Assembly: GCF_001952935.1 (NCBI RefSeq)
Contig: NZ_CP018319.1
Coordinates: 3,988,001-4,052,000 of the forward strand
DNA length: 64,000 nucleotides
Reading direction: 5' to 3'
Origin: Pseudomonas frederiksbergensis
GTDB lineage: Bacteria; Pseudomonadota; Gammaproteobacteria; Pseudomonadales; Pseudomonadaceae
Below are positions 1 through 64,000 of the stretch, in pieces (positions within the stretch are counted from its first letter, which is position 1; every line of letters begins with the position of its first letter). Below the pieces are notes generated by a model. It made no database searches, was not told the DNA's origin, and saw only the letters and a list, made by a program, of their open reading frames with translations. Both the position numbers and the translations under genes were made by a program.

Positions 1-265
1 ACGCCTCGAACAGCGAGCCGAAATACGCCGCCAGCAGCAAGCCGAGCACGGCATGGCCGAACAGTCCGCGGACGGTCATGGCGCTATCGCCCTTGAACAG
101 CAACAGCGGCAAAAACACCAAGGCGCAGAACAGCAGGCGCAAACCGGTCAGCAGGATCGGGTCGATGGCCTGGCTGACCTGTGCTGCCGCCGAGAACGAT
201 GCAGCGATCAACAGTGCCCAGAGCAACATGCCGAGGTGAGCGGCGGCGAAGCCAGTGTGTTTCAT
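1..265 (-). CDS. DMT-family (EamA) transporter, N-terminal part, cut by window edge
   Basis: Reading leftward from an ATG at 263-265, the frame stays open to the window edge (about 88 codons). It encodes a very hydrophobic N-terminus with alternating membrane helices (motifs LLWALLIAASF and LRLLFCALVFLPLL), typical of ten-helix drug/metabolite exporters of the EamA type in the inner membrane. It starts 16 bases after the stop of the MFS gene at 282-1466 on the same strand, so the two are probably one transcript. The substrate cannot be told from the sequence, and the remaining two thirds lie outside the window. Confidence 0.75.
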   Translation of the reverse strand, partial: MKHTGFAAAHLGMLLWALLIAASFSAAAQVSQAIDPILLTGLRLLFCALVFLPLLLFKGDSAMTVRGLFGHAVLGLLLAAYFGSLFEA

Positions 266-281
266 GATGTGGGTTCCCGGG

Positions 282-1466
282 TCAGCGAATGTGTTGGGCG
301 TAATGCCGCGGATCGAAGCGCAAGACCATCAGGACCATCACTGCCATGACGCCGGTCAGTGACCACCAGGCCCATTCGAAGCTGCCGAGCTGGTCGCGGA
401 TCATCCCGGCAATCAGCGGCGAGAGACCGGCGATCAGGTAGCCGATGCCTTGCACGAACGCAGTCAGGCCACCGGCACGCTGGGGATTGTCCAGATGATC
501 CAGGGACACGATCAGGCTCATCGGGAACAGACCGCCGATGCCAAGCCCCAGCAGACAGGGCCACAACAGAGTCAGGTGTTGCGGGCTGAGAACAAGCCCG
601 CAGAAACCGGCCATGATCAGCGCCAGCAACACCACCAGCACCACGCGCCGGTCACGGCTGCGGTTGGCGATGGCCGGTGTCAGCAGGCCGGACAACACTT
701 CCATGGCGGTCAGGAAGCCCAGCAGCAACCCGGCGTTTTGTTCGCTCCAACCTTTTTCCACGTAGTACGGCGCCAGCCAGGCCAGCACACAGGTGTAGGA
801 CGCAGTACCCAGGCCGAAGAAGATTGCGAGCAGCCAGGCGCGGGAATTGCCGAAGAACGACCCATTGCGCTGCGCCTGAGCAGGCTGCGCCGGCAGCCTT
901 TCACGTTGCACGCACCAAAACAGCAGCGCTACCAGCGCCAGCGCCGCCCAGATCGCCAGGCCCACACGCCAGCTGCCAGTGCGGATCATCACCAGCGGCG
1001 CAAACGACGCCGCAATCGCTGCGCCGCCCATGATCGATGTGACGTAGAGCCCCATGCACACGGAAACGTTGTCGCTGAAACGGGATTTGATCAGCGCCGG
1101 TATCAATGCCTGGATCAGCGCGATACCGATACCCGCCAGCACGGCGCTGAGGATCAGTTCGGCCGCGGAATCGAGGAATAACCGCGACACCGTGGCCACG
1201 CCGATGATCAGCAGCGAGAGCACCACGGTGCGTTGTTCGCCGATTCGTTGGCTGACGCCCAGCCCAAAGAACATCGCCAGCCCCATTGCCATCACTGGCA
1301 GCATGGTCAACAACGAGGCCAGGCTGAAACTGAGCGCAATGTCACCGCGAATCGCCGACAGCAAAGGACCGACGGCGGCCATGGAAGGCCGCAGGTTCAG
1401 GGCGACAAGAATGATGCTAAACATCAGCCAGACGGCGGGGCGGGAGATTGCGCGAACGTTTTCCAT
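282..1466 (-). CDS. MFS transporter, CynX/NimT-like
   Basis: 394 residues, the usual length for a 12-helix major facilitator. After a short cytoplasmic start comes the signature LNLRPSMAAVGPLL, characteristic of the CynX/NimT (YycB) branch, which includes cyanate and 2-nitroimidazole transporters. Glycine-rich helices and short charged loops continue to the C-terminus (RFDPRHYAQHIR). The EamA-type exporter at 1-265 follows 16 bases downstream, suggesting a two-gene export operon. Upstream lies a REP pair and a long divergent region shared with the glutamine-synthetase gene. Family placement is good; the substrate is unknown. Confidence 0.85.
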   Translation of the reverse strand: MENVRAISRPAVWLMFSIILVALNLRPSMAAVGPLLSAIRGDIALSFSLASLLTMLPVMAMGLAMFFGLGVSQRIGEQRTVVLSLLIIGVATVSRLFLDSAAELILSAVLAGIGIALIQALIPALIKSRFSDNVSVCMGLYVTSIMGGAAIAASFAPLVMIRTGSWRVGLAIWAALALVALLFWCVQRERLPAQPAQAQRNGSFFGNSRAWLLAIFFGLGTASYTCVLAWLAPYYVEKGWSEQNAGLLLGFLTAMEVLSGLLTPAIANRSRDRRVVLVVLLALIMAGFCGLVLSPQHLTLLWPCLLGLGIGGLFPMSLIVSLDHLDNPQRAGGLTAFVQGIGYLIAGLSPLIAGMIRDQLGSFEWAWWSLTGVMAVMVLMVLRFDPRHYAQHIR

Positions 1467-1583
1467 CTATCGGACCTTGAATGACAAGGCGCCGATTAGG
1501 CGCGCGAGGCGTGCGGGCGGCAAATCAGAAAGTCCCAAGCAGTATTTAGAAATTAAATAACACTGCCGCGAAACAGCATCCTT

Positions 1584-1670
1584 GTGAGAGCGGGCTTGCT
1601 CGCGAAGGCGGCGTGTCAGCCACATGAGTATCGACTGACACACCGCTTTCGCGAGCAAGCCCGCTCCCAC
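1584..1670. repeat. REP pair, family A (GTGGGAGCGGGCTTGCTCGCGAA type)
   Basis: Two copies of a REP palindrome in inverted orientation: the left arm begins GTGAGAGCGGGCTTGC and the right arm ends GCAAGCCCGCTCCCAC, separated by about 40 non-conserved bases. The element lies in the divergent space between the MFS gene and the glutamine-synthetase gene. The same family recurs near 14.0, 16.3, 31.1, 49.2 and 50.7 kb. Confidence 0.9.
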
Positions 1671-1979
1671 ATTGGATAAGTGGTGTCTGGAGATGATTGT
1701 TTAGTCAATCCGCAACCAAAGTTCTTCAAATCCTGATTTAACGACTTAACCTCTCGTGTGACGCTGCGGCTCATCTGTTTCCTGTGGTTCTTTCTATGGA
1801 CGGTTGTCCCGTCGCACTTCCCTCCGAATTAGCCTTTTGGGCGCTGTGGCACTGCCGCCACGCGCGCCCACCGGATTCCTGCATTTCCCGTTGATTGTTC
1901 TGACAGGTCCCGCGCTAAGCGCCGGGATCAAAGCGGCGACGCCTGTGCGTTTGCCTGACGCGGAAATAAGAGAATTCCC
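1671..1979. other. Divergent intergenic region, no gene seen
   Basis: About 310 bases between the REP pair and the glutamine-synthetase start. I see no convincing coding frame on either strand other than the antisense shadow of the downstream gene. A short palindrome GATTG-N6-CAATC lies near 1695-1710 and could be an operator. A weak purine-rich stretch (AATAAGAG) precedes the ATG at 1980. Promoters for both flanking genes presumably lie here, but I cannot place them with confidence. Confidence 0.4.
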
Positions 1980-3362
1980 ATGAGTGTTACCACGACATCT
2001 TTCGCCTCCAAGCAAGAAGCCCTGACCTTTCTGGATCAGAACCCGGATATCGAGATGTTCGAGTTGTTCATCCTCGACAACAACGGTGTACCGCGGGGCA
2101 AGTTGCTGCACCGTGATGAGTTGCTTGCGGTGTACGAAAGCGGACGGCCATTGCCGAGCACCATTCTTGGCCTGACCATCAATGGCGATGACGTGGAAAA
2201 CTCCGGCCTGGTCTGGGACGTTGGCGATATCGACTGCCGGGCGTACCCGATCAGCGGCAGTTTGACGCGCATGCCCTGGCGGTTGATTCCTACGGCGGCG
2301 GTGCAGGTCAGCATGCACCCGAAGGAGGGCATGCCCGCGACGGTTGCCGATCCACGGCATCTGCTGGCGAAAGTCATCGAAGGCTTGCAGGCCGACGGCT
2401 ATTACCCGGTGATGGCGGCGGAGCTGGAGTTCTACCTGCTGGATCAGCAGCGCGACAGCAACGGTCGGCCGCAACCGGCGCGGGATGTCGATGGCGGTCG
2501 TCCGCGCGGGACGCAAGTCTACGGATTGCGTGAACTGGAGCAGATCGAACCGTTTCTGGCTGATCTCTACAGCGCCTGCAAACTCCAGGGCATTCCGGCG
2601 CGCACGGCGATTTCCGAATACGCACCGGGACAAGTGGAAATCACCCTCGAACACCGTACCGACGCCTTGCAGGCGATGGACGAAGCGGTGCGCTACAAAC
2701 GACTGGTCAAGGGCGTGGCACACAAGCACGGGATGACCGCTTGCTTCATGGCCAAACCGTTCGATGACCTGGCGGGCACTGGCATGCACATGCACGTCAG
2801 CCTGGCGGACAAGGAGGGCAACAACCTGTTCGCCAGCGAAGCCCCGGAAGGCACGCCGCTGCTCAAACAGGCGGTTGGCGGGATGCTCAGCACCTTGCTC
2901 GATTCGTTGCTGCTGTTCTGTCCGAACGCCAACTCTTACCGTCGCTTCCAGACCAACAGCTATGCGCCGCTGGCACCCACGTGGGGCGTGGACAATCGCA
3001 CCGTGAGTTTGCGCGTGCCCGGCGGGCCGGCGTTTTCCCGGCATATCGAACACCGCATCTGTGGCGCCGACGCCAACCCGTATCTGGCGGCTGCGGCGAT
3101 TCTGGCCGGGATCCATCGCGGTATTCGCGAACAACTCGACCCTGGGGCGCCGGTAGAGGGCAATGGCTACGCCCAGGCCACGGAACTGTTGCCGACTGAC
3201 TGGCTGACCACATTGCGGGCGCTGGAAGGTTCGAACTGGGCACGGGAAGCGTTCGGCGGGGAGTTCCTCGGCGTGTACCTGGCGGTAAAACGTGCCGAGT
3301 ATCGACAGTTCATGGGCGAAGTCGGCGAGCAGGACTGGCGCTGGTATTTGCATCAAGCCTGA
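1980..3362 (+). CDS. Glutamine synthetase family protein (gamma-glutamylpolyamine synthetase-like)
   Basis: 460 residues with the glutamine-synthetase beta-grasp N-terminus and C-terminal catalytic domain. Visible landmarks are AAELEFYLL (metal-binding glutamates of the catalytic domain), YAPGQVEI, GTGMHMHVSL (nucleotide and metal site) and NRTVSLRVP. The length and divergent N-terminus fit the PuuA/SpuI/PauA group that ligates glutamate to putrescine or other amines, rather than housekeeping GlnA with its C-terminal adenylylation loop. No other polyamine catabolism genes are adjacent, so the amine substrate is inferred only from family resemblance. It appears monocistronic, ending in a terminator at 3415-3440. 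Confidence 0.85.
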   Translation: MSVTTTSFASKQEALTFLDQNPDIEMFELFILDNNGVPRGKLLHRDELLAVYESGRPLPSTILGLTINGDDVENSGLVWDVGDIDCRAYPISGSLTRMPWRLIPTAAVQVSMHPKEGMPATVADPRHLLAKVIEGLQADGYYPVMAAELEFYLLDQQRDSNGRPQPARDVDGGRPRGTQVYGLRELEQIEPFLADLYSACKLQGIPARTAISEYAPGQVEITLEHRTDALQAMDEAVRYKRLVKGVAHKHGMTACFMAKPFDDLAGTGMHMHVSLADKEGNNLFASEAPEGTPLLKQAVGGMLSTLLDSLLLFCPNANSYRRFQTNSYAPLAPTWGVDNRTVSLRVPGGPAFSRHIEHRICGADANPYLAAAAILAGIHRGIREQLDPGAPVEGNGYAQATELLPTDWLTTLRALEGSNWAREAFGGEFLGVYLAVKRAEYRQFMGEVGEQDWRWYLHQA

Positions 3363-3414
3363 ACAGAACCTGAACCATTCTCAAATCAGTCAAGAGTCTT
3401 GGTCTAATGCCACG

Positions 3415-3440
3415 AGCCAACTAATCGTTGGCTTCTTTTT
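3415..3440 (+). terminator. Rho-independent terminator after glutamine-synthetase gene
   Basis: Stem AGCCAAC / GTTGGCT with loop TAATC, followed by TCTTTTT. It lies about 50 bases after the stop at 3362 and separates this gene from eptA. Confidence 0.8.
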
Positions 3441-3482
3441 CACAAAAAATTGAGGGTTGGCTACCTAAAATTAGTGCAATCG

Positions 3483-3509
3483 CGGTAAATGAAGTTTTCA
3501 CATTTACCG
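3483..3509. promoter_or_regulatory. Perfect 9-bp inverted repeat upstream of eptA
   Basis: CGGTAAATG (3483-3491) and CATTTACCG (3501-3509) are perfect complements around a 9-base spacer. The repeat sits 32 bases upstream of the eptA ATG in a locally AT-rich leader. It could be a regulator-binding site or an RNA hairpin in the leader; it is not followed by a T tract, so it is not a terminator. Confidence 0.5.
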
Positions 3510-3541
3510 ATGGCACTTCTTTTCAGGAACAGCCGATCATC

Positions 3542-5191
3542 ATGTTGAAGATTAAAGCCGTGCGCCCCGAGTGGGTGACACTGATTGCCAGTGCCTTTCT
3601 ATTAATGGGGTTCAATCTTGTTCTCTGGCAGCATCTGTTTGAGATCACGGCATCTGACGGTCAAGGCATCGTCATGCGCGTGGCGTTCGGCTTGATGATC
3701 CTGGCGGCCTTCAACATTGTACTGACCCTGCTGGCGTTCCGGTTTGTGCTCAAGCCGGTGTTGACCCTGCTCTTCATGATCAGCGCCGGAGTGGCGTATT
3801 TCACGAGCCAATATGGTGTTTTGATTGACACCGGCATGTTGCGTAACTTTGCGCAAACCAATGCGACAGAAGTGCGGGACTTACTCTCGATCAAGTTACT
3901 TGCCTATATAGTTTTGCTCGGGGTTTTGCCGTCCTTTTTATTATGGCGAACGCCGGTTAGTTACCGTCACTGGCACCGTGAGCTACTCAGCAAAGTTCTC
4001 GTGAGTGTCGCGTCAGTTGCTGTGATCGGTGGGGTTGCGCTGGTTAACTATCAAGGCTTGTCCTCATTGTTTCGCAATCACCATGAGTTGCGCCTGATGG
4101 TGGTGCCGAGCAACTACATTGGCGCCTCGGCCGGCTATCTGCGTGAGCAGGTCGCCTCTGCGCGGCAACCCTTCGTCACGCTGGGCGAAGATGCCCAGCG
4201 AAATCCCGCCTGGCAAACCCACGGCCGCAAATCCCTGACCGTGCTGGTGGTGGGCGAAAGTGCCCGGGCCGAGAACTTCGGCATCCTGGGGTATGACCGT
4301 GACACCACACCCAAACTGGATAAAGAAGCCGGCCTGATCGCTTTTACCGATGTGCATTCCTGCGGTACGGAAACAGCGGTGTCGGTGCCGTGCATGTTCT
4401 CCGACATGGGCCGCAAGAATTACAACGCGAGCAAGGCAAAAAACGAGGAAGGCCTGCTGGACGTACTCAAGCACGCGGGGCTCGACGTGATCTGGCGCGA
4501 TAACCAATCAGGCTGCAAAGGCACTTGCGATCGAGTCACCCTCGACGACGTCAGTAACCTCAAGGACCCGGTACTGTGCGCCAATAGCGAATGCCGCGAT
4601 GAAATCCTGCTGCAGGGTTTGCAGCACTTCATCGATACGCTGGATAAAGACACGGTACTGGTGTTGCACCAGATGGGCAGCCACGGTCCGGAGTATTTCA
4701 AGCGCTACCCGAAAGAGTACGAACACTTCACCCCGGTTTGTGAAAGTAACGCCCTGAACAATTGCAGTCGCGAAAGTATCGTCAATGGCTACGACAACAC
4801 CCTGGTGTATACCGACCACGTGCTGTCCACCCTGATCGATTTGTTGCGTAGCAATCAGGACAAAGTCGACACCGCGATGCTCTATCTGTCGGACCACGGC
4901 GAATCCCTGGGCGAGTACAACTTGTTCCTGCATGGCACGCCTTACATGCTGGCGCCGGAACAACAAAAACATGTCGCGATGCTGGCCTGGTTTTCCGACA
5001 GCTATCAAAAGTCGTTCTCGGTGGACACCCATTGCCTGCAACTGAGTCGCGAAAAGCCCTTGAGCCAGGACAACCTGTTCCATTCGATGCTTGGTTTGCT
5101 GGAGGTCAAGAGCAAGGTCTACAACCAGGACCTGGATATGTTTGCCGGATGTCGCGGTGCGGTGATCGACGGCGTTCTGGCCAAAGAGTAA
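3542..5191 (+). CDS. eptA: Lipid A phosphoethanolamine transferase EptA
   Basis: 549 residues from the ATG at 3542; the frame is open further upstream only through the preceding terminator from a TTG. The N-terminal part has about five membrane helices (LIASAFLLMGFNLVLW and following). A periplasmic sulfatase-fold domain follows, with VGESARAENFG, then GTETAVSVPC carrying the nucleophilic threonine (about residue 278), and LSDHGES near the C-terminus as zinc ligands. The enzyme transfers phosphoethanolamine from phosphatidylethanolamine to lipid A and reduces binding of cationic peptides such as polymyxin. An AGGAA stretch lies 12 bases before the ATG. Downstream it abuts a truncated methyltransferase remnant, and the leader is AT-rich, which hints that the gene was acquired or relocated. 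In the genus such genes are usually under two-component control; here only the palindrome at 3483-3509 is visible. Confidence 0.92.
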   Translation: MLKIKAVRPEWVTLIASAFLLMGFNLVLWQHLFEITASDGQGIVMRVAFGLMILAAFNIVLTLLAFRFVLKPVLTLLFMISAGVAYFTSQYGVLIDTGMLRNFAQTNATEVRDLLSIKLLAYIVLLGVLPSFLLWRTPVSYRHWHRELLSKVLVSVASVAVIGGVALVNYQGLSSLFRNHHELRLMVVPSNYIGASAGYLREQVASARQPFVTLGEDAQRNPAWQTHGRKSLTVLVVGESARAENFGILGYDRDTTPKLDKEAGLIAFTDVHSCGTETAVSVPCMFSDMGRKNYNASKAKNEEGLLDVLKHAGLDVIWRDNQSGCKGTCDRVTLDDVSNLKDPVLCANSECRDEILLQGLQHFIDTLDKDTVLVLHQMGSHGPEYFKRYPKEYEHFTPVCESNALNNCSRESIVNGYDNTLVYTDHVLSTLIDLLRSNQDKVDTAMLYLSDHGESLGEYNLFLHGTPYMLAPEQQKHVAMLAWFSDSYQKSFSVDTHCLQLSREKPLSQDNLFHSMLGLLEVKSKVYNQDLDMFAGCRGAVIDGVLAKE

Positions 5192-5210
5192 GTGCTTCAC
5201 CCTTTTTTGC

Positions 5211-5477
5211 ATGCAGCTGTTTCAACACTTCGCCTGTCCCGAGTATCGTTTGGCAATGCTCAAGGAGTTCCATCGGGTCCGTCGCGATACGGTGATTGTG
5301 GCGGTACCGGTCGATGCACATTCCAAAGGCTACCGTACGAAGGCCGCTCGACCGTTGGCCAGCAAGGCCGACGTGGAAGCCGAGTTCAATCGCGCAGGTT
5401 TGCGCTTGCTCAGTCATCAGGACTTCCTGCCCGGCTGTGCGCGGATGCGTGTCTACGTACTGCGTAAGGCCCGCTAG
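5211..5477 (+). pseudogene. C-terminal remnant of a class I SAM methyltransferase
   Basis: An 88-codon frame that starts abruptly 19 bases after the eptA stop, with no ribosome-binding site before its ATG. The sequence (RLAMLKEFHRVRRDTVIVAVPVD near the start, then a linker, and LLSHQDFLPGCARMRVYVLRKAR at the end) resembles the last third of Pseudomonas SAM-dependent methyltransferases, covering the final strands after the cofactor-binding half. The Rossmann N-terminus with the glycine-rich SAM motif is missing. I read this as a gene beheaded by the event that placed eptA upstream. A short functional protein is possible but unlikely. Confidence 0.65.
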
Positions 5478-5600
5478 TCTCCGCTTGTCAGACATTTCTT
5501 GCTGTTTGGCAGGCATTTTCGCTAAAGCTCTTGTTCAGTGAATGCGCGGAAATCGCCGGGGGCGATATATACTGCGCGCCATTCTTCAAGGGAGAGCCGT

Positions 5601-6734
5601 GTGGCCATCGATATTCACTGGATTCGCGACAACGATAGCCTCGGTCAGTTATGTGCCGAGTGGCAGCAGCTGCCATTCGTTGCCCTCGACACCGAATTCA
5701 TGCGGGTCGACACCTTTTATCCGATTGCAGGCCTGCTGCAGATCGGCGATGGCGTACGCGCTTACCTGATTGACCCGCTGACCATCGACAACTGGCAGCC
5801 GCTGGCCGCGTTGCTGGAAAACCCGGCCGTGGTCAAAGTCGTCCATGCGTGCAGCGAAGACCTCGAAGTCCTGCTGCGCCTGACCGGCAGCCTGCCGGCG
5901 CCGCTGTTCGACACCCAACTGGCCGCCGCTTACCTGAACCTGGGTTTCTCCATGGGCTATTCGCGGCTGGTGCAGGAAGTGCTCGGCATCGACCTGCCCA
6001 AGGGCGAGACCCGTTCCGACTGGCTGCAACGTCCACTTTCCGATACCCAAATCAGCTACGCTGCCGAAGATGCTTTGCATTTGGCGGAAGTTTTCGTACA
6101 GCTTCGTCCGAAGCTTTCTGATGACAAGTACGCCTGGGTCCTGGAAGACGGCGCCGAGCTGGTGGCCAACCTGCGCCGCGAAGTTGATCCGTATGAGGTC
6201 TATCGCGAAGCCAAGCTGGCCTGGAAGCTTTCTCGCGCCCAGCTCGCCGTGTTGCGTGAACTGTGCGCCTGGCGCGAGCGCGAAGCCCGCGCCCGTGACC
6301 TGCCGCGCAACCGCATCGTGCGTGAGCATTCCCTGTGGCCGTTGGCACGGACTCAGCCGGACAACCTCGGCGCGTTGGCAAAAATCGAAGACATGCACCC
6401 GCGTACCGTGCGTCAGGACGGCGAGTTTCTGCTTGATCTGATCAAGCGCTCTGGCAGTGTGTCGCCTGATCAATGGCCGCCTGCGGTGCCGGAGCCTTTG
6501 CCGATGGACGCCGCCGCACTGGTCAAACAGCTGCGTGCGATCGGCCAGGCCGAAGCAGAACGCTTGAACATTGCGCCGGAACTGATGCTGCGCAAGAAAA
6601 CCCTGGAAGCGCTGCTCAAGAGCGGCTATCCCAACGGTCCTTACCAATTGCCTGATTCGCTGCGTGGCTGGCGCCGCGAATTGATGGGCCAGGCGCTGCT
6701 CGACAGCCTGGCCACCGCCGGAGAACAGCCTTGA
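5601..6734 (+). CDS. rnd: Ribonuclease D
   Basis: 377 residues from a GTG at 5601, preceded by GGGAGAG; the frame extends 21 codons upstream, but family length (E. coli about 375) and the ribosome-binding site favour this start. The N-terminal DEDDy 3'-5' exonuclease domain shows LDTEFMR (Exo I), [11 protein letters not shown] (Exo II) and YAAEDALHL (Exo III). An HRDC domain follows from roughly residue 210 ([16 protein letters not shown] region). It trims tRNA and other stable RNA 3' ends in the cytoplasm. A TATACT box at 5568-5573 could be its -10 element. The stop overlaps the ycgL start, so the two are co-transcribed and probably translationally coupled. Confidence 0.93.
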
Positions 6735-7024
6735 AACGTATTTGCTCCATCTATCGAAGCCTGAAGAAAAACGAGATGTACCTCTATGTGCTCAAAAGCG
6801 ATGCACTGGAGCGCGTTCCGGAAAGTCTGATGGCCGCCTTCGGCAAACCGCATCACGCCTTCGACCTGGTGCTGACCCCCGAGCGCAAACTGTCGCGCGA
6901 GGACATCACCGTGGTGCTGGAAAACCTTGAGAAGCAGGGTTATCACTTGCAGATGCCACCGGCCGAAGACGAGTACATCGAACATTTGCCGGAAGAATTG
7001 CTGCGCCGCAACGACCCGATGTGA
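6731..7024 (+). CDS. ycgL: YcgL-domain protein
   Basis: 97 residues from a TTG start that overlaps the rnd stop (TTGA). The sequence begins [20 protein letters not shown] and continues with [10 protein letters not shown] and the conserved core [14 protein letters not shown], matching the small cytoplasmic YcgL family of unknown function. The rnd-ycgL coupling is conserved in gamma-proteobacteria as far as I recall. A weak hairpin (GGCTCT-GTTC-AGAGCC followed by TTTAT) at about 7036-7055 may terminate the pair. Confidence 0.9.
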
Positions 7025-7144
7025 CCGGCAGACAGGCTCTGTTCAGAGCCTTTATGAAACACTGGAATGATTTTGGCGATGGCCAGGGCGATGGAGCGTT
7101 ACTCCGTCGGTGGCCGTCTGCTCTGTTTTTGAAAGGTTTGAACC

Positions 7145-8077
7145 ATGCGCGTGCTGATTGCTGAACACGACCACCCGGTGTACGCCCAGCTGTTGCGTCA
7201 AGCAGCGCCCGACCTGGAAGTGCTGACCAGCGGCGACTCCGCCGAACTGGCCAGCCTGGCCGCTGATTGTCCGATCTGGCTCGGTCAGCCGGACCTGCTG
7301 GCGACCTTGCTGCGTCAGGGGCACGAGCCACAATGGCTGCAATCGACCTGGGCGGGCATTACGCCGCTGCTGGCCGATGGCTTGCCACGTCACTATCGCC
7401 TGACTCGGGCGGTAGGGATTTTTGGTCAAGTCATGGCCGAATACGTGCTGACCTACATGCTCGGCCACGAGCGCGAAGTGCTGCCGCGGCTGGTCAGCCA
7501 GGTCGAGCGCAAGTGGGACAGTCGCCAGGGCCAAAGCCTGGCCGGTCGCAAAGTGTTGATCGTTGGCACCGGTGATATCGGTCAGACCGTGGCGCAGTTT
7601 CTTCTGCCGTTCGGCGTCGAGTTGTACGGCATCGCCAGCGAAGCCCGCGAGCAGGCGCCGTTTGTCGAAGTCGGGGCACTGGCTGATCTGCCGCGTCTGG
7701 TGGGTGAAGTCGATTACGTGATCAATCTGCTGCCGAATACGCCAAACACCCACGACCTTTACGACGCGACGCTGTTCAAGCAGTTCAAGCCGACCGGGTT
7801 GTTCATCAACGTCGGGCGTGGCGTGGCGGTGGTCGATGCGGACCTGGTGGAGGCCTTGAAGGAAGGGCATCTGGCGGGTGCAGTGATCGACGTCTGCCGT
7901 CAGGAGCCGCTGCCGCAACGTCATCCGTTCTGGACCGCCTGGGGCCTGCTGCTGACCGGCCACAGTTCGGCACCGACCTCGCCATCGATGATGGTGAACC
8001 TGTTTGTCGAGAACCTGCGGGCGTATCAGGCGGGTGAGGCATTGCGCGGGGAAGTGGATTTCAATCGCGGGTATTGA
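7145..8077 (+). CDS. D-2-hydroxyacid dehydrogenase family protein
   Basis: 310 residues with the NAD(P)-binding Rossmann motif GTGDIGQTVAQFLLPFG in the middle, flanked by substrate-binding halves. Conserved NVGRG, DVCRQEPLP (catalytic glutamate region) and TGHSSAPTSP (the place of the catalytic histidine) are present. These enzymes reduce 2-keto acids to D-2-hydroxyacids; short members of this type are often glyoxylate/hydroxypyruvate reductase-like. In P. aeruginosa a similar gene follows rnd-ycgL, so this order looks ancestral. The gene ends 11 bases before a family C repeat. The exact substrate is unknown. Confidence 0.87.
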   Translation: MRVLIAEHDHPVYAQLLRQAAPDLEVLTSGDSAELASLAADCPIWLGQPDLLATLLRQGHEPQWLQSTWAGITPLLADGLPRHYRLTRAVGIFGQVMAEYVLTYMLGHEREVLPRLVSQVERKWDSRQGQSLAGRKVLIVGTGDIGQTVAQFLLPFGVELYGIASEAREQAPFVEVGALADLPRLVGEVDYVINLLPNTPNTHDLYDATLFKQFKPTGLFINVGRGVAVVDADLVEALKEGHLAGAVIDVCRQEPLPQRHPFWTAWGLLLTGHSSAPTSPSMMVNLFVENLRAYQAGEALRGEVDFNRGY

Positions 8078-8088
8078 ATTACACCGAC

Positions 8089-8200
8089 GATCGTTCCCAC
8101 GCTCTGCGTGGGAATGCATCCCGTGACGCTCTGCGTCACATCTCAAAGCGGAACGCGGGGCGTCCCTGCCGGCATTCCCACGCAGAGCGTGGGAATGATC
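8089..8200. repeat. Family C four-hairpin repeat element, copy 1
   Basis: Begins GATCGTTCCCACGCTCTGCG and ends with its near-complement, with two inner hairpins (GTGACGC-TCT-GCGTCAC and an ACGCGGGGCGT-type stem). It fills the space between the convergent dehydrogenase and nitroreductase genes, where no other terminator is seen. Related copies are at 10740, 11865, 18316, 23252, 33987 and 43412. Confidence 0.92.
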
Positions 8201-8213
8201 GGGTTCAGCGCGC

Positions 8214-8807
8214 TTAGAGGGTGAAGTCGCCTTCAGCCGCCAACTCGCTCAGCGGGCGACGCGGGCTTGGCTCTTCGCGTGCTTGCAGGTACTCCGCCAG
8301 CGTCGCTTTGTCGCCCAGTTTGCCCACCGCTACCGCAGCGTGCAGTGCATAACCCTCTGGAATGTTCAGCTCCTTGCGAGTCAGGTCCTGGTCGAAACCG
8401 GCCATGCCGTGGGTGTGCCAGCCGCTGATGCTCGCTTGCAACGCCAGGTGGCCCCAAGCGGAACCGGTGTCGAAGGTGTGCCACAAGGCCGGGGTTTCTT
8501 CGGTAGCGCCAGGCACCGCGAAGGTGGTTTTCGAGATCACGATCACCAGTGCCGAGGCGTGCTGCGCCCAGCCGCGGTTGAACTCATTCAACAGGCCCAG
8601 GAAACGCTCCCAGTTTGGCGTGTCGCGACGCGCGTAGAGAAACCGCCAAGGCTGCGAGTTGTACGCCGATGGCGCCCAGCGCGCGGCTTCGAAGAAGCTC
8701 AGCAGGGTTTCTTCCGGGATGCTTTCGCCGGTAAAGGCGCGAGGCGACCAACGGTCGGTGAACTGAGGGTGGATGGCATAGTCGGCAACGCGTGGGTTAG
8801 CGCTCAT
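8214..8807 (-). CDS. Nitroreductase family protein
   Basis: 197 residues from the ATG at 8805-8807; the longer open frame upstream has non-coding character. Visible FMN-binding nitroreductase landmarks are RWSPRAFTGESIPEETLL, ARWAPSAYNSQPWRFLY and the C-terminal GYALHAAVAVGKLGD. Such enzymes are cytoplasmic flavoproteins using NAD(P)H to reduce nitro compounds or quinones. No TGA/TAA ambiguity; the stop is TAA at 8214-8216, 13 bases from the repeat. Divergent from ycgN, with about 165 bases between. The physiological substrate is unknown. Confidence 0.88.
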   Translation of the reverse strand: MSANPRVADYAIHPQFTDRWSPRAFTGESIPEETLLSFFEAARWAPSAYNSQPWRFLYARRDTPNWERFLGLLNEFNRGWAQHASALVIVISKTTFAVPGATEETPALWHTFDTGSAWGHLALQASISGWHTHGMAGFDQDLTRKELNIPEGYALHAAVAVGKLGDKATLAEYLQAREEPSPRRPLSELAAEGDFTL

Positions 8808-8973
8808 CGAGTGATTCCTTGCTACGTTTGAAAGAGTGGGGCGACGCAAAACCCTACTGGGCGGCGCAATAACTGACAAGCTCGTTCTTACCGGCAGTCG
8901 CCAACGCTTGGCCCACAAGGGCCTTGGCACTAGACTGGCGGCCTTTTCACCACCTGATGTTGATGCTTGAGCC

Positions 8974-9423
8974 ATGGCCGCCAAAGTCGAACCGTTCTGG
9001 ATACGCAAAACCCTCGATCAACTCGATAAAGAAGAGTGGGAATCGCTGTGCGACGGCTGTGGCCTGTGCTGCCTGCAAAAGCTCGAAGATGAAGACGACA
9101 ACAGCGTCTATTACACGCGTATCGCCTGCAAACTGCTGGACCTGAAAACCTGTCAGTGCACCGATTACCCGAACCGCCGCGATTTCGTCCCCGACTGCAT
9201 CCAGCTCACACCGGGCAAGGCCGATGAGTTCAAATGGCTGCCGCCGTCCTGCGGCTATCGACTGGTCAGCGAAGGCAAGGACCTGCCACTTTGGCATCAT
9301 CTGGTGTGCGGTGATCGCGATGCTGTGCACCACGCGCAAATTTCCCAGTCCGGGCGCATGCTCGCCGAAGGCAGCGTGGCTGATGACGATTGGGAAGACC
9401 ATCTGATTTTTCGGGCGGGTTGA
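8974..9423 (+). CDS. ycgN: YcgN family cysteine-cluster protein (UPF0260)
   Basis: 149 residues. The N-terminal [11 protein letters not shown] and the [17 protein letters not shown] segment form the conserved cysteine cluster of the YcgN/CxxCxxCC superfamily, which suggests metal or Fe-S binding. Length matches the family. The start ATG at 8974 is supported by the family-typical beginning ([12 protein letters not shown]). It lies close upstream of the gluzincin-like gene but with a REP-like half element between. Function is not established for the family. Confidence 0.9.
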
Positions 9424-9459
9424 TTCCTCCACAAAATTTGTAGTGTTTGCTGGTATTCA

Positions 9460-9501
9460 GGGCTGCTACGCAGCCCAGCGCGAGCAAGCTCGCTCGCCAC
9501 A
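9460..9501. repeat. Family D half REP element (GGGCTGC..GCAGCCC plus GCGAGC..GCTCGC)
   Basis: Contains GGGCTGCTACGCAGCCC followed by GCGAGCAAGCTCGCTCGCCAC, matching the right half of larger family D pairs at 39584 and 62553. It ends exactly where the ribosome-binding site AAGGAG of the next gene begins. Confidence 0.7.
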
Positions 9502-9511
9502 AGGAGTGGGT

Positions 9512-10741
9512 ATGGCTGTGGGATTTCGGCTGGCGTTGGCCTTTGGGCTTTTGGCCCTGGGTTCGCCCGCGTGGGCAGCGAAGAAGGTTGATCTGGATTA
9601 CCACGTACGCCTGTTGCCGCAAAGCGATCAGGCCGAAGTGCGGCTGACCCTGGCTCAGGGCGCGGCGGTGCGCAGTCTGGATTTCGACCTGGGCGATGGC
9701 AGTCACTACAGCGATTTCAAGGCCGACGGCCAATGGCAGCTCACGCCGGGCAAGCAGGCCCGTGGTGTCTGGCGTCCGGCCGCCGACAAGGCCAGCCTGA
9801 CCTACCGCGTACGCATCAGCCACGGGCGCAAGAGCGGCAGCTTCGATACGCGCATGACGCCAACCTGGGCATTGATGCGCGGCGACGATCTGGTGCCGGC
9901 GGCCAAACTCGATCAGCAGGACGGCATCGAGTTGGTTTCACGCCTTGAGTTCGAATTGCCCGCAGGCTGGAAAAGCGTTGAAACCGCCTGGCCGCGAATC
10001 GGCAAGAACAAATTCCGGGTCGATAACGTATCTCGCTTGTTCGACCGGCCCACGGGCTGGATGCTCGCCGGCCACCTCGGCAGCCGTCGCACGCGGCTTG
10101 GGGAAACCGAGGTCACCGTTGCCTCGCCTCAGGGCCAGGGCATGCGCCGCATGGATGTGCTGACGCTGCTGACCTTTGTCTGGCCGCAAGTGCAGGCGGT
10201 GTATCCCCGTCATCCCGCCAAATTGTTGATCGTCGGTGCCAATGACCCGATGTGGCGCGGCAGCCTGGGCGCGCGTGAATCGATCTACCTGAACACGCGT
10301 CTGCCGCTGGTCAGCGAAAGCGGCAGCAGTGCGCTGGTGCGGGAATTGGCGCAGGTGTTCGGACGGATCAACGATCAGCAGCGCAGTGACTGGATCAGCG
10401 AAGGATTGGCCGAGTATTACGCCATTGAACTGGTGCGCCGCGCCGGCGGCATGAGCGATGAGCGGTATGAGGGTCTGCAGAAGAAGTTGGCCAAGGATAG
10501 CCAGAAGGTCACGACCTTGCGTGCTGAGCAGGTCAGCCCGGCGCAGGTGTCGAAAGCGGTCGTGTTATTGCAGGAGCTGGATCGCGAGATTCGCCTGAAG
10601 ACCCGCAACAAGCGTTCGCTGGATGATGTGTTACGCGGGGCGATTCGTTTGCAGAGCGTGGATACCAAGGAGTTTGTTCAGCTGGCCGAAAGCATCATTG
10701 GTGAATCTTCCCAAGTACTCGATAGCTCGCTCCTGAACTGA
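9512..10741 (+). CDS. Secreted gluzincin-like (M1/M61-type) protein with a degenerate zinc site
   Basis: 409 residues from the ATG at 9512, preceded by AAGGAG; a further 23 in-frame codons upstream run through a REP-like element and are not credible. The N-terminus is a signal peptide (LALAFGLLALGSPAWA), so export to the periplasm is expected. An all-beta N-terminal half is followed by a helical part that resembles gluzincin aminopeptidases: SALVRELAQVF stands where HExxH is expected and ISEGLAEYYA where the third ligand lies. The glutamates remain, but both histidines are replaced by R (about residue 277) and Q (about 281), so zinc catalysis is unlikely. Probable structural or binding role. 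The stop TGA (10739-10741) is completed by the first bases of a family C repeat. Confidence 0.7.
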   Translation: MAVGFRLALAFGLLALGSPAWAAKKVDLDYHVRLLPQSDQAEVRLTLAQGAAVRSLDFDLGDGSHYSDFKADGQWQLTPGKQARGVWRPAADKASLTYRVRISHGRKSGSFDTRMTPTWALMRGDDLVPAAKLDQQDGIELVSRLEFELPAGWKSVETAWPRIGKNKFRVDNVSRLFDRPTGWMLAGHLGSRRTRLGETEVTVASPQGQGMRRMDVLTLLTFVWPQVQAVYPRHPAKLLIVGANDPMWRGSLGARESIYLNTRLPLVSESGSSALVRELAQVFGRINDQQRSDWISEGLAEYYAIELVRRAGGMSDERYEGLQKKLAKDSQKVTTLRAEQVSPAQVSKAVVLLQELDREIRLKTRNKRSLDDVLRGAIRLQSVDTKEFVQLAESIIGESSQVLDSSLLN

Positions 10742-10851
10742 TCGTTCCCACGCTCTGCGTGGGAATGCATCCCGTGACGCTCTGCGTCACCTCCAGAAGC
10801 GGAACGCGGAGCGTCCCTGGCGGCATTCCCACGCAGAGCGTGGGAACGATC
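10740..10851. repeat. Family C four-hairpin repeat element, copy 2
   Basis: Perfect terminal inverted repeats of about 29 bases (GATCGTTCCCACGCTCTGCG... and its complement) with two inner hairpins. It overlaps the stop codon of the gluzincin-like gene by two bases and ends 9 bases before the convergent DUF2892-type gene's stop, making up essentially the whole intergenic space. Confidence 0.93.
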
Positions 10852-10860
10852 AGTTCTAGG

Positions 10861-11238
10861 TCAAGCCCCGGGTTTAGGCGACTTCAACGAATCATCGCCG
10901 GTCACTGTGGCGGTATTGGTCGCCGCTTCGGCATTCGCCTTCAACCGGTTCAACTCTTCACCCGCCCGCTGAATCTTCGCCCGCACGTTGTTCATGTCCT
11001 GACGGCTTTTCTCCAGCAGGCTTTTCGCCGAACTGTGCCCGGTAATGCCCCGCGCCAGGGCCACGCCGCCGATCGCCACTTGAATCAAGCCGAATACACC
11101 GCCGCGACGCAGGCCCTTGCCGACCATGATCACACCGCCGGCCAGGGAACCGATGCGTTCCCAACCCTGCACGTTCTGCTCAGTGTGAGTCTGGAACGGG
11201 GTGGATTCGATGCGTTCTACGCGTTTGAGCTCGCTCAT
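10861..11238 (-). CDS. DUF2892 (YgaP-like membrane segment) protein
   Basis: 125 residues. The centre holds two membrane segments (GSLAGGVIMVGKGL and GVFGLIQVAIGGVALARGITGH) typical of DUF2892/YgaP-like transmembrane proteins. A C-terminal charged, probably helical tail follows (SLLEKSRQDMNNVRAKIQRAGEEL is the coiled-coil-like part). An inner-membrane protein of unknown role. Transcribed leftward toward the family C repeat; no obvious partner gene. Confidence 0.75.
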   Translation of the reverse strand: MSELKRVERIESTPFQTHTEQNVQGWERIGSLAGGVIMVGKGLRRGGVFGLIQVAIGGVALARGITGHSSAKSLLEKSRQDMNNVRAKIQRAGEELNRLKANAEAATNTATVTGDDSLKSPKPGA

Positions 11239-11329
11239 GATCTGTCTCCTGGCTGGAATGCTGCTTCAAGAATAGATATTTAAGCTGACTGCCAAGGCGG
11301 GCGGCTTGTTCCATCGAATGTGCGGTGAA

Positions 11330-11800
11330 TCAGCGGAATTTTGCCCCGGAGCGGGTGTTGAGTCCCTTGGACATGCGGTCATAGAGCACGACGTTGACGG
11401 TGGCCGCCAGGTTCATGCAGCCAGTGGTCGGGATGTAGACCACGTCTTCGCACCAGTCGCGAATCTCTTTATCCAGCGAGCCGTCTTCCGGGCCGAAGAT
11501 GTACAGCGCGCGGTCCGGATGGGTGTATTCCGGCAGCGAACGGGCACCGTCCACCAGTTCCACGGCGACCGGCACGCAGCCCAGCGGCAGGATTTTCTTC
11601 AGATCGTCGATGCCGATCAGCGGAATGTCGTAGTGGACGCGCTTGGTGTCGGTGACGAAATCGGCGGCGCGTTCATAACGCTTGCCGGTGTAAAACACGG
11701 ACGCCACGCCATAACAGCCAGCGGCGCGCATCACCGAACCGACGTTCTCCGGTGATTTGGGGTTATACAAACCAATGCAGCTGTACCGTTTGTCTGCCAC
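11330..11800 (-). CDS. TrmH/SpoU-family RNA methyltransferase
   Basis: 156 residues from a GTG at 11798-11800 with GAAGG about ten bases upstream. The longer in-frame extension runs into a family C repeat and is rejected. Motif 1 is YNPKSPENVGSVMRAAGCYG, and the trefoil-knot SAM-binding motifs are IFGPEDGSL and PTTGCMNLAATVNVVLYD. This is a stand-alone SPOUT 2'-O-ribose methyltransferase acting on tRNA or rRNA. The size is like TrmL, but motif details do not let me name the target. The promoter region is shared with the repeat at 11865. Confidence 0.87.
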   Translation of the reverse strand: MADKRYSCIGLYNPKSPENVGSVMRAAGCYGVASVFYTGKRYERAADFVTDTKRVHYDIPLIGIDDLKKILPLGCVPVAVELVDGARSLPEYTHPDRALYIFGPEDGSLDKEIRDWCEDVVYIPTTGCMNLAATVNVVLYDRMSKGLNTRSGAKFR

Positions 11801-11864
11801 GAGCGGGGTGCCTTCGGGGAAAAAACGGCGATTATACGGGGATATTGGGGGAGGGGTGGTCAGT

Positions 11865-11975
11865 GATCGTTCCCACGCTCTGCGTGGGAACGCCTCAACG
11901 GACGCTCCGCGTTCGGCTGTGAAAGGGACGCGGAGCGTCCCGGGCTGCATTCCCACGCAGAGCGTGGGAACGATC
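11865..11975. repeat. Family C four-hairpin repeat element, copy 3
   Basis: Same terminal arms and inner hairpins as copies 1 and 2. Here it lies between two leftward genes: downstream of yajD (stop at 11986) and upstream of the SpoU methyltransferase start, so it can separate their transcripts. Confidence 0.92.
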
Positions 11976-11985
11976 AGTTAGCGGG

Positions 11986-12357
11986 TTACTCGTCTTTCTT
12001 CATCAGGCCGGCCAACGCGGCAAACGGGTTATGCGTTGCCTTGGCGATTGTCGGCGAGCTCAGCGAGCCTTCACCGAAATACTGTTGATCGGTGTACCGC
12101 GAGTGTTCGTTGTCGTGGCAATACAGGCACAGCAATTCCCAGTTCGAGCCGTCCTGAGGGTTGTTGTCGTGGTTATGGTCGCGGTGGTGCACGGTCAGTT
12201 CGCTCAGGCGCTTGCCGGAAAACTCACGGGCGCAGCGACCGCACACGTGCGGGTACATTTTCAGGGCCTTGTCGCGGTAACCCATTTCCTTGTCGCGCTG
12301 GTTGTCGGCAAGGATGCGGTCCAGTTTCGACGTGTTGGTCGGTGTTGACGAACTCAT
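11986..12357 (-). CDS. yajD: YajD-family HNH nuclease
   Basis: 123 residues. The HNH core is visible: CGRCAREF (first zinc pair), LTVHHRDHNHDNNPQDGSNW (catalytic H and N region) and LLCLYCHDNEHSR (second zinc pair and final H). Length and the N-terminal start DRILADNQRDKEMGYRDKAL agree with YajD, a small stand-alone HNH protein of unknown physiological role. No toxin/antitoxin partner is adjacent. It is followed after 10 bases by a family C repeat. Confidence 0.88.
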   Translation of the reverse strand: MSSSTPTNTSKLDRILADNQRDKEMGYRDKALKMYPHVCGRCAREFSGKRLSELTVHHRDHNHDNNPQDGSNWELLCLYCHDNEHSRYTDQQYFGEGSLSSPTIAKATHNPFAALAGLMKKDE

Positions 12358-12405
12358 GGGTTCACCTTTGTAAAAGACTAATGACGGTATTAAACGCAGT
12401 TTAGC

Positions 12406-13092
12406 TCAGCCCTTGAGCTTCTCGGCAATCCAGATGGTGTGACGGGTGCCTTTGTTGCCGTGGGCGAAGACCTGGACTTCCTCGGCCTTGAAGCCGGCCT
12501 TCTTCAGTTTGTCGGAAAACTGTCGGTCAGCGCTCGCGGACCAGACGGCCAGCACGCCTTTGGGCCGCAGGGCCTTGGCGCAGGCGCTCAGGCCGCCAGC
12601 GGAGTAGAGCCAGCTGTTGGCCTTCTGGGTCAGGCCTTCGGGGCCGTTGTCGACGTCGAGCATGATTGCGTCGAAACCTTGCGGCTCGGCTTGCAGGACG
12701 TTGGCCACGTCTTCCATGCGAATGACCGTGCGCGGGTCCAGCAGCGGGTTCCCGGCTTTCTCACCGAGCGGTCCACGATTCCACTCCACCACGCCCGGGA
12801 CCAGTTCGGCGACCACCACTTCAGCGGTCTTTCCCAGGTGCTTGAGGGCCGAGGCGAGGGTGAAACCCATGCCCAGGCCGCCGATCAGCACGCGCGAATT
12901 CGGCCGGCCGGCCACTTTACGGCACGGGATCTCCGCCAGAGCGTCTTCCGAGCCGTGCATGCGGGTGTTCATCAGTTGCCCGCCGTCGCCGCCCTGAATC
13001 TTGATGACGAAATCCTCACCGTATTCGAACAGGCACAAGGCACCGCCATTTTCAGGAATTGGAGTGGTGTCGAGCAGAACGAAACGTTTCAT
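12406..13092 (-). CDS. Spermidine-synthase-like SAM-fold protein
   Basis: 228 residues from the ATG at 13090-13092. The Rossmann-type motif VLIGGLGMGFTLASALKHLG is followed by VVVAELVPGVVEWNR and DAIMLDVDNGPEG, as in spermidine synthase-like aminopropyltransferases and methyltransferases. The catalytic aspartate pattern of true SpeE (a conserved D-x-x-D-P segment) is not obvious, so the reaction is uncertain. No polyamine genes adjoin. It is divergent from the small secreted protein at 13191. Upstream sequence TGAGGAG lies on the other strand and does not serve this gene; the Shine-Dalgarno is weak. Confidence 0.75.
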   Translation of the reverse strand: MKRFVLLDTTPIPENGGALCLFEYGEDFVIKIQGGDGGQLMNTRMHGSEDALAEIPCRKVAGRPNSRVLIGGLGMGFTLASALKHLGKTAEVVVAELVPGVVEWNRGPLGEKAGNPLLDPRTVIRMEDVANVLQAEPQGFDAIMLDVDNGPEGLTQKANSWLYSAGGLSACAKALRPKGVLAVWSASADRQFSDKLKKAGFKAEEVQVFAHGNKGTRHTIWIAEKLKG

Positions 13093-13190
13093 GGGACTCA
13101 CTTGAGGAGAAATTGGCATAAGAGGGAGAAGGCAAACACGCGCAGTTGGGAGTAGCCTGCAAAAAGACAACAAGGCCAACGGAGCCATTG

Positions 13191-13481
13191 ATGAAGCGCA
13201 CCATTCTAACGGTCATTGCCTTGGCCGCGCTCTCGATAACTGCAGTGCAGGCCCAGCAGCTGCAAACCATTCCGACCAGCCCTGCGCCGCTGCCCGGTTC
13301 GCCCGGCACCGCGACCCCGACACCGTACCCGCAAATCACCCCGACCAGCGCACCCAAGGTCGGGCCCGGCAGTGGCGGTCCGCCGTTGGTGCCGATTGAA
13401 ATGCCTGGCCCGCCCGCCAAGGACCAGCCACTGCCGGTGCCGGAGCAAAACCCGTCGAAAGCCAAACCGCCCGGCGGTTAA
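13191..13481 (+). CDS. Small secreted proline-rich protein
   Basis: 96 residues from an ATG at 13191 (CGGAG lies ten bases before). The N-terminal signal peptide is KRTILTVIALAALSITAVQA with likely cleavage after AQA. The mature part is dominated by Pro, Gly, Ser and Thr (for example PLPGSPGTATPTPYP and GPGSGGPPLVPIEMPGP) and should be unstructured in the periplasm or envelope. I recognise no catalytic domain. The last four bases overlap the convergent cNMP-binding gene. Confidence 0.7.
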   Translation: MKRTILTVIALAALSITAVQAQQLQTIPTSPAPLPGSPGTATPTPYPQITPTSAPKVGPGSGGPPLVPIEMPGPPAKDQPLPVPEQNPSKAKPPGG

Positions 13482-13951
13482 ACCTGCTGCGAGAGCAGTT
13501 GCCCATCGGCCATGCGCAAGCGTTTGGAGAGGGAAACGGCAAGGGCGCGGATGATTTTGGCGGCGATTTTCGGCGCATCGTTGAGCATCTTTTCCAGCGA
13601 GTCCTTGCCCAGGTTGAGCAACTGGCAATTGCTGGCGGCCACGCAGCTGGCCGAGCGGCGTTCGCCGTCGAGTACGGCCATTTCGCCGAACGCCCGACCG
13701 CTGCGCAACGTTGCCATGGTCACCAGGTGCCCGTCGCTGTTGGTTTTCTGCACCGCCACCTGGCCGGTGTGGATGATGCACATGAAGCTGCCGGCATCGC
13801 CCTCATGGAAAATCTCTTCGCCCTGAGCAATGGTGCTGATGCTGAAATAGCCCGAAGCCGTGGCGAAGTCCGCCGGCAGCAGTTGATCGAACAGGCCACA
13901 GTCCATCAGCCAGTCGCGAATTTCGTTGTTCAGTAAGGTCGGTTCTGACAT
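13478..13951 (-). CDS. Cyclic nucleotide-binding domain protein
   Basis: 157 residues from the ATG at 13949-13951. A single cNMP-binding beta-roll is seen: EEIFHEGDAGSFMCIIHTGQV, then SGRAFGEMAVLDGERRSASC, the phosphate-binding cassette with E and R. Helices follow, but there is no Crp-type helix-turn-helix, so this is probably a stand-alone sensor subunit. A longer start (GTG at 14000-14002) has AGGGA six bases before it and would add 17 residues; I prefer the shorter one because the extension is unlike the family. It overlaps the convergent proline-rich gene by 4 bases. Confidence 0.8.
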   Translation of the reverse strand: MSEPTLLNNEIRDWLMDCGLFDQLLPADFATASGYFSISTIAQGEEIFHEGDAGSFMCIIHTGQVAVQKTNSDGHLVTMATLRSGRAFGEMAVLDGERRSASCVAASNCQLLNLGKDSLEKMLNDAPKIAAKIIRALAVSLSKRLRMADGQLLSQQV

Positions 13952-14013
13952 GTCGTCACGGTCTTTTTCTTGTGTCTGTTGCAGGCTCGAATTCGAAATC
14001 ACCGCAATTCCCT

Positions 14014-14103
14014 TGTGGGAGCGGGCTTGCTCGCGAAGGCGGTGTGCCGGACAACATTAATGTTGAATGTGATGGCCTCTTCGCGAGCAAGCCCGCTCCC
14101 ACA
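14014..14103. repeat. REP pair, family A
   Basis: TGTGGGAGCGGGCTTGCTCG on the left and its complement on the right, with a variable spacer. It lies between the S9 peptidase stop and the cNMP-binding gene start, both leftward. Confidence 0.92.
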
Positions 14104-14161
14104 GGGGGATGTATGGTGTATCGGTGTTCGGTGTTAAGACCGACACGCCGGGCCAAGTTCC

Positions 14162-16216
14162 TCAGGCGATGCCCAAAACCTTGAAAACAAATGCGTATTC
14201 GAGTGCTACGTCACGTAATCCCTGATACCGACCGCTCATCCCGCCGTGCCCGGCACCCAATTCGGTCTTGAGCAGCAGGGGATTTGTGTCGGTTTTGGTC
14301 GCGCGTAATTTCGCCACCCACTTGGCCGCCTCCCAGTACTGCACGCGACTGTCGTTGTAGCCGGCGATCACCAGCATCGCCGGATAAGCTTGTGCGGTGA
14401 CGTTTTCGTACGGCGCGTAGGCCTTGATCCGATCATAGACGTCCGGTTCTTCAGGATTGCCCCACTCGTCATATTCGGTAACGGTCAACGGCAGGTCCGG
14501 GTCGAGCATGGTGTTCAGCACGTCGACGAACGGCACTTCGGCAATCGCAGCAGCAAACAACTCCGGCCGCTGATTGAGCACCGCGCCGATCAGCAGGCCA
14601 CCGGCGCTGCCGCCGCTGATCGCCAGTTGCTGTGAAGTCGTGAAGCTATTGGCGATCAGGTGTTCGGCGCAGGCGATGAAGTCGCTGAACGTGTTGTGTT
14701 TGTGTTCCTGCTTGCCGGCGCGATACCAGGCTTCGCCCAGTTCACCGCCGCCACGCACGTGAGCGATGGCGAACGCTACGCCACGGTCCAGCAGACTCAA
14801 GCGGGCGTGGGAGAACCACGGGTCGAGGCTTTCGCCATAAGCGCCATAGCCGTACAGATAAAGCGGCGTCGGCTTGCCGAGTGCTTCGCGTTTGACGACG
14901 AGGCTGATCGGCACTTTCGTACCGTCAGGTGCGGTCGCCCACAGGCGCTGACTGACGTAGGCATCGGCGTCGAACGGGCCAAGTACCGGGGTTTGCTTGA
15001 GGACTTTCTGCTCGCCGTTGCCCAATACCAACTGGCGGATTTGCGCCGGGCGGTTCAGCGCTTCATAGCGCAGGCGGATCCTGTCGCTGACGAACTCCAG
15101 ACTGTTCTGTACATGAAGGCTGTAGGCCGCGTCCGGTAATTGCACGCGGTAGCTCGGCAGGTCTTGCGGATGAACTTCGATGATCGGCAAGCCACCCTCA
15201 CGCAAGCTCAGGGTCATGGCACCGGCATTCAGGCTCATGCCTTCGATCATCACCGTGTCGCTGTGCGGGATCAGGTTTTGCCAGTCGGCCTCGGTCGGTG
15301 CCACGCCGGTGTCGGCGGCGTGGTACAGGGCAAAGTTGATGCCGTCGCGATTGGTGCGAATGAACCAGGTCCATTGACCGTCGAGCGCGCCGTGGTCGAC
15401 GTCGTACTCATGGTCTTCAACCCTCGGAGCGATGCAGGTAAAGGCTTGCTGCGGCTGGAACGCGTCGAGCACCCAGACTTCGTTGGTGGTTTTGCTGCCC
15501 AGCGACAGCAGCAATTGCTGCTCGGAACTGGAGCGGTAGCAATGCATGAAGAATCGACCGTCCGGCTCATGGAACACTTCTTCGGCCGCCGTACCGTCCA
15601 GCCGATAGCGGAACAGTTTGTGCGGGCGATGGGTGTCGTCCAGCTCGCCGAAGAACAGCGTCAGGCTGTCATTGGCCCAGGTCATGCTGCCGTCGCAATC
15701 CTGGAATTCCAGTTCACTGACACGGCCGTTGGACAATTCCTTCACGAACAGCGTGTAAATCTCATCGCCGGTGGCGTCGATGCTGTAGGCCAGACGCTGG
15801 TGGTCCGGGCTGATGCTGAAGGCGCCGAGGGAAAAGAAGCCGCCGTTGGCCAGTTCATTCGGGTCCAGCAGCAGCTGTTCCTGGCTTTCGTCGAGCTGCA
15901 GGCTGTTATCGGCCGGGCGCGGGCAGCGGTAGTGACGGGCATATTCATCACCGGCCGTGGTGCGCGTGTAATACAGGTATGGGCCCCAAGGGGAGGGGAG
16001 GGACAGGTCGGTTTCGAGAATCCGGGCCTTGATCTCTTCGAACAGAGTTTCACGTAGCCCGGCCTGATCGGCGGTTTGCGCCTCTTGGTAGCGGTTTTCC
16101 GCTTTCAGGTAGTCGAGCACCGCGGGGGTGTCGCGCTCCTGCAGCCAGGCATACGGGTCGTCGCCTTCGGCCTTGTGGGCGATGGGAGCGTCGGAAACGT
16201 TGACGGATAGGGGCAT
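14162..16216 (-). CDS. S9 family oligopeptidase (oligopeptidase B-like)
   Basis: 684 residues from the ATG at 16214-16216; the extra upstream codons are REP-derived. The N-terminal part is a seven-bladed propeller (repeated WANDSLTLFF- and LVLGNGEQKVL-like strands). The C-terminal alpha/beta hydrolase domain carries GGSAGGLL (nucleophilic Ser), LVIAGYNDSRVQYWE (Asp) and GAGHGGMSGRY (His). This fits a cytoplasmic or periplasmic oligopeptidase B/prolyl-oligopeptidase-type enzyme cleaving short peptides; without structure I cannot tell trypsin-like from proline specificity. No signal peptide. It is flanked by REP pairs on both sides. Confidence 0.88.
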   Translation of the reverse strand: MPLSVNVSDAPIAHKAEGDDPYAWLQERDTPAVLDYLKAENRYQEAQTADQAGLRETLFEEIKARILETDLSLPSPWGPYLYYTRTTAGDEYARHYRCPRPADNSLQLDESQEQLLLDPNELANGGFFSLGAFSISPDHQRLAYSIDATGDEIYTLFVKELSNGRVSELEFQDCDGSMTWANDSLTLFFGELDDTHRPHKLFRYRLDGTAAEEVFHEPDGRFFMHCYRSSSEQQLLLSLGSKTTNEVWVLDAFQPQQAFTCIAPRVEDHEYDVDHGALDGQWTWFIRTNRDGINFALYHAADTGVAPTEADWQNLIPHSDTVMIEGMSLNAGAMTLSLREGGLPIIEVHPQDLPSYRVQLPDAAYSLHVQNSLEFVSDRIRLRYEALNRPAQIRQLVLGNGEQKVLKQTPVLGPFDADAYVSQRLWATAPDGTKVPISLVVKREALGKPTPLYLYGYGAYGESLDPWFSHARLSLLDRGVAFAIAHVRGGGELGEAWYRAGKQEHKHNTFSDFIACAEHLIANSFTTSQQLAISGGSAGGLLIGAVLNQRPELFAAAIAEVPFVDVLNTMLDPDLPLTVTEYDEWGNPEEPDVYDRIKAYAPYENVTAQAYPAMLVIAGYNDSRVQYWEAAKWVAKLRATKTDTNPLLLKTELGAGHGGMSGRYQGLRDVALEYAFVFKVLGIA

Positions 16217-16258
16217 GAAGGGCTCTCGAACAATGTACGGAATAAGGGCTTCGCAACG

Positions 16259-16348
16259 TGTGGGAGCGGGCTTGCTCGCGAAGGGGCCAGCACGTTCAAC
16301 ATCTCTGTTGACTGACACACCGCTTTCGCGAGCAAGCCCGCTCCCACA
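16259..16348. repeat. REP pair, family A
   Basis: TGTGGGAGCGGGCTTGCTCG and complement around a short spacer, between the divergent S9 peptidase and the membrane protein at 16432. Confidence 0.92.
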
Positions 16349-16431
16349 GGGGATGCGTTTTACAGACTGGTATTGGGGCAGCCTGACGTGCGAAAAGTCG
16401 TTACTATAAGCGCCTCTTTGCCTGCCTTGCC

Positions 16432-16929
16432 ATGGACACCATGACCGAGAACGACTATCTGATCGCTTGGGGCCTCTACGCCTTCGCCGCTTTGGGCTGC
16501 CTGTTGGTGTGGATGCGCATTACCCGCTGGATGTGGCGCTGGCTGCGTGAGCCGCTACGGCTATTGGTTGCCGTGTTGCTGTTCTGCCCGACCATCATTG
16601 ATCCGGTGAAGGAAAAAGTTGCCCCGGCCATCGCCATTACGGCCCTTGACCTGATGTTCAAGGTCGGCAACAACGCCTGGCGCGCGGTTTCCGACCTGTT
16701 CATGTACGGCATGATCGCCTTCGGCATTTACCTGGTATTCGTGGCGATCCGTTTCCCTATCGAACGTGCGGCCAACGCTCGCAAGGAACAGGCCGCCGCT
16801 GCCAAGGCTGCGGCCCGGGCCGATGAACCTGAAGAGGATCATCCATTCGGCGGTGCGGGCGACGATCGTTACGGTCGTCCACCGGTGCCGAGCAACCCTC
16901 AGCGAATGCGGGTCGAACCGCGACTGTAA
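16432..16929 (+). CDS. Membrane protein of unknown function
   Basis: 165 residues. Three or four membrane helices are visible ([48 protein letters not shown]). A C-terminal cytoplasmic tail follows that is Ala/Arg-rich and then acidic ([26 protein letters not shown]). A second ATG at 16441 is equally possible. It precedes the class II amidotransferase by 31 bases and the DUF2937 gene beyond that; the three may be an operon. I do not recognise the family beyond a Pseudomonas-type conserved membrane protein. Confidence 0.65.
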
Positions 16930-16960
16930 CCTGCCCCTGCCTTTCAGCGAGAATCCGAGC

Positions 16961-17737
16961 ATGTGTGAGTTATTGGGCATGAGCGCCAATGTCCCGACCG
17001 ATATCGTGTTCAGCTTCACCGGGCTGATGCAGCGCGGCGGCCGCACCGGTCCGCACCGTGACGGCTGGGGCATCGCTTTTTACGAGGGCCGTGGCCTGCG
17101 CCTGTTTCAGGACCCGGCGGCGAGCTGTGAGTCCGAAGTCGCGAACCTGGTGCAGCGCTATCCGATCAAGAGCGAAGTGGTGATCGGGCACATCCGCCAG
17201 GCCAATGTCGGCAAGGTCTGCCTGTCCAATACCCATCCGTTTGTACGTGAGTTGTGGGGCCGTAACTGGTGTTTTGCCCATAACGGCCAACTGGCGGACT
17301 TTCAACCGATCAAGAGTTTTTACCGCCCGGTCGGCGATACCGACAGCGAAGCGGCGTTCTGCGATTTGCTCAACCGCGTGCGCGCCGCGTTCCCGGAACC
17401 GGTAGAGGTCGAAGAACTGCTGCCAGACCTGGTAGCCGCCTGTGCCGAATACCGCAGCAAAGGCGTGTTTAACTGCCTGCTCAGCGATGGCGACTGGTTG
17501 TTCTGCTATTGCTCGACCAAACTGGCGCAAATCACCCGTCGCGCGCCCTTCGGCCCGGCGCGCTTGAAGGACGTCGATGTGATCGTCGATTTCCAGGCCG
17601 AAACCACGCCCAACGACGTGGTCACGGTGATCGCCACCGAACCCTTGACCGAAAACGAAACCTGGACCCGCTACGAACCGGGCCAATGGAGCCTTTGGCG
17701 ACGCGGTGAATGCGTCAGCCAGGGCAAGACCGAATAA
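16961..17737 (+). CDS. Class II glutamine amidotransferase (YafJ-like)
   Basis: 258 residues from an ATG at 16961, chosen because processing exposes Cys2 (MCELLGMSA) as the N-terminal nucleophile of class II glutaminase domains. Typical motifs are [34 protein letters not shown] and CFAHNGQL. No synthase domain follows, as in E. coli YafJ. It probably hydrolyses glutamine or another gamma-glutamyl bond; the acceptor is unknown. It is 12 bases from the next gene, consistent with co-transcription. Confidence 0.87.
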
Positions 17738-17749
17738 GGATTTCCCTTC

Positions 17750-18292
17750 ATGTTGCTCAGTTATCTACGGCTGGTGTTGTTCGCGGCGGGCCTGTTGATC
17801 GGTGTCCAGGTGCCGGGGTTTATCAGCGACTATGCCAAGCGCGTCGAAGCGCATCTGATTGAGGCGCAAACTGGTCTGAGCGGTTTTCAGGGCACGGCGA
17901 ATCAGTTCTTCAAGGGGGACATGCAGGCATTGGTGGCTCATTACCGCGCCAGTGAAGACCCGATCTTTCGCAGCGATGCCGACAGCCTGAGCACCTTGCT
18001 CACCCGTCAACTGGCCCTCGATAAACAGTTCCAGGCCATGCAAGGCCCGTGGTACATCCGCTTGCTGCAGGTCGCACTGGCGGCCGATCCGGATATTCGC
18101 AAGGAAACCTGGAACGGCTACAGCTATCAGATCCTGCTGACGCCGGAAGCGATGATCTGGGGCATGAGCGGGGCGTTGCTGTTGTCGTTCGGCATTGAAT
18201 GCCTGTTCCGTCTGATCGACTGGGTGGTGCTGGGTGGCAAACGCCTGCGCCAGAGCCGGCCGATCGAAGACCGGGATGTGCGCGGGTTGTAA
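17750..18292 (+). CDS. DUF2937 family membrane protein
   Basis: 180 residues with an N-terminal helix (LVLFAAGLLIGVQVPGFI), a soluble middle (EAHLIEAQTGLSGFQ region with many charged helices) and a C-terminal membrane helix (MIWGMSGALLLSFGIECLF). This matches the DUF2937 family of inner-membrane proteins with a periplasmic centre. It is likely the last gene of the 16432-18292 run, ending in a family C repeat. Confidence 0.75.
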   Translation: MLLSYLRLVLFAAGLLIGVQVPGFISDYAKRVEAHLIEAQTGLSGFQGTANQFFKGDMQALVAHYRASEDPIFRSDADSLSTLLTRQLALDKQFQAMQGPWYIRLLQVALAADPDIRKETWNGYSYQILLTPEAMIWGMSGALLLSFGIECLFRLIDWVVLGGKRLRQSRPIEDRDVRGL

Positions 18293-18315
18293 TGAGCGCC
18301 ACCGACCTGTCGAGT

Positions 18316-18425
18316 GATCGTTCCCACGCTCTGCGTGGGAATGCCTCAACGGACGCTCTGCGTTCGGCTCTGAATGGGACGCGGAGCGTCCCGGCTGCAT
18401 TCCCACGCGGAGCGTGGGAGCGATC
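18316..18425. repeat. Family C four-hairpin repeat element, copy 4
   Basis: Same terminal arms (TTCCCACGCTCTGCGTGGGA left, TTCCCACGCGGAGCGTGGGA right) with inner hairpins. It sits between the convergent DUF2937 gene and the frameshifted LysR gene, 4 bases before the latter's stop. Confidence 0.92.
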
Positions 18426-18429
18426 AATT

Positions 18430-19355
18430 TCAGCTCACCGAAGGTTTGCTGAGGACGATGTAGTTTTCACCCACCTTCTTCGCATACCCGTCCAGCACTT
18501 GCTGACATAACGAAACAATCTCCTCGACCCACTCCACGCCCACCCGCCACGACACCACCACCTGCAAATTCGGTGGCCGTTGGTAGATGGCCAGCAAGGT
18601 CAATTCCCCCGCGCCAGTTCCTCGGCGACCAGCACCGGTGGCAGCGCACCAATACCGAAACCGTCCCGCAGCAACCGGGTGATCGCCGATACCGAGTTCA
18701 CGCAGTTCAATCGTGGCGTCAGGATGCCGTTGGCCTGCATCAGGGCGAGAATTTCCTGATGCGGATGGGAGTTTTTCGAATAGGTAATGATCCGTTCCCG
18801 CGCCAGGTCGGCAATGCCGGAATACTCGCGGTTGTAGATCGAGTTCGTAGCCACAATCCAGCCCATCGGGTGACTGGCCAGTTCAAGGCTGCGCACACTT
18901 TCCTGACGCAACAGGTCGGTTTGCAGGATCAGATCGAGAAAGCCTTTTTGCAGCTGATCGCAGAGGTTGAGCGCGGTATCGGCCACCAGCTCGATTTCCA
19001 CCAGTGGATAGTGATCCATCATTTGCGCCACCAACGGGCTCAACCAGGTGTGGATGACGGTGTCCATGACACCGATCCGGACCCGTCCGACCTTGCTTGA
19101 GCGCGTTTCGATCGAGTGCTTGAGCGCCTGCATCGTATCCATCATCTGCTCGGCATATTCGAGCACTTTCAGGCCTTCGGGCGTCAGGCTCACGCCGCGA
19201 GAATCGCGCAGGAACAGCTTCACCCCGAGCTCGCCTTCGAGCACGGCAATGCGGCTGGAAATCGACGCCTGGGTAGTGAAGAGCTTGTCTGCCGTCAGGC
19301 GAAAACTCTTGAGTCGGGCGACCCAGACAAAGGTCTCGAGAAACTTCAGGTTCAT
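18430..19355 (-). pseudogene. LysR-type regulator of the pxp locus, one-base frameshift
   Basis: From the ATG at 19353-19355 the frame encodes 251 residues of a LysR regulator: helix-turn-helix FRLTADKLFTTQASISSRIAVLE, then the effector domain VRIGVMDTVIHTWLSP. It then stops at 18600-18602. Just before the stop the coding strand has five Gs (18606-18610). With six, translation continues in the next frame through LTLLAIYQRPPNLQVVVSW and ends at the TGA at 18430-18432, giving 308 residues, the normal LysR length. The last 57 or so residues are intact as sequence. Divergent from the MFS-pxpABC genes, which it probably regulates. As read, the product lacks the end of its effector domain. A base-calling error is a realistic alternative. 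Confidence 0.85.
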
Positions 19356-19385
19356 GGGGGTCAGCTCTTGCGACCCGCCTGAGGG

Positions 19386-19400
19386 ATAAGGTTTTCTTAT
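19386..19400. promoter_or_regulatory. LysR-type operator ATAAG-N5-CTTAT
   Basis: ATAAGGTTTTCTTAT is a perfect interrupted dyad that satisfies the T-N11-A rule of LysR-type regulators. It lies 31 bases upstream of the LysR ATG in the divergent region with the MFS-pxpABC operon, the expected place for the autoregulatory and activation site. Confidence 0.6.
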
Positions 19401-19529
19401 GTCTAGGGCGGGGTTTTATTAGTTGGACGTAACAGGGCAAGGAGCCCAAAAATCAGGCCATCCGGTCCCCACGATAGGCGTCGTCGGGGTTCAGAACAAT
19501 ACCAATAAAAATTAGCGCGGAGATTTGCC

Positions 19530-20816
19530 ATGAGTGCGCCCGACACGCTCGACATCCCCAAAGCCACGGTTCACCCGGGACCTTTCGACTGGTACCGCAA
19601 CATCAATCAGCAGGAACGTCGCACGTTCTGGAGCTGCAAGATCGGCTATGGCCTGGACGGCATGGACACCCAGATGCTCAGCTTTGTGGTGCCGACCCTG
19701 ATTGCGATGTGGGGCATCACCACCGGCGAGGCCGGGCTGATTCACACCAGCACCTTGATCGCCTCGGCCATCGGCGGTTGGGTGGCGGGGATTCTCTCCG
19801 ACCGCATCGGTCGCGTCCGCACTTTGCAACTCACCGTACTGTGGTTCGCCTTCTTCACCTTCCTCTGCGGTTTCGCCCAGAACTACGAGCAACTGCTGAT
19901 CAGCCGCACGCTGATGGGCTTCGGTTTCGGCGGCGAATGGACCGCCGGCGCGGTGCTGATGGGTGAAGTGATTCGTGCCAAGGACCGCGGCAAAGCGGTG
20001 GGCATGGTGCAATCCGGCTGGGCATTGGGTTGGGGACTGACGGCGATCCTGTATGCGCTGCTGTTCTCGGTACTGCCGCCGGAGGACGCCTGGCGCGCTC
20101 TGTTCCTGCTTGGCATCGTGCCGGCGATCTTCGTGATCTTCGTCCGCCGACTGGTCAAGGACCCGGAAATCTATCGCGAAGCCAAGGCCAAGCAAGAACC
20201 CAGCAACCCGGCAAAGTTCTACGAGATCTTCGCTCCCGGCATCCTGTTCACCACGATTCGCGCGTCGGTACTGACCACTGGTGCCCTCGGCGGTTACTAC
20301 GCGATCACCTCCTGGTTGCCGACCTTTCTGAAGAACGAACGCGGTTTGAGCGTACTCGGTACGGGCGGTTATCTGGCGATGGTGATCGTCGGTTCCTACG
20401 TCGGTTACGTCATCAGTGCGTATTTGACTGACATCCTCGGGCGTAAGAAGAACTTCATTCTGTTCGCGGTCGGCTCGTTCACCATTGTTCTGCTCTACAC
20501 CCAATTGCCGGTCAGCAATGGCGTGATGCTCTGGCTGGGCTTTCCTCTGGGCTTCTTCGCTTCGGGGATTTTCAGTGGCATGGGCGCGTTCTTGACCGAG
20601 CTGTTTCCAACGCGGATTCGCGGTTCCGGCCAGGGCTTTTGCTACAACATCGGCCGGGCGCTGGCGGCATTGTTCCCGCTGTTGATCGGTTTGATGAGCC
20701 AGAAGGTGCCATTGAGCGTGGGAATCGGTGCTTTTGCGGCGGTGTCCTACGGGGTGGTGATCCTTGCGGCGCTGAGCCTGCCGGAAACCCGTGGCAAGCA
20801 ACTCGAAGCCGAGTAA
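19530..20816 (+). CDS. MFS transporter of the 5-oxoproline locus
   Basis: 428 residues with 12 predicted helices. MFS signature motifs are AGILSDRIGRVRTLQL (between helices 2 and 3) and YLTDILGRKKNF (between helices 8 and 9). LMGFGFGGEWTAGAVLMGE in helix 4 resembles the aromatic/organic acid:H+ symporter and sialate-type branch. It lies first in a rightward operon with pxpABC (60 bases before pxpA) and divergent to a LysR gene. This suggests uptake of 5-oxoproline (pyroglutamate) or a related lactam/acid; the substrate is inferred from context only. Confidence 0.85.
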   Translation: MSAPDTLDIPKATVHPGPFDWYRNINQQERRTFWSCKIGYGLDGMDTQMLSFVVPTLIAMWGITTGEAGLIHTSTLIASAIGGWVAGILSDRIGRVRTLQLTVLWFAFFTFLCGFAQNYEQLLISRTLMGFGFGGEWTAGAVLMGEVIRAKDRGKAVGMVQSGWALGWGLTAILYALLFSVLPPEDAWRALFLLGIVPAIFVIFVRRLVKDPEIYREAKAKQEPSNPAKFYEIFAPGILFTTIRASVLTTGALGGYYAITSWLPTFLKNERGLSVLGTGGYLAMVIVGSYVGYVISAYLTDILGRKKNFILFAVGSFTIVLLYTQLPVSNGVMLWLGFPLGFFASGIFSGMGAFLTELFPTRIRGSGQGFCYNIGRALAALFPLLIGLMSQKVPLSVGIGAFAAVSYGVVILAALSLPETRGKQLEAE

Positions 20817-20876
20817 CTGATAATCTGCGGGCAAATGCCTACAGCTAAAAGAATAAAACCTACAGGAGTGTTCACC

Positions 20877-21629
20877 GTGAACCGCCTGCTATTGAACTGC
20901 GACATCGGCGAGAGTTTCGGCAACTGGACCATGGGTCTGGACGCCGAGGTCATGCCCTTCATCGATTGCGCCAACATCGCCTGCGGCTTCCATGCCGGCG
21001 ACCCGAGCATCATGCGCAAGACGGTCAGCCTGGCCTTGAGCAACGGCGTGCAGATCGGCGCACATCCGGCGTATCAGGATCTGGTCGGCTTCGGCCGTCG
21101 TTCCATGGCCTACACCGCCCAGGAACTTCAGGACATTGTGCATTACCAGATCGGCGCTCTCGACGGCATTTGCCGGGCCCAGGGCGGGCGGGTGAGTTAC
21201 GTCAAACCGCACGGCGCGATGTACAACGACATGATGGCCAACCCGGCGCAGTTGCGCGCAGTGCTTCAGGCTGTGGCGGCCTATGATCGCCAGTTGCCGC
21301 TGATGTTGATGGCCACTCGCGACAACAGCGCAGCCCAGCAATTGGGCGATGAATACGGCGTGACCCTGTGGTTCGAAGCTTTCGCCGATCGTGCTTACGA
21401 CAGCGCTGGAATGCTGGTTTCGCGACAACTGCCAGGCGCAGTGCATCACGATCCCGAGACAATCATCGAACAGGCGCTGACCATTGCTCGCGGCGGCAAC
21501 CTTACGGCCAGCGATGGCAGTGCCTTGCGCTTGCAAGCCAACACCCTTTGCGTACACGGCGACAATGCCAGTTCGGTAGCCGCCGTGCGGCGTATCCGCG
21601 AAGCACTTGATCAGCAGAGCGCGCCATGA
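20877..21629 (+). CDS. pxpA: 5-oxoprolinase subunit PxpA
   Basis: 250 residues from a GTG at 20877, preceded by CAGGAG at eight bases; the longer frame from 20835 has no such site and starts before the conserved [11 protein letters not shown]. LamB/YcsF family landmarks are [30 protein letters not shown] and [10 protein letters not shown]. PxpA acts with PxpBC in ATP-dependent opening of 5-oxoproline to glutamate. It overlaps pxpB by four bases (ATGA). Confidence 0.94.
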
Positions 21630-22330
21630 ACCTGCGGGTAGAAGTGGTGGCGCTGGATTGCTTGATGGTCCGTCTGTTCGATGAAATCAGCGAGGCCAAC
21701 ATGCCGTGGATGCTCGCCGCCAGCGAAAGTCTGCGTGCTGCGTTCGCCGGGCATCTGATCGATTTGGTGCCGTCCTATACGACGTTGATGGTGCATTACG
21801 ACCTGACCGCGTTGAGTCCGGCCCAGGCTCGGGAGCTGATCGCCGAGGCCTTGATCGATTTGTCGCCCAACGCCTGCACCCCCGGCAAATGCCATGTGTT
21901 GCCGGTCTGGTATGACTTGAGCGTTGGCCCGGAGTTGAGCCTGTTGTCCCAGCGCAGCGGATTGGCCGTGGATGAAGTGATCCGCCGCCACAGCGAGCGC
22001 GAATATCAGGTGTTCGCCCTGGGTTTCGCGCCGGGTTTCGCCTTCATGGGGCTGGTGGAAGAAGCGCTGGCGGCGCCGCGTTTAAACACTCCGCGTAAAA
22101 AGGTGGCCGCGGGAAGCGTCGGCATCGCCGAACGGCAAACCGCCGCTTACCCGGTGGTGTCTCCCGGTGGCTGGAATCTGATCGGCCGCACCCCGGCCAA
22201 ATTGTTCGACCGCGAACGCGACGGCTACAGCCTGATGCAACCGGGCGATACGGTGCGCTTCGAAGCCATCAGTCATGCCGAATTCATCAATCTGGGCGGT
22301 GATGACACGCCGTTGGAGGCGCAGGCATGA
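21626..22330 (+). CDS. pxpB: 5-oxoprolinase subunit PxpB
   Basis: 234 residues, carboxyltransferase/allophanate-hydrolase subunit 1 type. Motifs are [44 protein letters not shown] and [12 protein letters not shown]. It forms the complex with PxpC that supports ATP-dependent 5-oxoproline hydrolysis in the cytoplasm. The start overlaps pxpA and the end overlaps pxpC by four bases each, so translation of the three is coupled. Confidence 0.94.
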
Positions 22331-23253
22331 GCCGTCTATCAATAGAAGCGAGTACACCGCTGTGCCTGTTGCAGGACGCTGGCCGTTTTGGCGTGCGGCA
22401 TCTGGGCGTGACCCAGGGCGGGGCGGCGGATTGGCGATCGATGTCTTGGGCCAATTGGTTGCTGGGCAATGCCCTGGATGCACCGGTGATTGAAATCACC
22501 CTCGGCGGGTTCACCGTCGTTGCCGAAGAAGATTGTGTGCTGGCGTTGGCCGGCGCGGATCTGGGGGCGCAGGTGGATGGCGAGGCGTTGGCGCCGTGGC
22601 GCAGTTTCAGGCTGAACAAAGGTCAGCAGTTGCAATTCATCCAGCCACTGCTTGGCGCCCGGGCTTATTTGGCGGCCCCGGGCGGATTTGATGCGCCAAA
22701 GGTGTTGGGCAGTAGCGCAACGGTGGTCCGTGAGGAACTCGGTGGGCTTGACGGTATGGGCCGGGCGTTGGCCAAAGATGCGCAGTTGAGCTACTCGGGC
22801 AGCTCGCTGCTTTTGCTGCGGGAATTGGCGCCGGAACAGGTGCCGGATTTCAAACTCAACGCGCCGCTGGACCTGGTCCTTGGTGCGCAGATCGGCGAGT
22901 TCAGTGGCCAGAGTTCGTTTGACGCGTTCAACAGTGTCTGGACCCTCGACAGCCGTGCCGACCGGATGGGCATCCGCTTGCTGGGAACGGCATTGCAGTA
23001 TCAGGGTAAGCCGATGATTTCCGAAGCCATCCCGCTGGGGGCGGTTCAGGTGCCGCCGGACGGGCAGCCGATTGTGCTGCTCAATGATCGGCAGACCATT
23101 GGCGGCTATCCGCGATTGGGGGCGTTGACGCCGTTGGCATTGGCGCGGCTGGCGCAGTGTTTGCCGGGGGCGAAGGTGCGGTTGAAGCCGGTGGTGCAGG
23201 ATGTCGCGCATCGCGAACACGTCGAATACCTGCGTCGGTTTGCCTCGCACTGA
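22327..23253 (+). CDS. pxpC: 5-oxoprolinase subunit PxpC
   Basis: 308 residues, carboxyltransferase subunit 2 (KipA-like) type. QDAGRFGVRHLGVTQGGAADW at the start, RAYLAAPGGFDAPKVLGS in the middle and the ATP-related GRHL/QTIGGYPRLG region near the end are typical. It completes the PxpABC complex. The TGA stop (23251-23253) is partly formed by the first bases of a family C repeat, so the repeat was inserted at, or has grown to, the end of the gene. Confidence 0.93.
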   Translation: MSRLSIEASTPLCLLQDAGRFGVRHLGVTQGGAADWRSMSWANWLLGNALDAPVIEITLGGFTVVAEEDCVLALAGADLGAQVDGEALAPWRSFRLNKGQQLQFIQPLLGARAYLAAPGGFDAPKVLGSSATVVREELGGLDGMGRALAKDAQLSYSGSSLLLLRELAPEQVPDFKLNAPLDLVLGAQIGEFSGQSSFDAFNSVWTLDSRADRMGIRLLGTALQYQGKPMISEAIPLGAVQVPPDGQPIVLLNDRQTIGGYPRLGALTPLALARLAQCLPGAKVRLKPVVQDVAHREHVEYLRRFASH

Positions 23254-23354
23254 TCGTTCCCACGCTCCGCGTGGGAATGCCGCCCGGGACGCTCCGCGTC
23301 CCTGTGACGCGGAGCGTCACTTGATGCATTCCCACACAGAGCGTGGGAACGATC
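23252..23354. repeat. Family C four-hairpin repeat element, copy 5
   Basis: GATCGTTCCCACGCTCCGCG on the left; the right arm ends GGGAACGATC. A short extra fragment (GTGTGGGAACGATC, about 23366-23379) follows, looking like the trace of a second copy. It lies between convergent pxpC and the VWA gene. Confidence 0.9.
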
Positions 23355-23385
23355 AACGATCAGCAGTGTGGGAACGATCAGCGCT

Positions 23386-24564
23386 CTATTTGGAAAGAAA
23401 CCGCATCCCTTCCTCCAACCCCCGCAACGTCAGCGGGTACATCTGGTCGTTAATCAAGTCCCGCACGATGTTGGTCGACGACGTATAGCCCCACGTATCT
23501 TTCGGATACGGGTTGATCCAGATGACCTTCTTGTACTTCTCCATGAACCGTTGCATCCACACATAACCCGCCTCTTCGTTCCAGTGCTCGACGCTGCCGC
23601 CGGCCTGGGTGATTTCGTACGGGGCCATGGCGGCGTCACCGATGAAGATCACTTTGTAGTCGGCGCCGTATTTGTGCAGCAGGTCCTGGGTCGAGGTGCG
23701 CTCGGAGGTGCGGCGCATGTTGTTCTTCCACACCGATTCATAAACGAAGTTGTGGAAGTAGAAGTACTCCAGGTGCTTGAACTCGGTCTTGCAGGCCGAG
23801 AACAGCTCTTCGCAGATCTTCACGTGGGCGTCCATCGAGCCGCCGATGTCGAACAGCAGCAACAGCTTGACGGTGTTGCGTCGCTCCGGACGCATCTGGA
23901 TGTTCAGCAGCCCGGCATCGCGCGCGGTGTGGTCGATGGTGCCATCGATGTCCAGCTCTTCCGCCGCACCCTGACGGGCGAATTTGCGCAGCCGTCGCAG
24001 GGCGACCTTGATGTTGCGCGTGCCCAGTTCCACCGAGTCATCGAGGTTCTTGTACTCGCGCTGATCCCAGACCTTGACCGCTTTGCCCTGGCGTTTGCCG
24101 GCATCGCCGACCCGAATGCCTTCCGGGTTGAAGCCCCCGGAGCCAAACGGACTGGTGCCGCCCGTGCCGATCCACTTGTTACCGCCGGCATGGCGTTCTT
24201 TCTGTTCTTCGAGGCGTTTCTTGAACTCTTCGATCAGCTTGTCCAGGCCGCCGAGGGACTGGATCGCCGCCCGCTCTTCGTCGCTCAGCGAACGCTCGAA
24301 TTCCTTGCGCAACCAGTCTTCCGGGATCAATGCCTGAAGATGATCGTCAAGTTTTTCCAGGCCGTTGAAATAGGCACCGAACGCCCGGTCGAACTTGTCG
24401 AAATGCTTTTCGTCCTTCACCAGAATGGCCCGGGACAGGTAATAAAACTCGTCCATGTCGGCGAAGGTCACGCGCTGCTTCAGCGCGTTGATCAGGTCCA
24501 GCAGCTCCCGTACCGAGACCGGCACCTTGGCTGCGCGCATTTCATTGAACAGGTTAAGCAGCAT
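23386..24564 (-). CDS. VWA domain protein (CoxE-like) of a MoxR/VWA pair
   Basis: 392 residues. The N-terminal helical region begins MLLNLFNEMRAAKVPVSVREL. The C-terminal von Willebrand A-type domain has LLLLFDIGGSMDAHV; the MIDAS is DxGxS rather than the classic DxSxS. KVIFIGDAAMAPYEI carries the later metal-ligand region. It probably works with the MoxR AAA ATPase encoded 33 bases upstream as an ATPase-driven metal- or cofactor-insertion or remodelling chaperone, as in CoxD/CoxE or MoxR/VWA pairs. GAGGG lies before the ATG. Clients are unknown. Confidence 0.85.
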   Translation of the reverse strand: MLLNLFNEMRAAKVPVSVRELLDLINALKQRVTFADMDEFYYLSRAILVKDEKHFDKFDRAFGAYFNGLEKLDDHLQALIPEDWLRKEFERSLSDEERAAIQSLGGLDKLIEEFKKRLEEQKERHAGGNKWIGTGGTSPFGSGGFNPEGIRVGDAGKRQGKAVKVWDQREYKNLDDSVELGTRNIKVALRRLRKFARQGAAEELDIDGTIDHTARDAGLLNIQMRPERRNTVKLLLLFDIGGSMDAHVKICEELFSACKTEFKHLEYFYFHNFVYESVWKNNMRRTSERTSTQDLLHKYGADYKVIFIGDAAMAPYEITQAGGSVEHWNEEAGYVWMQRFMEKYKKVIWINPYPKDTWGYTSSTNIVRDLINDQMYPLTLRGLEEGMRFLSK

Positions 24565-24597
24565 GGCTATCGCCCTCTATCTTGTTAAACAGAGGGA

Positions 24598-25443
24598 TCA
24601 GCGAGTGCCGCGACGGCTCATGAACGCCAGACGTTCAAGCAACTGCACGTCCTGTTCGTTCTTCACCAAAGCGCCGGCCAGCGGTGGAATGGCCTTGGTC
24701 GGATCGCGCTCGCGCAGTACCGCTTCGCCGATGTTGTCGGCCATCAGCAGCTTCAGCCAGTCAACCAGTTCGGAGGTCGATGGCTTTTTCTTCAGACCCG
24801 GCACCTTGCGTACGTCGAAGAACACGTCCAGCGCTTCGCTGACCAGGTCTTTCTTGATGTTCGGGTAATGCACGTCGACGATCCGCTGCATCGTGACGCG
24901 GTCCGGGAAGGCGATGTAGTGGAAGAAGCAGCGGCGCAGGAAGGCGTCCGGCAGTTCTTTTTCATTGTTGGAGGTAATGATGATGATCGGGCGTTTCTTG
25001 GCCTTGATGGTTTCGTCGATCTCGTAGACGTAGAACTCCATCTTGTCGAGTTCTTGCAGCAGGTCGTTGGGGAATTCGATGTCGGCCTTGTCGATTTCGT
25101 CGATCAGCAAAATCACCCGCTCTTCGGATTCGAAGGCTTCCCAGAGCTTGCCCTTTTTCAGGTAATTGCGAACGTCGTGGACCTTTTCCGTGCCCAGTTG
25201 CGAGTCGCGCAGACGGCTGACCGCGTCGTACTCGTACAGGCCCTGATGCGCCTTGGTGGTGGATTTGATGTGCCAGGTGATCAGTCTGGCGCCGAAGGAC
25301 TCGGCCAGTTGCTCGGCGAGCATGGTCTTGCCGGTGCCCGGTTCGCCCTTGACCAGCAGCGGACGCTCCAGCGTGATGGCGGCGTTGATCGCCAGCTTCA
25401 GGTCATCGGTGGCGACGTAGGCCGGGGTGCCTTCGAACTTCAT
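24598..25443 (-). CDS. MoxR-family AAA+ ATPase
   Basis: 281 residues with Walker A GEPGTGKTMLAEQ, Walker B ILLIDEIDKADIEF, sensor 1 IIITSNNEKELPDAFLRRC and the arginine finger in the last of these. It is first in the operon with the VWA gene, with GAGGAT before the ATG and a promoter-like pair at 25514-25543. MoxR ATPases act as chaperones for enzyme maturation or stress response, in concert with VWA partners. The target here is not indicated by neighbours. Confidence 0.9.
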   Translation of the reverse strand: MKFEGTPAYVATDDLKLAINAAITLERPLLVKGEPGTGKTMLAEQLAESFGARLITWHIKSTTKAHQGLYEYDAVSRLRDSQLGTEKVHDVRNYLKKGKLWEAFESEERVILLIDEIDKADIEFPNDLLQELDKMEFYVYEIDETIKAKKRPIIIITSNNEKELPDAFLRRCFFHYIAFPDRVTMQRIVDVHYPNIKKDLVSEALDVFFDVRKVPGLKKKPSTSELVDWLKLLMADNIGEAVLRERDPTKAIPPLAGALVKNEQDVQLLERLAFMSRRGTR

Positions 25444-25513
25444 CTGCTAATCCTCGAACGGTAAACGCCGACCTGAGCGAAGCAGGGCGGGGCGCAATAG
25501 TGGGTCAGGTCCG

Positions 25514-25543
25514 ACTATAACGCGCAGCCCGGTCGACTGTGAA
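25514..25543 (-). promoter_or_regulatory. Likely sigma-70 promoter for MoxR-VWA operon
   Basis: On the minus strand, TTCACA (positions 25543-25538) and TATAGT (25519-25514) are separated by 18 bases, each 5 of 6 to consensus. The transcript would begin about 65 bases before the MoxR ATG. Confidence 0.45.
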
Positions 25544-25614
25544 CGCAGACGGCTTATTCAGTCTCTGAATGGGGCGTCACATCTTGACTCAGTCTCGGCC
25601 CCTAGCCAGTATTG

Positions 25615-25639
25615 AGCTATCGCCATTTTGGCGATAGCT
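25615..25639. promoter_or_regulatory. Perfect 10-bp palindrome just upstream of the DUF4160-DUF2442 pair
   Basis: AGCTATCGCC-ATTTT-GGCGATAGCT: both 10-base arms are perfect complements around a 5-base loop. The right arm ends eight bases before the DUF4160 ATG, in the position of its ribosome-binding site. It could be an operator for the HTH protein encoded in the same operon, or an RNA stem limiting translation. Confidence 0.6.
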
Positions 25640-25647
25640 TGCGGGGC

Positions 25648-25878
25648 ATGTCTACTAAATACCGATTTCGCGATACGTACCGCATTCAGTTGCGCGAGAA
25701 GGACCACCCGCCGCCCCATGTTCACCTGACCGGCGGCGGGCTCGACGTGATGCTTAGCCTTGAAACCGTCGAAGTGATGGTAGGCAAGGCGCCGCCGCTG
25801 ATTATCAAGGAAGCGCTGGCGTGGGTCAGGGCCCATCAGGTGCAATTGCTGGAGGATTGGAAACGATGTTACCCATGA
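25648..25878 (+). CDS. DUF4160 family small protein
   Basis: 76 residues from the ATG at 25648. The family core RIQLREKDHPPPHVHLTGGG with the HxPPHxH-like motif is clear. DUF4160 genes are commonly found beside DUF2442 genes, and such pairs are listed by some predictors as toxin-antitoxin-like; no mechanism is proven to my knowledge. Here the pair overlaps by 13 bases. The Shine-Dalgarno is poor (GGGG) and lies against a palindrome. Length is normal for the family. Confidence 0.8.
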   Translation: MSTKYRFRDTYRIQLREKDHPPPHVHLTGGGLDVMLSLETVEVMVGKAPPLIIKEALAWVRAHQVQLLEDWKRCYP

Positions 25879-26369
25879 AACGGCCACGGCTGTCGTCCGT
25901 GCAGGTGTTGCCGGATTACCGCCTTATGCTGACCTTTATCGATGGTCAGCAACTGAACCTCGATTTGAGTCGGGACCTGCGCGCCTATCCAGGGTTGCAA
26001 CCCTTGTTGGAGATGAGCGCTTTCAATGGGGCAACCCTGGGCGACGATGGCTGGAGTGTCGATTGGCCTGAACTGGACATCCAGATCGGCGCAGACACCC
26101 TGTATCTGGATGCTCTCGCACAAAATGCAGTGGACGAAAACACCCGGATCTTCATCGACTGGCGTGCGCGCACCGGGTTGCCGCTCAATCAGGCGGCCGA
26201 AGCGCTGGGGGTCAGTGCCCGCAGCATCACGCGCTACAGCAGTGGTCGAGAAGCCGTCCCGCGATCGTTGGCGCTGGCCTGCCTGGGTTGGGACTTCTTG
26301 CAGCAGCAATCGAACCCGGCGCGGGCGGCTGAAGAAACCGGTCGTTACACCGTTATACGTAAGCCTTAA
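25866..26369 (+). CDS. DUF2442 protein with C-terminal helix-turn-helix
   Basis: 167 residues from the ATG at 25866, with GGAGG ten bases before; an alternative ATG at 25875 is in frame. The N-terminal DUF2442 part has VLPDYRLMLTFIDGQQLNLDLS and VDWPELDIQIGADTLY. The C-terminal part LNQAAEALGVSARSITRYSSG is a xenobiotic-response-type helix-turn-helix. The architecture suggests a DNA-binding partner for DUF4160, possibly repressing the operon through the palindrome at 25615-25639. Its stop overlaps the convergent DUF748 gene by four bases. Confidence 0.78.
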   Translation: MLPMKRPRLSSVQVLPDYRLMLTFIDGQQLNLDLSRDLRAYPGLQPLLEMSAFNGATLGDDGWSVDWPELDIQIGADTLYLDALAQNAVDENTRIFIDWRARTGLPLNQAAEALGVSARSITRYSSGREAVPRSLALACLGWDFLQQQSNPARAAEETGRYTVIRKP

Positions 26370-27441
26370 CCGGCGTCCGGCTTGGGCCGTTCGTATTGGG
26401 CGTTGAACGCCTGGACGAAGCCGTTGCGCAAAATCTGCAAAAAAGCCTCGAATGCGCTGATATCCCGCTGATGCACGCTGCCCCTGAGTTGGACACGAGT
26501 GGCGAACTGGTTTTTCGGCTGGTTCTTCAGCACATTCTCGGTGCCCCCACGAGTGCTTCCCAGATGGAGCGAAAAATCCCTTTGTCTTTGTTTTCCACGT
26601 CCTGTTGCCAATTGAATACATCGACGTCCTTCAGCAGCGGTTTGATGTAACCCGTCAATTGAGCTTTTTTAGCCTCGGCTTCAATGACCACATCTCCGTG
26701 ACCGGCATTGAAGTCGAACTTGCCATATGCCGAAGCGAAGTCGTTCATGCGTTTGAGTTCGATGTTTTTGACCCGCAGGCGAAACTCGAAATCTTCAAAG
26801 TTGCTTAAAGGGTCGAAGGTCGCGGTGGTTTCCAGCGGTGCGTGTCCCAGCAACAGGGCTTTGCCTTCGAAACGGGCGTCACGTTTGCCTTTGGTGTCGA
26901 CCACGTTGGTCAGGTTGTAAATGCTGGCGTTGACCTGGGTGGCATTCATGTTCACGGGCGGTTTTGAATTGAAGTTTCGAAAGGTCACCCGCCCGTCGTT
27001 GATCCGCACTTCGTTCAGGGTTATCGGCAGCAGTTTTTCCAGTTGTGCCCGCCAATCGGTGCCTTGACCGGTCTGGGAGTTTTTCTTGTTGGCACCGCCG
27101 TCGACGAAGTTCACCTCGGGTTTGTCAAACTGCGCCTCGGCCACCACGGCGTGGTCATACCAGAGCGAGTGCCAGCTGACGGAGAGGTCAATCAATGGCG
27201 CGTTGACGAAAGGCACGGGGACCTTGCCATTGACCTTGACGATTTTCAGTCCGTTGATTTTGTAGGCGCCACGCCACAAAGCCAGGTCTACGTCGGTAAT
27301 CTGGCCGCGATAGTCACCCATGTTCGCCAATCTCTCGTTGAGGTAATCGCGCACCAGATAGGGCAGGGCGACATGCAGGGCAATCAGCAGCACAACGAGG
27401 CCGGCGAGGGTCCATAGGGGCCAACTGTATCTGCGTTTCAT
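26366..27441 (-). pseudogene. DUF748 (AsmA-like) protein with a one-base frameshift
   Basis: From the ATG at 27439-27441 the frame encodes an N-terminal membrane anchor (WTLAGLVVLLIALHVALPYLV) and DUF748 repeats (ITDVDLALWRGAYKINGLK, ITLNEVRINDGRVTFRNF). It ends prematurely at 26527-26529 after EALVGAPRMC. The coding strand has five Gs at 26544-26548; with a sixth, it would read VGGTENVLKNQPKNQF and continue to the TAA at 26366-26368, giving 358 residues. The downstream part is intact as sequence. Proteins of this kind sit in the cell envelope and span the periplasm. The frameshift is either a recent mutation or a sequencing error; the same change occurs in the LysR gene at 18.6 kb. Confidence 0.8.
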
Positions 27442-27567
27442 GATGGCAAATCTCTGGCGTTGTAAAGCCATTGACTGCGGCGGTTACAGGACGTTCGACT
27501 GACTGGACGACCAAGGGCAACAGGCATACCTTGGAGAGCTTATTTAACGCTGTATAAGGACCCAGCC

Positions 27568-28542
27568 ATGAGCCGTATCTACGCTGACAACGCCCATTCC
27601 ATCGGCAATACACCGCTGGTGCAGATCAACCGTATCGCCCCGCGCGGCGTGACCATCCTGGCCAAGATCGAAGGGCGTAACCCTGGTTATTCGGTCAAGT
27701 GCCGGATCGGTGCGAGCATGATCTGGGACGCCGAAAGCACCGGCAAACTCAAGCCGGGCATGACCATCGTCGAACCGACCTCAGGCAACACCGGTATCGG
27801 CCTGGCGTTCGTTGCTGCGGCTCGCGGTTACAAGCTGATGCTGACCATGCCGGCATCCATGAGTATCGAGCGACGCAAAGTGCTCAAGGCTTTGGGCGCC
27901 GAACTGGTACTGACCGAACCGGCCAAGGGCATGAAAGGAGCGATCGAAAAGGCGGCTGAAATTGTCGCCAGCGCCCCGGCGACCTACTTCATGCCGTCGC
28001 AGTTTGAAAACCCGGCCAACCCGGCCATCCACGAAAAAACGACGGGACCGGAAATCTGGAACGACACCGACGGTGCAGTCGATGTACTGGTGGCAGGCGT
28101 CGGAACAGGTGGAACCATTACCGGGGTTTCGCGGTATATCAAGAATACCCAGGGCAAGCCGATTATTTCGGTGGCCGTGGAACCTGTGGTGTCGCCGGTC
28201 ATCACCCAGGCAATAGCCGGTGAAGAAATCAAGCCGAGCCCTCACAAGATCCAGGGCATCGGCGCCGGTTTTGTGCCGAAGAATCTTGATCTGTCGATGG
28301 TCGATCGGGTTGAGTTGGTCAGCGATGAGGAATCCAAGGCCATGGCCCTGCGCCTGATGCAGGAAGAAGGGATTTTGAGCGGCATTTCCTGCGGCGCCGC
28401 CATGGCGGTGGCCGTCCGCCTGGCGGAAACCCCGGAAATGCAGGGCAAGACCATCGTGGTAATCCTGCCGGATTCTGGTGAGCGTTACCTGTCGAGCATG
28501 CTGTTCAGTGATCTGTTTACCGAGCAGGAGAATCAGCAGTAG
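27568..28542 (+). CDS. cysK: Cysteine synthase A (O-acetylserine sulfhydrylase)
   Basis: 324 residues of a PLP fold type II enzyme. The PLP lysine lies in [14 protein letters not shown] (about residue 44), the substrate loop is [11 protein letters not shown] and the phosphate-binding loop is [15 protein letters not shown]. It condenses O-acetylserine and sulfide to cysteine in the cytoplasm. AAGGA precedes the ATG. It is monocistronic and divergent to the DUF748 gene. Confidence 0.95.
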
Positions 28543-28753
28543 GCGTTGCGATTTCAGATTCAGCGGGGAGGGGTTGATTCGGGTCAGCCCCCGTTCAGGA
28601 ACCTTGTGTTAAGAAGTGCGTCATTGCGCATTTCTTGACACTGCATGTCGAGAAACACGGGATTCTTCCCGAGGCCGGTCATGTTGATCATGGCTGGCTG
28701 CCACGTCGGGTAAATGGCGTTGTGCGAAGTTGTCTACTATCAAGGAGTTGTTG

Positions 28754-29692
28754 ATGACCGTTTCATTTGCCGCAAAGACGTCGCTTTTGTTGCTGTTCTT
28801 TGGCAGCACTCTCTACGTGCACTTGCGCGGCAAGTCGCGTTTGCCGGTCTTGCGTCAGTTCGTCAACCACTCGGCGTTGTTCGCGCCTTATAACGCCTTG
28901 ATGTACCTGTTCTCCAGCGTGCCATCCAAACCGTATCTTGACCGCAGCAAGTTCCCGGAACTGGATGTGCTCAAGGACAACTGGGAAGTTATCCGCGACG
29001 AAGCGATGCATTTGTTCGACGAGGGTTACATCCGCGCCGCCGAAAGAAACAACGACGCCGGGTTCGGTTCGTTCTTCAAGAAAGGCTGGAAGCGCTTTTA
29101 CCTCAAGTGGTACGACAAACCACTGCCATCAGCCGAAGCCCTGTGCCCGAAAACCGTGGCACTGCTCAGCCGCATTCCCAACGTCAAAGGCGCCATGTTC
29201 GCGTTGCTGCCAGGCGGCAGCCACCTCAACCCGCACCGTGATCCGTTCGGCGGTTCCCTGCGTTATCACTTGGGGCTATCGACGCCGAACTCTGATGATT
29301 GCAGGATCTTCGTCGACGGTCAGGTCTACGCCTGGCGTGATGGCGAAGACGTGATGTTCGACGAAACCTACGTACATTGGGTCAAGAATGAAACCGACAA
29401 GACTCGGGTTATCCTTTTTTGCGACATCGAACGACCGCTGAGCAACCGCCTGATGACTCGTCTCAACCGCAGGGTCAGTGGCTTTTTGGGTCGCGCCACT
29501 GCACCGCAGAATCTTGAAGATGAACATGTTGGCGGGATTAATCATGTTTACGCATGGAGCAAGCATTCCAGTGACAAGTTCAGTGGTGCGATCAAACAAT
29601 GGAAGCGTCGCAATCCCAAGGCGTACCGCGTGCTGCGGCCGGTGCTCGCAGTGCTGGTGTTGACGTGGTTGGGGTATTGGTTATTTGGGTAA
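28754..29692 (+). CDS. lpxO: LpxO-like lipid A hydroxylase (aspartyl/asparaginyl beta-hydroxylase family)
   Basis: 312 residues from the ATG at 28754 with AAGGAG upstream. The N-terminal membrane anchor is SLLLLFFGSTLYVHL. The double-stranded beta-helix domain follows: LLPGGSHLNPHRDPFGGSLRYHLGL contains the iron HxD, with RIFVDGQVYAWRDGEDVMFDETYVHW carrying the distal His, and KTRVILFCDIERP the 2-oxoglutarate-binding Arg. A C-terminal helix (VLAVLVLTWLGYWLF) anchors the tail. LpxO adds a 2-hydroxyl to lipid A secondary acyl chains, affecting peptide resistance. It resembles P. aeruginosa LpxO proteins. A strong terminator follows. Confidence 0.85.
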   Translation: MTVSFAAKTSLLLLFFGSTLYVHLRGKSRLPVLRQFVNHSALFAPYNALMYLFSSVPSKPYLDRSKFPELDVLKDNWEVIRDEAMHLFDEGYIRAAERNNDAGFGSFFKKGWKRFYLKWYDKPLPSAEALCPKTVALLSRIPNVKGAMFALLPGGSHLNPHRDPFGGSLRYHLGLSTPNSDDCRIFVDGQVYAWRDGEDVMFDETYVHWVKNETDKTRVILFCDIERPLSNRLMTRLNRRVSGFLGRATAPQNLEDEHVGGINHVYAWSKHSSDKFSGAIKQWKRRNPKAYRVLRPVLAVLVLTWLGYWLFG

Positions 29693-29708
29693 TCTCGATT
29701 CCTGAATG

Positions 29709-29737
29709 AAAAAAACGCTCCTTAGGGAGCGTTTTTT
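29709..29737 (+). terminator. Rho-independent terminator after lpxO
   Basis: AACGCTCC-TTAG-GGAGCGTT followed by a T tract (TTTT), with A-rich sequence in front, so it may also work in the other direction. Confidence 0.9.
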
Positions 29738-29800
29738 ATGCAGCCTGTTCGCCACGGGATTGGTGTAAGACGCTTGCTCATGGGTTCTTCAGCCAAGTCA

Positions 29801-29829
29801 TTGCATCCATGTCAGTCGCTGGTTATAGT
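29801..29829 (+). promoter_or_regulatory. Promoter-like sequence of the 54-codon unit
   Basis: TTGCAT (29801-29806) and TATAGT (29824-29829) with 17 bases between. The -10 is 5 of 6 to consensus, the -35 is weak. Confidence 0.4.
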
Positions 29830-29837
29830 CGGCGCTC

Positions 29838-29857
29838 GGTGAGTTTCATGACTCACC
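29838..29857 (+). other. Leader hairpin before the 54-codon ORF
   Basis: GGTGAGT-TTCATG-ACTCACC, a 7-bp stem starting about where the predicted transcript would begin, with no T tract. It would protect the 5' end or be part of a structured leader. Confidence 0.45.
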
Positions 29858-29885
29858 TCCCGAGCCCTCAAAAAAGATCAGCCCA

Positions 29886-30050
29886 ATGCCTGCTTCCCTC
29901 ATCAACGCGGTAGTCGATTCAGCGGTCAACGCTGGCGTCGTGCCGTGCGGGAATCAGCAGCCTGCGCAGATCAGTCATTACCCCCCACCTGTCAGTAGCA
30001 CGCCGGTGTGCGCAGTCGTATCACCGCCAGGCGTTGGCTTCTCGGGCTGA
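29886..30050 (+). CDS. Possible 54-residue small protein, unknown function
   Basis: An ATG-to-TGA frame encoding 54 residues, beginning MPASLINAVVDSAVNAGVV and then rich in Pro, Val and Ser, with the ending PPGVGFSG and one PYPPP-like segment (SHYPPPVSS). No signal peptide, no known domain and no obvious ribosome-binding site (AAGATC only). It lies inside a compact unit with promoter-like hexamers, a leader hairpin and a trailing UUCG hairpin. I think it is more likely real than chance because the frame fills the unit, but the RNA itself could be the product. A T tract at 30056-30061 lies just after the stop. Confidence 0.4.
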   Translation: MPASLINAVVDSAVNAGVVPCGNQQPAQISHYPPPVSSTPVCAVVSPPGVGFSG

Positions 30051-30108
30051 TCAGCTTTTTTCTGCTGTTCCTGTGCCCCTCTGAAAAGCGCCTGAAAAAC
30101 TACTGAAT

Positions 30109-30140
30109 TTCAGCTTCGGCTGAGTTGGCTTTTTGCCTGA
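30109..30140 (+). terminator. UUCG-capped hairpin with weak T tract
   Basis: TTCAGC-TTCG-GCTGAG followed by TTGGCTTTTTGCC. The very stable tetraloop suggests a terminator for the preceding unit or a stem in the leader of the DMT gene at 30156, which starts 33 bases later. Confidence 0.45.
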
Positions 30141-30155
30141 CTACAGGTGGTATCC

Positions 30156-31019
30156 ATGTTTGTCCTTTCGAAACAATCCGCGCTCGCGGCGGCGTCCACG
30201 AGCCTGTTCGTTCTGCTGTGGAGCAGCGGGGCGATCTTCTCCAAATGGGGCCTGGCCCACGCGTCACCCTTTGCTTTTCTGTTGATTCGCTTCGCTATTG
30301 CAATCTGCGGATTGGTGCTGTTGATGCCGTTGCTCAAGCTCAAGCTGCCCAAGGGCGGCAGGCCGATGGTGTATGCGATGGCCACGGGTGTGGTGTTGCT
30401 GGGGGCTTATCAGATTTTCTATCTGCTGGCGCTGGACCTGAAAGTCACACCCGGCGTCATGGCGACGCTCATGGGCGTGCAGCCGATTCTCACGGTGGTG
30501 ATCATGGAGCGCCAGCGATCAGCCAGCAGGATGTTTGGTCTGGCGCTGGGGTTGGCCGGGTTGATCATGGTGGTTTACCAAGGCATCGGTCTGGCCGGTA
30601 TGTCGCTGGCCGGGATGCTCTTCGGTTTGCTGGCGCTGGCGAGCATGACGTTCGGTTCGATCATGCAGAAGCGCATCACCGACAATCCCCTCGGCACACT
30701 GCCCGTGCAGTACCTGGCGGGGCTGTTGCTCTGCGGAGTCTTCGTGCCGTTCCAACCTTTTCATTTCGAACACAGCACCGGTTTTATCGTGCCGGTGTTG
30801 TGGATGGGATTGGTCGTGTCGGTACTGGCAACCTTGCTGCTGTATCGCTTGATCGCCCGGGGCAACCTGGTGAATGTCACTAGTCTGTTTTACCTGGTGC
30901 CGGCGGTCACGGCGGTGATGGACTACCTGATTTTCGGCAACCGGCTGGCGGCGTTGAGCATGCTGGGCATGTTGCTGATCATCGTTGGATTGGTGTTCGT
31001 ATTCCGTAAAAACGCTTGA
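30156..31019 (+). CDS. DMT-family (EamA) transporter
   Basis: 287 residues from the ATG at 30156 (AGGTGG seven bases before). Two EamA halves of about five helices each: the first contains FVLLWSSGAIFSKWGLAHASPFAFLLIRF, the second PVLWMGLVVSVLATLLLYRLIARG. The conserved first-repeat motif and length fit inner-membrane drug/metabolite exporters. There is no partner gene and the substrate is unknown. The downstream side carries a hybrid REP element and a second, leftward DMT gene. Confidence 0.88.
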   Translation: MFVLSKQSALAAASTSLFVLLWSSGAIFSKWGLAHASPFAFLLIRFAIAICGLVLLMPLLKLKLPKGGRPMVYAMATGVVLLGAYQIFYLLALDLKVTPGVMATLMGVQPILTVVIMERQRSASRMFGLALGLAGLIMVVYQGIGLAGMSLAGMLFGLLALASMTFGSIMQKRITDNPLGTLPVQYLAGLLLCGVFVPFQPFHFEHSTGFIVPVLWMGLVVSVLATLLLYRLIARGNLVNVTSLFYLVPAVTAVMDYLIFGNRLAALSMLGMLLIIVGLVFVFRKNA

Positions 31020-31115
31020 AGCAAAACAAGGCGCTGCAGAACGCCAATCCGCAGGGGATTCGGCGGCTGGTGGATGGCGAGGTGAGTCAGTCAGCTTTGT
31101 AGCGTCTGAACAATC

Positions 31116-31186
31116 GCCTTCGCGAGCAAGCCCGCTCCCACAGGTTCAGCGCAATCCCTGTGGGAGCGAGCCTGCTCGCGATGGCG
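31116..31186. repeat. Back-to-back hybrid of REP families A and B
   Basis: GCCTTCGCGAGCAAGCCCGC..CACA (family A, reverse) is followed after about 16 bases by TGTGGGAGCGAGCCTGCTCG (family B, forward). Unlike the ordinary pairs, the GTGGGAG ends face each other in the middle. It lies between convergent DMT genes. Confidence 0.75.
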
Positions 31187-31206
31187 TCATCAGCCGCACC
31201 ACAACT

Positions 31207-32115
31207 CTACTTGGCCGCCACCCCGACAGCCTTCACCACCGAAGGCTTCAACACCAACCACAACGCCGCCGCAATCAACACCCCGCCATAGATGTGCGCC
31301 ATCGACAACGGCTCATCCAGCAACAACGCCCCCCACAGCACCCCGAACGGCGGAATCAGAAAGGTCGTGGTCATCGACTTCACCGGCCCGACCGAGCTGA
31401 GCAGGCGGAAGTAAATAATGTACGCAAGCGCCGTACACACCAGCCCCAACCCCAGCAGCGACAACCAGACATTCCAGCCGCCCCAGCTCTCCGGTGGCTG
31501 GCTGATCACGCTGTAACCGAACAGCGGCAACAGAAACAACGTCGCACCCAGCATGCTGCCTACCGCCGATAGACGACTGTCGAGGCCACCGGCGTGATCG
31601 AGCCAGCGCCGCGCAAGGAAACCGGCGAAGCCGTAGCAGGTCGTGGCGAGCAGGCAGGCGAGGGCGCCCATCAACAGTTCCATGTCGAACGCCACCGGAC
31701 CGGCTCGGGTCAGGATGCCCACGCCAAGCAGCCCGAGGAACACGCCGCCAAGCTTGGCGGCGGTGAGCCTTTCGTGGAAGAACAGACCGCCGATCAGCAC
31801 GCCCATCAGTGGCGTGGTCGCGTTGAATATCGCCGAATAGCCGGCTGGCAGCACTTGCGCGGCTACTGAATAGAGGGTCGCCGGTATCCCGGAGTTGATC
31901 ACTCCGAGCAGCATCACGGTTTTGAGTTTTCCTTTGAAATCCCAGCTGATACGCATCAGCCCGAGGATCACCAACAGGCCGACCGCGGCAATCGATACGC
32001 GGAAAAAAGCAGTGGGGATTGTGCCAATCACCGGGGCGATGATGCGCATGAACAGAAAGCTCGCGCCCCAAATGGCGGCAAGTGATAACAAACGCAGGGT
32101 ATCGACGGGGTTCAC
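31207..32115 (-). CDS. DMT-family (EamA) transporter
   Basis: 302 residues from a GTG at 32113-32115 with AAGGAA before it; the longer frame adds 28 residues with no family match. The first EamA repeat starts LSLAAIWGASFLFMRIIAPVIG, and the second includes LGLVCTALAYIIYFRLLSSVGPVKS, typical for the family. Ten helices, inner membrane. It is divergent to aceK across a promoter region of about 130 bases. Substrate unknown. Confidence 0.87.
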   Translation of the reverse strand: MNPVDTLRLLSLAAIWGASFLFMRIIAPVIGTIPTAFFRVSIAAVGLLVILGLMRISWDFKGKLKTVMLLGVINSGIPATLYSVAAQVLPAGYSAIFNATTPLMGVLIGGLFFHERLTAAKLGGVFLGLLGVGILTRAGPVAFDMELLMGALACLLATTCYGFAGFLARRWLDHAGGLDSRLSAVGSMLGATLFLLPLFGYSVISQPPESWGGWNVWLSLLGLGLVCTALAYIIYFRLLSSVGPVKSMTTTFLIPPFGVLWGALLLDEPLSMAHIYGGVLIAAALWLVLKPSVVKAVGVAAK

Positions 32116-32244
32116 AGCGCGTTCCTTCCTTGATTGGCGCGCAAGTGTCGCGCCAGTCCCGACGCAAGGCAATGGTTGCGTTGCGTAACGAAGGGCCACT
32201 AAGCTCAGGCCCCACGATAAGAATCAGCCGCCGAGGTTTTACCT

Positions 32245-33963
32245 ATGCCGCAGCAATGGCCAGCCGCCGACATCGCCCGAATGGTCCTCGATGGCTTTGA
32301 CGATTACCGCGAGCATTTCCGCCAGATCACTGACGGCGCCCGAGCCCGCTTTGAACAGGCCAAGTGGCAGGAGGCGCAGGTCGCATCGGCGGCGCGGATC
32401 AATCTGTACGAAGAAAAAGTCGGCGAAACGGTGGCACGACTGCGCATCGCGTTTGACGCTGAAACGCTGGACGTCAGCTGCTGGCCGTTGGTCAAAAGCG
32501 CTTACATCAAACTGATCGACCTGCGCTTCGACGATGAACTGTCCGAAACCTGGTACAACTCGATCTTTTGCGGGCTGTTCAGCCACGACCTGATCAGCGA
32601 CGGCTGCATGTTCATCCACACCACCCGGCCAAGCCTGCGTCGGGCCCGCGCCGCACAAACCCGCACCTACAAACCCCAGGGCCAGTTGTCCGGCATGCTC
32701 GCGAGCATTTTTGCCGACTACCGCTTCAGCGAGGATTACGCCGACCTGGCCGGCGACGTGCGCCGCCTCGAGGCACAACTGCGCGAAAACCTGCCGGACT
32801 GGGTCTGCAAGGACCCGGAATTGAGCGTCGAACTGTTTTCCTCAGTGCTTTACCGCAACAAAGGCGCGTACCTGGTCGGGCGCATCTACACCCAGGACGA
32901 ACAATGGCCGCTGGTAATTCCGCTGTTGCACCGCGAAGGCCGCGGGATTCAGATTGATGCGCTGATCACCGACGAAGCGGACGTGTCGATCATCTTCTCG
33001 TTCACTCGTTCGTATTTCATGGTCGACGTGCCGGTGCCAGCGGAGTTCATCGGTTTCCTCAAACGCATCCTGCCGGGCAAGCACATCGCCGAGCTGTACA
33101 CCTCGATCGGCTTCTACAAACACGGCAAGTCCGAGTTCTACCGGGCGCTGATCAATCACCTGGCCAACACCGACGACCAGTTCATCATGGCTCCGGGCGT
33201 GCGTGGCATGGTGATGAGCGTGTTTACCCTGCCGGGCTTCAACACCGTGTTCAAAATCATCAAGGACCGCTTCTCGCCGTCGAAAAACGTCGACCGCGCC
33301 ACGGTGATCGAGAAGTACCGCTTGGTGAAAAGTGTCGACCGGGTCGGGCGCATGGCCGACACCCAGGAATTCTCCGATTTCCGTTTTCCGTTGAGCAAGT
33401 TCGAGCCGGCCTGCCTGCAAGAATTGCTCGAAGTGGCCGCGTCCACTGTGTCGGTAGAGGACGACACCGTGCTGATCCGCCACTGCTGGACCGAACGTCG
33501 GATGACGCCGTTGAACCTGTATCTGGAGAACGCCAACGACGCTCAGGTCCGCGAGGCGCTGGAAGATTACGGGCTGGCGATCAAGCAACTGGCGGCGGCG
33601 AACATCTTTCCCGGCGACATGCTGCTGAAGAACTTCGGCGTCACGCGTCACGGGCGGGTGGTGTTTTATGACTATGACGAGATCTGCTTCCTGACCGAGG
33701 CCAACTTCCGACATATCCCGCAACCGCGGACGCCGGAAGACGAGATGGCGTCGGAGCCGTGGTATTCGATCGGGCCGCTGGATGTGTTTCCTGAAGAGTT
33801 TCCGCCGTTTTTGTTTGCTGATTCGGGGCAGCGCAAGTTGTTCGATCAGTTGCATGGTGAGCTTTACAACGCCGATTACTGGAAAAGCCTTCAGGAAGCC
33901 ATTCGCGCCGGAAAGGTGATTGATGTGTTCCCGTATCGGCGCAAAGGCCTTGATAACGAATAA
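32245..33963 (+). CDS. aceK: Isocitrate dehydrogenase kinase/phosphatase
   Basis: 572 residues, the expected length for AceK. The ATP-binding region [32 protein letters not shown] is conserved (about residues 315-345), as is the catalytic loop [20 protein letters not shown] (about 460-480). The enzyme phosphorylates and dephosphorylates isocitrate dehydrogenase to divert carbon into the glyoxylate shunt. In Pseudomonas it stands alone, away from aceA and glcB, as here. It ends 23 bases before a family C repeat. Confidence 0.96.
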
Positions 33964-33986
33964 CCCTCACCGCCACACCTGACACC

Positions 33987-34093
33987 GATCGTTCCCACGC
34001 TCCGCGTGGGAATGCCTCCCCGGACGCTCCGCGTCCGCTCTTGGGACGCAGAGCGTCCCTTGCTGCATTCCCACGCGGAGCGTGGGAACGATC
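33987..34093. repeat. Family C four-hairpin repeat element, copy 6
   Basis: TTCCCACGCTCCGCGTGGGA left and TTCCCACGCGGAGCGTGGGA right, with inner hairpins built on GGACGC/GCGTCC. Between aceK and hrpA, both rightward. Confidence 0.92.
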
Positions 34094-34158
34094 ACAGCAG
34101 AGCGCAAATCTGCGACAATCCGCCCCCCTGCGCCACTAGACGACTTATTGCGTACCTG

Positions 34159-37100
34159 ATGACTGACGAATCGCCTTCCATCGACAAACTGCTGAAAAAC
34201 CTCGATCACGCCATGCTCGCCGACCGCCACCGGCTGCGGCGGCAGTTGCTTGAGCTGCGTAAAAAACCTGACGAGGCCAAGCTGGCCCAATGGGTGACGC
34301 GCATGCAGGCGTCCTGTGATCAGGTGCTGGCACGGCGGGCCAGCCTGCCGGTGATTCGTTACGACGACAGTTTGCCGATCGCCGCCAAGCGCGACGAAAT
34401 CAAGGCAGCGCTGCTCAAGCATCAGGTGCTGATCATTGCCGGTGAAACCGGTTCGGGTAAAACCACCCAGTTGCCGAAGATCTGCCTGGAAATCGGGCGC
34501 GGTCAGCATGGCCTGATCGGCCACACTCAGCCCCGTCGAATCGCCGCCCGCAGCGTGGCGAGCCGGGTCGCCGAAGAACTGGCGACGCCGTTGGGTGCGC
34601 TGGTCGGCTATCAGGTGCGGTTCGAGGACCAGAGCGATTCCAACACCCTGATCAAACTGATGACCGACGGCATCCTGCTGGCGGAAACCCAGAACGACCG
34701 CTACCTCGAACGCTACGACACGATCATCGTCGACGAAGCCCACGAACGCAGCCTGAACATCGACTTCCTGCTCGGTTACCTGAAAACCCTGTTGCCGCGT
34801 CGTCCAGACCTGAAAGTCATCATCACTTCGGCGACCATCGACCTGGAGCGCTTCTCCAAGCACTTCGATGACGCGCCGATTGTCGAAGTCTCCGGCCGCA
34901 CCTTCCCCGTGGAAACCTGGTACCGCCCGCTGACCCTGGAGCAGGACGAAGAGGGCAACCGCGTCGAGGACGACTTGACCGTGGATCAGGCGATCCTCGC
35001 CACCCTCGACGAAATCGCCGCGTTCGAACGCAGCGAGCGCAAGAGCCCTGGCGACGTGCTGGTGTTCCTGCCCGGCGAGCGCGAGATTCGCGACGCGGCG
35101 GACATGCTGCGCAAGGCCCAGCTCAAGCACACCGAAATTCTGCCGCTCTACGCACGACTGTCGCCGGCTGAACAGCAGCGGATTTTCCAGTCGCACCCAG
35201 GACGCCGCGTGGTGTTGGCGACCAACGTCGCGGAAACCTCGCTGACGGTGCCGGGCATTCGTTACGTAATCGACAGCGGCACCGCGCGCATCAGCCGTTA
35301 CAGCTACCGCGCCAAGGTCCAGCGCCTGCCCATCGAAGCGATTTCCCAGGCCAGCGCCAACCAGCGTAAAGGTCGCTGTGGGCGTGTCGAGCCGGGTATT
35401 TGCATTCGCCTGTACGGCGAAGAAGATTTCATTGGCCGGCCGGAATTTACCGATCCGGAAATCCTGCGCACCAACCTCGCGGCGGTGATTTTGCAGATGT
35501 TGCATCTGCGCCTCGGCGAGATCACCGATTTCCCGTTTATCGAGCCGCCGGATGGCAAAGCCATCAGTGACGGTTTCAACCTGCTGCAAGAACTCTCGGC
35601 GGTCGACCGCAATAGCCAGCTGACGCCGCTTGGCCGCCAATTGGCGCGCTTGCCAGTGGACCCGCGGATGGGCCGCATGTTGCTGGAAGCGGCGAAACTC
35701 GGCAGCTTGCAGGAAGTGCTGATCGTCGCCAGCGCCATGTCGATTCAGGACCCGCGCGAGCGTCCGCCGGAACGTCAGCAAGCGGCGGATCAGGCTCACG
35801 CGCAATGGAAAGACGTGGACTCGGACTTCGCCGGGCTGGTCAATCTGTGGCGCGGTTTCGAAGAACAGCGCCAGGCCCTGACCGCCAGCCCGCTGCGCAA
35901 TTGGTGCCGCAAGAATTTCCTGAATTACCTGCGTCTGCGCGAATGGCGCGACTCCCATCGGCAGTTGAGCCTGATCTGCCGCGACATGCAGTTGAGCCTC
36001 AATAAAGAGCCGGCGGATTATCCGAAACTGCACAAAGCCGTGCTCTCGGGGCTGCTCAGCCAGATCGGCCAGAAAACCGATGAAGGCGATTACCTCGGTG
36101 CGCGTCAGCGGCGTTTCTGGATTCACCCGTCATCGGGCCTCGGTAAAAAGCGTCCGCAATGGCTGATGGCCGCCGAACTGGTGGAAACCACCAAGCTCTA
36201 CGCGCGGATGGTTGCCAAAATCGACGCCGACTGGATCGAGCCGCTGGCCGGGCACCTGATCAAGAAAAACCACTTCGAACCCCATTGGGAGAAGAAGCGC
36301 GGTCAAGTCGTGGCCTTCGAGCAGATCACATTGTTTGGGCTGATCGTGGTCGGTCGCCGGCCGGTGCATTACGGGCCGATCGACCCTGTCACGTCCCGTG
36401 AGCTGTTCATTCGTGAAGGTCTGGTACGCGGCGAGATTCAGTCCAAGGCCAAGTGCCTGACCGCCAATGCGCAACTGCTGGAACAGCTCGACGAACTGGA
36501 AGCCAAGGCGCGCCGTCGCGACATTCTGGCCGACGAAGAAACCCTGTTCGCCTTCTACGATGCGCGACTGCCGGCGGAGATCCACCAGACGGCGACCTTC
36601 GATAGCTGGTATCGGGTCAACAGCCAGAAAGACCCGCAGTTGCTGATCATGCGCGAAGAAGACGTGCTGGCCCGCGAGGCGAGTGAAGTCACCGCTTTGC
36701 ATTACCCGGACACCTTGCACATCGGTGATCTGGAGTTGGCGCTCAGTTACCACTTCGAACCGAACCACCCGCGCGACGGCGTGACCCTGCGCGTGCCGGC
36801 GCCGTTGTTGCCGATGCTGCCGCCGGAGCGCCTGGAATGGCTGGTGCCGGGCGTGATCGAGGCCAAGTGCATTGCGCTGGTGCGCAACCTGCCTAAAGCC
36901 CTGCGCAAGAATTTCGTACCGGTGCCGGACTTCGTCAAAGCCGCATTGCAGCGCATGACTTTCGCCGAGGGCTCGTTGCCTCAAGCGCTGGGCCGCGAAC
37001 TGCTGCGCATGACCGGTGCGCGGGTCAGCGATGAAGCCTGGGCCGAAGCATCGCAGCAGGTCGACAGTCATTTGCGGATGAACCTGGAAATCGTCGACGG

Positions 37101-38070
37101 CCAAGGCAAGTTCCTCGGTGAAGGGCGTGATCTGGCGGAACTGACCGCACGCTTTGCCGAAGCCAGTCAGGCCGCACTGGCCGTGCCGCAAACCGCGAAA
37201 AACCAGCAACCGGTTGAGCCGAAAGTGTTTGCCGCCGTCGCCGAGAAAACCCAGCAGAAGATCGCGGGGCTATCGATGACGGTGTATCCGGCGTTGGTGG
37301 AGGAGAGCGGCACGGTCAAGGAAGGACGTTTCTCGACGCCGGCCGAAGCCGAGTTTCAACATCGCCGCGCCTTGCAGCGATTGCTGATGCAGCAACTGGC
37401 CGAACCGGCGAAGTTCCTGCGCAGCAAGTTGCCGGGGTTGACCGAACTGGGCCTGATGTACCGCGACATGGGGCGCATCGACAGTCTGGTCGAAGACATC
37501 CTGCTGGCCAGCCTCGACAGCTGCATTCTCGACGGCGAAGACCCGCTGCCACGGGATGGCGCCGGGTTGGCGTCATTGGCCGAACGCAAACGCGGTGGCT
37601 GGACCGAGCACGCCGAGCGCTTGGCCAAGCTGACGCTGGAGATTCTCAAGCTCTGGCACGGCCTGCAAAAACGCTTTAAGGGCAAGATCGACCTGGCGCA
37701 AGCCGTGGCGTTGAACGACATCAAGCAGCAGCTCAGTCATCTGGTGTATCCGGGCTTCGTCCGGGAAACCCCGATGCAGTGGCTCAAGGAGTTGCCGCGT
37801 TATCTGAAAGCGGTCGAGCAGCGCTTCGAGAAAATCGGCGCCCAGGTGCAGAGGGATCGGGTCTGGAGCGGCGAGTTGTCTGGCCTGTGGACGCAATATC
37901 AAACCCGCGCCAACAAACATGCCCAGGAAGGCAAACGCGACCCGCAATTGGAGCTCTATCGCTGGTGGCTGGAGGAATACCGGGTTTCCCTGTTCGCCCA
38001 ACAACTGGGGACCAAGGTGCCGATCTCCGACAAGCGCCTGAACAAGCAGTGGACCCAGGTCGAACCCTGA
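34159..38070 (+). CDS. hrpA: ATP-dependent RNA helicase HrpA
   Basis: 1303 residues from the ATG at 34159; earlier in-frame codons lie in the repeat. DEAH-box helicase motifs are IIAGETGSGKTTQLPKI (Walker A, about residues 93-105), IIVDEAHERSLNID (DEAH, about 190), ITSATIDLERF (motif III), then ATNVAETSLTVPGI and QRKGRCGRVEPG (motifs V and VI). Helicase-associated and OB-fold domains follow, with the long HrpA-specific C-terminal region (DUF3418) to the end. It unwinds RNA and rescues stalled or colliding ribosomes in E. coli. No operon partner. Confidence 0.96.
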   Translation: MTDESPSIDKLLKNLDHAMLADRHRLRRQLLELRKKPDEAKLAQWVTRMQASCDQVLARRASLPVIRYDDSLPIAAKRDEIKAALLKHQVLIIAGETGSGKTTQLPKICLEIGRGQHGLIGHTQPRRIAARSVASRVAEELATPLGALVGYQVRFEDQSDSNTLIKLMTDGILLAETQNDRYLERYDTIIVDEAHERSLNIDFLLGYLKTLLPRRPDLKVIITSATIDLERFSKHFDDAPIVEVSGRTFPVETWYRPLTLEQDEEGNRVEDDLTVDQAILATLDEIAAFERSERKSPGDVLVFLPGEREIRDAADMLRKAQLKHTEILPLYARLSPAEQQRIFQSHPGRRVVLATNVAETSLTVPGIRYVIDSGTARISRYSYRAKVQRLPIEAISQASANQRKGRCGRVEPGICIRLYGEEDFIGRPEFTDPEILRTNLAAVILQMLHLRLGEITDFPFIEPPDGKAISDGFNLLQELSAVDRNSQLTPLGRQLARLPVDPRMGRMLLEAAKLGSLQEVLIVASAMSIQDPRERPPERQQAADQAHAQWKDVDSDFAGLVNLWRGFEEQRQALTASPLRNWCRKNFLNYLRLREWRDSHRQLSLICRDMQLSLNKEPADYPKLHKAVLSGLLSQIGQKTDEGDYLGARQRRFWIHPSSGLGKKRPQWLMAAELVETTKLYARMVAKIDADWIEPLAGHLIKKNHFEPHWEKKRGQVVAFEQITLFGLIVVGRRPVHYGPIDPVTSRELFIREGLVRGEIQSKAKCLTANAQLLEQLDELEAKARRRDILADEETLFAFYDARLPAEIHQTATFDSWYRVNSQKDPQLLIMREEDVLAREASEVTALHYPDTLHIGDLELALSYHFEPNHPRDGVTLRVPAPLLPMLPPERLEWLVPGVIEAKCIALVRNLPKALRKNFVPVPDFVKAALQRMTFAEGSLPQALGRELLRMTGARVSDEAWAEASQQVDSHLRMNLEIVDGQGKFLGEGRDLAELTARFAEASQAALAVPQTAKNQQPVEPKVFAAVAEKTQQKIAGLSMTVYPALVEESGTVKEGRFSTPAEAEFQHRRALQRLLMQQLAEPAKFLRSKLPGLTELGLMYRDMGRIDSLVEDILLASLDSCILDGEDPLPRDGAGLASLAERKRGGWTEHAERLAKLTLEILKLWHGLQKRFKGKIDLAQAVALNDIKQQLSHLVYPGFVRETPMQWLKELPRYLKAVEQRFEKIGAQVQRDRVWSGELSGLWTQYQTRANKHAQEGKRDPQLELYRWWLEEYRVSLFAQQLGTKVPISDKRLNKQWTQVEP

Positions 38071-38091
38071 ACCCGAGACTTGTGCAATACC

Positions 38092-38181
38092 TGTGGGAGC
38101 GAGCCTGCTCGCGATGGGGCCATCACATTCAACATCTATGTCGACTGTGATGCCGCCATCGCGAGCAGGCTCGCTCCCACA
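38092..38181. repeat. REP pair, family B (GTGGGAGCGAGCCTGCTCGCGATGG type)
   Basis: TGTGGGAGCGAGCCTGCTCG and its complement around a spacer. It follows hrpA. Other copies are at 54151 and 55639, and a half copy at 31159. Confidence 0.92.
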
Positions 38182-38237
38182 GGTTTTTGTATTGCCTGGT
38201 AGGTGGGAGTCATCCAGCAAAAAGGCGCCAAAACCCA

Positions 38238-38266
38238 TTGTTTATGGCAAACTTCGCGCCTATAAA
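38238..38266 (+). promoter_or_regulatory. Likely sigma-70 promoter for the FabH-like gene
   Basis: TTGTTT (38238-38243), 17-base spacer, TATAAA (38261-38266). Gives a leader of roughly 140 bases before the ATG at 38415. Confidence 0.5.
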
Positions 38267-38330
38267 CGCCGGCCCCGCAGTTTTGAGCCTTCACAGGTCC
38301 GGGCGGATCGGAATAAAGCGATGCCAGGTT

Positions 38331-38384
38331 TGCTCCTCCTGACGGGAGCAGACTCTTTGTGTGTTGGTACGTCGGTGCCAACAC
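38331..38384 (+). promoter_or_regulatory. Two tandem hairpins in the FabH-like gene leader
   Basis: TGCTCC (38331-38336) pairs with GGAGCA (38345-38350), and GTGTTGG (38361-38367) pairs with CCAACAC (38378-38384). No T tract follows either, so they are not classic terminators. Confidence 0.4.
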
Positions 38385-38414
38385 TTTCTGCCTGAACAGA
38401 TTAGAGAAACGACC

Positions 38415-39536
38415 ATGCATAACGTCGTCATCAGCGGCACCGGCCTGTACACCCCGGCCAACAGCATCTCCAACGAAGAGCTGGTGCAGTCTTTCAACGC
38501 TTACGTCGCGCTATTCAACGCCGACAACGCCGATGCCATCGCGCGCGGTGAAATCGAAGCGTTGACCGAGTCCAGCGCGGCGTTTATCGAAAAGGCGTCT
38601 GGCATCAAAAGCCGCTTTGTCATGGACAAGGAAGGCATCCTCGACCCGCAACGCATGGCGCCACGCCTGCCGGAACGCTCGAATGACGAGTGGTCGGTGC
38701 TTTGCCAAATGGCCATCGGCGCCGCCGAGCAAGCCTTGCAGCGTGCTGGCAAGACCGCGGCGGACATCGACGGCGTGATCGTCGCCTGCTCCAACCTGCA
38801 ACGGGCCTATCCGGCCATCGCCATCGAAGTCCAGGAAGCCTTGGGCATCCAGGGTTTCGGTTTCGACATGAACGTCGCCTGCTCCTCGGCGACCTTCGGC
38901 ATTCAGGCTGCGGCCAACAGCGTGCAACTGGGCCAGGCCCGGGCGATCCTGATGGTCAACCCGGAAGTCTGCACCGGTCACCTGAACTTCCGTGACCGTG
39001 ACAGCCACTTCATCTTCGGCGACGCCGCGACTGCGGTGATCATCGAACGTGCTGACCTGGCGACGTCCAAGTACCAGTTCGACATCGTTAGCACCAAGCT
39101 GCTGACCAAGTTCTCCAACAACATCCGCAACAACTTCGGCTTCCTCAACCGCGCGGCGGAAGAGGGCATCGGTACCAAGGACAAACTGTTCGTGCAGGAA
39201 GGCCGCAAGGTGTTCCGCGATGTCTGCCCGATGGTCGCCGAGCTGATCGCTACGCACCTGGAAGAGAACACGCTCAACATCGGCGACGTGAAACGCTTCT
39301 GGCTGCACCAGGCCAACCTCAGCATGAACCACCTGATCGTCAAGAAACTGCTGGGCCGCGAAGCCACTGAAGAAGAAGCACCGGTAATTCTCGACACCTA
39401 CGCCAACACCAGCTCCGCCGGTTCCGTGATCGCGTTTCACAAGAACCAGGACGATCTGGCTGCCGGTTCGCTGGCCGTGCTCAGCTCGTTCGGCGCCGGT
39501 TACTCGATTGGCAGCGTGATTCTGCGCAAGCGCTGA
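38415..39536 (+). CDS. Beta-ketoacyl-ACP synthase III family (FabH-like)
   Basis: 373 residues from the ATG at 38415, longer than canonical FabH (about 317) and of the kind called FabH2-like in P. aeruginosa. The catalytic triad is visible: MNVACSSATFGIQ (Cys), FWLHQANLSMNHL (His) and LDTYANTSSAGSV (Asn). An insertion near residues 25-60 explains the extra length. Such enzymes start chains or shunt medium-chain acyl groups into fatty acid synthesis. It has its own promoter and structured leader, and no fab genes are adjacent. Confidence 0.85.
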   Translation: MHNVVISGTGLYTPANSISNEELVQSFNAYVALFNADNADAIARGEIEALTESSAAFIEKASGIKSRFVMDKEGILDPQRMAPRLPERSNDEWSVLCQMAIGAAEQALQRAGKTAADIDGVIVACSNLQRAYPAIAIEVQEALGIQGFGFDMNVACSSATFGIQAAANSVQLGQARAILMVNPEVCTGHLNFRDRDSHFIFGDAATAVIIERADLATSKYQFDIVSTKLLTKFSNNIRNNFGFLNRAAEEGIGTKDKLFVQEGRKVFRDVCPMVAELIATHLEENTLNIGDVKRFWLHQANLSMNHLIVKKLLGREATEEEAPVILDTYANTSSAGSVIAFHKNQDDLAAGSLAVLSSFGAGYSIGSVILRKR

Positions 39537-39583
39537 GTTTGGCTTAAAAGATCGCAGCCTGATTTTTGGCGAGGACACTTTCC

Positions 39584-39705
39584 TGTGGCGAGGGAGCTTG
39601 CTCCCGCTCGGCTGCGAAGCAGTCGTAAAACCAGCGAGTGCGTTTTGTCTGGAGGAATACATGGGGCCGCTTCGCGCCCCAACGCGTGCAAGCTCGCTCG
39701 CCACA
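39584..39705. repeat. Family D REP pair (TGTGGCGAGGG type)
   Basis: TGTGGCGAGGGAGCTTGCTC then CGGCTGCGAAGCAG; the opposite arm has GGGGCCGCTTCGCGCCCC and GCAAGCTCGCTCGCCACA. Between the FabH-like gene and the porin terminators. Confidence 0.8.
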
Positions 39706-39735
39706 AAGGTCCGGCTGTGTTGCGGGAAAATGAAA

Positions 39736-39824
39736 ACAGCCTCGCGTTGGTCTATCGGACGGATGATGGGGACCGATAGACCAACGCGAGGCTGTAAAAA
39801 AGAGCTCGGGCTTCCTTGCCCGAG
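39736..39824 (-). terminator. Tandem terminators of the porin gene, one with 23-bp perfect arms
   Basis: For leftward transcription the first stem is CTCGGGC-N6-GCCCGAG (39824-39805) followed by CTC and six Ts. The second is a 23-bp perfect stem (39795-39773 with 39758-39736, 14-base loop), again followed by a T-rich stretch (TTTTCATTTT). The pair sits 16 bases after the porin stop. Confidence 0.85.
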
Positions 39825-39839
39825 TCGTGGAGCGGGGAA

Positions 39840-41156
39840 TCAGAACTTCGCTTCGGCATCCAGTTGCAGGGTGTTGATGTCCGAATCTTTCAGGTTGGCG
39901 TTGGTGTAGTCAGAGTTAGCCATGAAGTACGTCGCACCCAGGGCGAAGTTCTTGTCCAGCTCGTAACTCACTTTCAACTTGCTGCCACGCGAACCGGTGA
40001 AACCGTTGGCGAAGTCGGAGTCGGTGAAGGCGCCGACCACCGCGTTACGCTGCACGTCGCGGTAGTTGTAGTCCACTGCGAAGCCGTAGAGCTTGGTCTT
40101 CACACCAGCCAGCCAGGCAGAGTCCTGATCGTTGCTGGCGTCTTGGTTGTTCACGTACTGACCGTACAGCGAGAGCGGCATAGGCAGGCCACTGATGTCG
40201 AGCTGACCAAAGCCTTCGTACAGTTTGAATTGCTCGTTCGGGCTGTTGCCGTTGATCGCCAGTGCGGCTGGAATGCTGGTGCCGCCTGAGCGGATATCGT
40301 CGTCGTTGTCGTAGCCGTAGACGCTGCCACCCAGGGTCAGTTTCAGGTTGTCGGTGATAGCGAAGCGCGCGCCCAACTGGCCGGCGTACAGGCGCAGGTC
40401 GTGTTTGAACTGCACACCGTCGCCATCGACGTTGTCCTTGAGGGTGTAGTGACCGGCGCTACCGAACAGCTCGGTGCTGGCGCCCAGCGGGTATTTGTAA
40501 GCCACCGACAGGCCTTCGGGGCTGATGTCGCTATCCCAGATGATGTCGCCCATGCTCACCCATTGCTGCGGCATCTTGCCGCCAACGATGTGCAGGTTCT
40601 TGATGGCGTCCGGGTGGTAGTCGACGTAACCCTGGTCCAGCCAGATCTGCTTCTTGTCGAAGTAATTGTCCAGACTCTGGTTGGTGGAGCGCGCGTCGTC
40701 ATTGTTGCCGGTGGCGATACGGATGCCAGTGTCGACTTGCGGGTTGATCGTGCTGTAGGCACCCAGGCGGGCACGAATGCGCTGACGATCCTGGTCTTTG
40801 TTGTTTGAAACGCCATCGTTGTGGACGTTTTCCTGACGGAAACGCACGTCACCCTTGAATTGGGTCTTGGCGGCCCACGCCAGTTTCTGGTCGAAGGTAC
40901 TCAGTTCATTGGTTTTCTTCGCAGTCGCTGCGATCTGCTCGTTGGTCTCTTGTTGAGCCTGGCGGGCGATTTGCTGGTCTTTCTGATCCTTGGCCAGCTC
41001 GGCTTGCAGTTCGGTGTACTGCGCAGGCGAAATCGAGCCGTTTGCCTTGAGCATGTCGAGCAGTTTGGCGTCGACTGCGGCGCTGGCCGGAACACTCATG
41101 GCCAGCAGCAACCCACCACACAAGGCCGCCGCAGTTTTCGTGGAAGCAAGACGCAT
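39840..41156 (-). CDS. Putative porin (Porin_5-type outer-membrane protein)
   Basis: 438 residues from the ATG at 41154-41156 with GGAGAT before it. The signal peptide AAALCGGLLLAMSVPASA is followed by an N-terminal coiled-coil-like segment (LAKDQKDQQIARQAQQETNEQ) that may form a trimeric stalk. Amphipathic beta strands then alternate with short Asn/Asp-rich turns and end with the terminal aromatic F (LQLDAEAKF), typical of beta-barrel insertion. This fits the putative porin family rather than OprD. The solute is unknown. The upstream region carries a perfect half Pho box on the coding strand. Confidence 0.85.
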   Translation of the reverse strand: MRLASTKTAAALCGGLLLAMSVPASAAVDAKLLDMLKANGSISPAQYTELQAELAKDQKDQQIARQAQQETNEQIAATAKKTNELSTFDQKLAWAAKTQFKGDVRFRQENVHNDGVSNNKDQDRQRIRARLGAYSTINPQVDTGIRIATGNNDDARSTNQSLDNYFDKKQIWLDQGYVDYHPDAIKNLHIVGGKMPQQWVSMGDIIWDSDISPEGLSVAYKYPLGASTELFGSAGHYTLKDNVDGDGVQFKHDLRLYAGQLGARFAITDNLKLTLGGSVYGYDNDDDIRSGGTSIPAALAINGNSPNEQFKLYEGFGQLDISGLPMPLSLYGQYVNNQDASNDQDSAWLAGVKTKLYGFAVDYNYRDVQRNAVVGAFTDSDFANGFTGSRGSKLKVSYELDKNFALGATYFMANSDYTNANLKDSDINTLQLDAEAKF

Positions 41157-41280
41157 ATCAATCTCCGAAGATGTAATGGGATGACTGAGCCATCCAGGAC
41201 ACAACCGACCGTTGAGGACGGAAAACGGTGACCAGGTTTAGAACCCGGCGCTCTAAAAACAGGCGCCAGTATCGCGATGG

Positions 41281-41290
41281 TTTATGACAG
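41281..41290 (-). promoter_or_regulatory. Half Pho-box-like decamer upstream of the porin
   Basis: On the minus strand the sequence CTGTCATAAA equals one half of the PhoB consensus; the adjacent half is not conserved. It lies 125 bases before the porin ATG. Confidence 0.25.
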
Positions 41291-41438
41291 GGCAGTGGCA
41301 AAGTGATGGCGTCTCGATGACGATGCAAAGTCGTCGAGAACTATTGAGCTAGAGCGCTGTCGTCGAATTGCTCGTGTGGATTTTTTGGCGATGGGCGATA
41401 CTCGCCGGGCTTTCACGCAAAGAAGTAGGGAAGAACTG

Positions 41439-42563
41439 ATGCCGCTGCAACGTCTGGAAAGTCTGTCCGAAATCGCGTCGCAGACGTGGGATGCCCTGGT
41501 GCCCGAGAATCAGCCCTTTCTGCGCCACGCCTTTCTCAGTGCGCTGGAAGACAGCGGTAGCGTCGGCCCGCATTCCGGCTGGCAACCCGAGCATTTGTTG
41601 CACATCGAAGGCGATCGCCTGATTGCCGCGTTGCCCAGTTATCGCAAATGGCATTCCTACGGCGAGTACGTGTTCGATCACGCCTGGGCCGATGCCTGTG
41701 AGCGTGCGGGGATCGATTACTACCCCAAGCTGCTGACGGCTGTGCCGTTCAGTCCGGTCAGCGGCCCGCGTTTGCTGGCGGCCACGCTCGAGGACGGTTT
41801 CGAACTGTTGAAAAGCCTGCCGGGCTACCTTGAAATCGAACAACTCTCCAGCGCCCACATCAACTTCACCGATCCGTTCACTGACGCCGCCTTGGCCGAG
41901 CAGCCAGGCTGGTTGCAGCGAATCGGCTGTCAGTACCACTGGCAGAATCGCGGCTATCGGGATTTTCAGGACTTCCTCGACGTCCTTAGTTCGCGCAAGC
42001 GCAAGCAGATGCGCAAGGAACGCGAACAAGTGGCGGGGCAGGGCATCGATTTCGAATGGCTTGAAGGTCGGCAACTCGATCAGGCGCAGTGGGATTTTGT
42101 CTATGCCTGCTACGCCAACACCTACGCAGTGCGTCGGCAAGCGCCGTATCTGACGCGGGAGTTTTTCAGTTTGCTGGCCGAGCGTATGCCAGAGTCGATT
42201 CGTGTGGTGTTGGCCAAGCAAGGCTCACGGCCGGTGGCCATGGCCTTCAGTCTGGTGGGTGGCGACAGTATTTACGGTCGTTACTGGGGCTGTCTGGCGG
42301 AATTCGATCGTCTGCACTTCGAGACCTGTTTCTACCAGGGCATGGACTACGCGATTGCCAATGGCTTCCAGCGTTTCGACGCCGGTGCTCAGGGCGAGCA
42401 CAAGCTGATTCGCGGGTTCGAACCGGTGATCACGCATTCATGGCACTACTTGCGTCATCCCGGCCTGAAAGCTGCCGTCAAAGACTTCCTGCAGCAAGAG
42501 CGCGTGGGCGTGCTGGCGTATGCCGAGGAAGCGAGGACGGCCTTGCCTTACCGGCAAGACTGA
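41439..42563 (+). CDS. GNAT-type protein (DUF482 / peptidogalycan biosynthesis-like)
   Basis: 374 residues from the ATG at 41439, with AGGGAAG just before; the frame is open to a TTG at 41376, which is not needed. It matches the DUF482 (peptidogalycan/FemAB-like acetyltransferase) family: the conserved N-terminal NQPFLRHAFLSALEDSGSV and RKRKQMRKEREQV segments are visible, as is the C-terminal AQGEHKLIRGFEPV. Fold and name are known but the cellular reaction is not. Its divergent neighbour is the porin; aqpZ is convergent, 15 bases away. Confidence 0.85.
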   Translation: MPLQRLESLSEIASQTWDALVPENQPFLRHAFLSALEDSGSVGPHSGWQPEHLLHIEGDRLIAALPSYRKWHSYGEYVFDHAWADACERAGIDYYPKLLTAVPFSPVSGPRLLAATLEDGFELLKSLPGYLEIEQLSSAHINFTDPFTDAALAEQPGWLQRIGCQYHWQNRGYRDFQDFLDVLSSRKRKQMRKEREQVAGQGIDFEWLEGRQLDQAQWDFVYACYANTYAVRRQAPYLTREFFSLLAERMPESIRVVLAKQGSRPVAMAFSLVGGDSIYGRYWGCLAEFDRLHFETCFYQGMDYAIANGFQRFDAGAQGEHKLIRGFEPVITHSWHYLRHPGLKAAVKDFLQQERVGVLAYAEEARTALPYRQD

Positions 42564-42578
42564 TCCTCGCCCTGGGCT

Positions 42579-43274
42579 TCAGCTGCTTTCCTTGCCCAGC
42601 CATCGATACGTCACACCGCCGATCACCGCACCGAGCAGCGGCGCCACCCAGAACATCCACAATTGCGCGATGGCCCAGCCTCCGACGATCAGCGCCGGGC
42701 CAGTGCTGCGTGCCGGGTTGACCGAGGTGTTGGTGACAGGAATCGAAATCAGGTGAATCAGCGTCAGGGCCAGGCCGATGGCGATCGGTGCCAGCCCGGC
42801 GGGGGCGCGCTTGTCGGTGGCACCGAGGATGATCAGCACGAACATCGCCGTCATCACCAGCTCACAGACAAAGCCTGCGGCCATCGAGTATTTGCCGGGA
42901 GAATGCTCGCCGTAGCCGTTGGAAGCCAGACCGTTGGCGAGGTCGAAGCCTTCCTTGCCGTTGGCGATGTAGTAGATCAAGCCCGCCGCGATAATCGCGC
43001 CAATCACCTGAGCGATGATGTAGGCGGGCAGCTCTTTGGCGGGGAATCGACCGCCGACGAACAAACCGACCGAGACGGCGGGGTTGAGATGGCAGCCGGA
43101 AATATGACCAATGGCGAATGCCATGGTCAGTACCGTCAGACCAAAGGCCAGGGCCACACCCAGCACCCCGATCCCCAGCGGAGAAGACGCAGCCAGGACC
43201 GCACTGCCGCAACCTCCCAACACCAGCCAGAACGTACCTAACAACTCAGTGACTGAACGTTTGAACAGAGACAT
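42579..43274 (-). CDS. aqpZ: Aquaporin Z
   Basis: 231 residues with six membrane helices and two half-helix NPA signatures: [13 protein letters not shown] and [13 protein letters not shown], the second with the selectivity-filter Arg. Filter residues Phe and His are in [11 protein letters not shown]- and [11 protein letters not shown]-like segments, the water-channel type rather than glycerol facilitator. It conducts water through the inner membrane. Convergent with the DUF482 gene. Confidence 0.95.
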
Positions 43275-43411
43275 GAGAGCGTCCTTGATAGGCTTCCTAT
43301 CGAGACTGTATCGAGTGATGCATCCTGCACATTTACGACAGGCCCATCTCCAGAACCTTGGCTGATTACAGCAGGGTTTTGGTGGATTTCCAGCAGTCGG
43401 GAGGGGGGCAA

Positions 43412-43513
43412 GATCGTTCCCACGCTCTGCGTGGGAATGCAGCCCGTGACGCTCCGCGTCACTGGACGCGGAGCGTCCCTTGAGGCATTCCCACGCAGAG
43501 CGTGGGAACGATC
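43412..43513. repeat. Family C four-hairpin repeat element, copy 7
   Basis: GATCGTTCCCACGCTCTGCG left arm and the complement on the right, with GTGACGCTCCGCGTCAC and GGACGCGGAGCGTCC inside. Between aqpZ and the ABC transporter gene, both leftward. Confidence 0.93.
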
Positions 43514-43535
43514 ATCATCTCGGCGACCGACAAAT

Positions 43536-45368
43536 TTAATCTATGCCGACAAACCCACCCGTCTGGTGCTGCCACAACCGCGCATACAAACCGCCATGGG
43601 CCAGCAGTTCGGCGTGGCTGCCGGTTTCGGCGATCTTGCCTTTTTCCAGCACCACCAGCCGGTCCATGCGGGCGATGGTGGAGAGCCGGTGGGCGATGGC
43701 AATCACGGTTTTGCCCTGCATCAGGGTTTCCAGGCTTTCCTGGATCGCTGCTTCGACTTCCGAATCCAGCGCCGAGGTGGCCTCGTCCATGATCAGGATC
43801 GGCGCGTCCTTGAGCAGTACGCGAGCAATCGCAATCCGCTGACGCTGGCCGCCGGAGAGTTTCACCCCGCGCTCTCCGACGTGGGCATCAAAACCGGTGC
43901 GACCTTCGGAGTCCGACACAAATGGGATGAACTCGTCGGCGCGGGCCTTGTGCACCGCCGCCCAGAGTTCGGCGTCGGTGGCGTCGGGTTTGCCGTACAA
44001 CAAATTGTCGCGGATCGAGCGATGCAGCAGGGACGTGTCCTGGGTGATCATGCCGATGCGCTCACGCAGGCTTTCCTGGCCGACTTCGGCGATGTTCTGG
44101 CCGTCGATGAGGATGCGTCCGCCCTGCACGTCATAGAGGCGCAGCAGCAGGTTGACCAGGGTTGACTTGCCGGCGCCGGAGGGACCGATCAGGCCGATTT
44201 TCTCACCGGGCTTGATGGTCAGGTTGAGGTCGCCGATGATCCCGCTCTTCTTGCCGTAGTGGAAATCCACGTGCTCGAAACGCACCTCGCCACGGGTGAC
44301 CGCCAGCGGTTTGGCCTGCTCGCGGTCGGTGACGCTGACCGGTTGAGAAATGGTCTGCAAACCGTCCTGGACCATGCCGATATTTTCGAAAATGCCGGTG
44401 ACCACCCACATGATCCAGCCGGACATGTTGACGATGCGGATCACCAGGCCGGTGGCCAGGGCAATCGCGCCGACGGTGATCAGCGACTGCGTCCACAGCC
44501 ACAGGGCCAGGCCGGTGGTGCCGACGATCAGCAAGCCGTTCATGCTGGTGATGACCACGTCCATGCTGGTGACCACCCGGCCGGCCAGTTGGGCTTTTTC
44601 GGTTTGTTCCTTGATCGCTTCGCGAGCGTATTGCTGCTCGAAGTTGGTGTGGGCGAACAGCTTCAGGGTCGTGATGTTGGTGTAGCCGTCGACGATCCGC
44701 CCCATGAGTTTGGAGCGTGCATCGGAGGACACCACCGAACGTTCCTTGACCCGTGGCACGAAGTAGCAAAGGGCACTGATGAAGGCGACGATCCAGGTCA
44801 GCAGCGGGATCATCAGGCGCCAGTCGGCTTCGGCGAACAGCACCAGCGAGCTGATCGCGTAGATCAGCACGTGCCACAGCGCGTCCACCGCTTGCACAGC
44901 CGAATCGCGCAGCGAGTTGCCGGTTTGCATGATGCGTTGGGCGATGCGCCCGGCGAAGTCGTTCTGGAAAAAATTCAGGCTCTGTTTGAGCACATAACTG
45001 TGGTTCTGCCAGCGGATCAGGCTGGTCATGCTGGGGCTCAGGGTCTGGTGCACCAGCAGGTCATGCAGACCGACAAAAATCGGCCGGAAGACCAGGGCTA
45101 CCACCGCCATCCAGGCCAGCTCGATGCCGTGTTCCTTGAAGAAATCGACGTTAGGCGTGCCTTGGGTCAGGTCGATGATGCGACTCAGGTAGCTGAACAG
45201 CGCCACTTCGATCAGCGCACCGATCAGGCCGACGAGCAGCAGGACGGCAAAACTCGGCCAGACCTGCTTCAAGTAATAGGTATAAAAAGGCAGAACCCGA
45301 TCCGGCGGAGCGGCCGTCGGGGCCTCGCGGAAAATGTCGATCAGTTTCTCGAAACGGCGATAAAGCAT
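43536..45368 (-). CDS. ABC exporter, fused membrane and ATPase domains
   Basis: 610 residues from the ATG at 45366-45368 (GGAGAA upstream). Six-helix type I exporter domain (VWPSFAVLLLVGLIGALIEVALFSY and following helices) then an ATPase with Walker A GLIGPSGAGKSTL, Q-loop ITQDTSL, signature VKLSGGQRQRIAIARV and Walker B ILIMDEATSALD. It would act as a homodimer or heterodimer in multidrug or lipid export. The ppiA and hydrolase genes lie just upstream on the same strand. Substrate unknown. Confidence 0.92.
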   Translation of the reverse strand: MLYRRFEKLIDIFREAPTAAPPDRVLPFYTYYLKQVWPSFAVLLLVGLIGALIEVALFSYLSRIIDLTQGTPNVDFFKEHGIELAWMAVVALVFRPIFVGLHDLLVHQTLSPSMTSLIRWQNHSYVLKQSLNFFQNDFAGRIAQRIMQTGNSLRDSAVQAVDALWHVLIYAISSLVLFAEADWRLMIPLLTWIVAFISALCYFVPRVKERSVVSSDARSKLMGRIVDGYTNITTLKLFAHTNFEQQYAREAIKEQTEKAQLAGRVVTSMDVVITSMNGLLIVGTTGLALWLWTQSLITVGAIALATGLVIRIVNMSGWIMWVVTGIFENIGMVQDGLQTISQPVSVTDREQAKPLAVTRGEVRFEHVDFHYGKKSGIIGDLNLTIKPGEKIGLIGPSGAGKSTLVNLLLRLYDVQGGRILIDGQNIAEVGQESLRERIGMITQDTSLLHRSIRDNLLYGKPDATDAELWAAVHKARADEFIPFVSDSEGRTGFDAHVGERGVKLSGGQRQRIAIARVLLKDAPILIMDEATSALDSEVEAAIQESLETLMQGKTVIAIAHRLSTIARMDRLVVLEKGKIAETGSHAELLAHGGLYARLWQHQTGGFVGID

Positions 45369-45450
45369 CAGTTCTCCGCCCGCGCACGGGCTCTCCTTTG
45401 AACAGTGTGAGCGGCGCACTCCGGCAGCCGCTCAAGACTTCCTGTGTAGC

Positions 45451-46008
45451 TTAGTCGATGACTTTGGCCGACTTGATGAACACAGGGTCGGCTGGCACAT
45501 CTTTCATGCCGCCACGGGTGGTGGTTTGCGAGTTGACGATGACGTCCACCACGTCCATGCCTTTTACGACTTTACCGAAGACCGCATAGCCGTCACCGCT
45601 GTCGAGGAAGTCATTGTCCTTGACGTTAACGAAGAACTGGCTAGTGGCCGAATCAGGATTGGAGGTGCGGGCCATGGACAGCGTGCCACGGACGTTGTGC
45701 AGACCGTTCTTGGACTCGTTCTTGATCGGTGCCTTGGTTTCTTTCTGCTGCATTTGTTGAGTGAAACCACCACCCTGGATCATGAACCCGGGAATTACCC
45801 GATGAAAAATCGTGTTGTTGTAGAAGCCGCTGTTGACGTAATCAAGGAAGTTCTTGGTACTGATCGGCGCCTTGACCGGGTCCAGTTCGATTTCGATCTG
45901 GCCATTGGTGGTCTCCAGCAGCACGTGCGGCGCCTTGGCGGGCGTTGCGGCCATCAGGTTGGCGGCAAACAGAACGGAGCCAGCGACGAGGGCGATTTTT
46001 TTCAGCAT
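45451..46008 (-). CDS. ppiA: Periplasmic peptidyl-prolyl cis-trans isomerase (cyclophilin)
   Basis: 185 residues with signal peptide ([16 protein letters not shown]) and cyclophilin landmarks: [18 protein letters not shown] (catalytic Arg and surrounding), [20 protein letters not shown] and [16 protein letters not shown]. It catalyses proline isomerisation in exported proteins. Its start overlaps the stop of the alpha/beta hydrolase gene by 7 bases, so the two are co-translated. Confidence 0.92.
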
Positions 46009-46817
46009 GGGTCAGTGATCCTGAGTGAGGTGGTGTCGACTGCGGTGAGAAACTCGAGCAGCGTTTGGTTGAATATTTCGGGTTGATCCAGCGGGGTGGC
46101 GTGGCGCGAATCGGCGATCACCACCAGCCGCGCATCGGGCAGCAGTTTTACATAGGTCTCTTTCAGCGAGACCGGTGTGTAGTCACGGTCGGCGCTGACG
46201 ATGAGGGTTGGACAGGACACCTTCGAAAGTCGTTCCTGAACCCCCCAGCCAACGATTGCATCGAAGCTGGCGAGATAAGCATGTTTGTCGTTTTTTGCCC
46301 AGCGCTTGGCCATTTTTTGTCGTAAATCTGCCTGTTCCGGTTTGGGAAACAGCTTGCCTCCAAGCGCGGTGCCGATGGCGCCGAGACTGAGAACGCGCAT
46401 CAGGCTCCAGCGCTTGAACCACTGCCAGTAATCGTCGCGGCTGCGCAGTTTGACCTCGGGCGCGCTGTTGACGATGCACAGGCTTTTGAGCAATTGCGGC
46501 TGGTCCACGGCCAGTTGAAAACCGATCATGCCACCCATGGACAGGCCCACGTAATGAGTGGGGCCCAGGTTCAGGTGTTCAATGAGGGCGACCAGATCGG
46601 CGCTGAACCCGGCGATGCTGTAGGGCTCGCGGGGTTTGTCGGAGCGACCGTGGCCGCGTACATCCGGGACGATCACCCGGTAGCGGGTCGACAACGCCGG
46701 GATCTGTTTTTCCCAGTCCAGGGTGCTGGAGCCGAGCCCGTGGACCAGCAGCAACGGCGTGCCGTGGCCATATTCCTCATAGTGCAGGTTGCAACCTTCG
46801 TGTTCGAAATAGGCCAT
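46002..46817 (-). CDS. Alpha/beta-fold hydrolase
   Basis: 271 residues with the classic fold. The oxyanion loop is [13 protein letters not shown], the nucleophile elbow [11 protein letters not shown] (Ser) and the acid and His lie in [11 protein letters not shown] and [12 protein letters not shown]. Perfect AAGGAG before the ATG. It sits 14 bases after a LysR gene on the same strand, suggesting a substrate-linked regulator and enzyme pair. The substrate is unknown; proteins of this size include esterases and BioH-like enzymes. Confidence 0.87.
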
Positions 46818-46831
46818 GCATACACTCCTTG

Positions 46832-47755
46832 TCAGGCTTGTTCAGGGGCGGCGAAAGGGGCATCCAGCGGCGCGGTATCAAAGGTGCGCAGCAGTTCGAT
46901 GAGAATCTGCGTGGCCGGACCCAAGGGTTTGTCCTTGTTCGAGTACAGGTAGAAGCTCGGGTTGCGGCTGCCTCCCTGGTCCAACGGTAGCAGCTTGAGC
47001 AGGCCTTCCTTGATTTCCCGTTCAATCATGTGCCGAGGCAACCAGGCGAAACCCAGGCCGCTGCTGACAAACGTTGCCGCGGTGGCCAGGCTGCCGACGG
47101 TCCAGCGCTGTTCCGCGCCGAGCCACCCGACGTCCCGTGGTTGCTGCCGGCCAGAGTCGCGGATTACTACTTGCAGCTGGCTTTCCAGGTCCTGGAAATT
47201 CAGTTCGCGGTTGAGGCGATGCAATGGATGCTCGGGATGGGCAACCGCCACGAATTCGACGTCGCTCAATTCCGCGCCCAGATAACCGGGAATGCTGAAG
47301 CCACTGATGGCCAGATCGGCCACGCCTTCGAGCAAGACTTCTTCCACACCCGACAATACTTCTTCGCGCAGACGCACCCGACAGCCACGGCTTTGCGGCA
47401 TGAACGCGGTCAAGGCGCGAACGAGGCGGGCGCTCGGGTAGGCGGCGTCGACCACCAGCCGCACTTCTGCTTCCCAGCCTTGTTCCATGTGATGGGCCAG
47501 GTCTTCCAGCTGGCTGGCCTGTTTCACCAGTTGCCGCGAACGGCGCAGCAGCACGCCGCCGGCTTCGGTCAGCACCGCTTTGCGGCCGTCGATGCGCAAC
47601 AGCGGCACGCCGAGTTGGTCCTGCATGCGCGCTACGGTGTAGCTCACCGATGATTGCGAGCGGTGCAGCGCTTCGGCGGCCTGGGCGAAACCGCCGTGGT
47701 CGACCACGGCCTGTAACGTTCGCCATTGATCAAGGGTCACGCGGGGCGCTTTCAT
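46832..47755 (-). CDS. LysR-type transcriptional regulator
   Basis: 307 residues. The N-terminal winged helix-turn-helix (FAQAAEALHRSQSSVSYTVARMQ) and effector-binding domain (VRLVVDAAYPSARLVRALTAFM and LAISGFSIPGYLG) are clear. It is followed by the alpha/beta hydrolase, ppiA and ABC exporter genes on the same strand. It is divergent from the small secreted protein at 47805, and azoR lies 650 bases beyond; it could regulate any of these. Confidence 0.92.
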   Translation of the reverse strand: MKAPRVTLDQWRTLQAVVDHGGFAQAAEALHRSQSSVSYTVARMQDQLGVPLLRIDGRKAVLTEAGGVLLRRSRQLVKQASQLEDLAHHMEQGWEAEVRLVVDAAYPSARLVRALTAFMPQSRGCRVRLREEVLSGVEEVLLEGVADLAISGFSIPGYLGAELSDVEFVAVAHPEHPLHRLNRELNFQDLESQLQVVIRDSGRQQPRDVGWLGAEQRWTVGSLATAATFVSSGLGFAWLPRHMIEREIKEGLLKLLPLDQGGSRNPSFYLYSNKDKPLGPATQILIELLRTFDTAPLDAPFAAPEQA

Positions 47756-47780
47756 GAATAGCTCCTCTTGTCCTAAGCTG

Positions 47781-47801
47781 GCAGTCCATATTGGAGACTG
47801 C
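47781..47801. promoter_or_regulatory. Inverted repeat covering the ribosome-binding site of the next gene
   Basis: GCAGTC (47781-47786) and GACTGC (47796-47801) flank CATATTGGA; the Shine-Dalgarno GGAG lies in the spacer/right arm. It could be a LysR operator or an RNA stem. Confidence 0.35.
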
Positions 47802-47804
47802 TGA

Positions 47805-48134
47805 ATGAAAAAGCTTTGTAGTGTGGTATCGGGTTGTGTGTTGCTGGCGGTGCTGCCGCTGACGGCGTTTGCCTATCCGATCGACGTTGAAAAACAGCTG
47901 AACGGCATGAGCATCGACTACAACGCGTATGACACGGATAGCGACATCGCCTCCATTCAGGTGAACAACTACGGCACCACCGATGCGGCCTGTAAGGTAG
48001 TTTTCAACAATGGCCCGGAAGCGCCACGCACCCGCAATATCGAAGTCGCCGCTGGTAAGCACAAAAATGCCACCGCCAAGTTCAACCGAAGCATCATCAA
48101 GATGCGTATCAAGCTGACCTGCACCCCCAAATGA
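47805..48134 (+). CDS. Small exported protein of unknown function
   Basis: 109 residues. A signal peptide (CSVVSGCVLLAVLPLTAFA, cleavage near AFA-YP) is followed by a beta-rich mature domain with two cysteines that could pair (ACKVVF and LTCTPK). Repeating segments DSDIASIQVNN and RNIEVAAGKHKNATAKF suggest an immunoglobulin-like fold. GGAG lies eight bases before the ATG. I do not know its role; similar proteins occur in Pseudomonas. Confidence 0.7.
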   Translation: MKKLCSVVSGCVLLAVLPLTAFAYPIDVEKQLNGMSIDYNAYDTDSDIASIQVNNYGTTDAACKVVFNNGPEAPRTRNIEVAAGKHKNATAKFNRSIIKMRIKLTCTPK

Positions 48135-48136
48135 CA

Positions 48137-48277
48137 TGTGGCGAGGGGATTTAGCGAAACGTCGCACCGCCCCGTTGGGCTGCGAAGCAGCCCCAAATTC
48201 TCTGATGTACCAAAGATCTTGTGAGTGCTACGCGCTCAAACGGGGGCAAGCCCCCTCACCACAGCCCGCTCCCACAG
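48137..48277. repeat. Family D REP pair with a family A fragment
   Basis: TGTGGCGAGGGGATTT at the left and CCCCCTCACCACA at the right; GGGCTGCGAAGCAGCCCC is the inner hairpin. It is immediately followed by GCCCGCTCCCACA, a fragment of family A. Confidence 0.7.
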
Positions 48278-48404
48278 GGCATGCTCTGCTTATAAACGAA
48301 TTTATTGATGGGTTATAGCAGTTATTTGCGCTTTTTCATCGATTTAACTCTGTTTAACCTTCACTCCATCGACTTACAACATTCTCAGATGGAGGCTACA
48401 TCCC

Positions 48405-49004
48405 ATGTCCCGCGTTCTGATCATCGAAAGCAGCGCTCGTCAGCAAGACTCGGTTTCGCGTCAACTGACCCAGACCTTCATCAGCCAGTGGCAAACCGCG
48501 CACCCGAACGACTCAATCACCGTTCGTGACCTGGCCGTCAACCCGGTGCCGCACCTGGATATCAACCTGCTGGGCGGCTGGATGAAACCTGCCGAACAGC
48601 GCAACGACATCGAACAGGTTTCCCTGGAACGCTCCAACCTGTTGACCGATGAATTGCTGGCCGCCGATGTACTGGTCATGGCCGCGCCGATGTACAACTT
48701 CGCCATCCCGAGCACCCTTAAAGCCTGGCTCGACCATGTGCTGCGTGCCGGTGTGACCTTCAAGTACACCGAAACTGGCCCGCAAGGCCTGCTCAGCGGC
48801 AAGCGTGCCTACGTGCTGACTGCCCGCGGCGGAATCTACGCCGGCAGCACCGCGGATCACCAGGAACCCTACCTGCGTCAGGTCATGGCGTTCATCGGGA
48901 TTCACGACGTGACGTTCATTCACGCCGAAGGCATGAATCTGGGCGGTGACTTCCAGGAGAAAGGCCTGAGCCAGGCCAACGCCAAGCTTTCCCTCGTCGC
49001 CTGA
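48405..49004 (+). CDS. azoR: FMN-dependent NADH-azoreductase
   Basis: 199 residues. Flavodoxin-like fold with ESSARQQDSVSRQLTQTF (phosphate-binding), MAAPMYNFAIPSTLKAWLDHVLRAGVTF (family signature) and TARGGIYAG. It reduces quinones and azo dyes with NADH using FMN. GGAGG lies 12 bases before the ATG. The LysR protein at 46832 may regulate it, as in several Pseudomonas azoR loci. It ends at a strong terminator. Confidence 0.93.
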   Translation: MSRVLIIESSARQQDSVSRQLTQTFISQWQTAHPNDSITVRDLAVNPVPHLDINLLGGWMKPAEQRNDIEQVSLERSNLLTDELLAADVLVMAAPMYNFAIPSTLKAWLDHVLRAGVTFKYTETGPQGLLSGKRAYVLTARGGIYAGSTADHQEPYLRQVMAFIGIHDVTFIHAEGMNLGGDFQEKGLSQANAKLSLVA

Positions 49005-49111
49005 GGCTTTAATCGCCAGATAATCCCTTGATGTTCAAGTGATCTGGCGCAACCCCTTCATGGCTTTACGCGCATCGACCTCCCTTTGCACTTGTTGCTC
49101 CTGAGTGCTGT

Positions 49112-49149
49112 AGCCCGATTGAACGCTTTAGCGAGATCGGGCTTTTTTT
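49112..49149 (+). terminator. Rho-independent terminator after azoR
   Basis: AGCCCGAT and ATCGGGCT form an 8-bp stem with a 15-base loop, followed by seven Ts. Confidence 0.9.
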
Positions 49150-49181
49150 GCCTGCTATTTAGTGAATGAGCACACCCCCCC

Positions 49182-49269
49182 GTGGGAGCGGGCTTGCTCG
49201 CGAAGAGGCCGTGTCAGTCGACATCAATGTTGAATGACATATCGCTTTCGCGAGCAAGCCCGCTCCCAC
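49182..49269. repeat. REP pair, family A
   Basis: GTGGGAGCGGGCTTGCTCGC and its complement around a variable spacer, between azoR and the next DMT gene. Confidence 0.92.
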
Positions 49270-49347
49270 AGGGGGTTGTGTATGGGCGGGTGTTCGCGAT
49301 AACGGGCAAAACCCGCTATCGTCGCCGCCATTCGAAATGAGGCGACC

Positions 49348-50226
49348 ATGGGCTATCTACTTTTTGTCACGCTGATCCAGGCGTTTTCCTTCAGCTTGAT
49401 CGGCGAATACCTGGCCGGTCATGTCGACAGTTACTTCGCGGTGCTGGTGCGAGTGGTACTGGCGGGGCTGGTGTTCATTCCGTTGACCCGCTGGCGTTCG
49501 GTTGAGCCGGCGTTCATGCGCGGCATGCTGCTGATCGGCGCGTTGCAATTCGGCGTGACTTACGTCTGCCTGTACCTGAGCTTTCGGGTGCTGACAGTGC
49601 CGGAGGTGTTGCTGTTTACCATCCTCACGCCGCTACACGTGACCTTGATCGAAGATGCGCTGAACCGGCGCTTCAACCCGTGGGCACTGGTCGCGGCACT
49701 GGTGGCGGTGATGGGCGCGGCGGTGATTCGCTACGACCGGATCAACCCGGATTTCTTCATGGGGTTCCTGCTGCTGCAACTGGCCAACTTCACCTACGCC
49801 GCCGGGCAAGTGCTCTATAAGCATCTGGTGGCCCGCCATCCGAGCGATTTGCCGCATTACCGGCGCTTTGGTTACTTCTACCTCGGGGCATTGGCGGTGG
49901 CGTTGCCGGCGTTTCTGTTGTTCGGCAAACAGAACTTCCTGCCCGAAGCACCGCTGCAATGGGGCGTGCTGATATTCCTCGGGCTGGTCTCGACGGCACT
50001 CGGGTTGTACTGGTGGAACAAAGGCGCGTGCCTGGTGAATGGCGGGACGCTCGCGGTGATGAACAACCTGCATGTGCCGGTGGGGTTGCTGATCAATCTG
50101 CTGATCTGGAATCAGCATGAAGAACTGGGGCGGTTGTTCCTCGGTGGATCGGTGATTTTGATGGCGGTGTGGATCAGTCGGTTGGGCGTCAGGCGAGAAG
50201 TGCTGCCGTTGCGGGAACGGGCATGA
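49348..50226 (+). CDS. DMT-family transporter (carboxylate/amine exporter type)
   Basis: 292 residues with two five-helix repeats. SLIGEYLAGHVDSYFAVLVRVVL and VPEVLLFTILTPLHVTLIEDALNR are in the first, LGLYWWNKGACLVNGGTLAVMNNLHVPVGLLINLLIW in the second. The sequence belongs to the amino-acid/carboxylate/amine branch rather than to the two DMT genes at 30-32 kb. The stop overlaps the MepB-family start by four bases (ATGA), so the genes are translationally coupled. Confidence 0.87.
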   Translation: MGYLLFVTLIQAFSFSLIGEYLAGHVDSYFAVLVRVVLAGLVFIPLTRWRSVEPAFMRGMLLIGALQFGVTYVCLYLSFRVLTVPEVLLFTILTPLHVTLIEDALNRRFNPWALVAALVAVMGAAVIRYDRINPDFFMGFLLLQLANFTYAAGQVLYKHLVARHPSDLPHYRRFGYFYLGALAVALPAFLLFGKQNFLPEAPLQWGVLIFLGLVSTALGLYWWNKGACLVNGGTLAVMNNLHVPVGLLINLLIWNQHEELGRLFLGGSVILMAVWISRLGVRREVLPLRERA

Positions 50227-50723
50227 CGGACCTGATCGCCGCCATCGAGCAGATCTATAAGCCCGCAGGCATGACGTTAACGGATGAAGCTTGGCGCGAG
50301 GAGGAGAGTGCCGAATACGGCGCCTGTCGCTTTAGCCTCAATGGCCAGGTGATTGTCTTCCGGGTGGCGAAAACCACGCCGACCAAGATCGGTCAGTTCG
50401 TTACGCTGTGGAAGCGGCCAACGCCGACCGGCGAAATTGCACCGCTCGACAGCGGCGATGGCGTCGCCTTTGTGGTGGTGAGCGTTGCTGATGAAACCCG
50501 TCACGGGCAGTTTGTGTTTGACCGGGAGATATTGGCGGCCAAAGGGGTCATGTCGATTGATGGTGAAGGCGGCAAGCGAGCGATTCGCGTGTATCCGCCG
50601 TGGTCCAGGCCCGTCGCTAAACAGGCAGTCAGGACGCAGCAATGGCAGCTGAAGTATTTCCTCGCGCTGGACCAAAGCGGTCATGCCGACCCCGTTCAGG
50701 TACGCCAACTCTTCAGAACATAG
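50223..50723 (+). CDS. MepB family protein
   Basis: 166 residues from the ATG at 50223; earlier in-frame codons lie within the transporter gene. The family is recognised from SAEYGACRFSLNGQVIVFRVAKTTPTKIGQFVTLWKRP and the later FVFDREILAAKGVMS and AIRVYPPWSRP. MepB proteins have no known activity. The coupling to an exporter suggests a shared function. Confidence 0.82.
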   Translation: MTDLIAAIEQIYKPAGMTLTDEAWREEESAEYGACRFSLNGQVIVFRVAKTTPTKIGQFVTLWKRPTPTGEIAPLDSGDGVAFVVVSVADETRHGQFVFDREILAAKGVMSIDGEGGKRAIRVYPPWSRPVAKQAVRTQQWQLKYFLALDQSGHADPVQVRQLFRT

Positions 50724-50734
50724 ACACTAAACCC

Positions 50735-50824
50735 TGTGGGAGCGGGCTTGCTCGCGAAGGCGGCGGGTCAGTCAGCCTCATTGTCGAATGACACACCGCT
50801 TTCGCGAGCAAGCCCGCTCCCACA
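50735..50824. repeat. REP pair, family A
   Basis: TGTGGGAGCGGGCTTGCTCG and complement between convergent MepB and mechanosensitive channel genes, 12 and 11 bases from their stops. Confidence 0.92.
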
Positions 50825-50834
50825 GAAGGCGGTA

Positions 50835-52133
50835 TCACATGATGTGTTTTTCGGGTTCAGGAATATGGCTCGCGCCCAACATCGCCGGCAACAACCCCGC
50901 CCGCAAATCCCCGCCACTGGGCTGCTGATAAAGGCTCAAGCCAAACTCCGGCAACACCGCCAGCAAGTAATCGAAAATATCCCCCTGAATCCGCTCGTAA
51001 TCCGCCCACACGGTGGTGCGGGTGAAGCAGTAGATTTCCAGCGGAATGCCCTGGGCGGTGGTTTGCATCTGGCGGACCATGCAGGTCATGTTCGGCTGAA
51101 TCTCCGGGTGACTCTTCAGATACGCCAGCGCATAGGCGCGGAACGTCCCGATATTGGTCATCCGCCGACGGTTGGCCGACATCGCCGCCACATTACCCTG
51201 GGCCTCGTTCCAGGCCTTGAGTTCAGCCTGCTTGCGACTGATGTAGTCGGTCAGCAGATGCACCTGAGCCAGTTTTGCCTCTTCGTCGTCGCGCACAAAC
51301 CGCACGCCGCTGGCGTCGATGAACAGGCTGCGCTTGATCCGTCGTCCACCGGATTGCTGCATGCCGCGCCAGTTCTTGAACGACTCGGACATCAGGCGCC
51401 AGGTTGGAATCGACACAATCGTCTTGTCGAAATTCTGCACTTTGACTGTGTGCAGCGTGATATCCACCACGTCACCGTCGGCACCGACTTGCGGCATCTC
51501 GATCCAGTCGCCGACCCGCAGCATGTCGTTGCTGGTCAGCTGCACGCTGGCGACGAACGACAGCAGAGTGTCTTTGTAGACCAACAGGATTACCGCCGAC
51601 ATGGCGCCCAGCCCTGACAGCAGCAATAGCGGCGAACGGTCGATCAGCGTGGCGACGATGATGATCGCGCCAAACACGTACAAGACCATTTTCGCCAGTT
51701 GCACGTAGCCTTTGATCGAGCGGGTGCGGGCATGTTCGGTGCGCGCGTAGATGTCGAGCAGGGCGCTGAGCAGCGCACTGATGGCCAGCACCAGGAATAG
51801 AATGGTGAACGCCAGCGCTACATTGCCAAGGAAGATCAGGCTGGTCTTGCCCAGCTCCGGCACCAGGTGCAAGCCGAACTGGATCACCAGCGAGGGGGTG
51901 ATCTGCGCCAGGCGATGAAAGACCTTGTTATGCCGAAAGTCATTGATCCAGTGCAGCGCTGGCTGGCGACCGAGAATTTTGGTCGCATGCAGAATGAGGA
52001 AGCGCGCCACTCGTCCGAGGGCCAGCGCAACCACCAGCAATACCACCAAAGCCAGGCTGGAATGCAGGAGCGGGTGCTGATCAAGGGCACCCCAAAGGTC
52101 TTGGACGTTGAGCCAGAGCTGTTTGATATCCAT
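50835..52133 (-). CDS. MscS-type mechanosensitive channel, YbdG-like
   Basis: 432 residues from the ATG at 52131-52133. Five membrane segments (for example SSLALVVLLVVALALGRVARF and LLLLSGLGAMSAVILLVYKDTLLSF) end in the pore helix. The MscS beta domain follows with VQLTSNDMLRVGDWIEMPQVGADGDVVDITLHTVKVQNFD. An insertion near residues 270-330 fits the YbdG/miniconductance group rather than small MscS. It releases solutes at osmotic downshock. The Shine-Dalgarno is weak. Confidence 0.88.
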   Translation of the reverse strand: MDIKQLWLNVQDLWGALDQHPLLHSSLALVVLLVVALALGRVARFLILHATKILGRQPALHWINDFRHNKVFHRLAQITPSLVIQFGLHLVPELGKTSLIFLGNVALAFTILFLVLAISALLSALLDIYARTEHARTRSIKGYVQLAKMVLYVFGAIIIVATLIDRSPLLLLSGLGAMSAVILLVYKDTLLSFVASVQLTSNDMLRVGDWIEMPQVGADGDVVDITLHTVKVQNFDKTIVSIPTWRLMSESFKNWRGMQQSGGRRIKRSLFIDASGVRFVRDDEEAKLAQVHLLTDYISRKQAELKAWNEAQGNVAAMSANRRRMTNIGTFRAYALAYLKSHPEIQPNMTCMVRQMQTTAQGIPLEIYCFTRTTVWADYERIQGDIFDYLLAVLPEFGLSLYQQPSGGDLRAGLLPAMLGASHIPEPEKHIM

Positions 52134-52326
52134 GGGTAAAAACGGTTCTTCTGTAGGACGCGACGGGGCGATTAGAGCATTTAAGACGCTTTGGATGACG
52201 TTTGAGGACAAAAGAGGCAACAAAAAAACCACTGTTTAGCGCCGTTTGTATAAAGAAACTCGGCCTGAGCGCTCGAAACCGTTACCCTATGCAGCTGTTT
52301 TTTTGTATTTCTTCGAGGTAGCACCC

Positions 52327-53673
52327 GTGTTTTCCCAATTCGCCCTGCACGAACGCCTGCTCAAAGCCGTGGCCGAGCTTAAATTTGTCGAGCCAACGCC
52401 TGTGCAAGCAGCGGCTATTCCGCTGGCGCTCCAAGGGCGTGACCTGCGGGTGACAGCGCAAACCGGTAGCGGCAAAACCGCTGCATTCGTTTTGCCGATC
52501 CTCAACCGCTTGATCGGCCCGGCCAAAGTCCGCGTCAGCATCAAGACCCTGATCCTGCTGCCGACCCGCGAGCTGGCCCAGCAGACCATCAAGGAAGTCG
52601 AGCGCTTCGCTCAGTTCACCTTCATCAAGTCCGGCCTGATCACCGGCGGTGAAGACTTCAAGGTCCAGGCCGCCATGCTGCGCAAGGTGCCGGACATTCT
52701 GATCGGTACGCCGGGCCGGATGATCGAGCAACTGAACGCCGGCAACCTCGACCTCAAGGAAGTCGAAGTACTGGTCCTCGACGAAGCCGACCGCATGCTC
52801 GACATGGGCTTTGCCGAAGACGTCCAGCGTCTGGTGGAAGAGTGCACCAACCGCCAGCAGACCATGCTGTTCTCCGCCACCACCGGTGGTTCGGGCCTGC
52901 GCGAGATGGTCGCCAAGGTACTGAACAACCCTGAGCACCTGCAGCTCAACAACGTCAGCGATCTGAATGCGACCACCCGTCAGCAGATCATCACCGCTGA
53001 CCACAACCAGCACAAAGAACAGATCGTCAACTGGCTGCTGGCCAACGAGACCTACCAGAAGGCCATCGTGTTCACCAACACCCGGGCCATGGCCGACCGT
53101 ATCTACGGCCGCTTGGTGGCGCAGGAATACAAAGCGTTCGTCCTGCACGGTGACAAAGACCAGAAGGATCGCAAGCTGGCCATCGACCGTCTGAAGCAGG
53201 GCGGCGTGAAAATCCTCGTCGCCACCGACGTCGCCGCTCGCGGCCTCGACGTGGAAGGCCTGGACCTGGTGATCAACTTCGACATGCCGCGCAGCGGCGA
53301 CGAATACGTTCACCGCATCGGTCGTACCGGCCGCGCCGGCAACGATGGCCTGGCCATCTCGCTGATCTGCCACGGCGACTGGAACCTGATGTCGAGCGTC
53401 GAGCGCTACCTCAAGCAGAGCTTCGAGCGCCGCACCATCAAGGAAGTCAAAGGCACCTACGGCGGACCGAAAAAGGTCAAGGCCTCGGGCAAAGCCGTTG
53501 GCGTGAAGAAGAAAAAAGTCGACGCCAAAGGCGACAAGAAGAAAACCGGCGCCAAGGCCCCGACCAAGCGCAAGATCGCCAACCGCCCGAAGACCGACGC
53601 CCTGTCGCTGGTCAGCAAGGACGGCATGGCGCCGCTGAAACGCCGCAAGCCGGAAGCGCCGGCTGCTGAATAA
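52327..53673 (+). CDS. DEAD-box ATP-dependent RNA helicase
   Basis: 448 residues from a GTG at 52327 with GAGGT before it; the Q motif (FVEPTPVQAAAIP) is 20 residues in. Motifs are AQTGSGKTAAFV (I), PTRELAQQ (Ia), TPGRMIEQL (Ib), VLDEADRMLDMGF (II), SATTGG (III; Thr-Thr-Gly-Gly after SAT), DVAARGLDVEGLD (V) and HRIGRTGRAG (VI). The C-terminal 80 residues are Lys-rich (KKKKVDAKGDKKKTG) and probably bind RNA. SrmB/RhlE-type ribosome assembly or mRNA turnover is likely. A strong terminator follows. Confidence 0.93.
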   Translation: MFSQFALHERLLKAVAELKFVEPTPVQAAAIPLALQGRDLRVTAQTGSGKTAAFVLPILNRLIGPAKVRVSIKTLILLPTRELAQQTIKEVERFAQFTFIKSGLITGGEDFKVQAAMLRKVPDILIGTPGRMIEQLNAGNLDLKEVEVLVLDEADRMLDMGFAEDVQRLVEECTNRQQTMLFSATTGGSGLREMVAKVLNNPEHLQLNNVSDLNATTRQQIITADHNQHKEQIVNWLLANETYQKAIVFTNTRAMADRIYGRLVAQEYKAFVLHGDKDQKDRKLAIDRLKQGGVKILVATDVAARGLDVEGLDLVINFDMPRSGDEYVHRIGRTGRAGNDGLAISLICHGDWNLMSSVERYLKQSFERRTIKEVKGTYGGPKKVKASGKAVGVKKKKVDAKGDKKKTGAKAPTKRKIANRPKTDALSLVSKDGMAPLKRRKPEAPAAE

Positions 53674-53691
53674 GCAGTTCTAGCGACCCAT

Positions 53692-53719
53692 AAAAACCGG
53701 ACCCAGGTCCGGTTTTTTT
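53692..53719 (+). terminator. Rho-independent terminator after DEAD-box helicase
   Basis: AAAAACCGGAC-CCAG-GTCCGGTTTTT followed by more Ts; it would also work for leftward transcription of the gene at 53743. Confidence 0.92.
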
Positions 53720-53742
53720 ATGCCTGGGATTCCTGAGCCGGA

Positions 53743-54018
53743 TCAACCCTCGGTTTTCTTCTCCGCGGAATCCAGCTCCTTCAATCGCTGATCGATCAAC
53801 TGGCACTTGTCCGGCAGATCCTTGCTGGCCGTCCCCAGATCCATTTTCTGCAACTCGGCGTTGATCTCCTTGGCTTTGGCTGGGTTTTGTTCGGTGAGCT
53901 TGGCGACTTCCTTGGCCAATTGTTCGCGCTTGATGGTGGCTTCCTCGGGAGTGCAGGCCCAAGCGGGAAGGGCGCAGGCGAGGGTAGCGGCGAAGGTGAG
54001 TTTCAGCAGGGTTTTCAT
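53743..54018 (-). CDS. Small exported protein, unknown function
   Basis: 91 residues with a signal peptide (KLTFAATLACALPAWA) and a short charged alpha-helical mature part (EEATIKREQLAKEVAKLTEQ and CQLIDQRLKELDSAEKKTEG) that could form a coiled coil. Two Cys (WACTPEE and DKCQLID) may form a disulfide. It shares the bidirectional terminator with the helicase gene. No family known to me beyond Pseudomonas. Confidence 0.7.
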   Translation of the reverse strand: MKTLLKLTFAATLACALPAWACTPEEATIKREQLAKEVAKLTEQNPAKAKEINAELQKMDLGTASKDLPDKCQLIDQRLKELDSAEKKTEG

Positions 54019-54150
54019 AGGTTGGGCCTCGGTTCCGGTTAAGGCGGGTTATCCGGTTGAGGGGTGGGATGTGGGAAAAGTTCAGTGGCAGAGGCGGGCA
54101 TCCTGTAAGGCGCCTCAGGCAAACGGCAGTAACTACAGAACACCACGCAA

Positions 54151-54237
54151 CGGGAGCGAGCCTGCTCGCGATAGCGGTGTATCAGTTGATATCAAAGTTG
54201 AATGTTAGTCAGTCATCGCGAGCAGGCTCGCTCCCAC
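54151..54237. repeat. REP pair, family B
   Basis: CGGGAGCGAGCCTGCTCGCG and its complement GCGAGCAGGCTCGCTCCCAC with a variable spacer. In the leftward intergenic region between the DUF899 gene and the small exported protein. Confidence 0.9.
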
Positions 54238-54315
54238 AAGGAATTTGTAGTGTTCATGGGGACTGTATCCAGCCGGGACCAAGCCCCCGATAGCTGTGCC
54301 TCGACCCCTTAAGGT

Positions 54316-55050
54316 CTACCCTCCATGGCAGCAACTGGCCGAAGCCTTGTCATCATACTGATCATGAAGCCGCACCCATTCCATGATTTCCTCTTCGTTG
54401 CGGCCCTTGGGCGTGAGGTCGAGGTAGTTGTAGGCGCCGACCAGTAGGTCCAGACCGCGGGCATAAGTGGAATAAGTGTGGAAAATCTCCCCCGCTTCAT
54501 TGCGATAAAACACGCTAAGGCCGGGAAGTTCTTCTTCGGCGCCGTCGGAGTTTTCGTAGTTGTAGGTGGCTTTGCCGGCGGTGACGTCTTCGGCTCGGGC
54601 GGAGACGCCAAAGTCGTAGTTGAAATCGCAGCCTTCTGACGACACCCAATCGAATTTCCAGCCCATGCGTCGTTTGAAGGCTTGGAATTCGGCGAACGGT
54701 GCGTGGGAAACCGCCACCACGGCGACGTCATGATGGGCCAGGTGTTGGTTGGCGCCGTCAATGTGATCGGACAGGAATGAGCAGCCGGAGCAGCCTTCTT
54801 CCCAGCCTTTGCCAAACATGAAGTGGTAGATGATCAACTGGCTACGACCGCCGAACAGGTCCGCCAGTTTCAGTTCGCCGTTCGGGCCCTGGAAATGGTA
54901 GTCCTTGTCGATTTTCACCCAAGGCAGGGCGCGGCGTTTGGCGCTGAGTTTGTCTCGCTCTTTGGTGAAGGCTTTTTCGTGGGCCAGGTGTTGCTTGCGG
55001 GCGACGAGCCATTCTTCTCGGGAGACGACGGGATGATTCTGAATGTTCAT
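54316..55050 (-). CDS. DUF899 family thioredoxin-like protein
   Basis: 244 residues. Family landmarks are VSREEWLVARKQHLAHEKAFTK, LPWVKIDKDYHFQGPNGE, YHFMFGKGWEEGCSGCSFLSDHIDGA (CxxC of the thioredoxin-like site) and DLTPKGRNE near the end. It ends with the unusual CCHGG. Cytoplasmic. Function unknown. It is divergent to the small regulator at 55228. Confidence 0.85.
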   Translation of the reverse strand: MNIQNHPVVSREEWLVARKQHLAHEKAFTKERDKLSAKRRALPWVKIDKDYHFQGPNGELKLADLFGGRSQLIIYHFMFGKGWEEGCSGCSFLSDHIDGANQHLAHHDVAVVAVSHAPFAEFQAFKRRMGWKFDWVSSEGCDFNYDFGVSARAEDVTAGKATYNYENSDGAEEELPGLSVFYRNEAGEIFHTYSTYARGLDLLVGAYNYLDLTPKGRNEEEIMEWVRLHDQYDDKASASCCHGG

Positions 55051-55122
55051 TGGGATTCTCCTGCGGGATGCTGGGAGGGGACTTACACAGCCTAGTCGTT
55101 TGGCCTACGCCCAATTCGACAT

Positions 55123-55135
55123 ACCGCCGGTCGGT
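55123..55135. promoter_or_regulatory. Short dyad in the divergent DUF899/regulator region
   Basis: ACCG-N5-CGGT (ACCGCCGGTCGGT), the kind of dyad bound by dimeric repressors. Only suggestive. Confidence 0.25.
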
Positions 55136-55227
55136 GCTGTTCAAAACCTCGGCTGAACGGCTACGAACCGCGCCGGTCACAACCTATGAAGGCCATCTCA
55201 CTTGCGGGCACCGGAGGTTGAATCAGG

Positions 55228-55620
55228 ATGACGACTTATAACTGGGATTTGATTGAACGCTTGCTGCATGAGGTGCAGAACGGCGCTGGCCACACTTTCA
55301 CCCCTCGGCCTTACGCTGAGCAGTATGCGGCGGAGAAAGCGTCGAAAGGTGAGCCGTTTGAGAACCTGGATCACCTGAAAACGGTAGCGGGCGAGTACGA
55401 AAAATTACTGCTGCTGCGAGGTTATATCGAGCCACGGCCAGAAGATCAGGGTGGCAATGGCGAGAACTACATTTTGACGCCTCGGGGCTCGAGTTTGTTG
55501 AGCCTGATCGACAGCAGTATTCCGGGGAATGACCATCCGCGGCAGGTGTTGGATGAGCAGGAAGATGCACTGGATGAGGTGAGGTTTGATCAGATCGCGT
55601 CGAGGGCGCAGATTGCCTGA
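55228..55620 (+). CDS. DUF2513-like small protein, possible transcription regulator
   Basis: 130 residues. The beginning TTYNWDLIERLLHEVQNGAG resembles the winged-helix start of DUF2513-type proteins, and NLDHLKTVAGEYEKLLLLRGYIE plus NYILTPRGSSLLSLIDSS fit its recognition helix and wing. This may be a repressor for the divergent DUF899 gene. An acidic tail follows (DEQEDALDEVRF). Assignment is from resemblance only. Confidence 0.55.
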   Translation: MTTYNWDLIERLLHEVQNGAGHTFTPRPYAEQYAAEKASKGEPFENLDHLKTVAGEYEKLLLLRGYIEPRPEDQGGNGENYILTPRGSSLLSLIDSSIPGNDHPRQVLDEQEDALDEVRFDQIASRAQIA

Positions 55621-55638
55621 CGATTACCCCAGAACTCC

Positions 55639-55727
55639 TGTGGGTGTGAGCCTGCTCGCGATTGCGGTACATCAGTAACATCATTGTTTACTGATACACC
55701 GCAATCGCGAGCAGGCTCACTCCCACA
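55639..55727. repeat. REP pair, family B with matched changes in both arms
   Basis: TGTGGGTGTGAGCCTGCTCG and the complement with GGCTCAC. The change from GAGCGAGCC to GTGTGAGCC is mirrored on the other arm, so base pairing is kept. Between the convergent regulator and the DUF6279 gene. Confidence 0.9.
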
Positions 55728-55744
55728 GGGGATTTGCGTTGCGC

Positions 55745-56614
55745 TTAGCTCTGTTGTGCTGCTTTCAGGCACTTCAAATCGTTGAAGTCCTTGCGCACAC
55801 CTTCTATTTTCTTCAGCAGCCGCTGGCGCTGTTCCGGTGTGCTGTCGGCCATCAAGTCCACAAATAATGCCCGGGCCTGGGCTTCGGTGCTGGCGAAGGC
55901 CTGGCGATAAGCGGGCGTCCACAAACTCTCGCGATTGACCAGAAGCGTCTCGATTCGCTGTGGGAATTCTGGACTCTGGCGCTGCGCAACCGCCGCACTG
56001 AACTGCTTCTGCCAATGGCCGCGGTTGGCGATCCATTGCGTATTCTGGTCACCCAAGGCGTTTGACCACGCGACAACACGCCGCTGCTGGGTTGCGCTGA
56101 GCGGGCCGAGCCAGTCGTTCAGGCGTTTTTCCATGCGCTGGCTGCGGGCCTTGATCTGTTGGTCGAGAGACGGCTTGAGGTATTGCTCCTGGCGTTTACG
56201 CTGGTCCTTGGCGAAGGCCTCGTTCATTTCCGCGACTTGCTGGTCATTCAGCCCCTGCAACAGCTCAATGGCCGACGGGGTGATTTCCCGGGCGGTCTGG
56301 GCGATGGCGGCTTTGGCTTCCTGGGTGCGGGTTTGCAGTGCGGCTTCGGTGACCTGGTTGGTTTCTACCATCACTTGCAAGCGATCCAGCCAGTCGAGGT
56401 AGCCCGGCAATTGCGTGGTGCAGTGCCAGCTCAGGTGCTCTTTGAGGCGCTCATTAAACCAGTCTTTTTGCTCCCCGTTCATGTCCAGGTAGTCGCTGAG
56501 CGTCCACGGAATGATCACGTCGAGGTTGCGATAGGCCAGGCCCACGCGGCTGCACGCACCGAGGGCGAGACTGAGGGTGATAACGACGGCGAGACACTTC
56601 AACCAGCGCGACAT
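55745..56614 (-). CDS. DUF6279 family lipoprotein
   Basis: 289 residues. A lipobox LALGACS after a signal helix (LAVVITLSLALG) predicts lipidation at Cys; the +2 residue is Ser, compatible with outer-membrane sorting. The mature part is helical with repeats (LQTRTQEAKAAIAQTAREIT and RKRQEQYLKPSLDQQIKARSQR). The WTLSDYLDMNGEQKDWFNERL segment near the start is family-specific. Function unknown. Confidence 0.82.
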   Translation of the reverse strand: MSRWLKCLAVVITLSLALGACSRVGLAYRNLDVIIPWTLSDYLDMNGEQKDWFNERLKEHLSWHCTTQLPGYLDWLDRLQVMVETNQVTEAALQTRTQEAKAAIAQTAREITPSAIELLQGLNDQQVAEMNEAFAKDQRKRQEQYLKPSLDQQIKARSQRMEKRLNDWLGPLSATQQRRVVAWSNALGDQNTQWIANRGHWQKQFSAAVAQRQSPEFPQRIETLLVNRESLWTPAYRQAFASTEAQARALFVDLMADSTPEQRQRLLKKIEGVRKDFNDLKCLKAAQQS

Positions 56615-56694
56615 GGGCGAATCCTTTGCGAAGTCCTGGCTTTTTTAATGGGCTTTTCTATGTGAACGCAGGATAAGCCTCGCAGTTCAGCTGA

Positions 56695-57411
56695 TCAGTA
56701 AAAGGCGCGTTCGGCCTTGAGGGTGACCAACCCGTCGCATTGGCTGTTGTGCCCGGAATAGGCGGAGCAACTGCTGCCGCTCAAGTTGGAGTCACTGTAG
56801 ATCAGGTCCAGATCGACGCCCATGAACGGGCGGGAAAGTTGCACTGACCAGTCGGTGAAACTGCCTACATACCCACCGTCGACGGACACCGGCGTGTTGA
56901 GCTGGTGGGTGGTGTATTTCATGCTGATCCCGATGCCAAATGGCTGATTGCCACCGAGGTCGGCGAATACGGTGCTGTTCTGTTTGTCCGGGTCGTTGCT
57001 GAAGGCTGCGCCGAAACGGCTGCCCAGAAAGGTCAGGCCACCGAAAAGCTCTTGGCTGTCGAGGGTGTCCACTTTCGGATAGCTGTAACGGATCAGGCCG
57101 ACTTCGTACCCGAGGCTATTATCGAAAGGCTGTTTAAACCCCATGTAGGAGTCGACTTCAAGGTTGGCCCCTGGCGTTAAACCCATGCTGGGTGCCCATT
57201 GGCCCACGTAAAAACCGCTGTCATGACTCAGGTCGAGCCCTCCGTGGAACGAGCCGGTGCTGGAAGGTTTGACCAGCCCCTGGGCCATGCTTCGGCTGGG
57301 GGTGGTGCCAAGTTTGAGATCGAAGTCGCCCAGCTCACGCTGAAAGATTTGCGCATTGGCGACCGAACACGACAACAGGGTGCCGAGCAATAAATAGGAG
57401 GGTTTGAGCAT
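56695..57411 (-). CDS. TorF family putative outer-membrane porin
   Basis: 238 residues with a signal peptide (LLLGTLLSCSVANA) and alternating beta strands with aromatic girdles (GFYVGQWAPSMGL, YEVGLIRYSYPKVDTLDSQE, GLTFLGSRFGAAFSND). It ends with FY, fitting a barrel. It resembles the Gcw_chp/TorF family that may transport or signal at the outer membrane. It stands alone; AGGAG lies nine bases before the start. Confidence 0.75.
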   Translation of the reverse strand: MLKPSYLLLGTLLSCSVANAQIFQRELGDFDLKLGTTPSRSMAQGLVKPSSTGSFHGGLDLSHDSGFYVGQWAPSMGLTPGANLEVDSYMGFKQPFDNSLGYEVGLIRYSYPKVDTLDSQELFGGLTFLGSRFGAAFSNDPDKQNSTVFADLGGNQPFGIGISMKYTTHQLNTPVSVDGGYVGSFTDWSVQLSRPFMGVDLDLIYSDSNLSGSSCSAYSGHNSQCDGLVTLKAERAFY

Positions 57412-57572
57412 GCGTCACTCCATGACAGCGAGGTGCAGGCACTAAAAACCTACTGAAACGCGTGATCTAGACGTGTGCAAGCATACCGGCGAATGCTCGG
57501 CATCGAAGGCCGTTCGTCGATTTTTGAAATATTGGTTTGTTTGCGGGGGTGTTGCGAGGAGGGTTCCAGTCC

Positions 57573-57597
57573 AAGCGCTTCGAAGCTCAAAGCGCTT
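57573..57597. other. Inverted repeat AAGCGCTT-N9-AAGCGCTT
   Basis: Each arm is itself palindromic. No T tract follows on either strand. It lies 33 bases downstream of the small gene at 57631 and could stop or process its transcript. Confidence 0.3.
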
Positions 57598-57630
57598 AGG
57601 GACCAGGTGACGCGGCGGATCTTGGGGAAG

Positions 57631-57819
57631 TTACTTCTTGCCCAGGGTGATCTGCTTGGACGGGCCAAACGTCTGGCCGCTGACGCCTTTGGCAATTTGC
57701 TGGATCTCTCCGCCGGACTTGAGGAACGCAGCAATCTGGTTGTTGATCGATTCGCTGGTTTCAACGGCTGGAGCTGGCTTTGCTTTGCTGTTGGATGCTT
57801 TTACACGCATGGCGGCCAT
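57631..57819 (-). CDS. Conserved-looking 62-residue small protein
   Basis: 62 residues from the ATG at 57817-57819 (a second ATG at 57810 gives 59). A basic start (MRVKASNSKAKPAP) and the motif NNQIAAFLKSGGEIQQIAKGVSGQTFG end in KKK-free GKK. The pattern of a short helix, GGEI and a GVSG turn recurs in small DNA- or RNA-associated proteins, but I cannot name a family. AGG lies a few bases before. The upstream region is AT-rich. Confidence 0.5.
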   Translation of the reverse strand: MAAMRVKASNSKAKPAPAVETSESINNQIAAFLKSGGEIQQIAKGVSGQTFGPSKQITLGKK

Positions 57820-58170
57820 TAACCTATAGAAAATTAACTTGGCCAGGCATCGTACAGGAAATACTTGACAATTGCTTGGTAAATATCCTCCCGAAATGTA
57901 CGGGGCAGATGAAGAATTAATCACAAGTTATTGTTCTGAATAGGCCTATAAGCTGCTGTTTTAACTAAGAACGATCGTCAAAAATTACAGTTCTCGGCCT
58001 GGCGGACAGGGGCGAAAATCTCCAGGATGGCCTGACGAGCGGCCTGGCGCTTGCGGTAAAACCCAGGAAAATTGAGCCCTTCAGAGGATTTTCTCGCGCC
58101 ACCGGGCTGGCTAGCGAACGCGGCCCGCAAAACCGGGTAGAATGCCGCCCACGCAATGAGGGTATTGGAA
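57820..58170. other. AT-rich divergent intergenic region, no gene seen
   Basis: About 350 bases between the small gene and cvfB, with AT-rich parts (57860-57990) unlike the rest of the window. No coding frame with good codon use. TAGAAT at 58138-58143 lies at a plausible -10 distance from cvfB. A TTGACA at 57872 is not followed by a -10 at proper spacing. It must hold promoters for both genes. Confidence 0.4.
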
Positions 58171-59007
58171 ATGGCTTTAGTCGGGCGCTACAACAGTTTG
58201 CAAGTGGTTAAACACACTAACTTCGGTTTATATCTGGACGGTGGCGCGGATGGCGAAATCCTCCTGCCTAATCGTTATATTCCCAAAGATATTCCCAGCG
58301 AAGATGAAGACTGGCTCAACGTTTTTGTTTATCTGGACAGCGATGACAAACTCATCGCAACTACCGAAAAGCCGAAAGTTCAAGTCGGTGAATTCGCCAG
58401 TTTAAAAGTCGTTGAAGTCAACAGCATCGGTGTTTTCCTGGATTGGGGTTTGCCGAAGGATCTGTTGCTGCCGTACTCCGAAGAAAAACGTCAGATGACC
58501 GCCGGCGAGTATGTCGTGGTACACGTCTACCTCGACAAGCACACCCGCCGCATCACCGCGACGGCGCGTCTGGACCGCTACCTCGACAAGACTCCGGCCA
58601 ACTACACCCCTGGCCAGGAAGTTGATTTGCTGGTTGCCGAAGCCACCGATATGGGTTTCAAGGCGATCATCAACAACAAGCACTGGGGCCTGATCCACAA
58701 GAACGAAATCTTCAAGTTCATGCGCGCCGGTAAAGAAGAGAAGGGCTTTATCAAAGAAGTCCGTGCCGACGGCAAGATCAGCCTGAGCCTGCAACCGGTA
58801 GGCGAAGAAGCCGCCACCAGCCTGAACTCGAAGATTCTCGCCAAGTTGCGTGACAACAATGGCAGCCTGCCGGTCAGTGACAAGAGCGACCCGACGGTGA
58901 TCAGCAGTATGTTTGGCGTGAGCAAGGGCAACTTCAAAAAGGCCATTGGTGCGTTGTACAAGAACGGCCAGATCGTCATTCACGCCGATCGCATTGAGCT
59001 GAGCTGA
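58171..59007 (+). CDS. cvfB: CvfB-like S1 RNA-binding protein
   Basis: 278 residues from the ATG at 58171, with GAGGG eight bases before; an ATG at 58156 in the same frame is possible. Repeated S1-like units are VGRYNSLQVVKHTNFGLYLDGG, FASLKVVEVNSIGVFLDWGLPKDLLLP and VDLLVAEATDMGFKAIINNKHWGLIHKNEI. A C-terminal winged helix (VISSMFGVSKGNFKKAIGALYKNGQI) completes the family architecture. It binds RNA and affects virulence factor expression in staphylococci; its role in Pseudomonas is unknown. Confidence 0.88.
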   Translation: MALVGRYNSLQVVKHTNFGLYLDGGADGEILLPNRYIPKDIPSEDEDWLNVFVYLDSDDKLIATTEKPKVQVGEFASLKVVEVNSIGVFLDWGLPKDLLLPYSEEKRQMTAGEYVVVHVYLDKHTRRITATARLDRYLDKTPANYTPGQEVDLLVAEATDMGFKAIINNKHWGLIHKNEIFKFMRAGKEEKGFIKEVRADGKISLSLQPVGEEAATSLNSKILAKLRDNNGSLPVSDKSDPTVISSMFGVSKGNFKKAIGALYKNGQIVIHADRIELS

Positions 59008-59127
59008 CTGAGCCCTCGGCGTGCATTGAGCCACGCTCAACGCACAATGACGCCGGGAGAGATTTAAAGGTCTCTGGCAGACTCTTTTTTCTGTCCATCT
59101 GGTTAATAATCGACAGCCTGATTTTTC

Positions 59128-59171
59128 GCCCCGGCGCCGCTTGTTTCGCGAGCAAGCCGGGGCTTTGTTTT
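59128..59171 (+). terminator. Terminator-like hairpin with REP-like loop
   Basis: GCCCCGGC and GCCGGGGC form an 8-bp stem followed by TTTGTTTT; the loop contains TTTCGCGAGCAA, which is the core of the family A REP. It lies 120 bases after cvfB. Confidence 0.6.
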
Positions 59172-59215
59172 GACTGTCGAGTGACTGCCATGTCCTGTTT
59201 TGTCGAGAAAGTCCT

Positions 59216-60148
59216 GTGAGCGCCACCCGGCGCAGCGCCGATGGGTTCGCCCTGCAAGTGATGATTGGGTTGTGCCTGATCTGGGGTGTTCAGCAGGTGA
59301 TGATCAAGTGGGCGGCGCCAGACATCGCACCGGTCATGCAGGCCGCCGGGCGCTCGGGTATTTCCGCGTTGCTCGTAGGATTGTTGATCTGCTGGAAGGG
59401 CGGTTGGGATCAAGTGGGCAACACCTGGCGCGGTGGACTACTGGCTGGCGCGCTTTTTGGCCTGGAGTTCTTCTTCATTTCCGAAGGCCTGCAACTGACC
59501 ACGGCCGCGCATATGTCGGTGTTCCTTTACACCGCGCCGATCTTCACCGCATTGGGCGTTCATTGGCTGTTACCGAGTGAGCGTTTAAGGCCGGTCCAGT
59601 GGCTGGGGATTTTTCTCGCCTTCGTCGGGATCGCCATCGCCTTTGCCGGTGGGGTCTCGTGGGACAACCTCGATCACCGCATGTTGATGGGCGATGCGCT
59701 AGGCGTGCTGGCTGGCGCGTCATGGGGAGCAACCACGGTGGTGGTGCGCGCCTCTCGCCTGTCGGAAGCGCCGGTGACCCTGACACTGTTCTATCAATTG
59801 ATTGTCGGTTTCGTTGGCCTGTTGCTGATCGCGATCCTCAGCGGCCAGGTCACTCACGTCAGCCTGACCACCGTGGCGGTGGCCAGTGTGTTGTTTCAGG
59901 GATTGGTGGTGTCGTTCTTCAGTTACCTGACTTGGTTCTGGTTGTTGCGCCGTTATCTGGCGGCGAATCTGGCGGTGTTTTCGTTCATGACGCCGCTGTT
60001 CGGCGTCACGTTCGGCGTGGTGCTGCTGGGCGAAGAGCTGAGCGTCAACTTTGTTGTCGGCGCGGTGCTGGTGTTATTGGGCATCACCTTTGTCAGTGCT
60101 GAGCAGTGGGTGCGCCGTCGCTTGCGCAAAGCCCTTGGGCAGAGCTGA
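59216..60148 (+). CDS. DMT-family (EamA) transporter
   Basis: 310 residues from a GTG at 59216; no good Shine-Dalgarno is seen, so another start nearby is possible. Two EamA repeats: LQVMIGLCLIWGVQQVMIKWAAPDIAPVM at the beginning and LTWFWLLRRYLAANLAVFSFMTPLFGVTFG near the end. Ten helices. It runs into the convergent MFS gene with a 56-base overlap of the coding regions, so both are complete only on opposite strands. Confidence 0.86.
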   Translation: MSATRRSADGFALQVMIGLCLIWGVQQVMIKWAAPDIAPVMQAAGRSGISALLVGLLICWKGGWDQVGNTWRGGLLAGALFGLEFFFISEGLQLTTAAHMSVFLYTAPIFTALGVHWLLPSERLRPVQWLGIFLAFVGIAIAFAGGVSWDNLDHRMLMGDALGVLAGASWGATTVVVRASRLSEAPVTLTLFYQLIVGFVGLLLIAILSGQVTHVSLTTVAVASVLFQGLVVSFFSYLTWFWLLRRYLAANLAVFSFMTPLFGVTFGVVLLGEELSVNFVVGAVLVLLGITFVSAEQWVRRRLRKALGQS

Positions 60149-61274
60149 CCGGGCGCAGTAACAGACCGCCAGCGACAATCAATCCGCTACCGGCGAACAC
60201 CAGCGCGGGCTGCAGTCCACCGCTGAAGTGGCTGCTCAATGCGGCCAGCAACGGCCCGGCGAGTTGGCCCACGGCAAAGCATGCCGTCAGCAACCCGGCG
60301 TTGCGCTGGGTGGCGTGGGGCGCCAGTTCCCGGGAACGTTGCATCACCAGCTGCATGCAGGCCAGGAACGGCGTGCCGCAAAGGATCACGCCCAACGCCA
60401 GGCCTGGGCCGCTGCCCAACAAGCAGGCGAAGACCCCGGCGGCTTGCAGCCACAATGTCGCCATCAGCCAATAACGAGTGCCATGTGGGCGTTGTCGACG
60501 CAGACTTACCAGCACCACCCCGATGGCCGAAGCAAGACCAAAGCAAGGCCAGAACAAATCGGCCAGCCATTGGCCATGGAACTGCGCGTTGGCCATTTGC
60601 GAGAGGAAAGTGGCCGGAATGATGTAGCCCAAACCGTAAAGCCCATAGACCACGCCTAAACGGCCGATGCCATGATTGCCCGAGCCAGCGACGCTGGGAG
60701 CGGCGGTCACGGTTGTGGCCGGTCGCGGCAGGAACGGCAGAATCCCCAGCAGCATTGCCAGCCCTACGCCGGCATATACCAGCCACAAGGCTGCAGACGT
60801 CTGCCCCAGAAGGTTCGATCCCAAGGCCAGCAAACCCGTCAGAAAAATCCCCAAACCCGGTCCGGCAAATACCAGGGCGCCAAGCCGTGGGCGTCCGGCC
60901 GCCGCGGCCAGTGGCTGGCTCAACGCAGTGATCATCACCAGCACCCAGGCACTGGCCACCCCGGTGCCGAACCGCAGCACCAGATGGGACCAAAAGCCGT
61001 TGGCCCAGAACGAAGCCAACGTCAGCAATACACAGAGCCATAAACCGCCCAGCAACCGTCGACGCACTTGCTCGGGACGGCGAGAGAACATCGCGTCCAC
61101 TGCACCAATGAAATAGCCGAGGTAGTTGGCCGCGGCAATCAGACCGGCGGCGGTCAGGTCGATCTGACCTTCGCTGAGCAGGTGCGGCAACTGCGGCGTG
61201 AGGGCGAAACGCCCGATGCCCATGGCCATCATCAGGGCGATGAAACTGGCGAGCAAGCGAATCAGAGGAGGCAT
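60093..61274 (-). CDS. MFS transporter, YbfB/YjiJ family
   Basis: 393 residues, 12 helices. Characteristic LASFIALMMAMGIGRFALTPQLPHLL and IAAANYLGYFIGAVDAMFSRR of the YbfB/YjiJ branch. It is divergent to a LysR gene across 103 bases and convergent with the DMT gene, overlapping it by 56 bases. The LysR next door likely controls its expression. Substrate unknown. Confidence 0.87.
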   Translation of the reverse strand: MPPLIRLLASFIALMMAMGIGRFALTPQLPHLLSEGQIDLTAAGLIAAANYLGYFIGAVDAMFSRRPEQVRRRLLGGLWLCVLLTLASFWANGFWSHLVLRFGTGVASAWVLVMITALSQPLAAAAGRPRLGALVFAGPGLGIFLTGLLALGSNLLGQTSAALWLVYAGVGLAMLLGILPFLPRPATTVTAAPSVAGSGNHGIGRLGVVYGLYGLGYIIPATFLSQMANAQFHGQWLADLFWPCFGLASAIGVVLVSLRRQRPHGTRYWLMATLWLQAAGVFACLLGSGPGLALGVILCGTPFLACMQLVMQRSRELAPHATQRNAGLLTACFAVGQLAGPLLAALSSHFSGGLQPALVFAGSGLIVAGGLLLRPVSSAQGLCASDGAPTAQH

Positions 61275-61377
61275 GGTCTGAATTTCAGCTGAGGATTAAT
61301 GACCGTCAGGCTAGGACTGATTGACTTTCTTTTAAAATGAATAATAGTGAGTAACTTGTTCTGGTTTGGAGAAAGGT

Positions 61378-62271
61378 TTGGAATTCAGCCAATTGCGGAT
61401 TTTCCAGGCAGTAGCGGAGGAAGGTTCCATCACCCGCGCTGCCGAACGCCTGCACCGGGTGCCATCAAATCTGTCGACCCGGCTTAAACAGCTCGAAGAA
61501 CAACTCGGCGTAGAACTGTTCGTGCGTGAACGTCAGCGTTTGCAGTTGTCTCCTGCGGGAAAAGTCTTGCTGGACTACACCGCCAAGCTGTTCAATCTGC
61601 GCGACGAAGCTCAAGCGGCGGTGCAGGGTGGGCAGCCTGCCGGGGACTTCGTGCTCGGCACCATGTACAGCACGGCGGCGATTCATCTGCCAGGGTTGTT
61701 GGCGCGTTATCACCGCACTTACCCGGCGGTGAACCTGCAAGTGCAGTCCGGGCCAAGTGGCGAATTGCTTGAAGGTTTGCTCACCGGGCGTCTCGATGCG
61801 GCGCTGGTGGACGGTCCGCTGGAGCTGGCCGGGCTCGACGGCGTGCCGTTGTGCGACGAACGGCTGGTGCTGATCAGTGAGGCCGATCACCCACCGATCC
61901 TCAGCGCGCTGGATGTGGAAGGGCGGTCAGTGTTCACTTTTCGGCAGGGATGTTCCTACCGCATGCGCCTGGAAGCCTGGTTCTCCCATTACCACGCGGC
62001 CATGGGCCGGGCGATGGAAATCGAGTCTTATCCGGGGATGCTTGCCTGCGTGATCGCAGGCTCAGGCGTGGCGCTGATGTCGGTGTCGATGCTCGCCAGC
62101 CTGCCGGGCCGCGAAAGCGTGGCGGTGCATCCGTTGGTCGAGCCATTTGCCAGTGCCACCACGTGGCTGATGTGGCGCAAAGGCATGGTGGGGGCGAACT
62201 TGAATGCCTGGCTTGAACAGCAACAATTGGTCTATCCGTCTGCGCCGAGTCAGGCTCGGGAGATGGCTTGA
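61378..62271 (+). CDS. LysR-type regulator (PtrR-like)
   Basis: 297 residues from a TTG at 61378 with GGAG at six bases; the longer frame from 61366 adds four residues. The N-terminal domain begins MEFSQLRIFQAVAEEGSITRAAERLHRVPSN, typical of the PtrR/YneJ group. The effector domain has FVLGTMYSTAAIHLPGLL and GSGVALMSVSML. It is divergent to the YbfB-type MFS gene and probably regulates it; in E. coli a related protein responds to putrescine. Confidence 0.9.
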   Translation: MEFSQLRIFQAVAEEGSITRAAERLHRVPSNLSTRLKQLEEQLGVELFVRERQRLQLSPAGKVLLDYTAKLFNLRDEAQAAVQGGQPAGDFVLGTMYSTAAIHLPGLLARYHRTYPAVNLQVQSGPSGELLEGLLTGRLDAALVDGPLELAGLDGVPLCDERLVLISEADHPPILSALDVEGRSVFTFRQGCSYRMRLEAWFSHYHAAMGRAMEIESYPGMLACVIAGSGVALMSVSMLASLPGRESVAVHPLVEPFASATTWLMWRKGMVGANLNAWLEQQQLVYPSAPSQAREMA

Positions 62272-62410
62272 ACTATCGGTCAGGTATTTTGATCAATTCA
62301 GTAACAGATCATTGCGACTTTGGGCGAGCATTGCGTAGGACTTCGGACTATTATCAGTGCGAAGTGGCTACAGAATTTTGGTCACTCGGCACTACCCTGA
62401 AGGGGGCACC

Positions 62411-62539
62411 ATGAAAGAGAAAATCCAAAACTGGCTGCACGATCTGGGTGTTGCACTCGGTTTGATCGAACCACCTCTGCAACCTGTGCCTATTCGCACC
62501 GACGACGAACAACGCCGACGCCAGCAGCGCCGCCGGTAA
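62411..62539 (+). CDS. PA1414-family small protein / sRNA-linked locus
   Basis: 42 residues from the ATG at 62411, preceded by AGGGGG. The sequence begins MKEKIQNWLHDLGVALGLIE and ends in a very basic tail (RRRQQRRR), as in P. aeruginosa PA1414. That locus has been reported to give an oxygen-responsive regulatory RNA (SicX), so the transcript rather than the peptide may matter. No proper Anr box is seen upstream. An amphipathic helix followed by a basic tail could also bind RNA or membrane. Confidence 0.75.
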   Translation: MKEKIQNWLHDLGVALGLIEPPLQPVPIRTDDEQRRRQQRRR

Positions 62540-62552
62540 CTATCGGCCTGGT

Positions 62553-62684
62553 TGTGGCGAGGGAATTTATCCCCGTCGGGCTGCGAAACAGCCCCCAGAC
62601 CATCAACCGGGTTGAATCTAGTTTCCAGCGTCAGTCGATTTGCGACTGCTTCTCAGCCGGACGGGGATAAATCCCCTCGCCACA
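62553..62684. repeat. Family D REP pair
   Basis: TGTGGCGAGGGAATTTATCC and the complement GGATAAATCCCCTCGCCACA, with GGGCTGCGAAACAGCCCC inside. It lies downstream of the PA1414-like gene. Confidence 0.9.
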
Positions 62685-62737
62685 GGACGGCGTGTCCACT
62701 GGTTAATACTGATTAGCAACCGGCGACACACCCCGCA

Positions 62738-63463
62738 TCAGGCGTGCAAGCGCTGCCACTCGTCAATCATCGTGCGCAAATACTCCCCGGAAAAGCTCCC
62801 GAAGTGCCCGCCGTGCACCGTGCGGATCGACAACTCGCGCAAACGTTGCAAGCTGCGGGCGTAGTCGTCGAGGTCGGAATGGTAGGCGTCTTCGATCAGC
62901 GGCCCGTCGTAGATGATGTCGCCGCTAAACAGGGTCTCGGTCGCCGCTTCGTAAAGGCTGATCCCACCCGGTGAATGCCCTGGTGTGTGCAGTACTTGCA
63001 ACACGCGGTTGCCCAGATCCAGCACGTCACCTTCTTCGATCAAACCTGTGGCCGGTGCAGCTTTGACCCGATACTCGGCGTAGCACAACGGGCAATCCGG
63101 GTGCGCCTCGAACATTTCATCGCCGACAAACGCCGCGCTCAAGGTGTTTTCACCGTTCGGTGACGCGAGGATCTGCGCTTCAGCCGGATGCACCAGTCGT
63201 TCGGGGAATTCGTGATGCCCGGCGATGTGGTCGAAATGGCAATGACTGGCCACGGCGACCAGCGGCCGTTCGGTGATCCATGGCAGTTGCTCGCGCAGGC
63301 TGACCAGCCCGGAGCCGCTGTCGAGCAGCAGGTCCTTGTCGCGGCCCTGAATGTGCCAGAGGTTGCAGCGATAGAAGGGGCGGATGTAAGGCTCGTGAAT
63401 CAATCGAATGTCGTCACTGAGCTGTTTCACCTCAAACCACTGATCGCGAGAAACAATCTTCAT
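62738..63463 (-). CDS. Metallo-beta-lactamase fold hydrolase
   Basis: 241 residues from the ATG at 63461-63463. The binuclear metal motif SHCHFDHIAGHHEF (HxHxDH) and later HTPGHSPGGISLYE, LFSGDIIYDGP and GGHFGSF are present. It could be a glyoxalase II-like or other thioester or lactone hydrolase. GGAG lies ten bases before the start. It follows a sodium:solute symporter gene on the same strand, with a strong terminator between. The substrate is unknown. Confidence 0.87.
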   Translation of the reverse strand: MKIVSRDQWFEVKQLSDDIRLIHEPYIRPFYRCNLWHIQGRDKDLLLDSGSGLVSLREQLPWITERPLVAVASHCHFDHIAGHHEFPERLVHPAEAQILASPNGENTLSAAFVGDEMFEAHPDCPLCYAEYRVKAAPATGLIEEGDVLDLGNRVLQVLHTPGHSPGGISLYEAATETLFSGDIIYDGPLIEDAYHSDLDDYARSLQRLRELSIRTVHGGHFGSFSGEYLRTMIDEWQRLHA

Positions 63464-63482
63464 CAAAGGTTTTCTCCAGACG

Positions 63483-63517
63483 AAAAAAAACGGGTGTGGC
63501 AACCGACGCCACACCCG
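63483..63517 (-). terminator. Rho-independent terminator of the symporter gene
   Basis: On the minus strand CGGGTGTGGC-N7-GCCACACCCG is followed by eight Ts; it lies between the symporter stop and the hydrolase start, so readthrough only would reach the hydrolase. Confidence 0.9.
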
Positions 63518-63548
63518 TCGAAGAAAGCATCAAGTCGTTATGGAAAGC

Positions 63549-64000
63549 TTAGGCGGCGCTGGCCACCCCTGCCGGGCGACGGGACAGCAAGCTGACCACC
63601 ACGAAACTCACCAGGCCTACGCCGAGGCTGTAGTAGATCGGGGTGTTGGCGTCCATACCGTCCTTGAACATGAACACCAGTGCGGTGGCGAAGCCCAGCG
63701 CCATGCTGGTGATCGCACCGGACGTCGTGGCGCGTTTCCAGTAAATGGCACCCATCAACGGGATCAGCATGCCGCCCACCAACAGGTTGTAGGCCAGGGT
63801 CAGTGCGCTGATCACATCATTGACCACCAGAGCGATACCCAATACGGCGATGCCGGTCAGCAGGGTAAACAGGCGATTGACGCTTACGTTCGATTGTTTG
63901 CCGCCGCGCAGTTTCGGCAGCAGATCTTCGGTCAGGGTCGTGGATGCGGCGAGCAGGCCGGCGCTGGCGGTGGACATCATGGCCGCCAGTGCCGCAGCGA
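63549..64000 (-). CDS. Sodium:solute symporter, C-terminal part, cut by window edge
   Basis: About 150 residues to the window edge; the frame is open past the edge. Several membrane segments are seen (LFTLLTGIAVLGIALVVNDVISALTLAYNLLVGG, GAITSMALGFATALVFM, YYSLGVGLVSFVVVSLL). The sequence AALAAMMSTASAGLLAASTTLTEDLLP matches the sodium-binding helix 8 region of the SSS family. The substrate could be a carboxylate or other small solute. Its terminator lies at 63483-63517. Confidence 0.82.
   Translation of the reverse strand, partial: AAALAAMMSTASAGLLAASTTLTEDLLPKLRGGKQSNVSVNRLFTLLTGIAVLGIALVVNDVISALTLAYNLLVGGMLIPLMGAIYWKRATTSGAITSMALGFATALVFMFKDGMDANTPIYYSLGVGLVSFVVVSLLSRRPAGVASAA

Follow-up and report, generated by a model that had tools for sequence, protein, structure and literature searches.

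The DUF4160/DUF2442 gene pair of Dickeya dadantii 3937 is, according to the available text of PMC8198452, a TA (toxin–antitoxin) system, named DhiTA, which is toxic, neutralized and autoregulated, the antitoxin about halving promoter activity and its complex with the toxin repressing more. A plasmid persistence module of Thermus thermophilus has the same two domains in the same order; its first gene could be introduced only together with the second, and in E. coli no effect of the Thermus genes was seen (available text of PMC12724237). The original prediction for the locus studied here had held that no mechanism was established for these families. That statement is overtaken by the toxicity, neutralization and autoregulation published in these two papers, and it stands as far as the target of the toxin is concerned, none having been found in the same literature (available text of PMC8198452 and PMC12724237). 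No operator is described for DhiTA in the accessible portion of PMC8198452, nor is a palindrome of the type reported below described in the accessible portions of PMC8198452, PMC12724237 and PMC12654330.

The second protein of the present pair has the DUF2442–HTH (helix–turn–helix) architecture of NE0471 from Nitrosomonas europaea (PDB 2AUW), which in the literature available to us serves only as a fold match. Aca10, whose HTH resembles that of NE0471, binds as a dimer to a promoter-overlapping palindrome with a minimum length of 19 bp (available text of PMC9410881).

Layout of the locus

The pair lies in a window of 64,000 nucleotides of Pseudomonas frederiksbergensis DNA, the window being the whole stretch that was analysed. 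Its features are as follows.

25584–25612, + strand: alternative promoter P1, TTGACT (25584–25589), 17 nt, CAGTAT (25607–25612)
25612–25617, + strand: predicted −35 box of promoter P2, TTGAGC, 4/6, in a register common to 24 divergent loci
25615–25639: exact palindrome AGCTATCGCC-ATTTT-GGCGATAGCT, 8 bases (25640–25647) before the ATG at 25648
25618–25636: conserved core of the putative operator, TATCGCCATTTTGGCGATA, 19 bp, inside the palindrome and kept in relatives
25635–25640, + strand: predicted −10 box of P2, TAGCTT, 3/6, pattern TAnnnT, its TA also being part of the palindrome
~25647/25648, + strand: predicted transcription start of P2
25648–25878, + strand: 76-aa DUF4160 protein (PF13711), presumed to be a DhiT-like toxin
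25851–25856, + strand: antitoxin Shine–Dalgarno sequence GGAGGA, within the toxin gene, identical or similar in the majority of Pseudomonas loci
25866–26369, + strand: 167-aa DUF2442–HTH protein, presumed to act as antitoxin and repressor, PF10387, 2auw match; DUF2442 at approx. residues 10–80, HTH at approx. 99–137, recognition stretch SARSITRY at 117–124

The perfect palindrome that had been noted eight bases ahead of the DUF4160 start is thus an exact match, and the reported 13-base overlap of the two small genes agrees with the coordinates provided that ATG 25866, preceded at 9 nt by GGAGGA, is the antitoxin start; the alternative start at ATG 25875 would give an overlap of 4 bases. Inspection of the sequence revealed no clear Shine–Dalgarno motif for the toxin start. 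Our reading, to which we give a probability of roughly three in four, is that this pair is a DhiTA-like type II TA module that represses itself at this palindrome.

Comparison of the two proteins with known families

Both domain assignments of the original prediction lie above the Pfam gathering cut-offs, the first protein matching PF13711 with an E-value of 2e-13 and 50.8 bits (cut-off 23) and the second matching PF10387 with 5.7e-10 and 39.7 bits (cut-off 23.9), so that the locus, with the toxin gene first and its partner adjacent, has the composition of a DUF4160/DUF2442 pair. The HTH claimed for the second protein was borne out in that HTH_31 (Pfam) scored 26.9 bits, marginally under its cut-off of 27, yet the alignment with NE0471 (2auw), a relative of solved structure, spans residues 7–148 and takes in the HTH (E-value 1.1e-23); the two proteins have 36% identity over 137 columns. 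Most of the predicted antitoxin structure (pLDDT 84.8) superimposes on NE0471 (144 aligned residues, Z 12.8, rmsd 6.2), and its N-terminal part matches 3k8r with a Z of 8.6. The HTH gave Z values of 6–7 with Aca2, Aca10 and HigA2, which unrelated HTH proteins equal (e.g. HNF-1A, 6.3). The fold likeness to the Aca2 and Aca10 repressors (Z 6.5–6.7) is therefore of a common kind. These repressors also have palindromic operators that overlap the promoter; unlike the window antitoxin, they regulate anti-CRISPR genes, and to our knowledge neither has a DUF2442 domain. PADLOC returned for the pair only weak HTH matches (E-value 0.028 and worse).

The window pair shares with DhiTA a DUF4160 toxin gene in first place and an overlapping DUF2442 antitoxin gene in second. 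However, its toxin scores 40.6 bits against the NCBIfam DhiT model NF048015 (cut-off 100) and its antitoxin 13.5 bits against the DhiA model NF048016 (cut-off 200), and the HTH lies beyond the stretch that matches DhiA. Judged by these scores, the window pair is a relative of DhiTA and not an equivalog. The Thermus module differs from it in being plasmid-borne and, from what is accessible of its description, in having an antitoxin of 92 aa, which would leave little room for such an HTH.

The AF2 model of the toxin (pLDDT 94.5) consists of five strands followed by two helices. It had no Foldseek match at an E-value of 0.001 or below among the solved structures searched, and a second structure comparison, with a best Z of 4.3, yielded no clear solved counterpart; a reading of toxin activity from the fold was accordingly dropped, although the protein may still have a known fold. 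Residues M1, H20, H24, H26 and W59 are invariant across 12 diverse toxins and may belong to an active site or bind metal; H20, H24, H26 and W59 are intact in the window copy.

Association of the palindrome with the HTH domain

In 100 shuffles of the window, the expected number of matches to the palindrome pattern, allowing up to three mismatches, was 0.00, and its 19-bp core has one exact occurrence in the 6.2-Mb genome. The window holds nine perfect 10-bp inverted repeats compared with none in five mononucleotide shuffles; such a repeat is unremarkable alone, and the significance of this one is its conservation. Near-matches to the core number one site at one mismatch and 37 at two genome-wide, compared with 11 sites for a reversed control pattern. 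A genome-wide regulon was set aside as a reading (one exact core; 38 further sites with one or two mismatches against 11), and a terminator was rejected, there being no T-run after the palindrome and none listed there by a terminator scan. A site one mismatch off the operator core (TACCGCCCGGTCGGCGATA) lies at 17321–17339 of the window.

Relatives were collected more widely. DUF4160 is present in 98 of the 369 genomes of the class, and 29 of 30 class loci fetched gave a pair, none of the 29 being classed as HTH-bearing in what was a biased draw, these loci being the best matches to Pfam's model. Antitoxin profiles, some of whose matches span only one of the two domains, recovered HTH-type relatives in 20/398 genomes of the phylum, 34/369 of the class, 15/48 of another class and 11/250 of one order. 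The assembled 151 pairs comprise 89 with DUF2442 and HTH, 50 with DUF2442 alone and 12 with neither, the HTH calls resting on HMMs built from these same loci and not on a curated library. Toxins of fewer than 55 residues, pairs without DUF2442 and near-edge stretches were removed, and one pair was kept per 80% toxin identity.

After this filter, inverted repeats with at least 7 of 8 pairs were found upstream of 7/12 Pseudomonas HTH pairs (expected 0.25) and 11/25 other HTH pairs (expected 0.54), that is 18/37 (expected 0.8), compared with 1/36 HTH-less pairs (expected 0.99). At 85% deduplication the palindrome counts were 20/39 and 2/40. The core GCmAnnnTkGC stands upstream of 10/12 Pseudomonas and 15/25 other HTH pairs (25/37) but of only 1/36 HTH-less ones; among the 12 HTH pairs in which it is absent, some have broken or misassigned toxin starts (L042, L050, L116, L119) and others are true misses. 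The HTH-less pairs with the repeat are L140 and its relative L189. In L140 (approx. 1231–1731, reverse strand) a third gene of its own encodes the HTH and shares 4 bases with the DUF2442 gene, and an operator of this kind precedes the genes; other clade relatives without the HTH (L147, L186, L187) have no such repeat; no HTH was detected downstream in L189. Across the pairs compared, then, the palindrome accompanies the HTH, and the co-occurrence in other genomes that had been proposed as a check was found for the core as well as for the genes.

Promoter register and the probable start of the toxin message

To define the position of the palindrome, 72 contexts were reduced to 24 loci by deduplication (70% identity of a 45-mer) and selection for at least 7 pairs, or 6 with the final TA, and these were aligned at the palindrome centre. 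A −35-like hexamer lies directly to the left of the palindrome, with a mean TTGACA score of 3.58/6 (other offsets tested, 1.0–1.9), and a −10-like hexamer begins at its last TA, with a mean TATAAT score of 4.08/6 (other offsets tested, 0.9–2.7). When the hexamers were placed at random in the upstream DNA, none of 20,000 trials reached either score; for the −10, only the four bases outside the palindrome were counted. TTG is present at −35 in 12/24 loci, TA at −10 in 21/24 and the last T in 23/24. The palindrome thus forms the 17-bp spacer of a putative sigma-70-like promoter, in one register across 24 divergent loci, as illustrated by L220, which reads TTGACA-17-TATAAT-7-ATG.

The distance from the −10 to the toxin start is 6–7 nt in 16/24 loci, so the mRNA should begin at or adjacent to the toxin start. 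Three loci (L137, L138, L140) have 25–26 nt and a Shine–Dalgarno sequence in the same register, and the spacing is 14 nt in L222 and 19 nt in L133. Shine–Dalgarno-like motifs precede 8/37 HTH toxins compared with 20/36 HTH-less toxins. We think it probable, by a modest margin and from these spacings, that the toxin message is leaderless, starting at or near the ATG. Leaderless expression is known for the TA regulator paaR2 of E. coli O157:H7 (available text of PMC8630535).

In Pseudomonas the last T of the P2 −10 is present in all 66 unique sequences, whereas the mirror position across the palindrome is 54% conserved, as G (subset of 54 sequences), which identifies this T as a promoter base outside the dyad. 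P1 is also conserved, with TTGACT in 54/66 unique Pseudomonas sequences and CAGTAT in 48 of those 54; part of this conservation may belong to the site, since the TTGACT block is also found in L232, a genome without the module. Judged by its hexamers, P2 of the window is weak, matching the consensus at 7/12 positions compared with 8/12 for P1, and a consensus promoter scan reported neither. When the best-scoring promoter was chosen freely in the 12 Pseudomonas HTH loci, P1 was selected in five (L006, L023, L043, L047, L050) and P2 in two (L051, L118); both may be in use. A promoter lying 3–9 nt ahead of the start and containing an inverted repeat between its two boxes was found in 13/37 HTH loci and 1/36 HTH-less loci. 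Most likely, the palindrome is an operator that covers the promoter of a leaderless toxin mRNA.

Co-variation of the putative operator with the recognition helix

Operator distance tracks recognition-helix distance over 26 loci with an r of 0.71, or a partial r of 0.66 once the N-terminal domain is allowed for. None of 5000 permutations gave so high a value, related loci in the set not being independent. The operators were selected from the preceding analyses, and HTH loci without a clear in-register one were omitted (including L129–L131, L133–L136, L143 and L144). The correspondence is most readily seen at the residue preceding the conserved Tyr of the recognition helix, which is Arg123 in the window. 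Arg goes with GCC/GGC-type (TATCGCC-type) sites in 8/8 loci, Tyr with GCAA/TTGC in 11/12 (L139 has GCAC/GTGC) and Ala with GAA/TTC sites in 3/3; the single cases are Leu (L127, nonetheless GCAA), Asn (L208) and His (L214).

The operator role that the original prediction had offered for the palindrome is consequently well supported, at the level of sequence, by the association with the HTH, this co-variation and the fixed place in the promoter. The pair is of a kind recently recognized, and the operator built into the promoter of a probably leaderless toxin message looks like a new variant. We lean slightly towards regarding the HTH-bearing DUF4160/DUF2442 modules as a distinct, portable design, in which operator and spacer of a leaderless-toxin promoter coincide exactly, a single short element determines repression as well as low translation of the toxin, and one recognition-helix residue goes with the operator class.

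Proposed mechanism and an RNA alternative

In the module that we propose, the DUF4160 protein would be a growth-inhibiting toxin, which the DUF2442 domain of its partner would bind and neutralize, and the C-terminal HTH of the partner, as a dimer, would bind the 19-bp palindrome. As the palindrome fills the 17-bp spacer of the operon promoter, the bound protein would exclude RNA polymerase, resulting in self-repression. A transcript that starts at the toxin ATG, leaderless and without a Shine–Dalgarno sequence, would allow the toxin to be made only sparingly, and the antitoxin, through its own strong Shine–Dalgarno sequence, would be in excess. The palindrome thereby becomes a testable rule, in operator place and possible reading residue, for a widespread and little-studied TA family, and it offers a reason for which an operon with the toxin gene in front can avoid making too much toxin.

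The original prediction had also allowed for a translation-blocking stem. In such a case the palindrome would act also or mainly in RNA, the P1 transcript carrying beside the start codon a 5′ hairpin that lowers toxin translation and is perhaps bound by the HTH; Aca2 reportedly binds RNA. We consider this unlikely. The conservation of P1 in the lineage of the window (54/66) keeps part of the suggestion alive, the palindrome forms a hairpin of 7 bp in the predicted fold of a transcript starting at 25619 and the toxin lacks a clear Shine–Dalgarno sequence, but the register shared across taxa would begin the mRNA at the ATG, past the palindrome, and the folds are no better than those of shuffles (z −0.61, −0.88). 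Bases flanking the palindrome pair in 73/153 cases compared with 54.6 in shuffles (p 0.0014, both strands counted as rows). However, this excess is carried by position 11 (33/51 compared with 20.9), where G and C are common (85% each, 54 sequences), and neither position 10 (p 0.06) nor position 12 (p 0.47) reaches significance, so that the stem co-variation, resting on one position, is weak as evidence for RNA. In addition, one-arm changes are tolerated (L044–L046, L048, L052), L137, L138 and L140 keep the operator at the promoter and away from the start codon, and the palindrome accompanies the HTH.

Distribution, pairing and decay

A complete or partial toxin gene was found in 54 of 298 genomes of the genus, and antitoxin sequence adjoined it in all 54. 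Scoring a gene as intact when at least 70 (toxin) or 140 (antitoxin) residues were covered and a start codon was nearby, thresholds that we set ourselves, both genes were intact in 44 of these genomes, the toxin was broken beside an intact antitoxin in nine, the reverse was seen in none and both were broken in one. Such toxin-biased loss is the pattern that would be expected under selection against free toxin, and in being a conserved two-gene operon with loss skewed to the toxin the pair agrees with a type II TA system. The TA layout that had been predicted for the locus is thus upheld by the conserved pairing, the bias in loss and the published tests of the distantly related Dickeya and Thermus pairs. 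Conserved pairing, palindrome, register, co-variation and asymmetric loss are all direct observations on the sequences; toxicity, neutralization, binding, repression, the transcription start and relative translation are inferred. That the pair never was, or no longer is, a TA module, but an autoregulated pair that does no harm or a remnant in decay, is improbable: its presence in only 54/298 genomes, the ten broken copies among the 54 and the lack of a visible effect of the Thermus genes in E. coli (PMC12724237, available text) would suit it, but the genes, operator and H20, H24, H26 and W59 of the window are all intact, the toxin is the gene that breaks (nine to none) and other DUF4160/DUF2442 pairs are toxic (PMC8198452 and PMC12724237, available text).

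The module appears to be mostly vertically inherited, chromosomal and often lost. Among 87 Pseudomonas loci (some genomes having been fetched twice), moxR and an asmA-like gene flank 74, moxR alone flanks six and neither flanks seven. Seventeen genomes were inspected at this site, of which G036 and G207 hold remnants and several have, by eye, a short empty intergenic region; one locus was without anchors. A mobile element was rejected as a reading, toxin relatives occurring in 31/72,556 plasmid and 2/50,697 phage records, all with less than 60% identity.

The same genome carries, outside the window, a second TA-like pair (G000 C1:3293644–3294515; L059:1471–2342), in which a gene for a 142-aa protein with DEHCPPHAHV has a 4-base overlap with that for a 148-aa DUF2442 protein that carries the basic stretch GRKGGRPRK close to its end; the 100 bases upstream showed, by eye, no palindrome like that of the first pair. 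Viral contigs yielded six toxin loci and eight antitoxin loci. On one of them (L226:1–1352), which has a RelB-like gene at 353–598, RelE-like sequence (by eye) runs into the 3′ part of the toxin gene, and the antitoxin reading frame at 891–1352 is intact.
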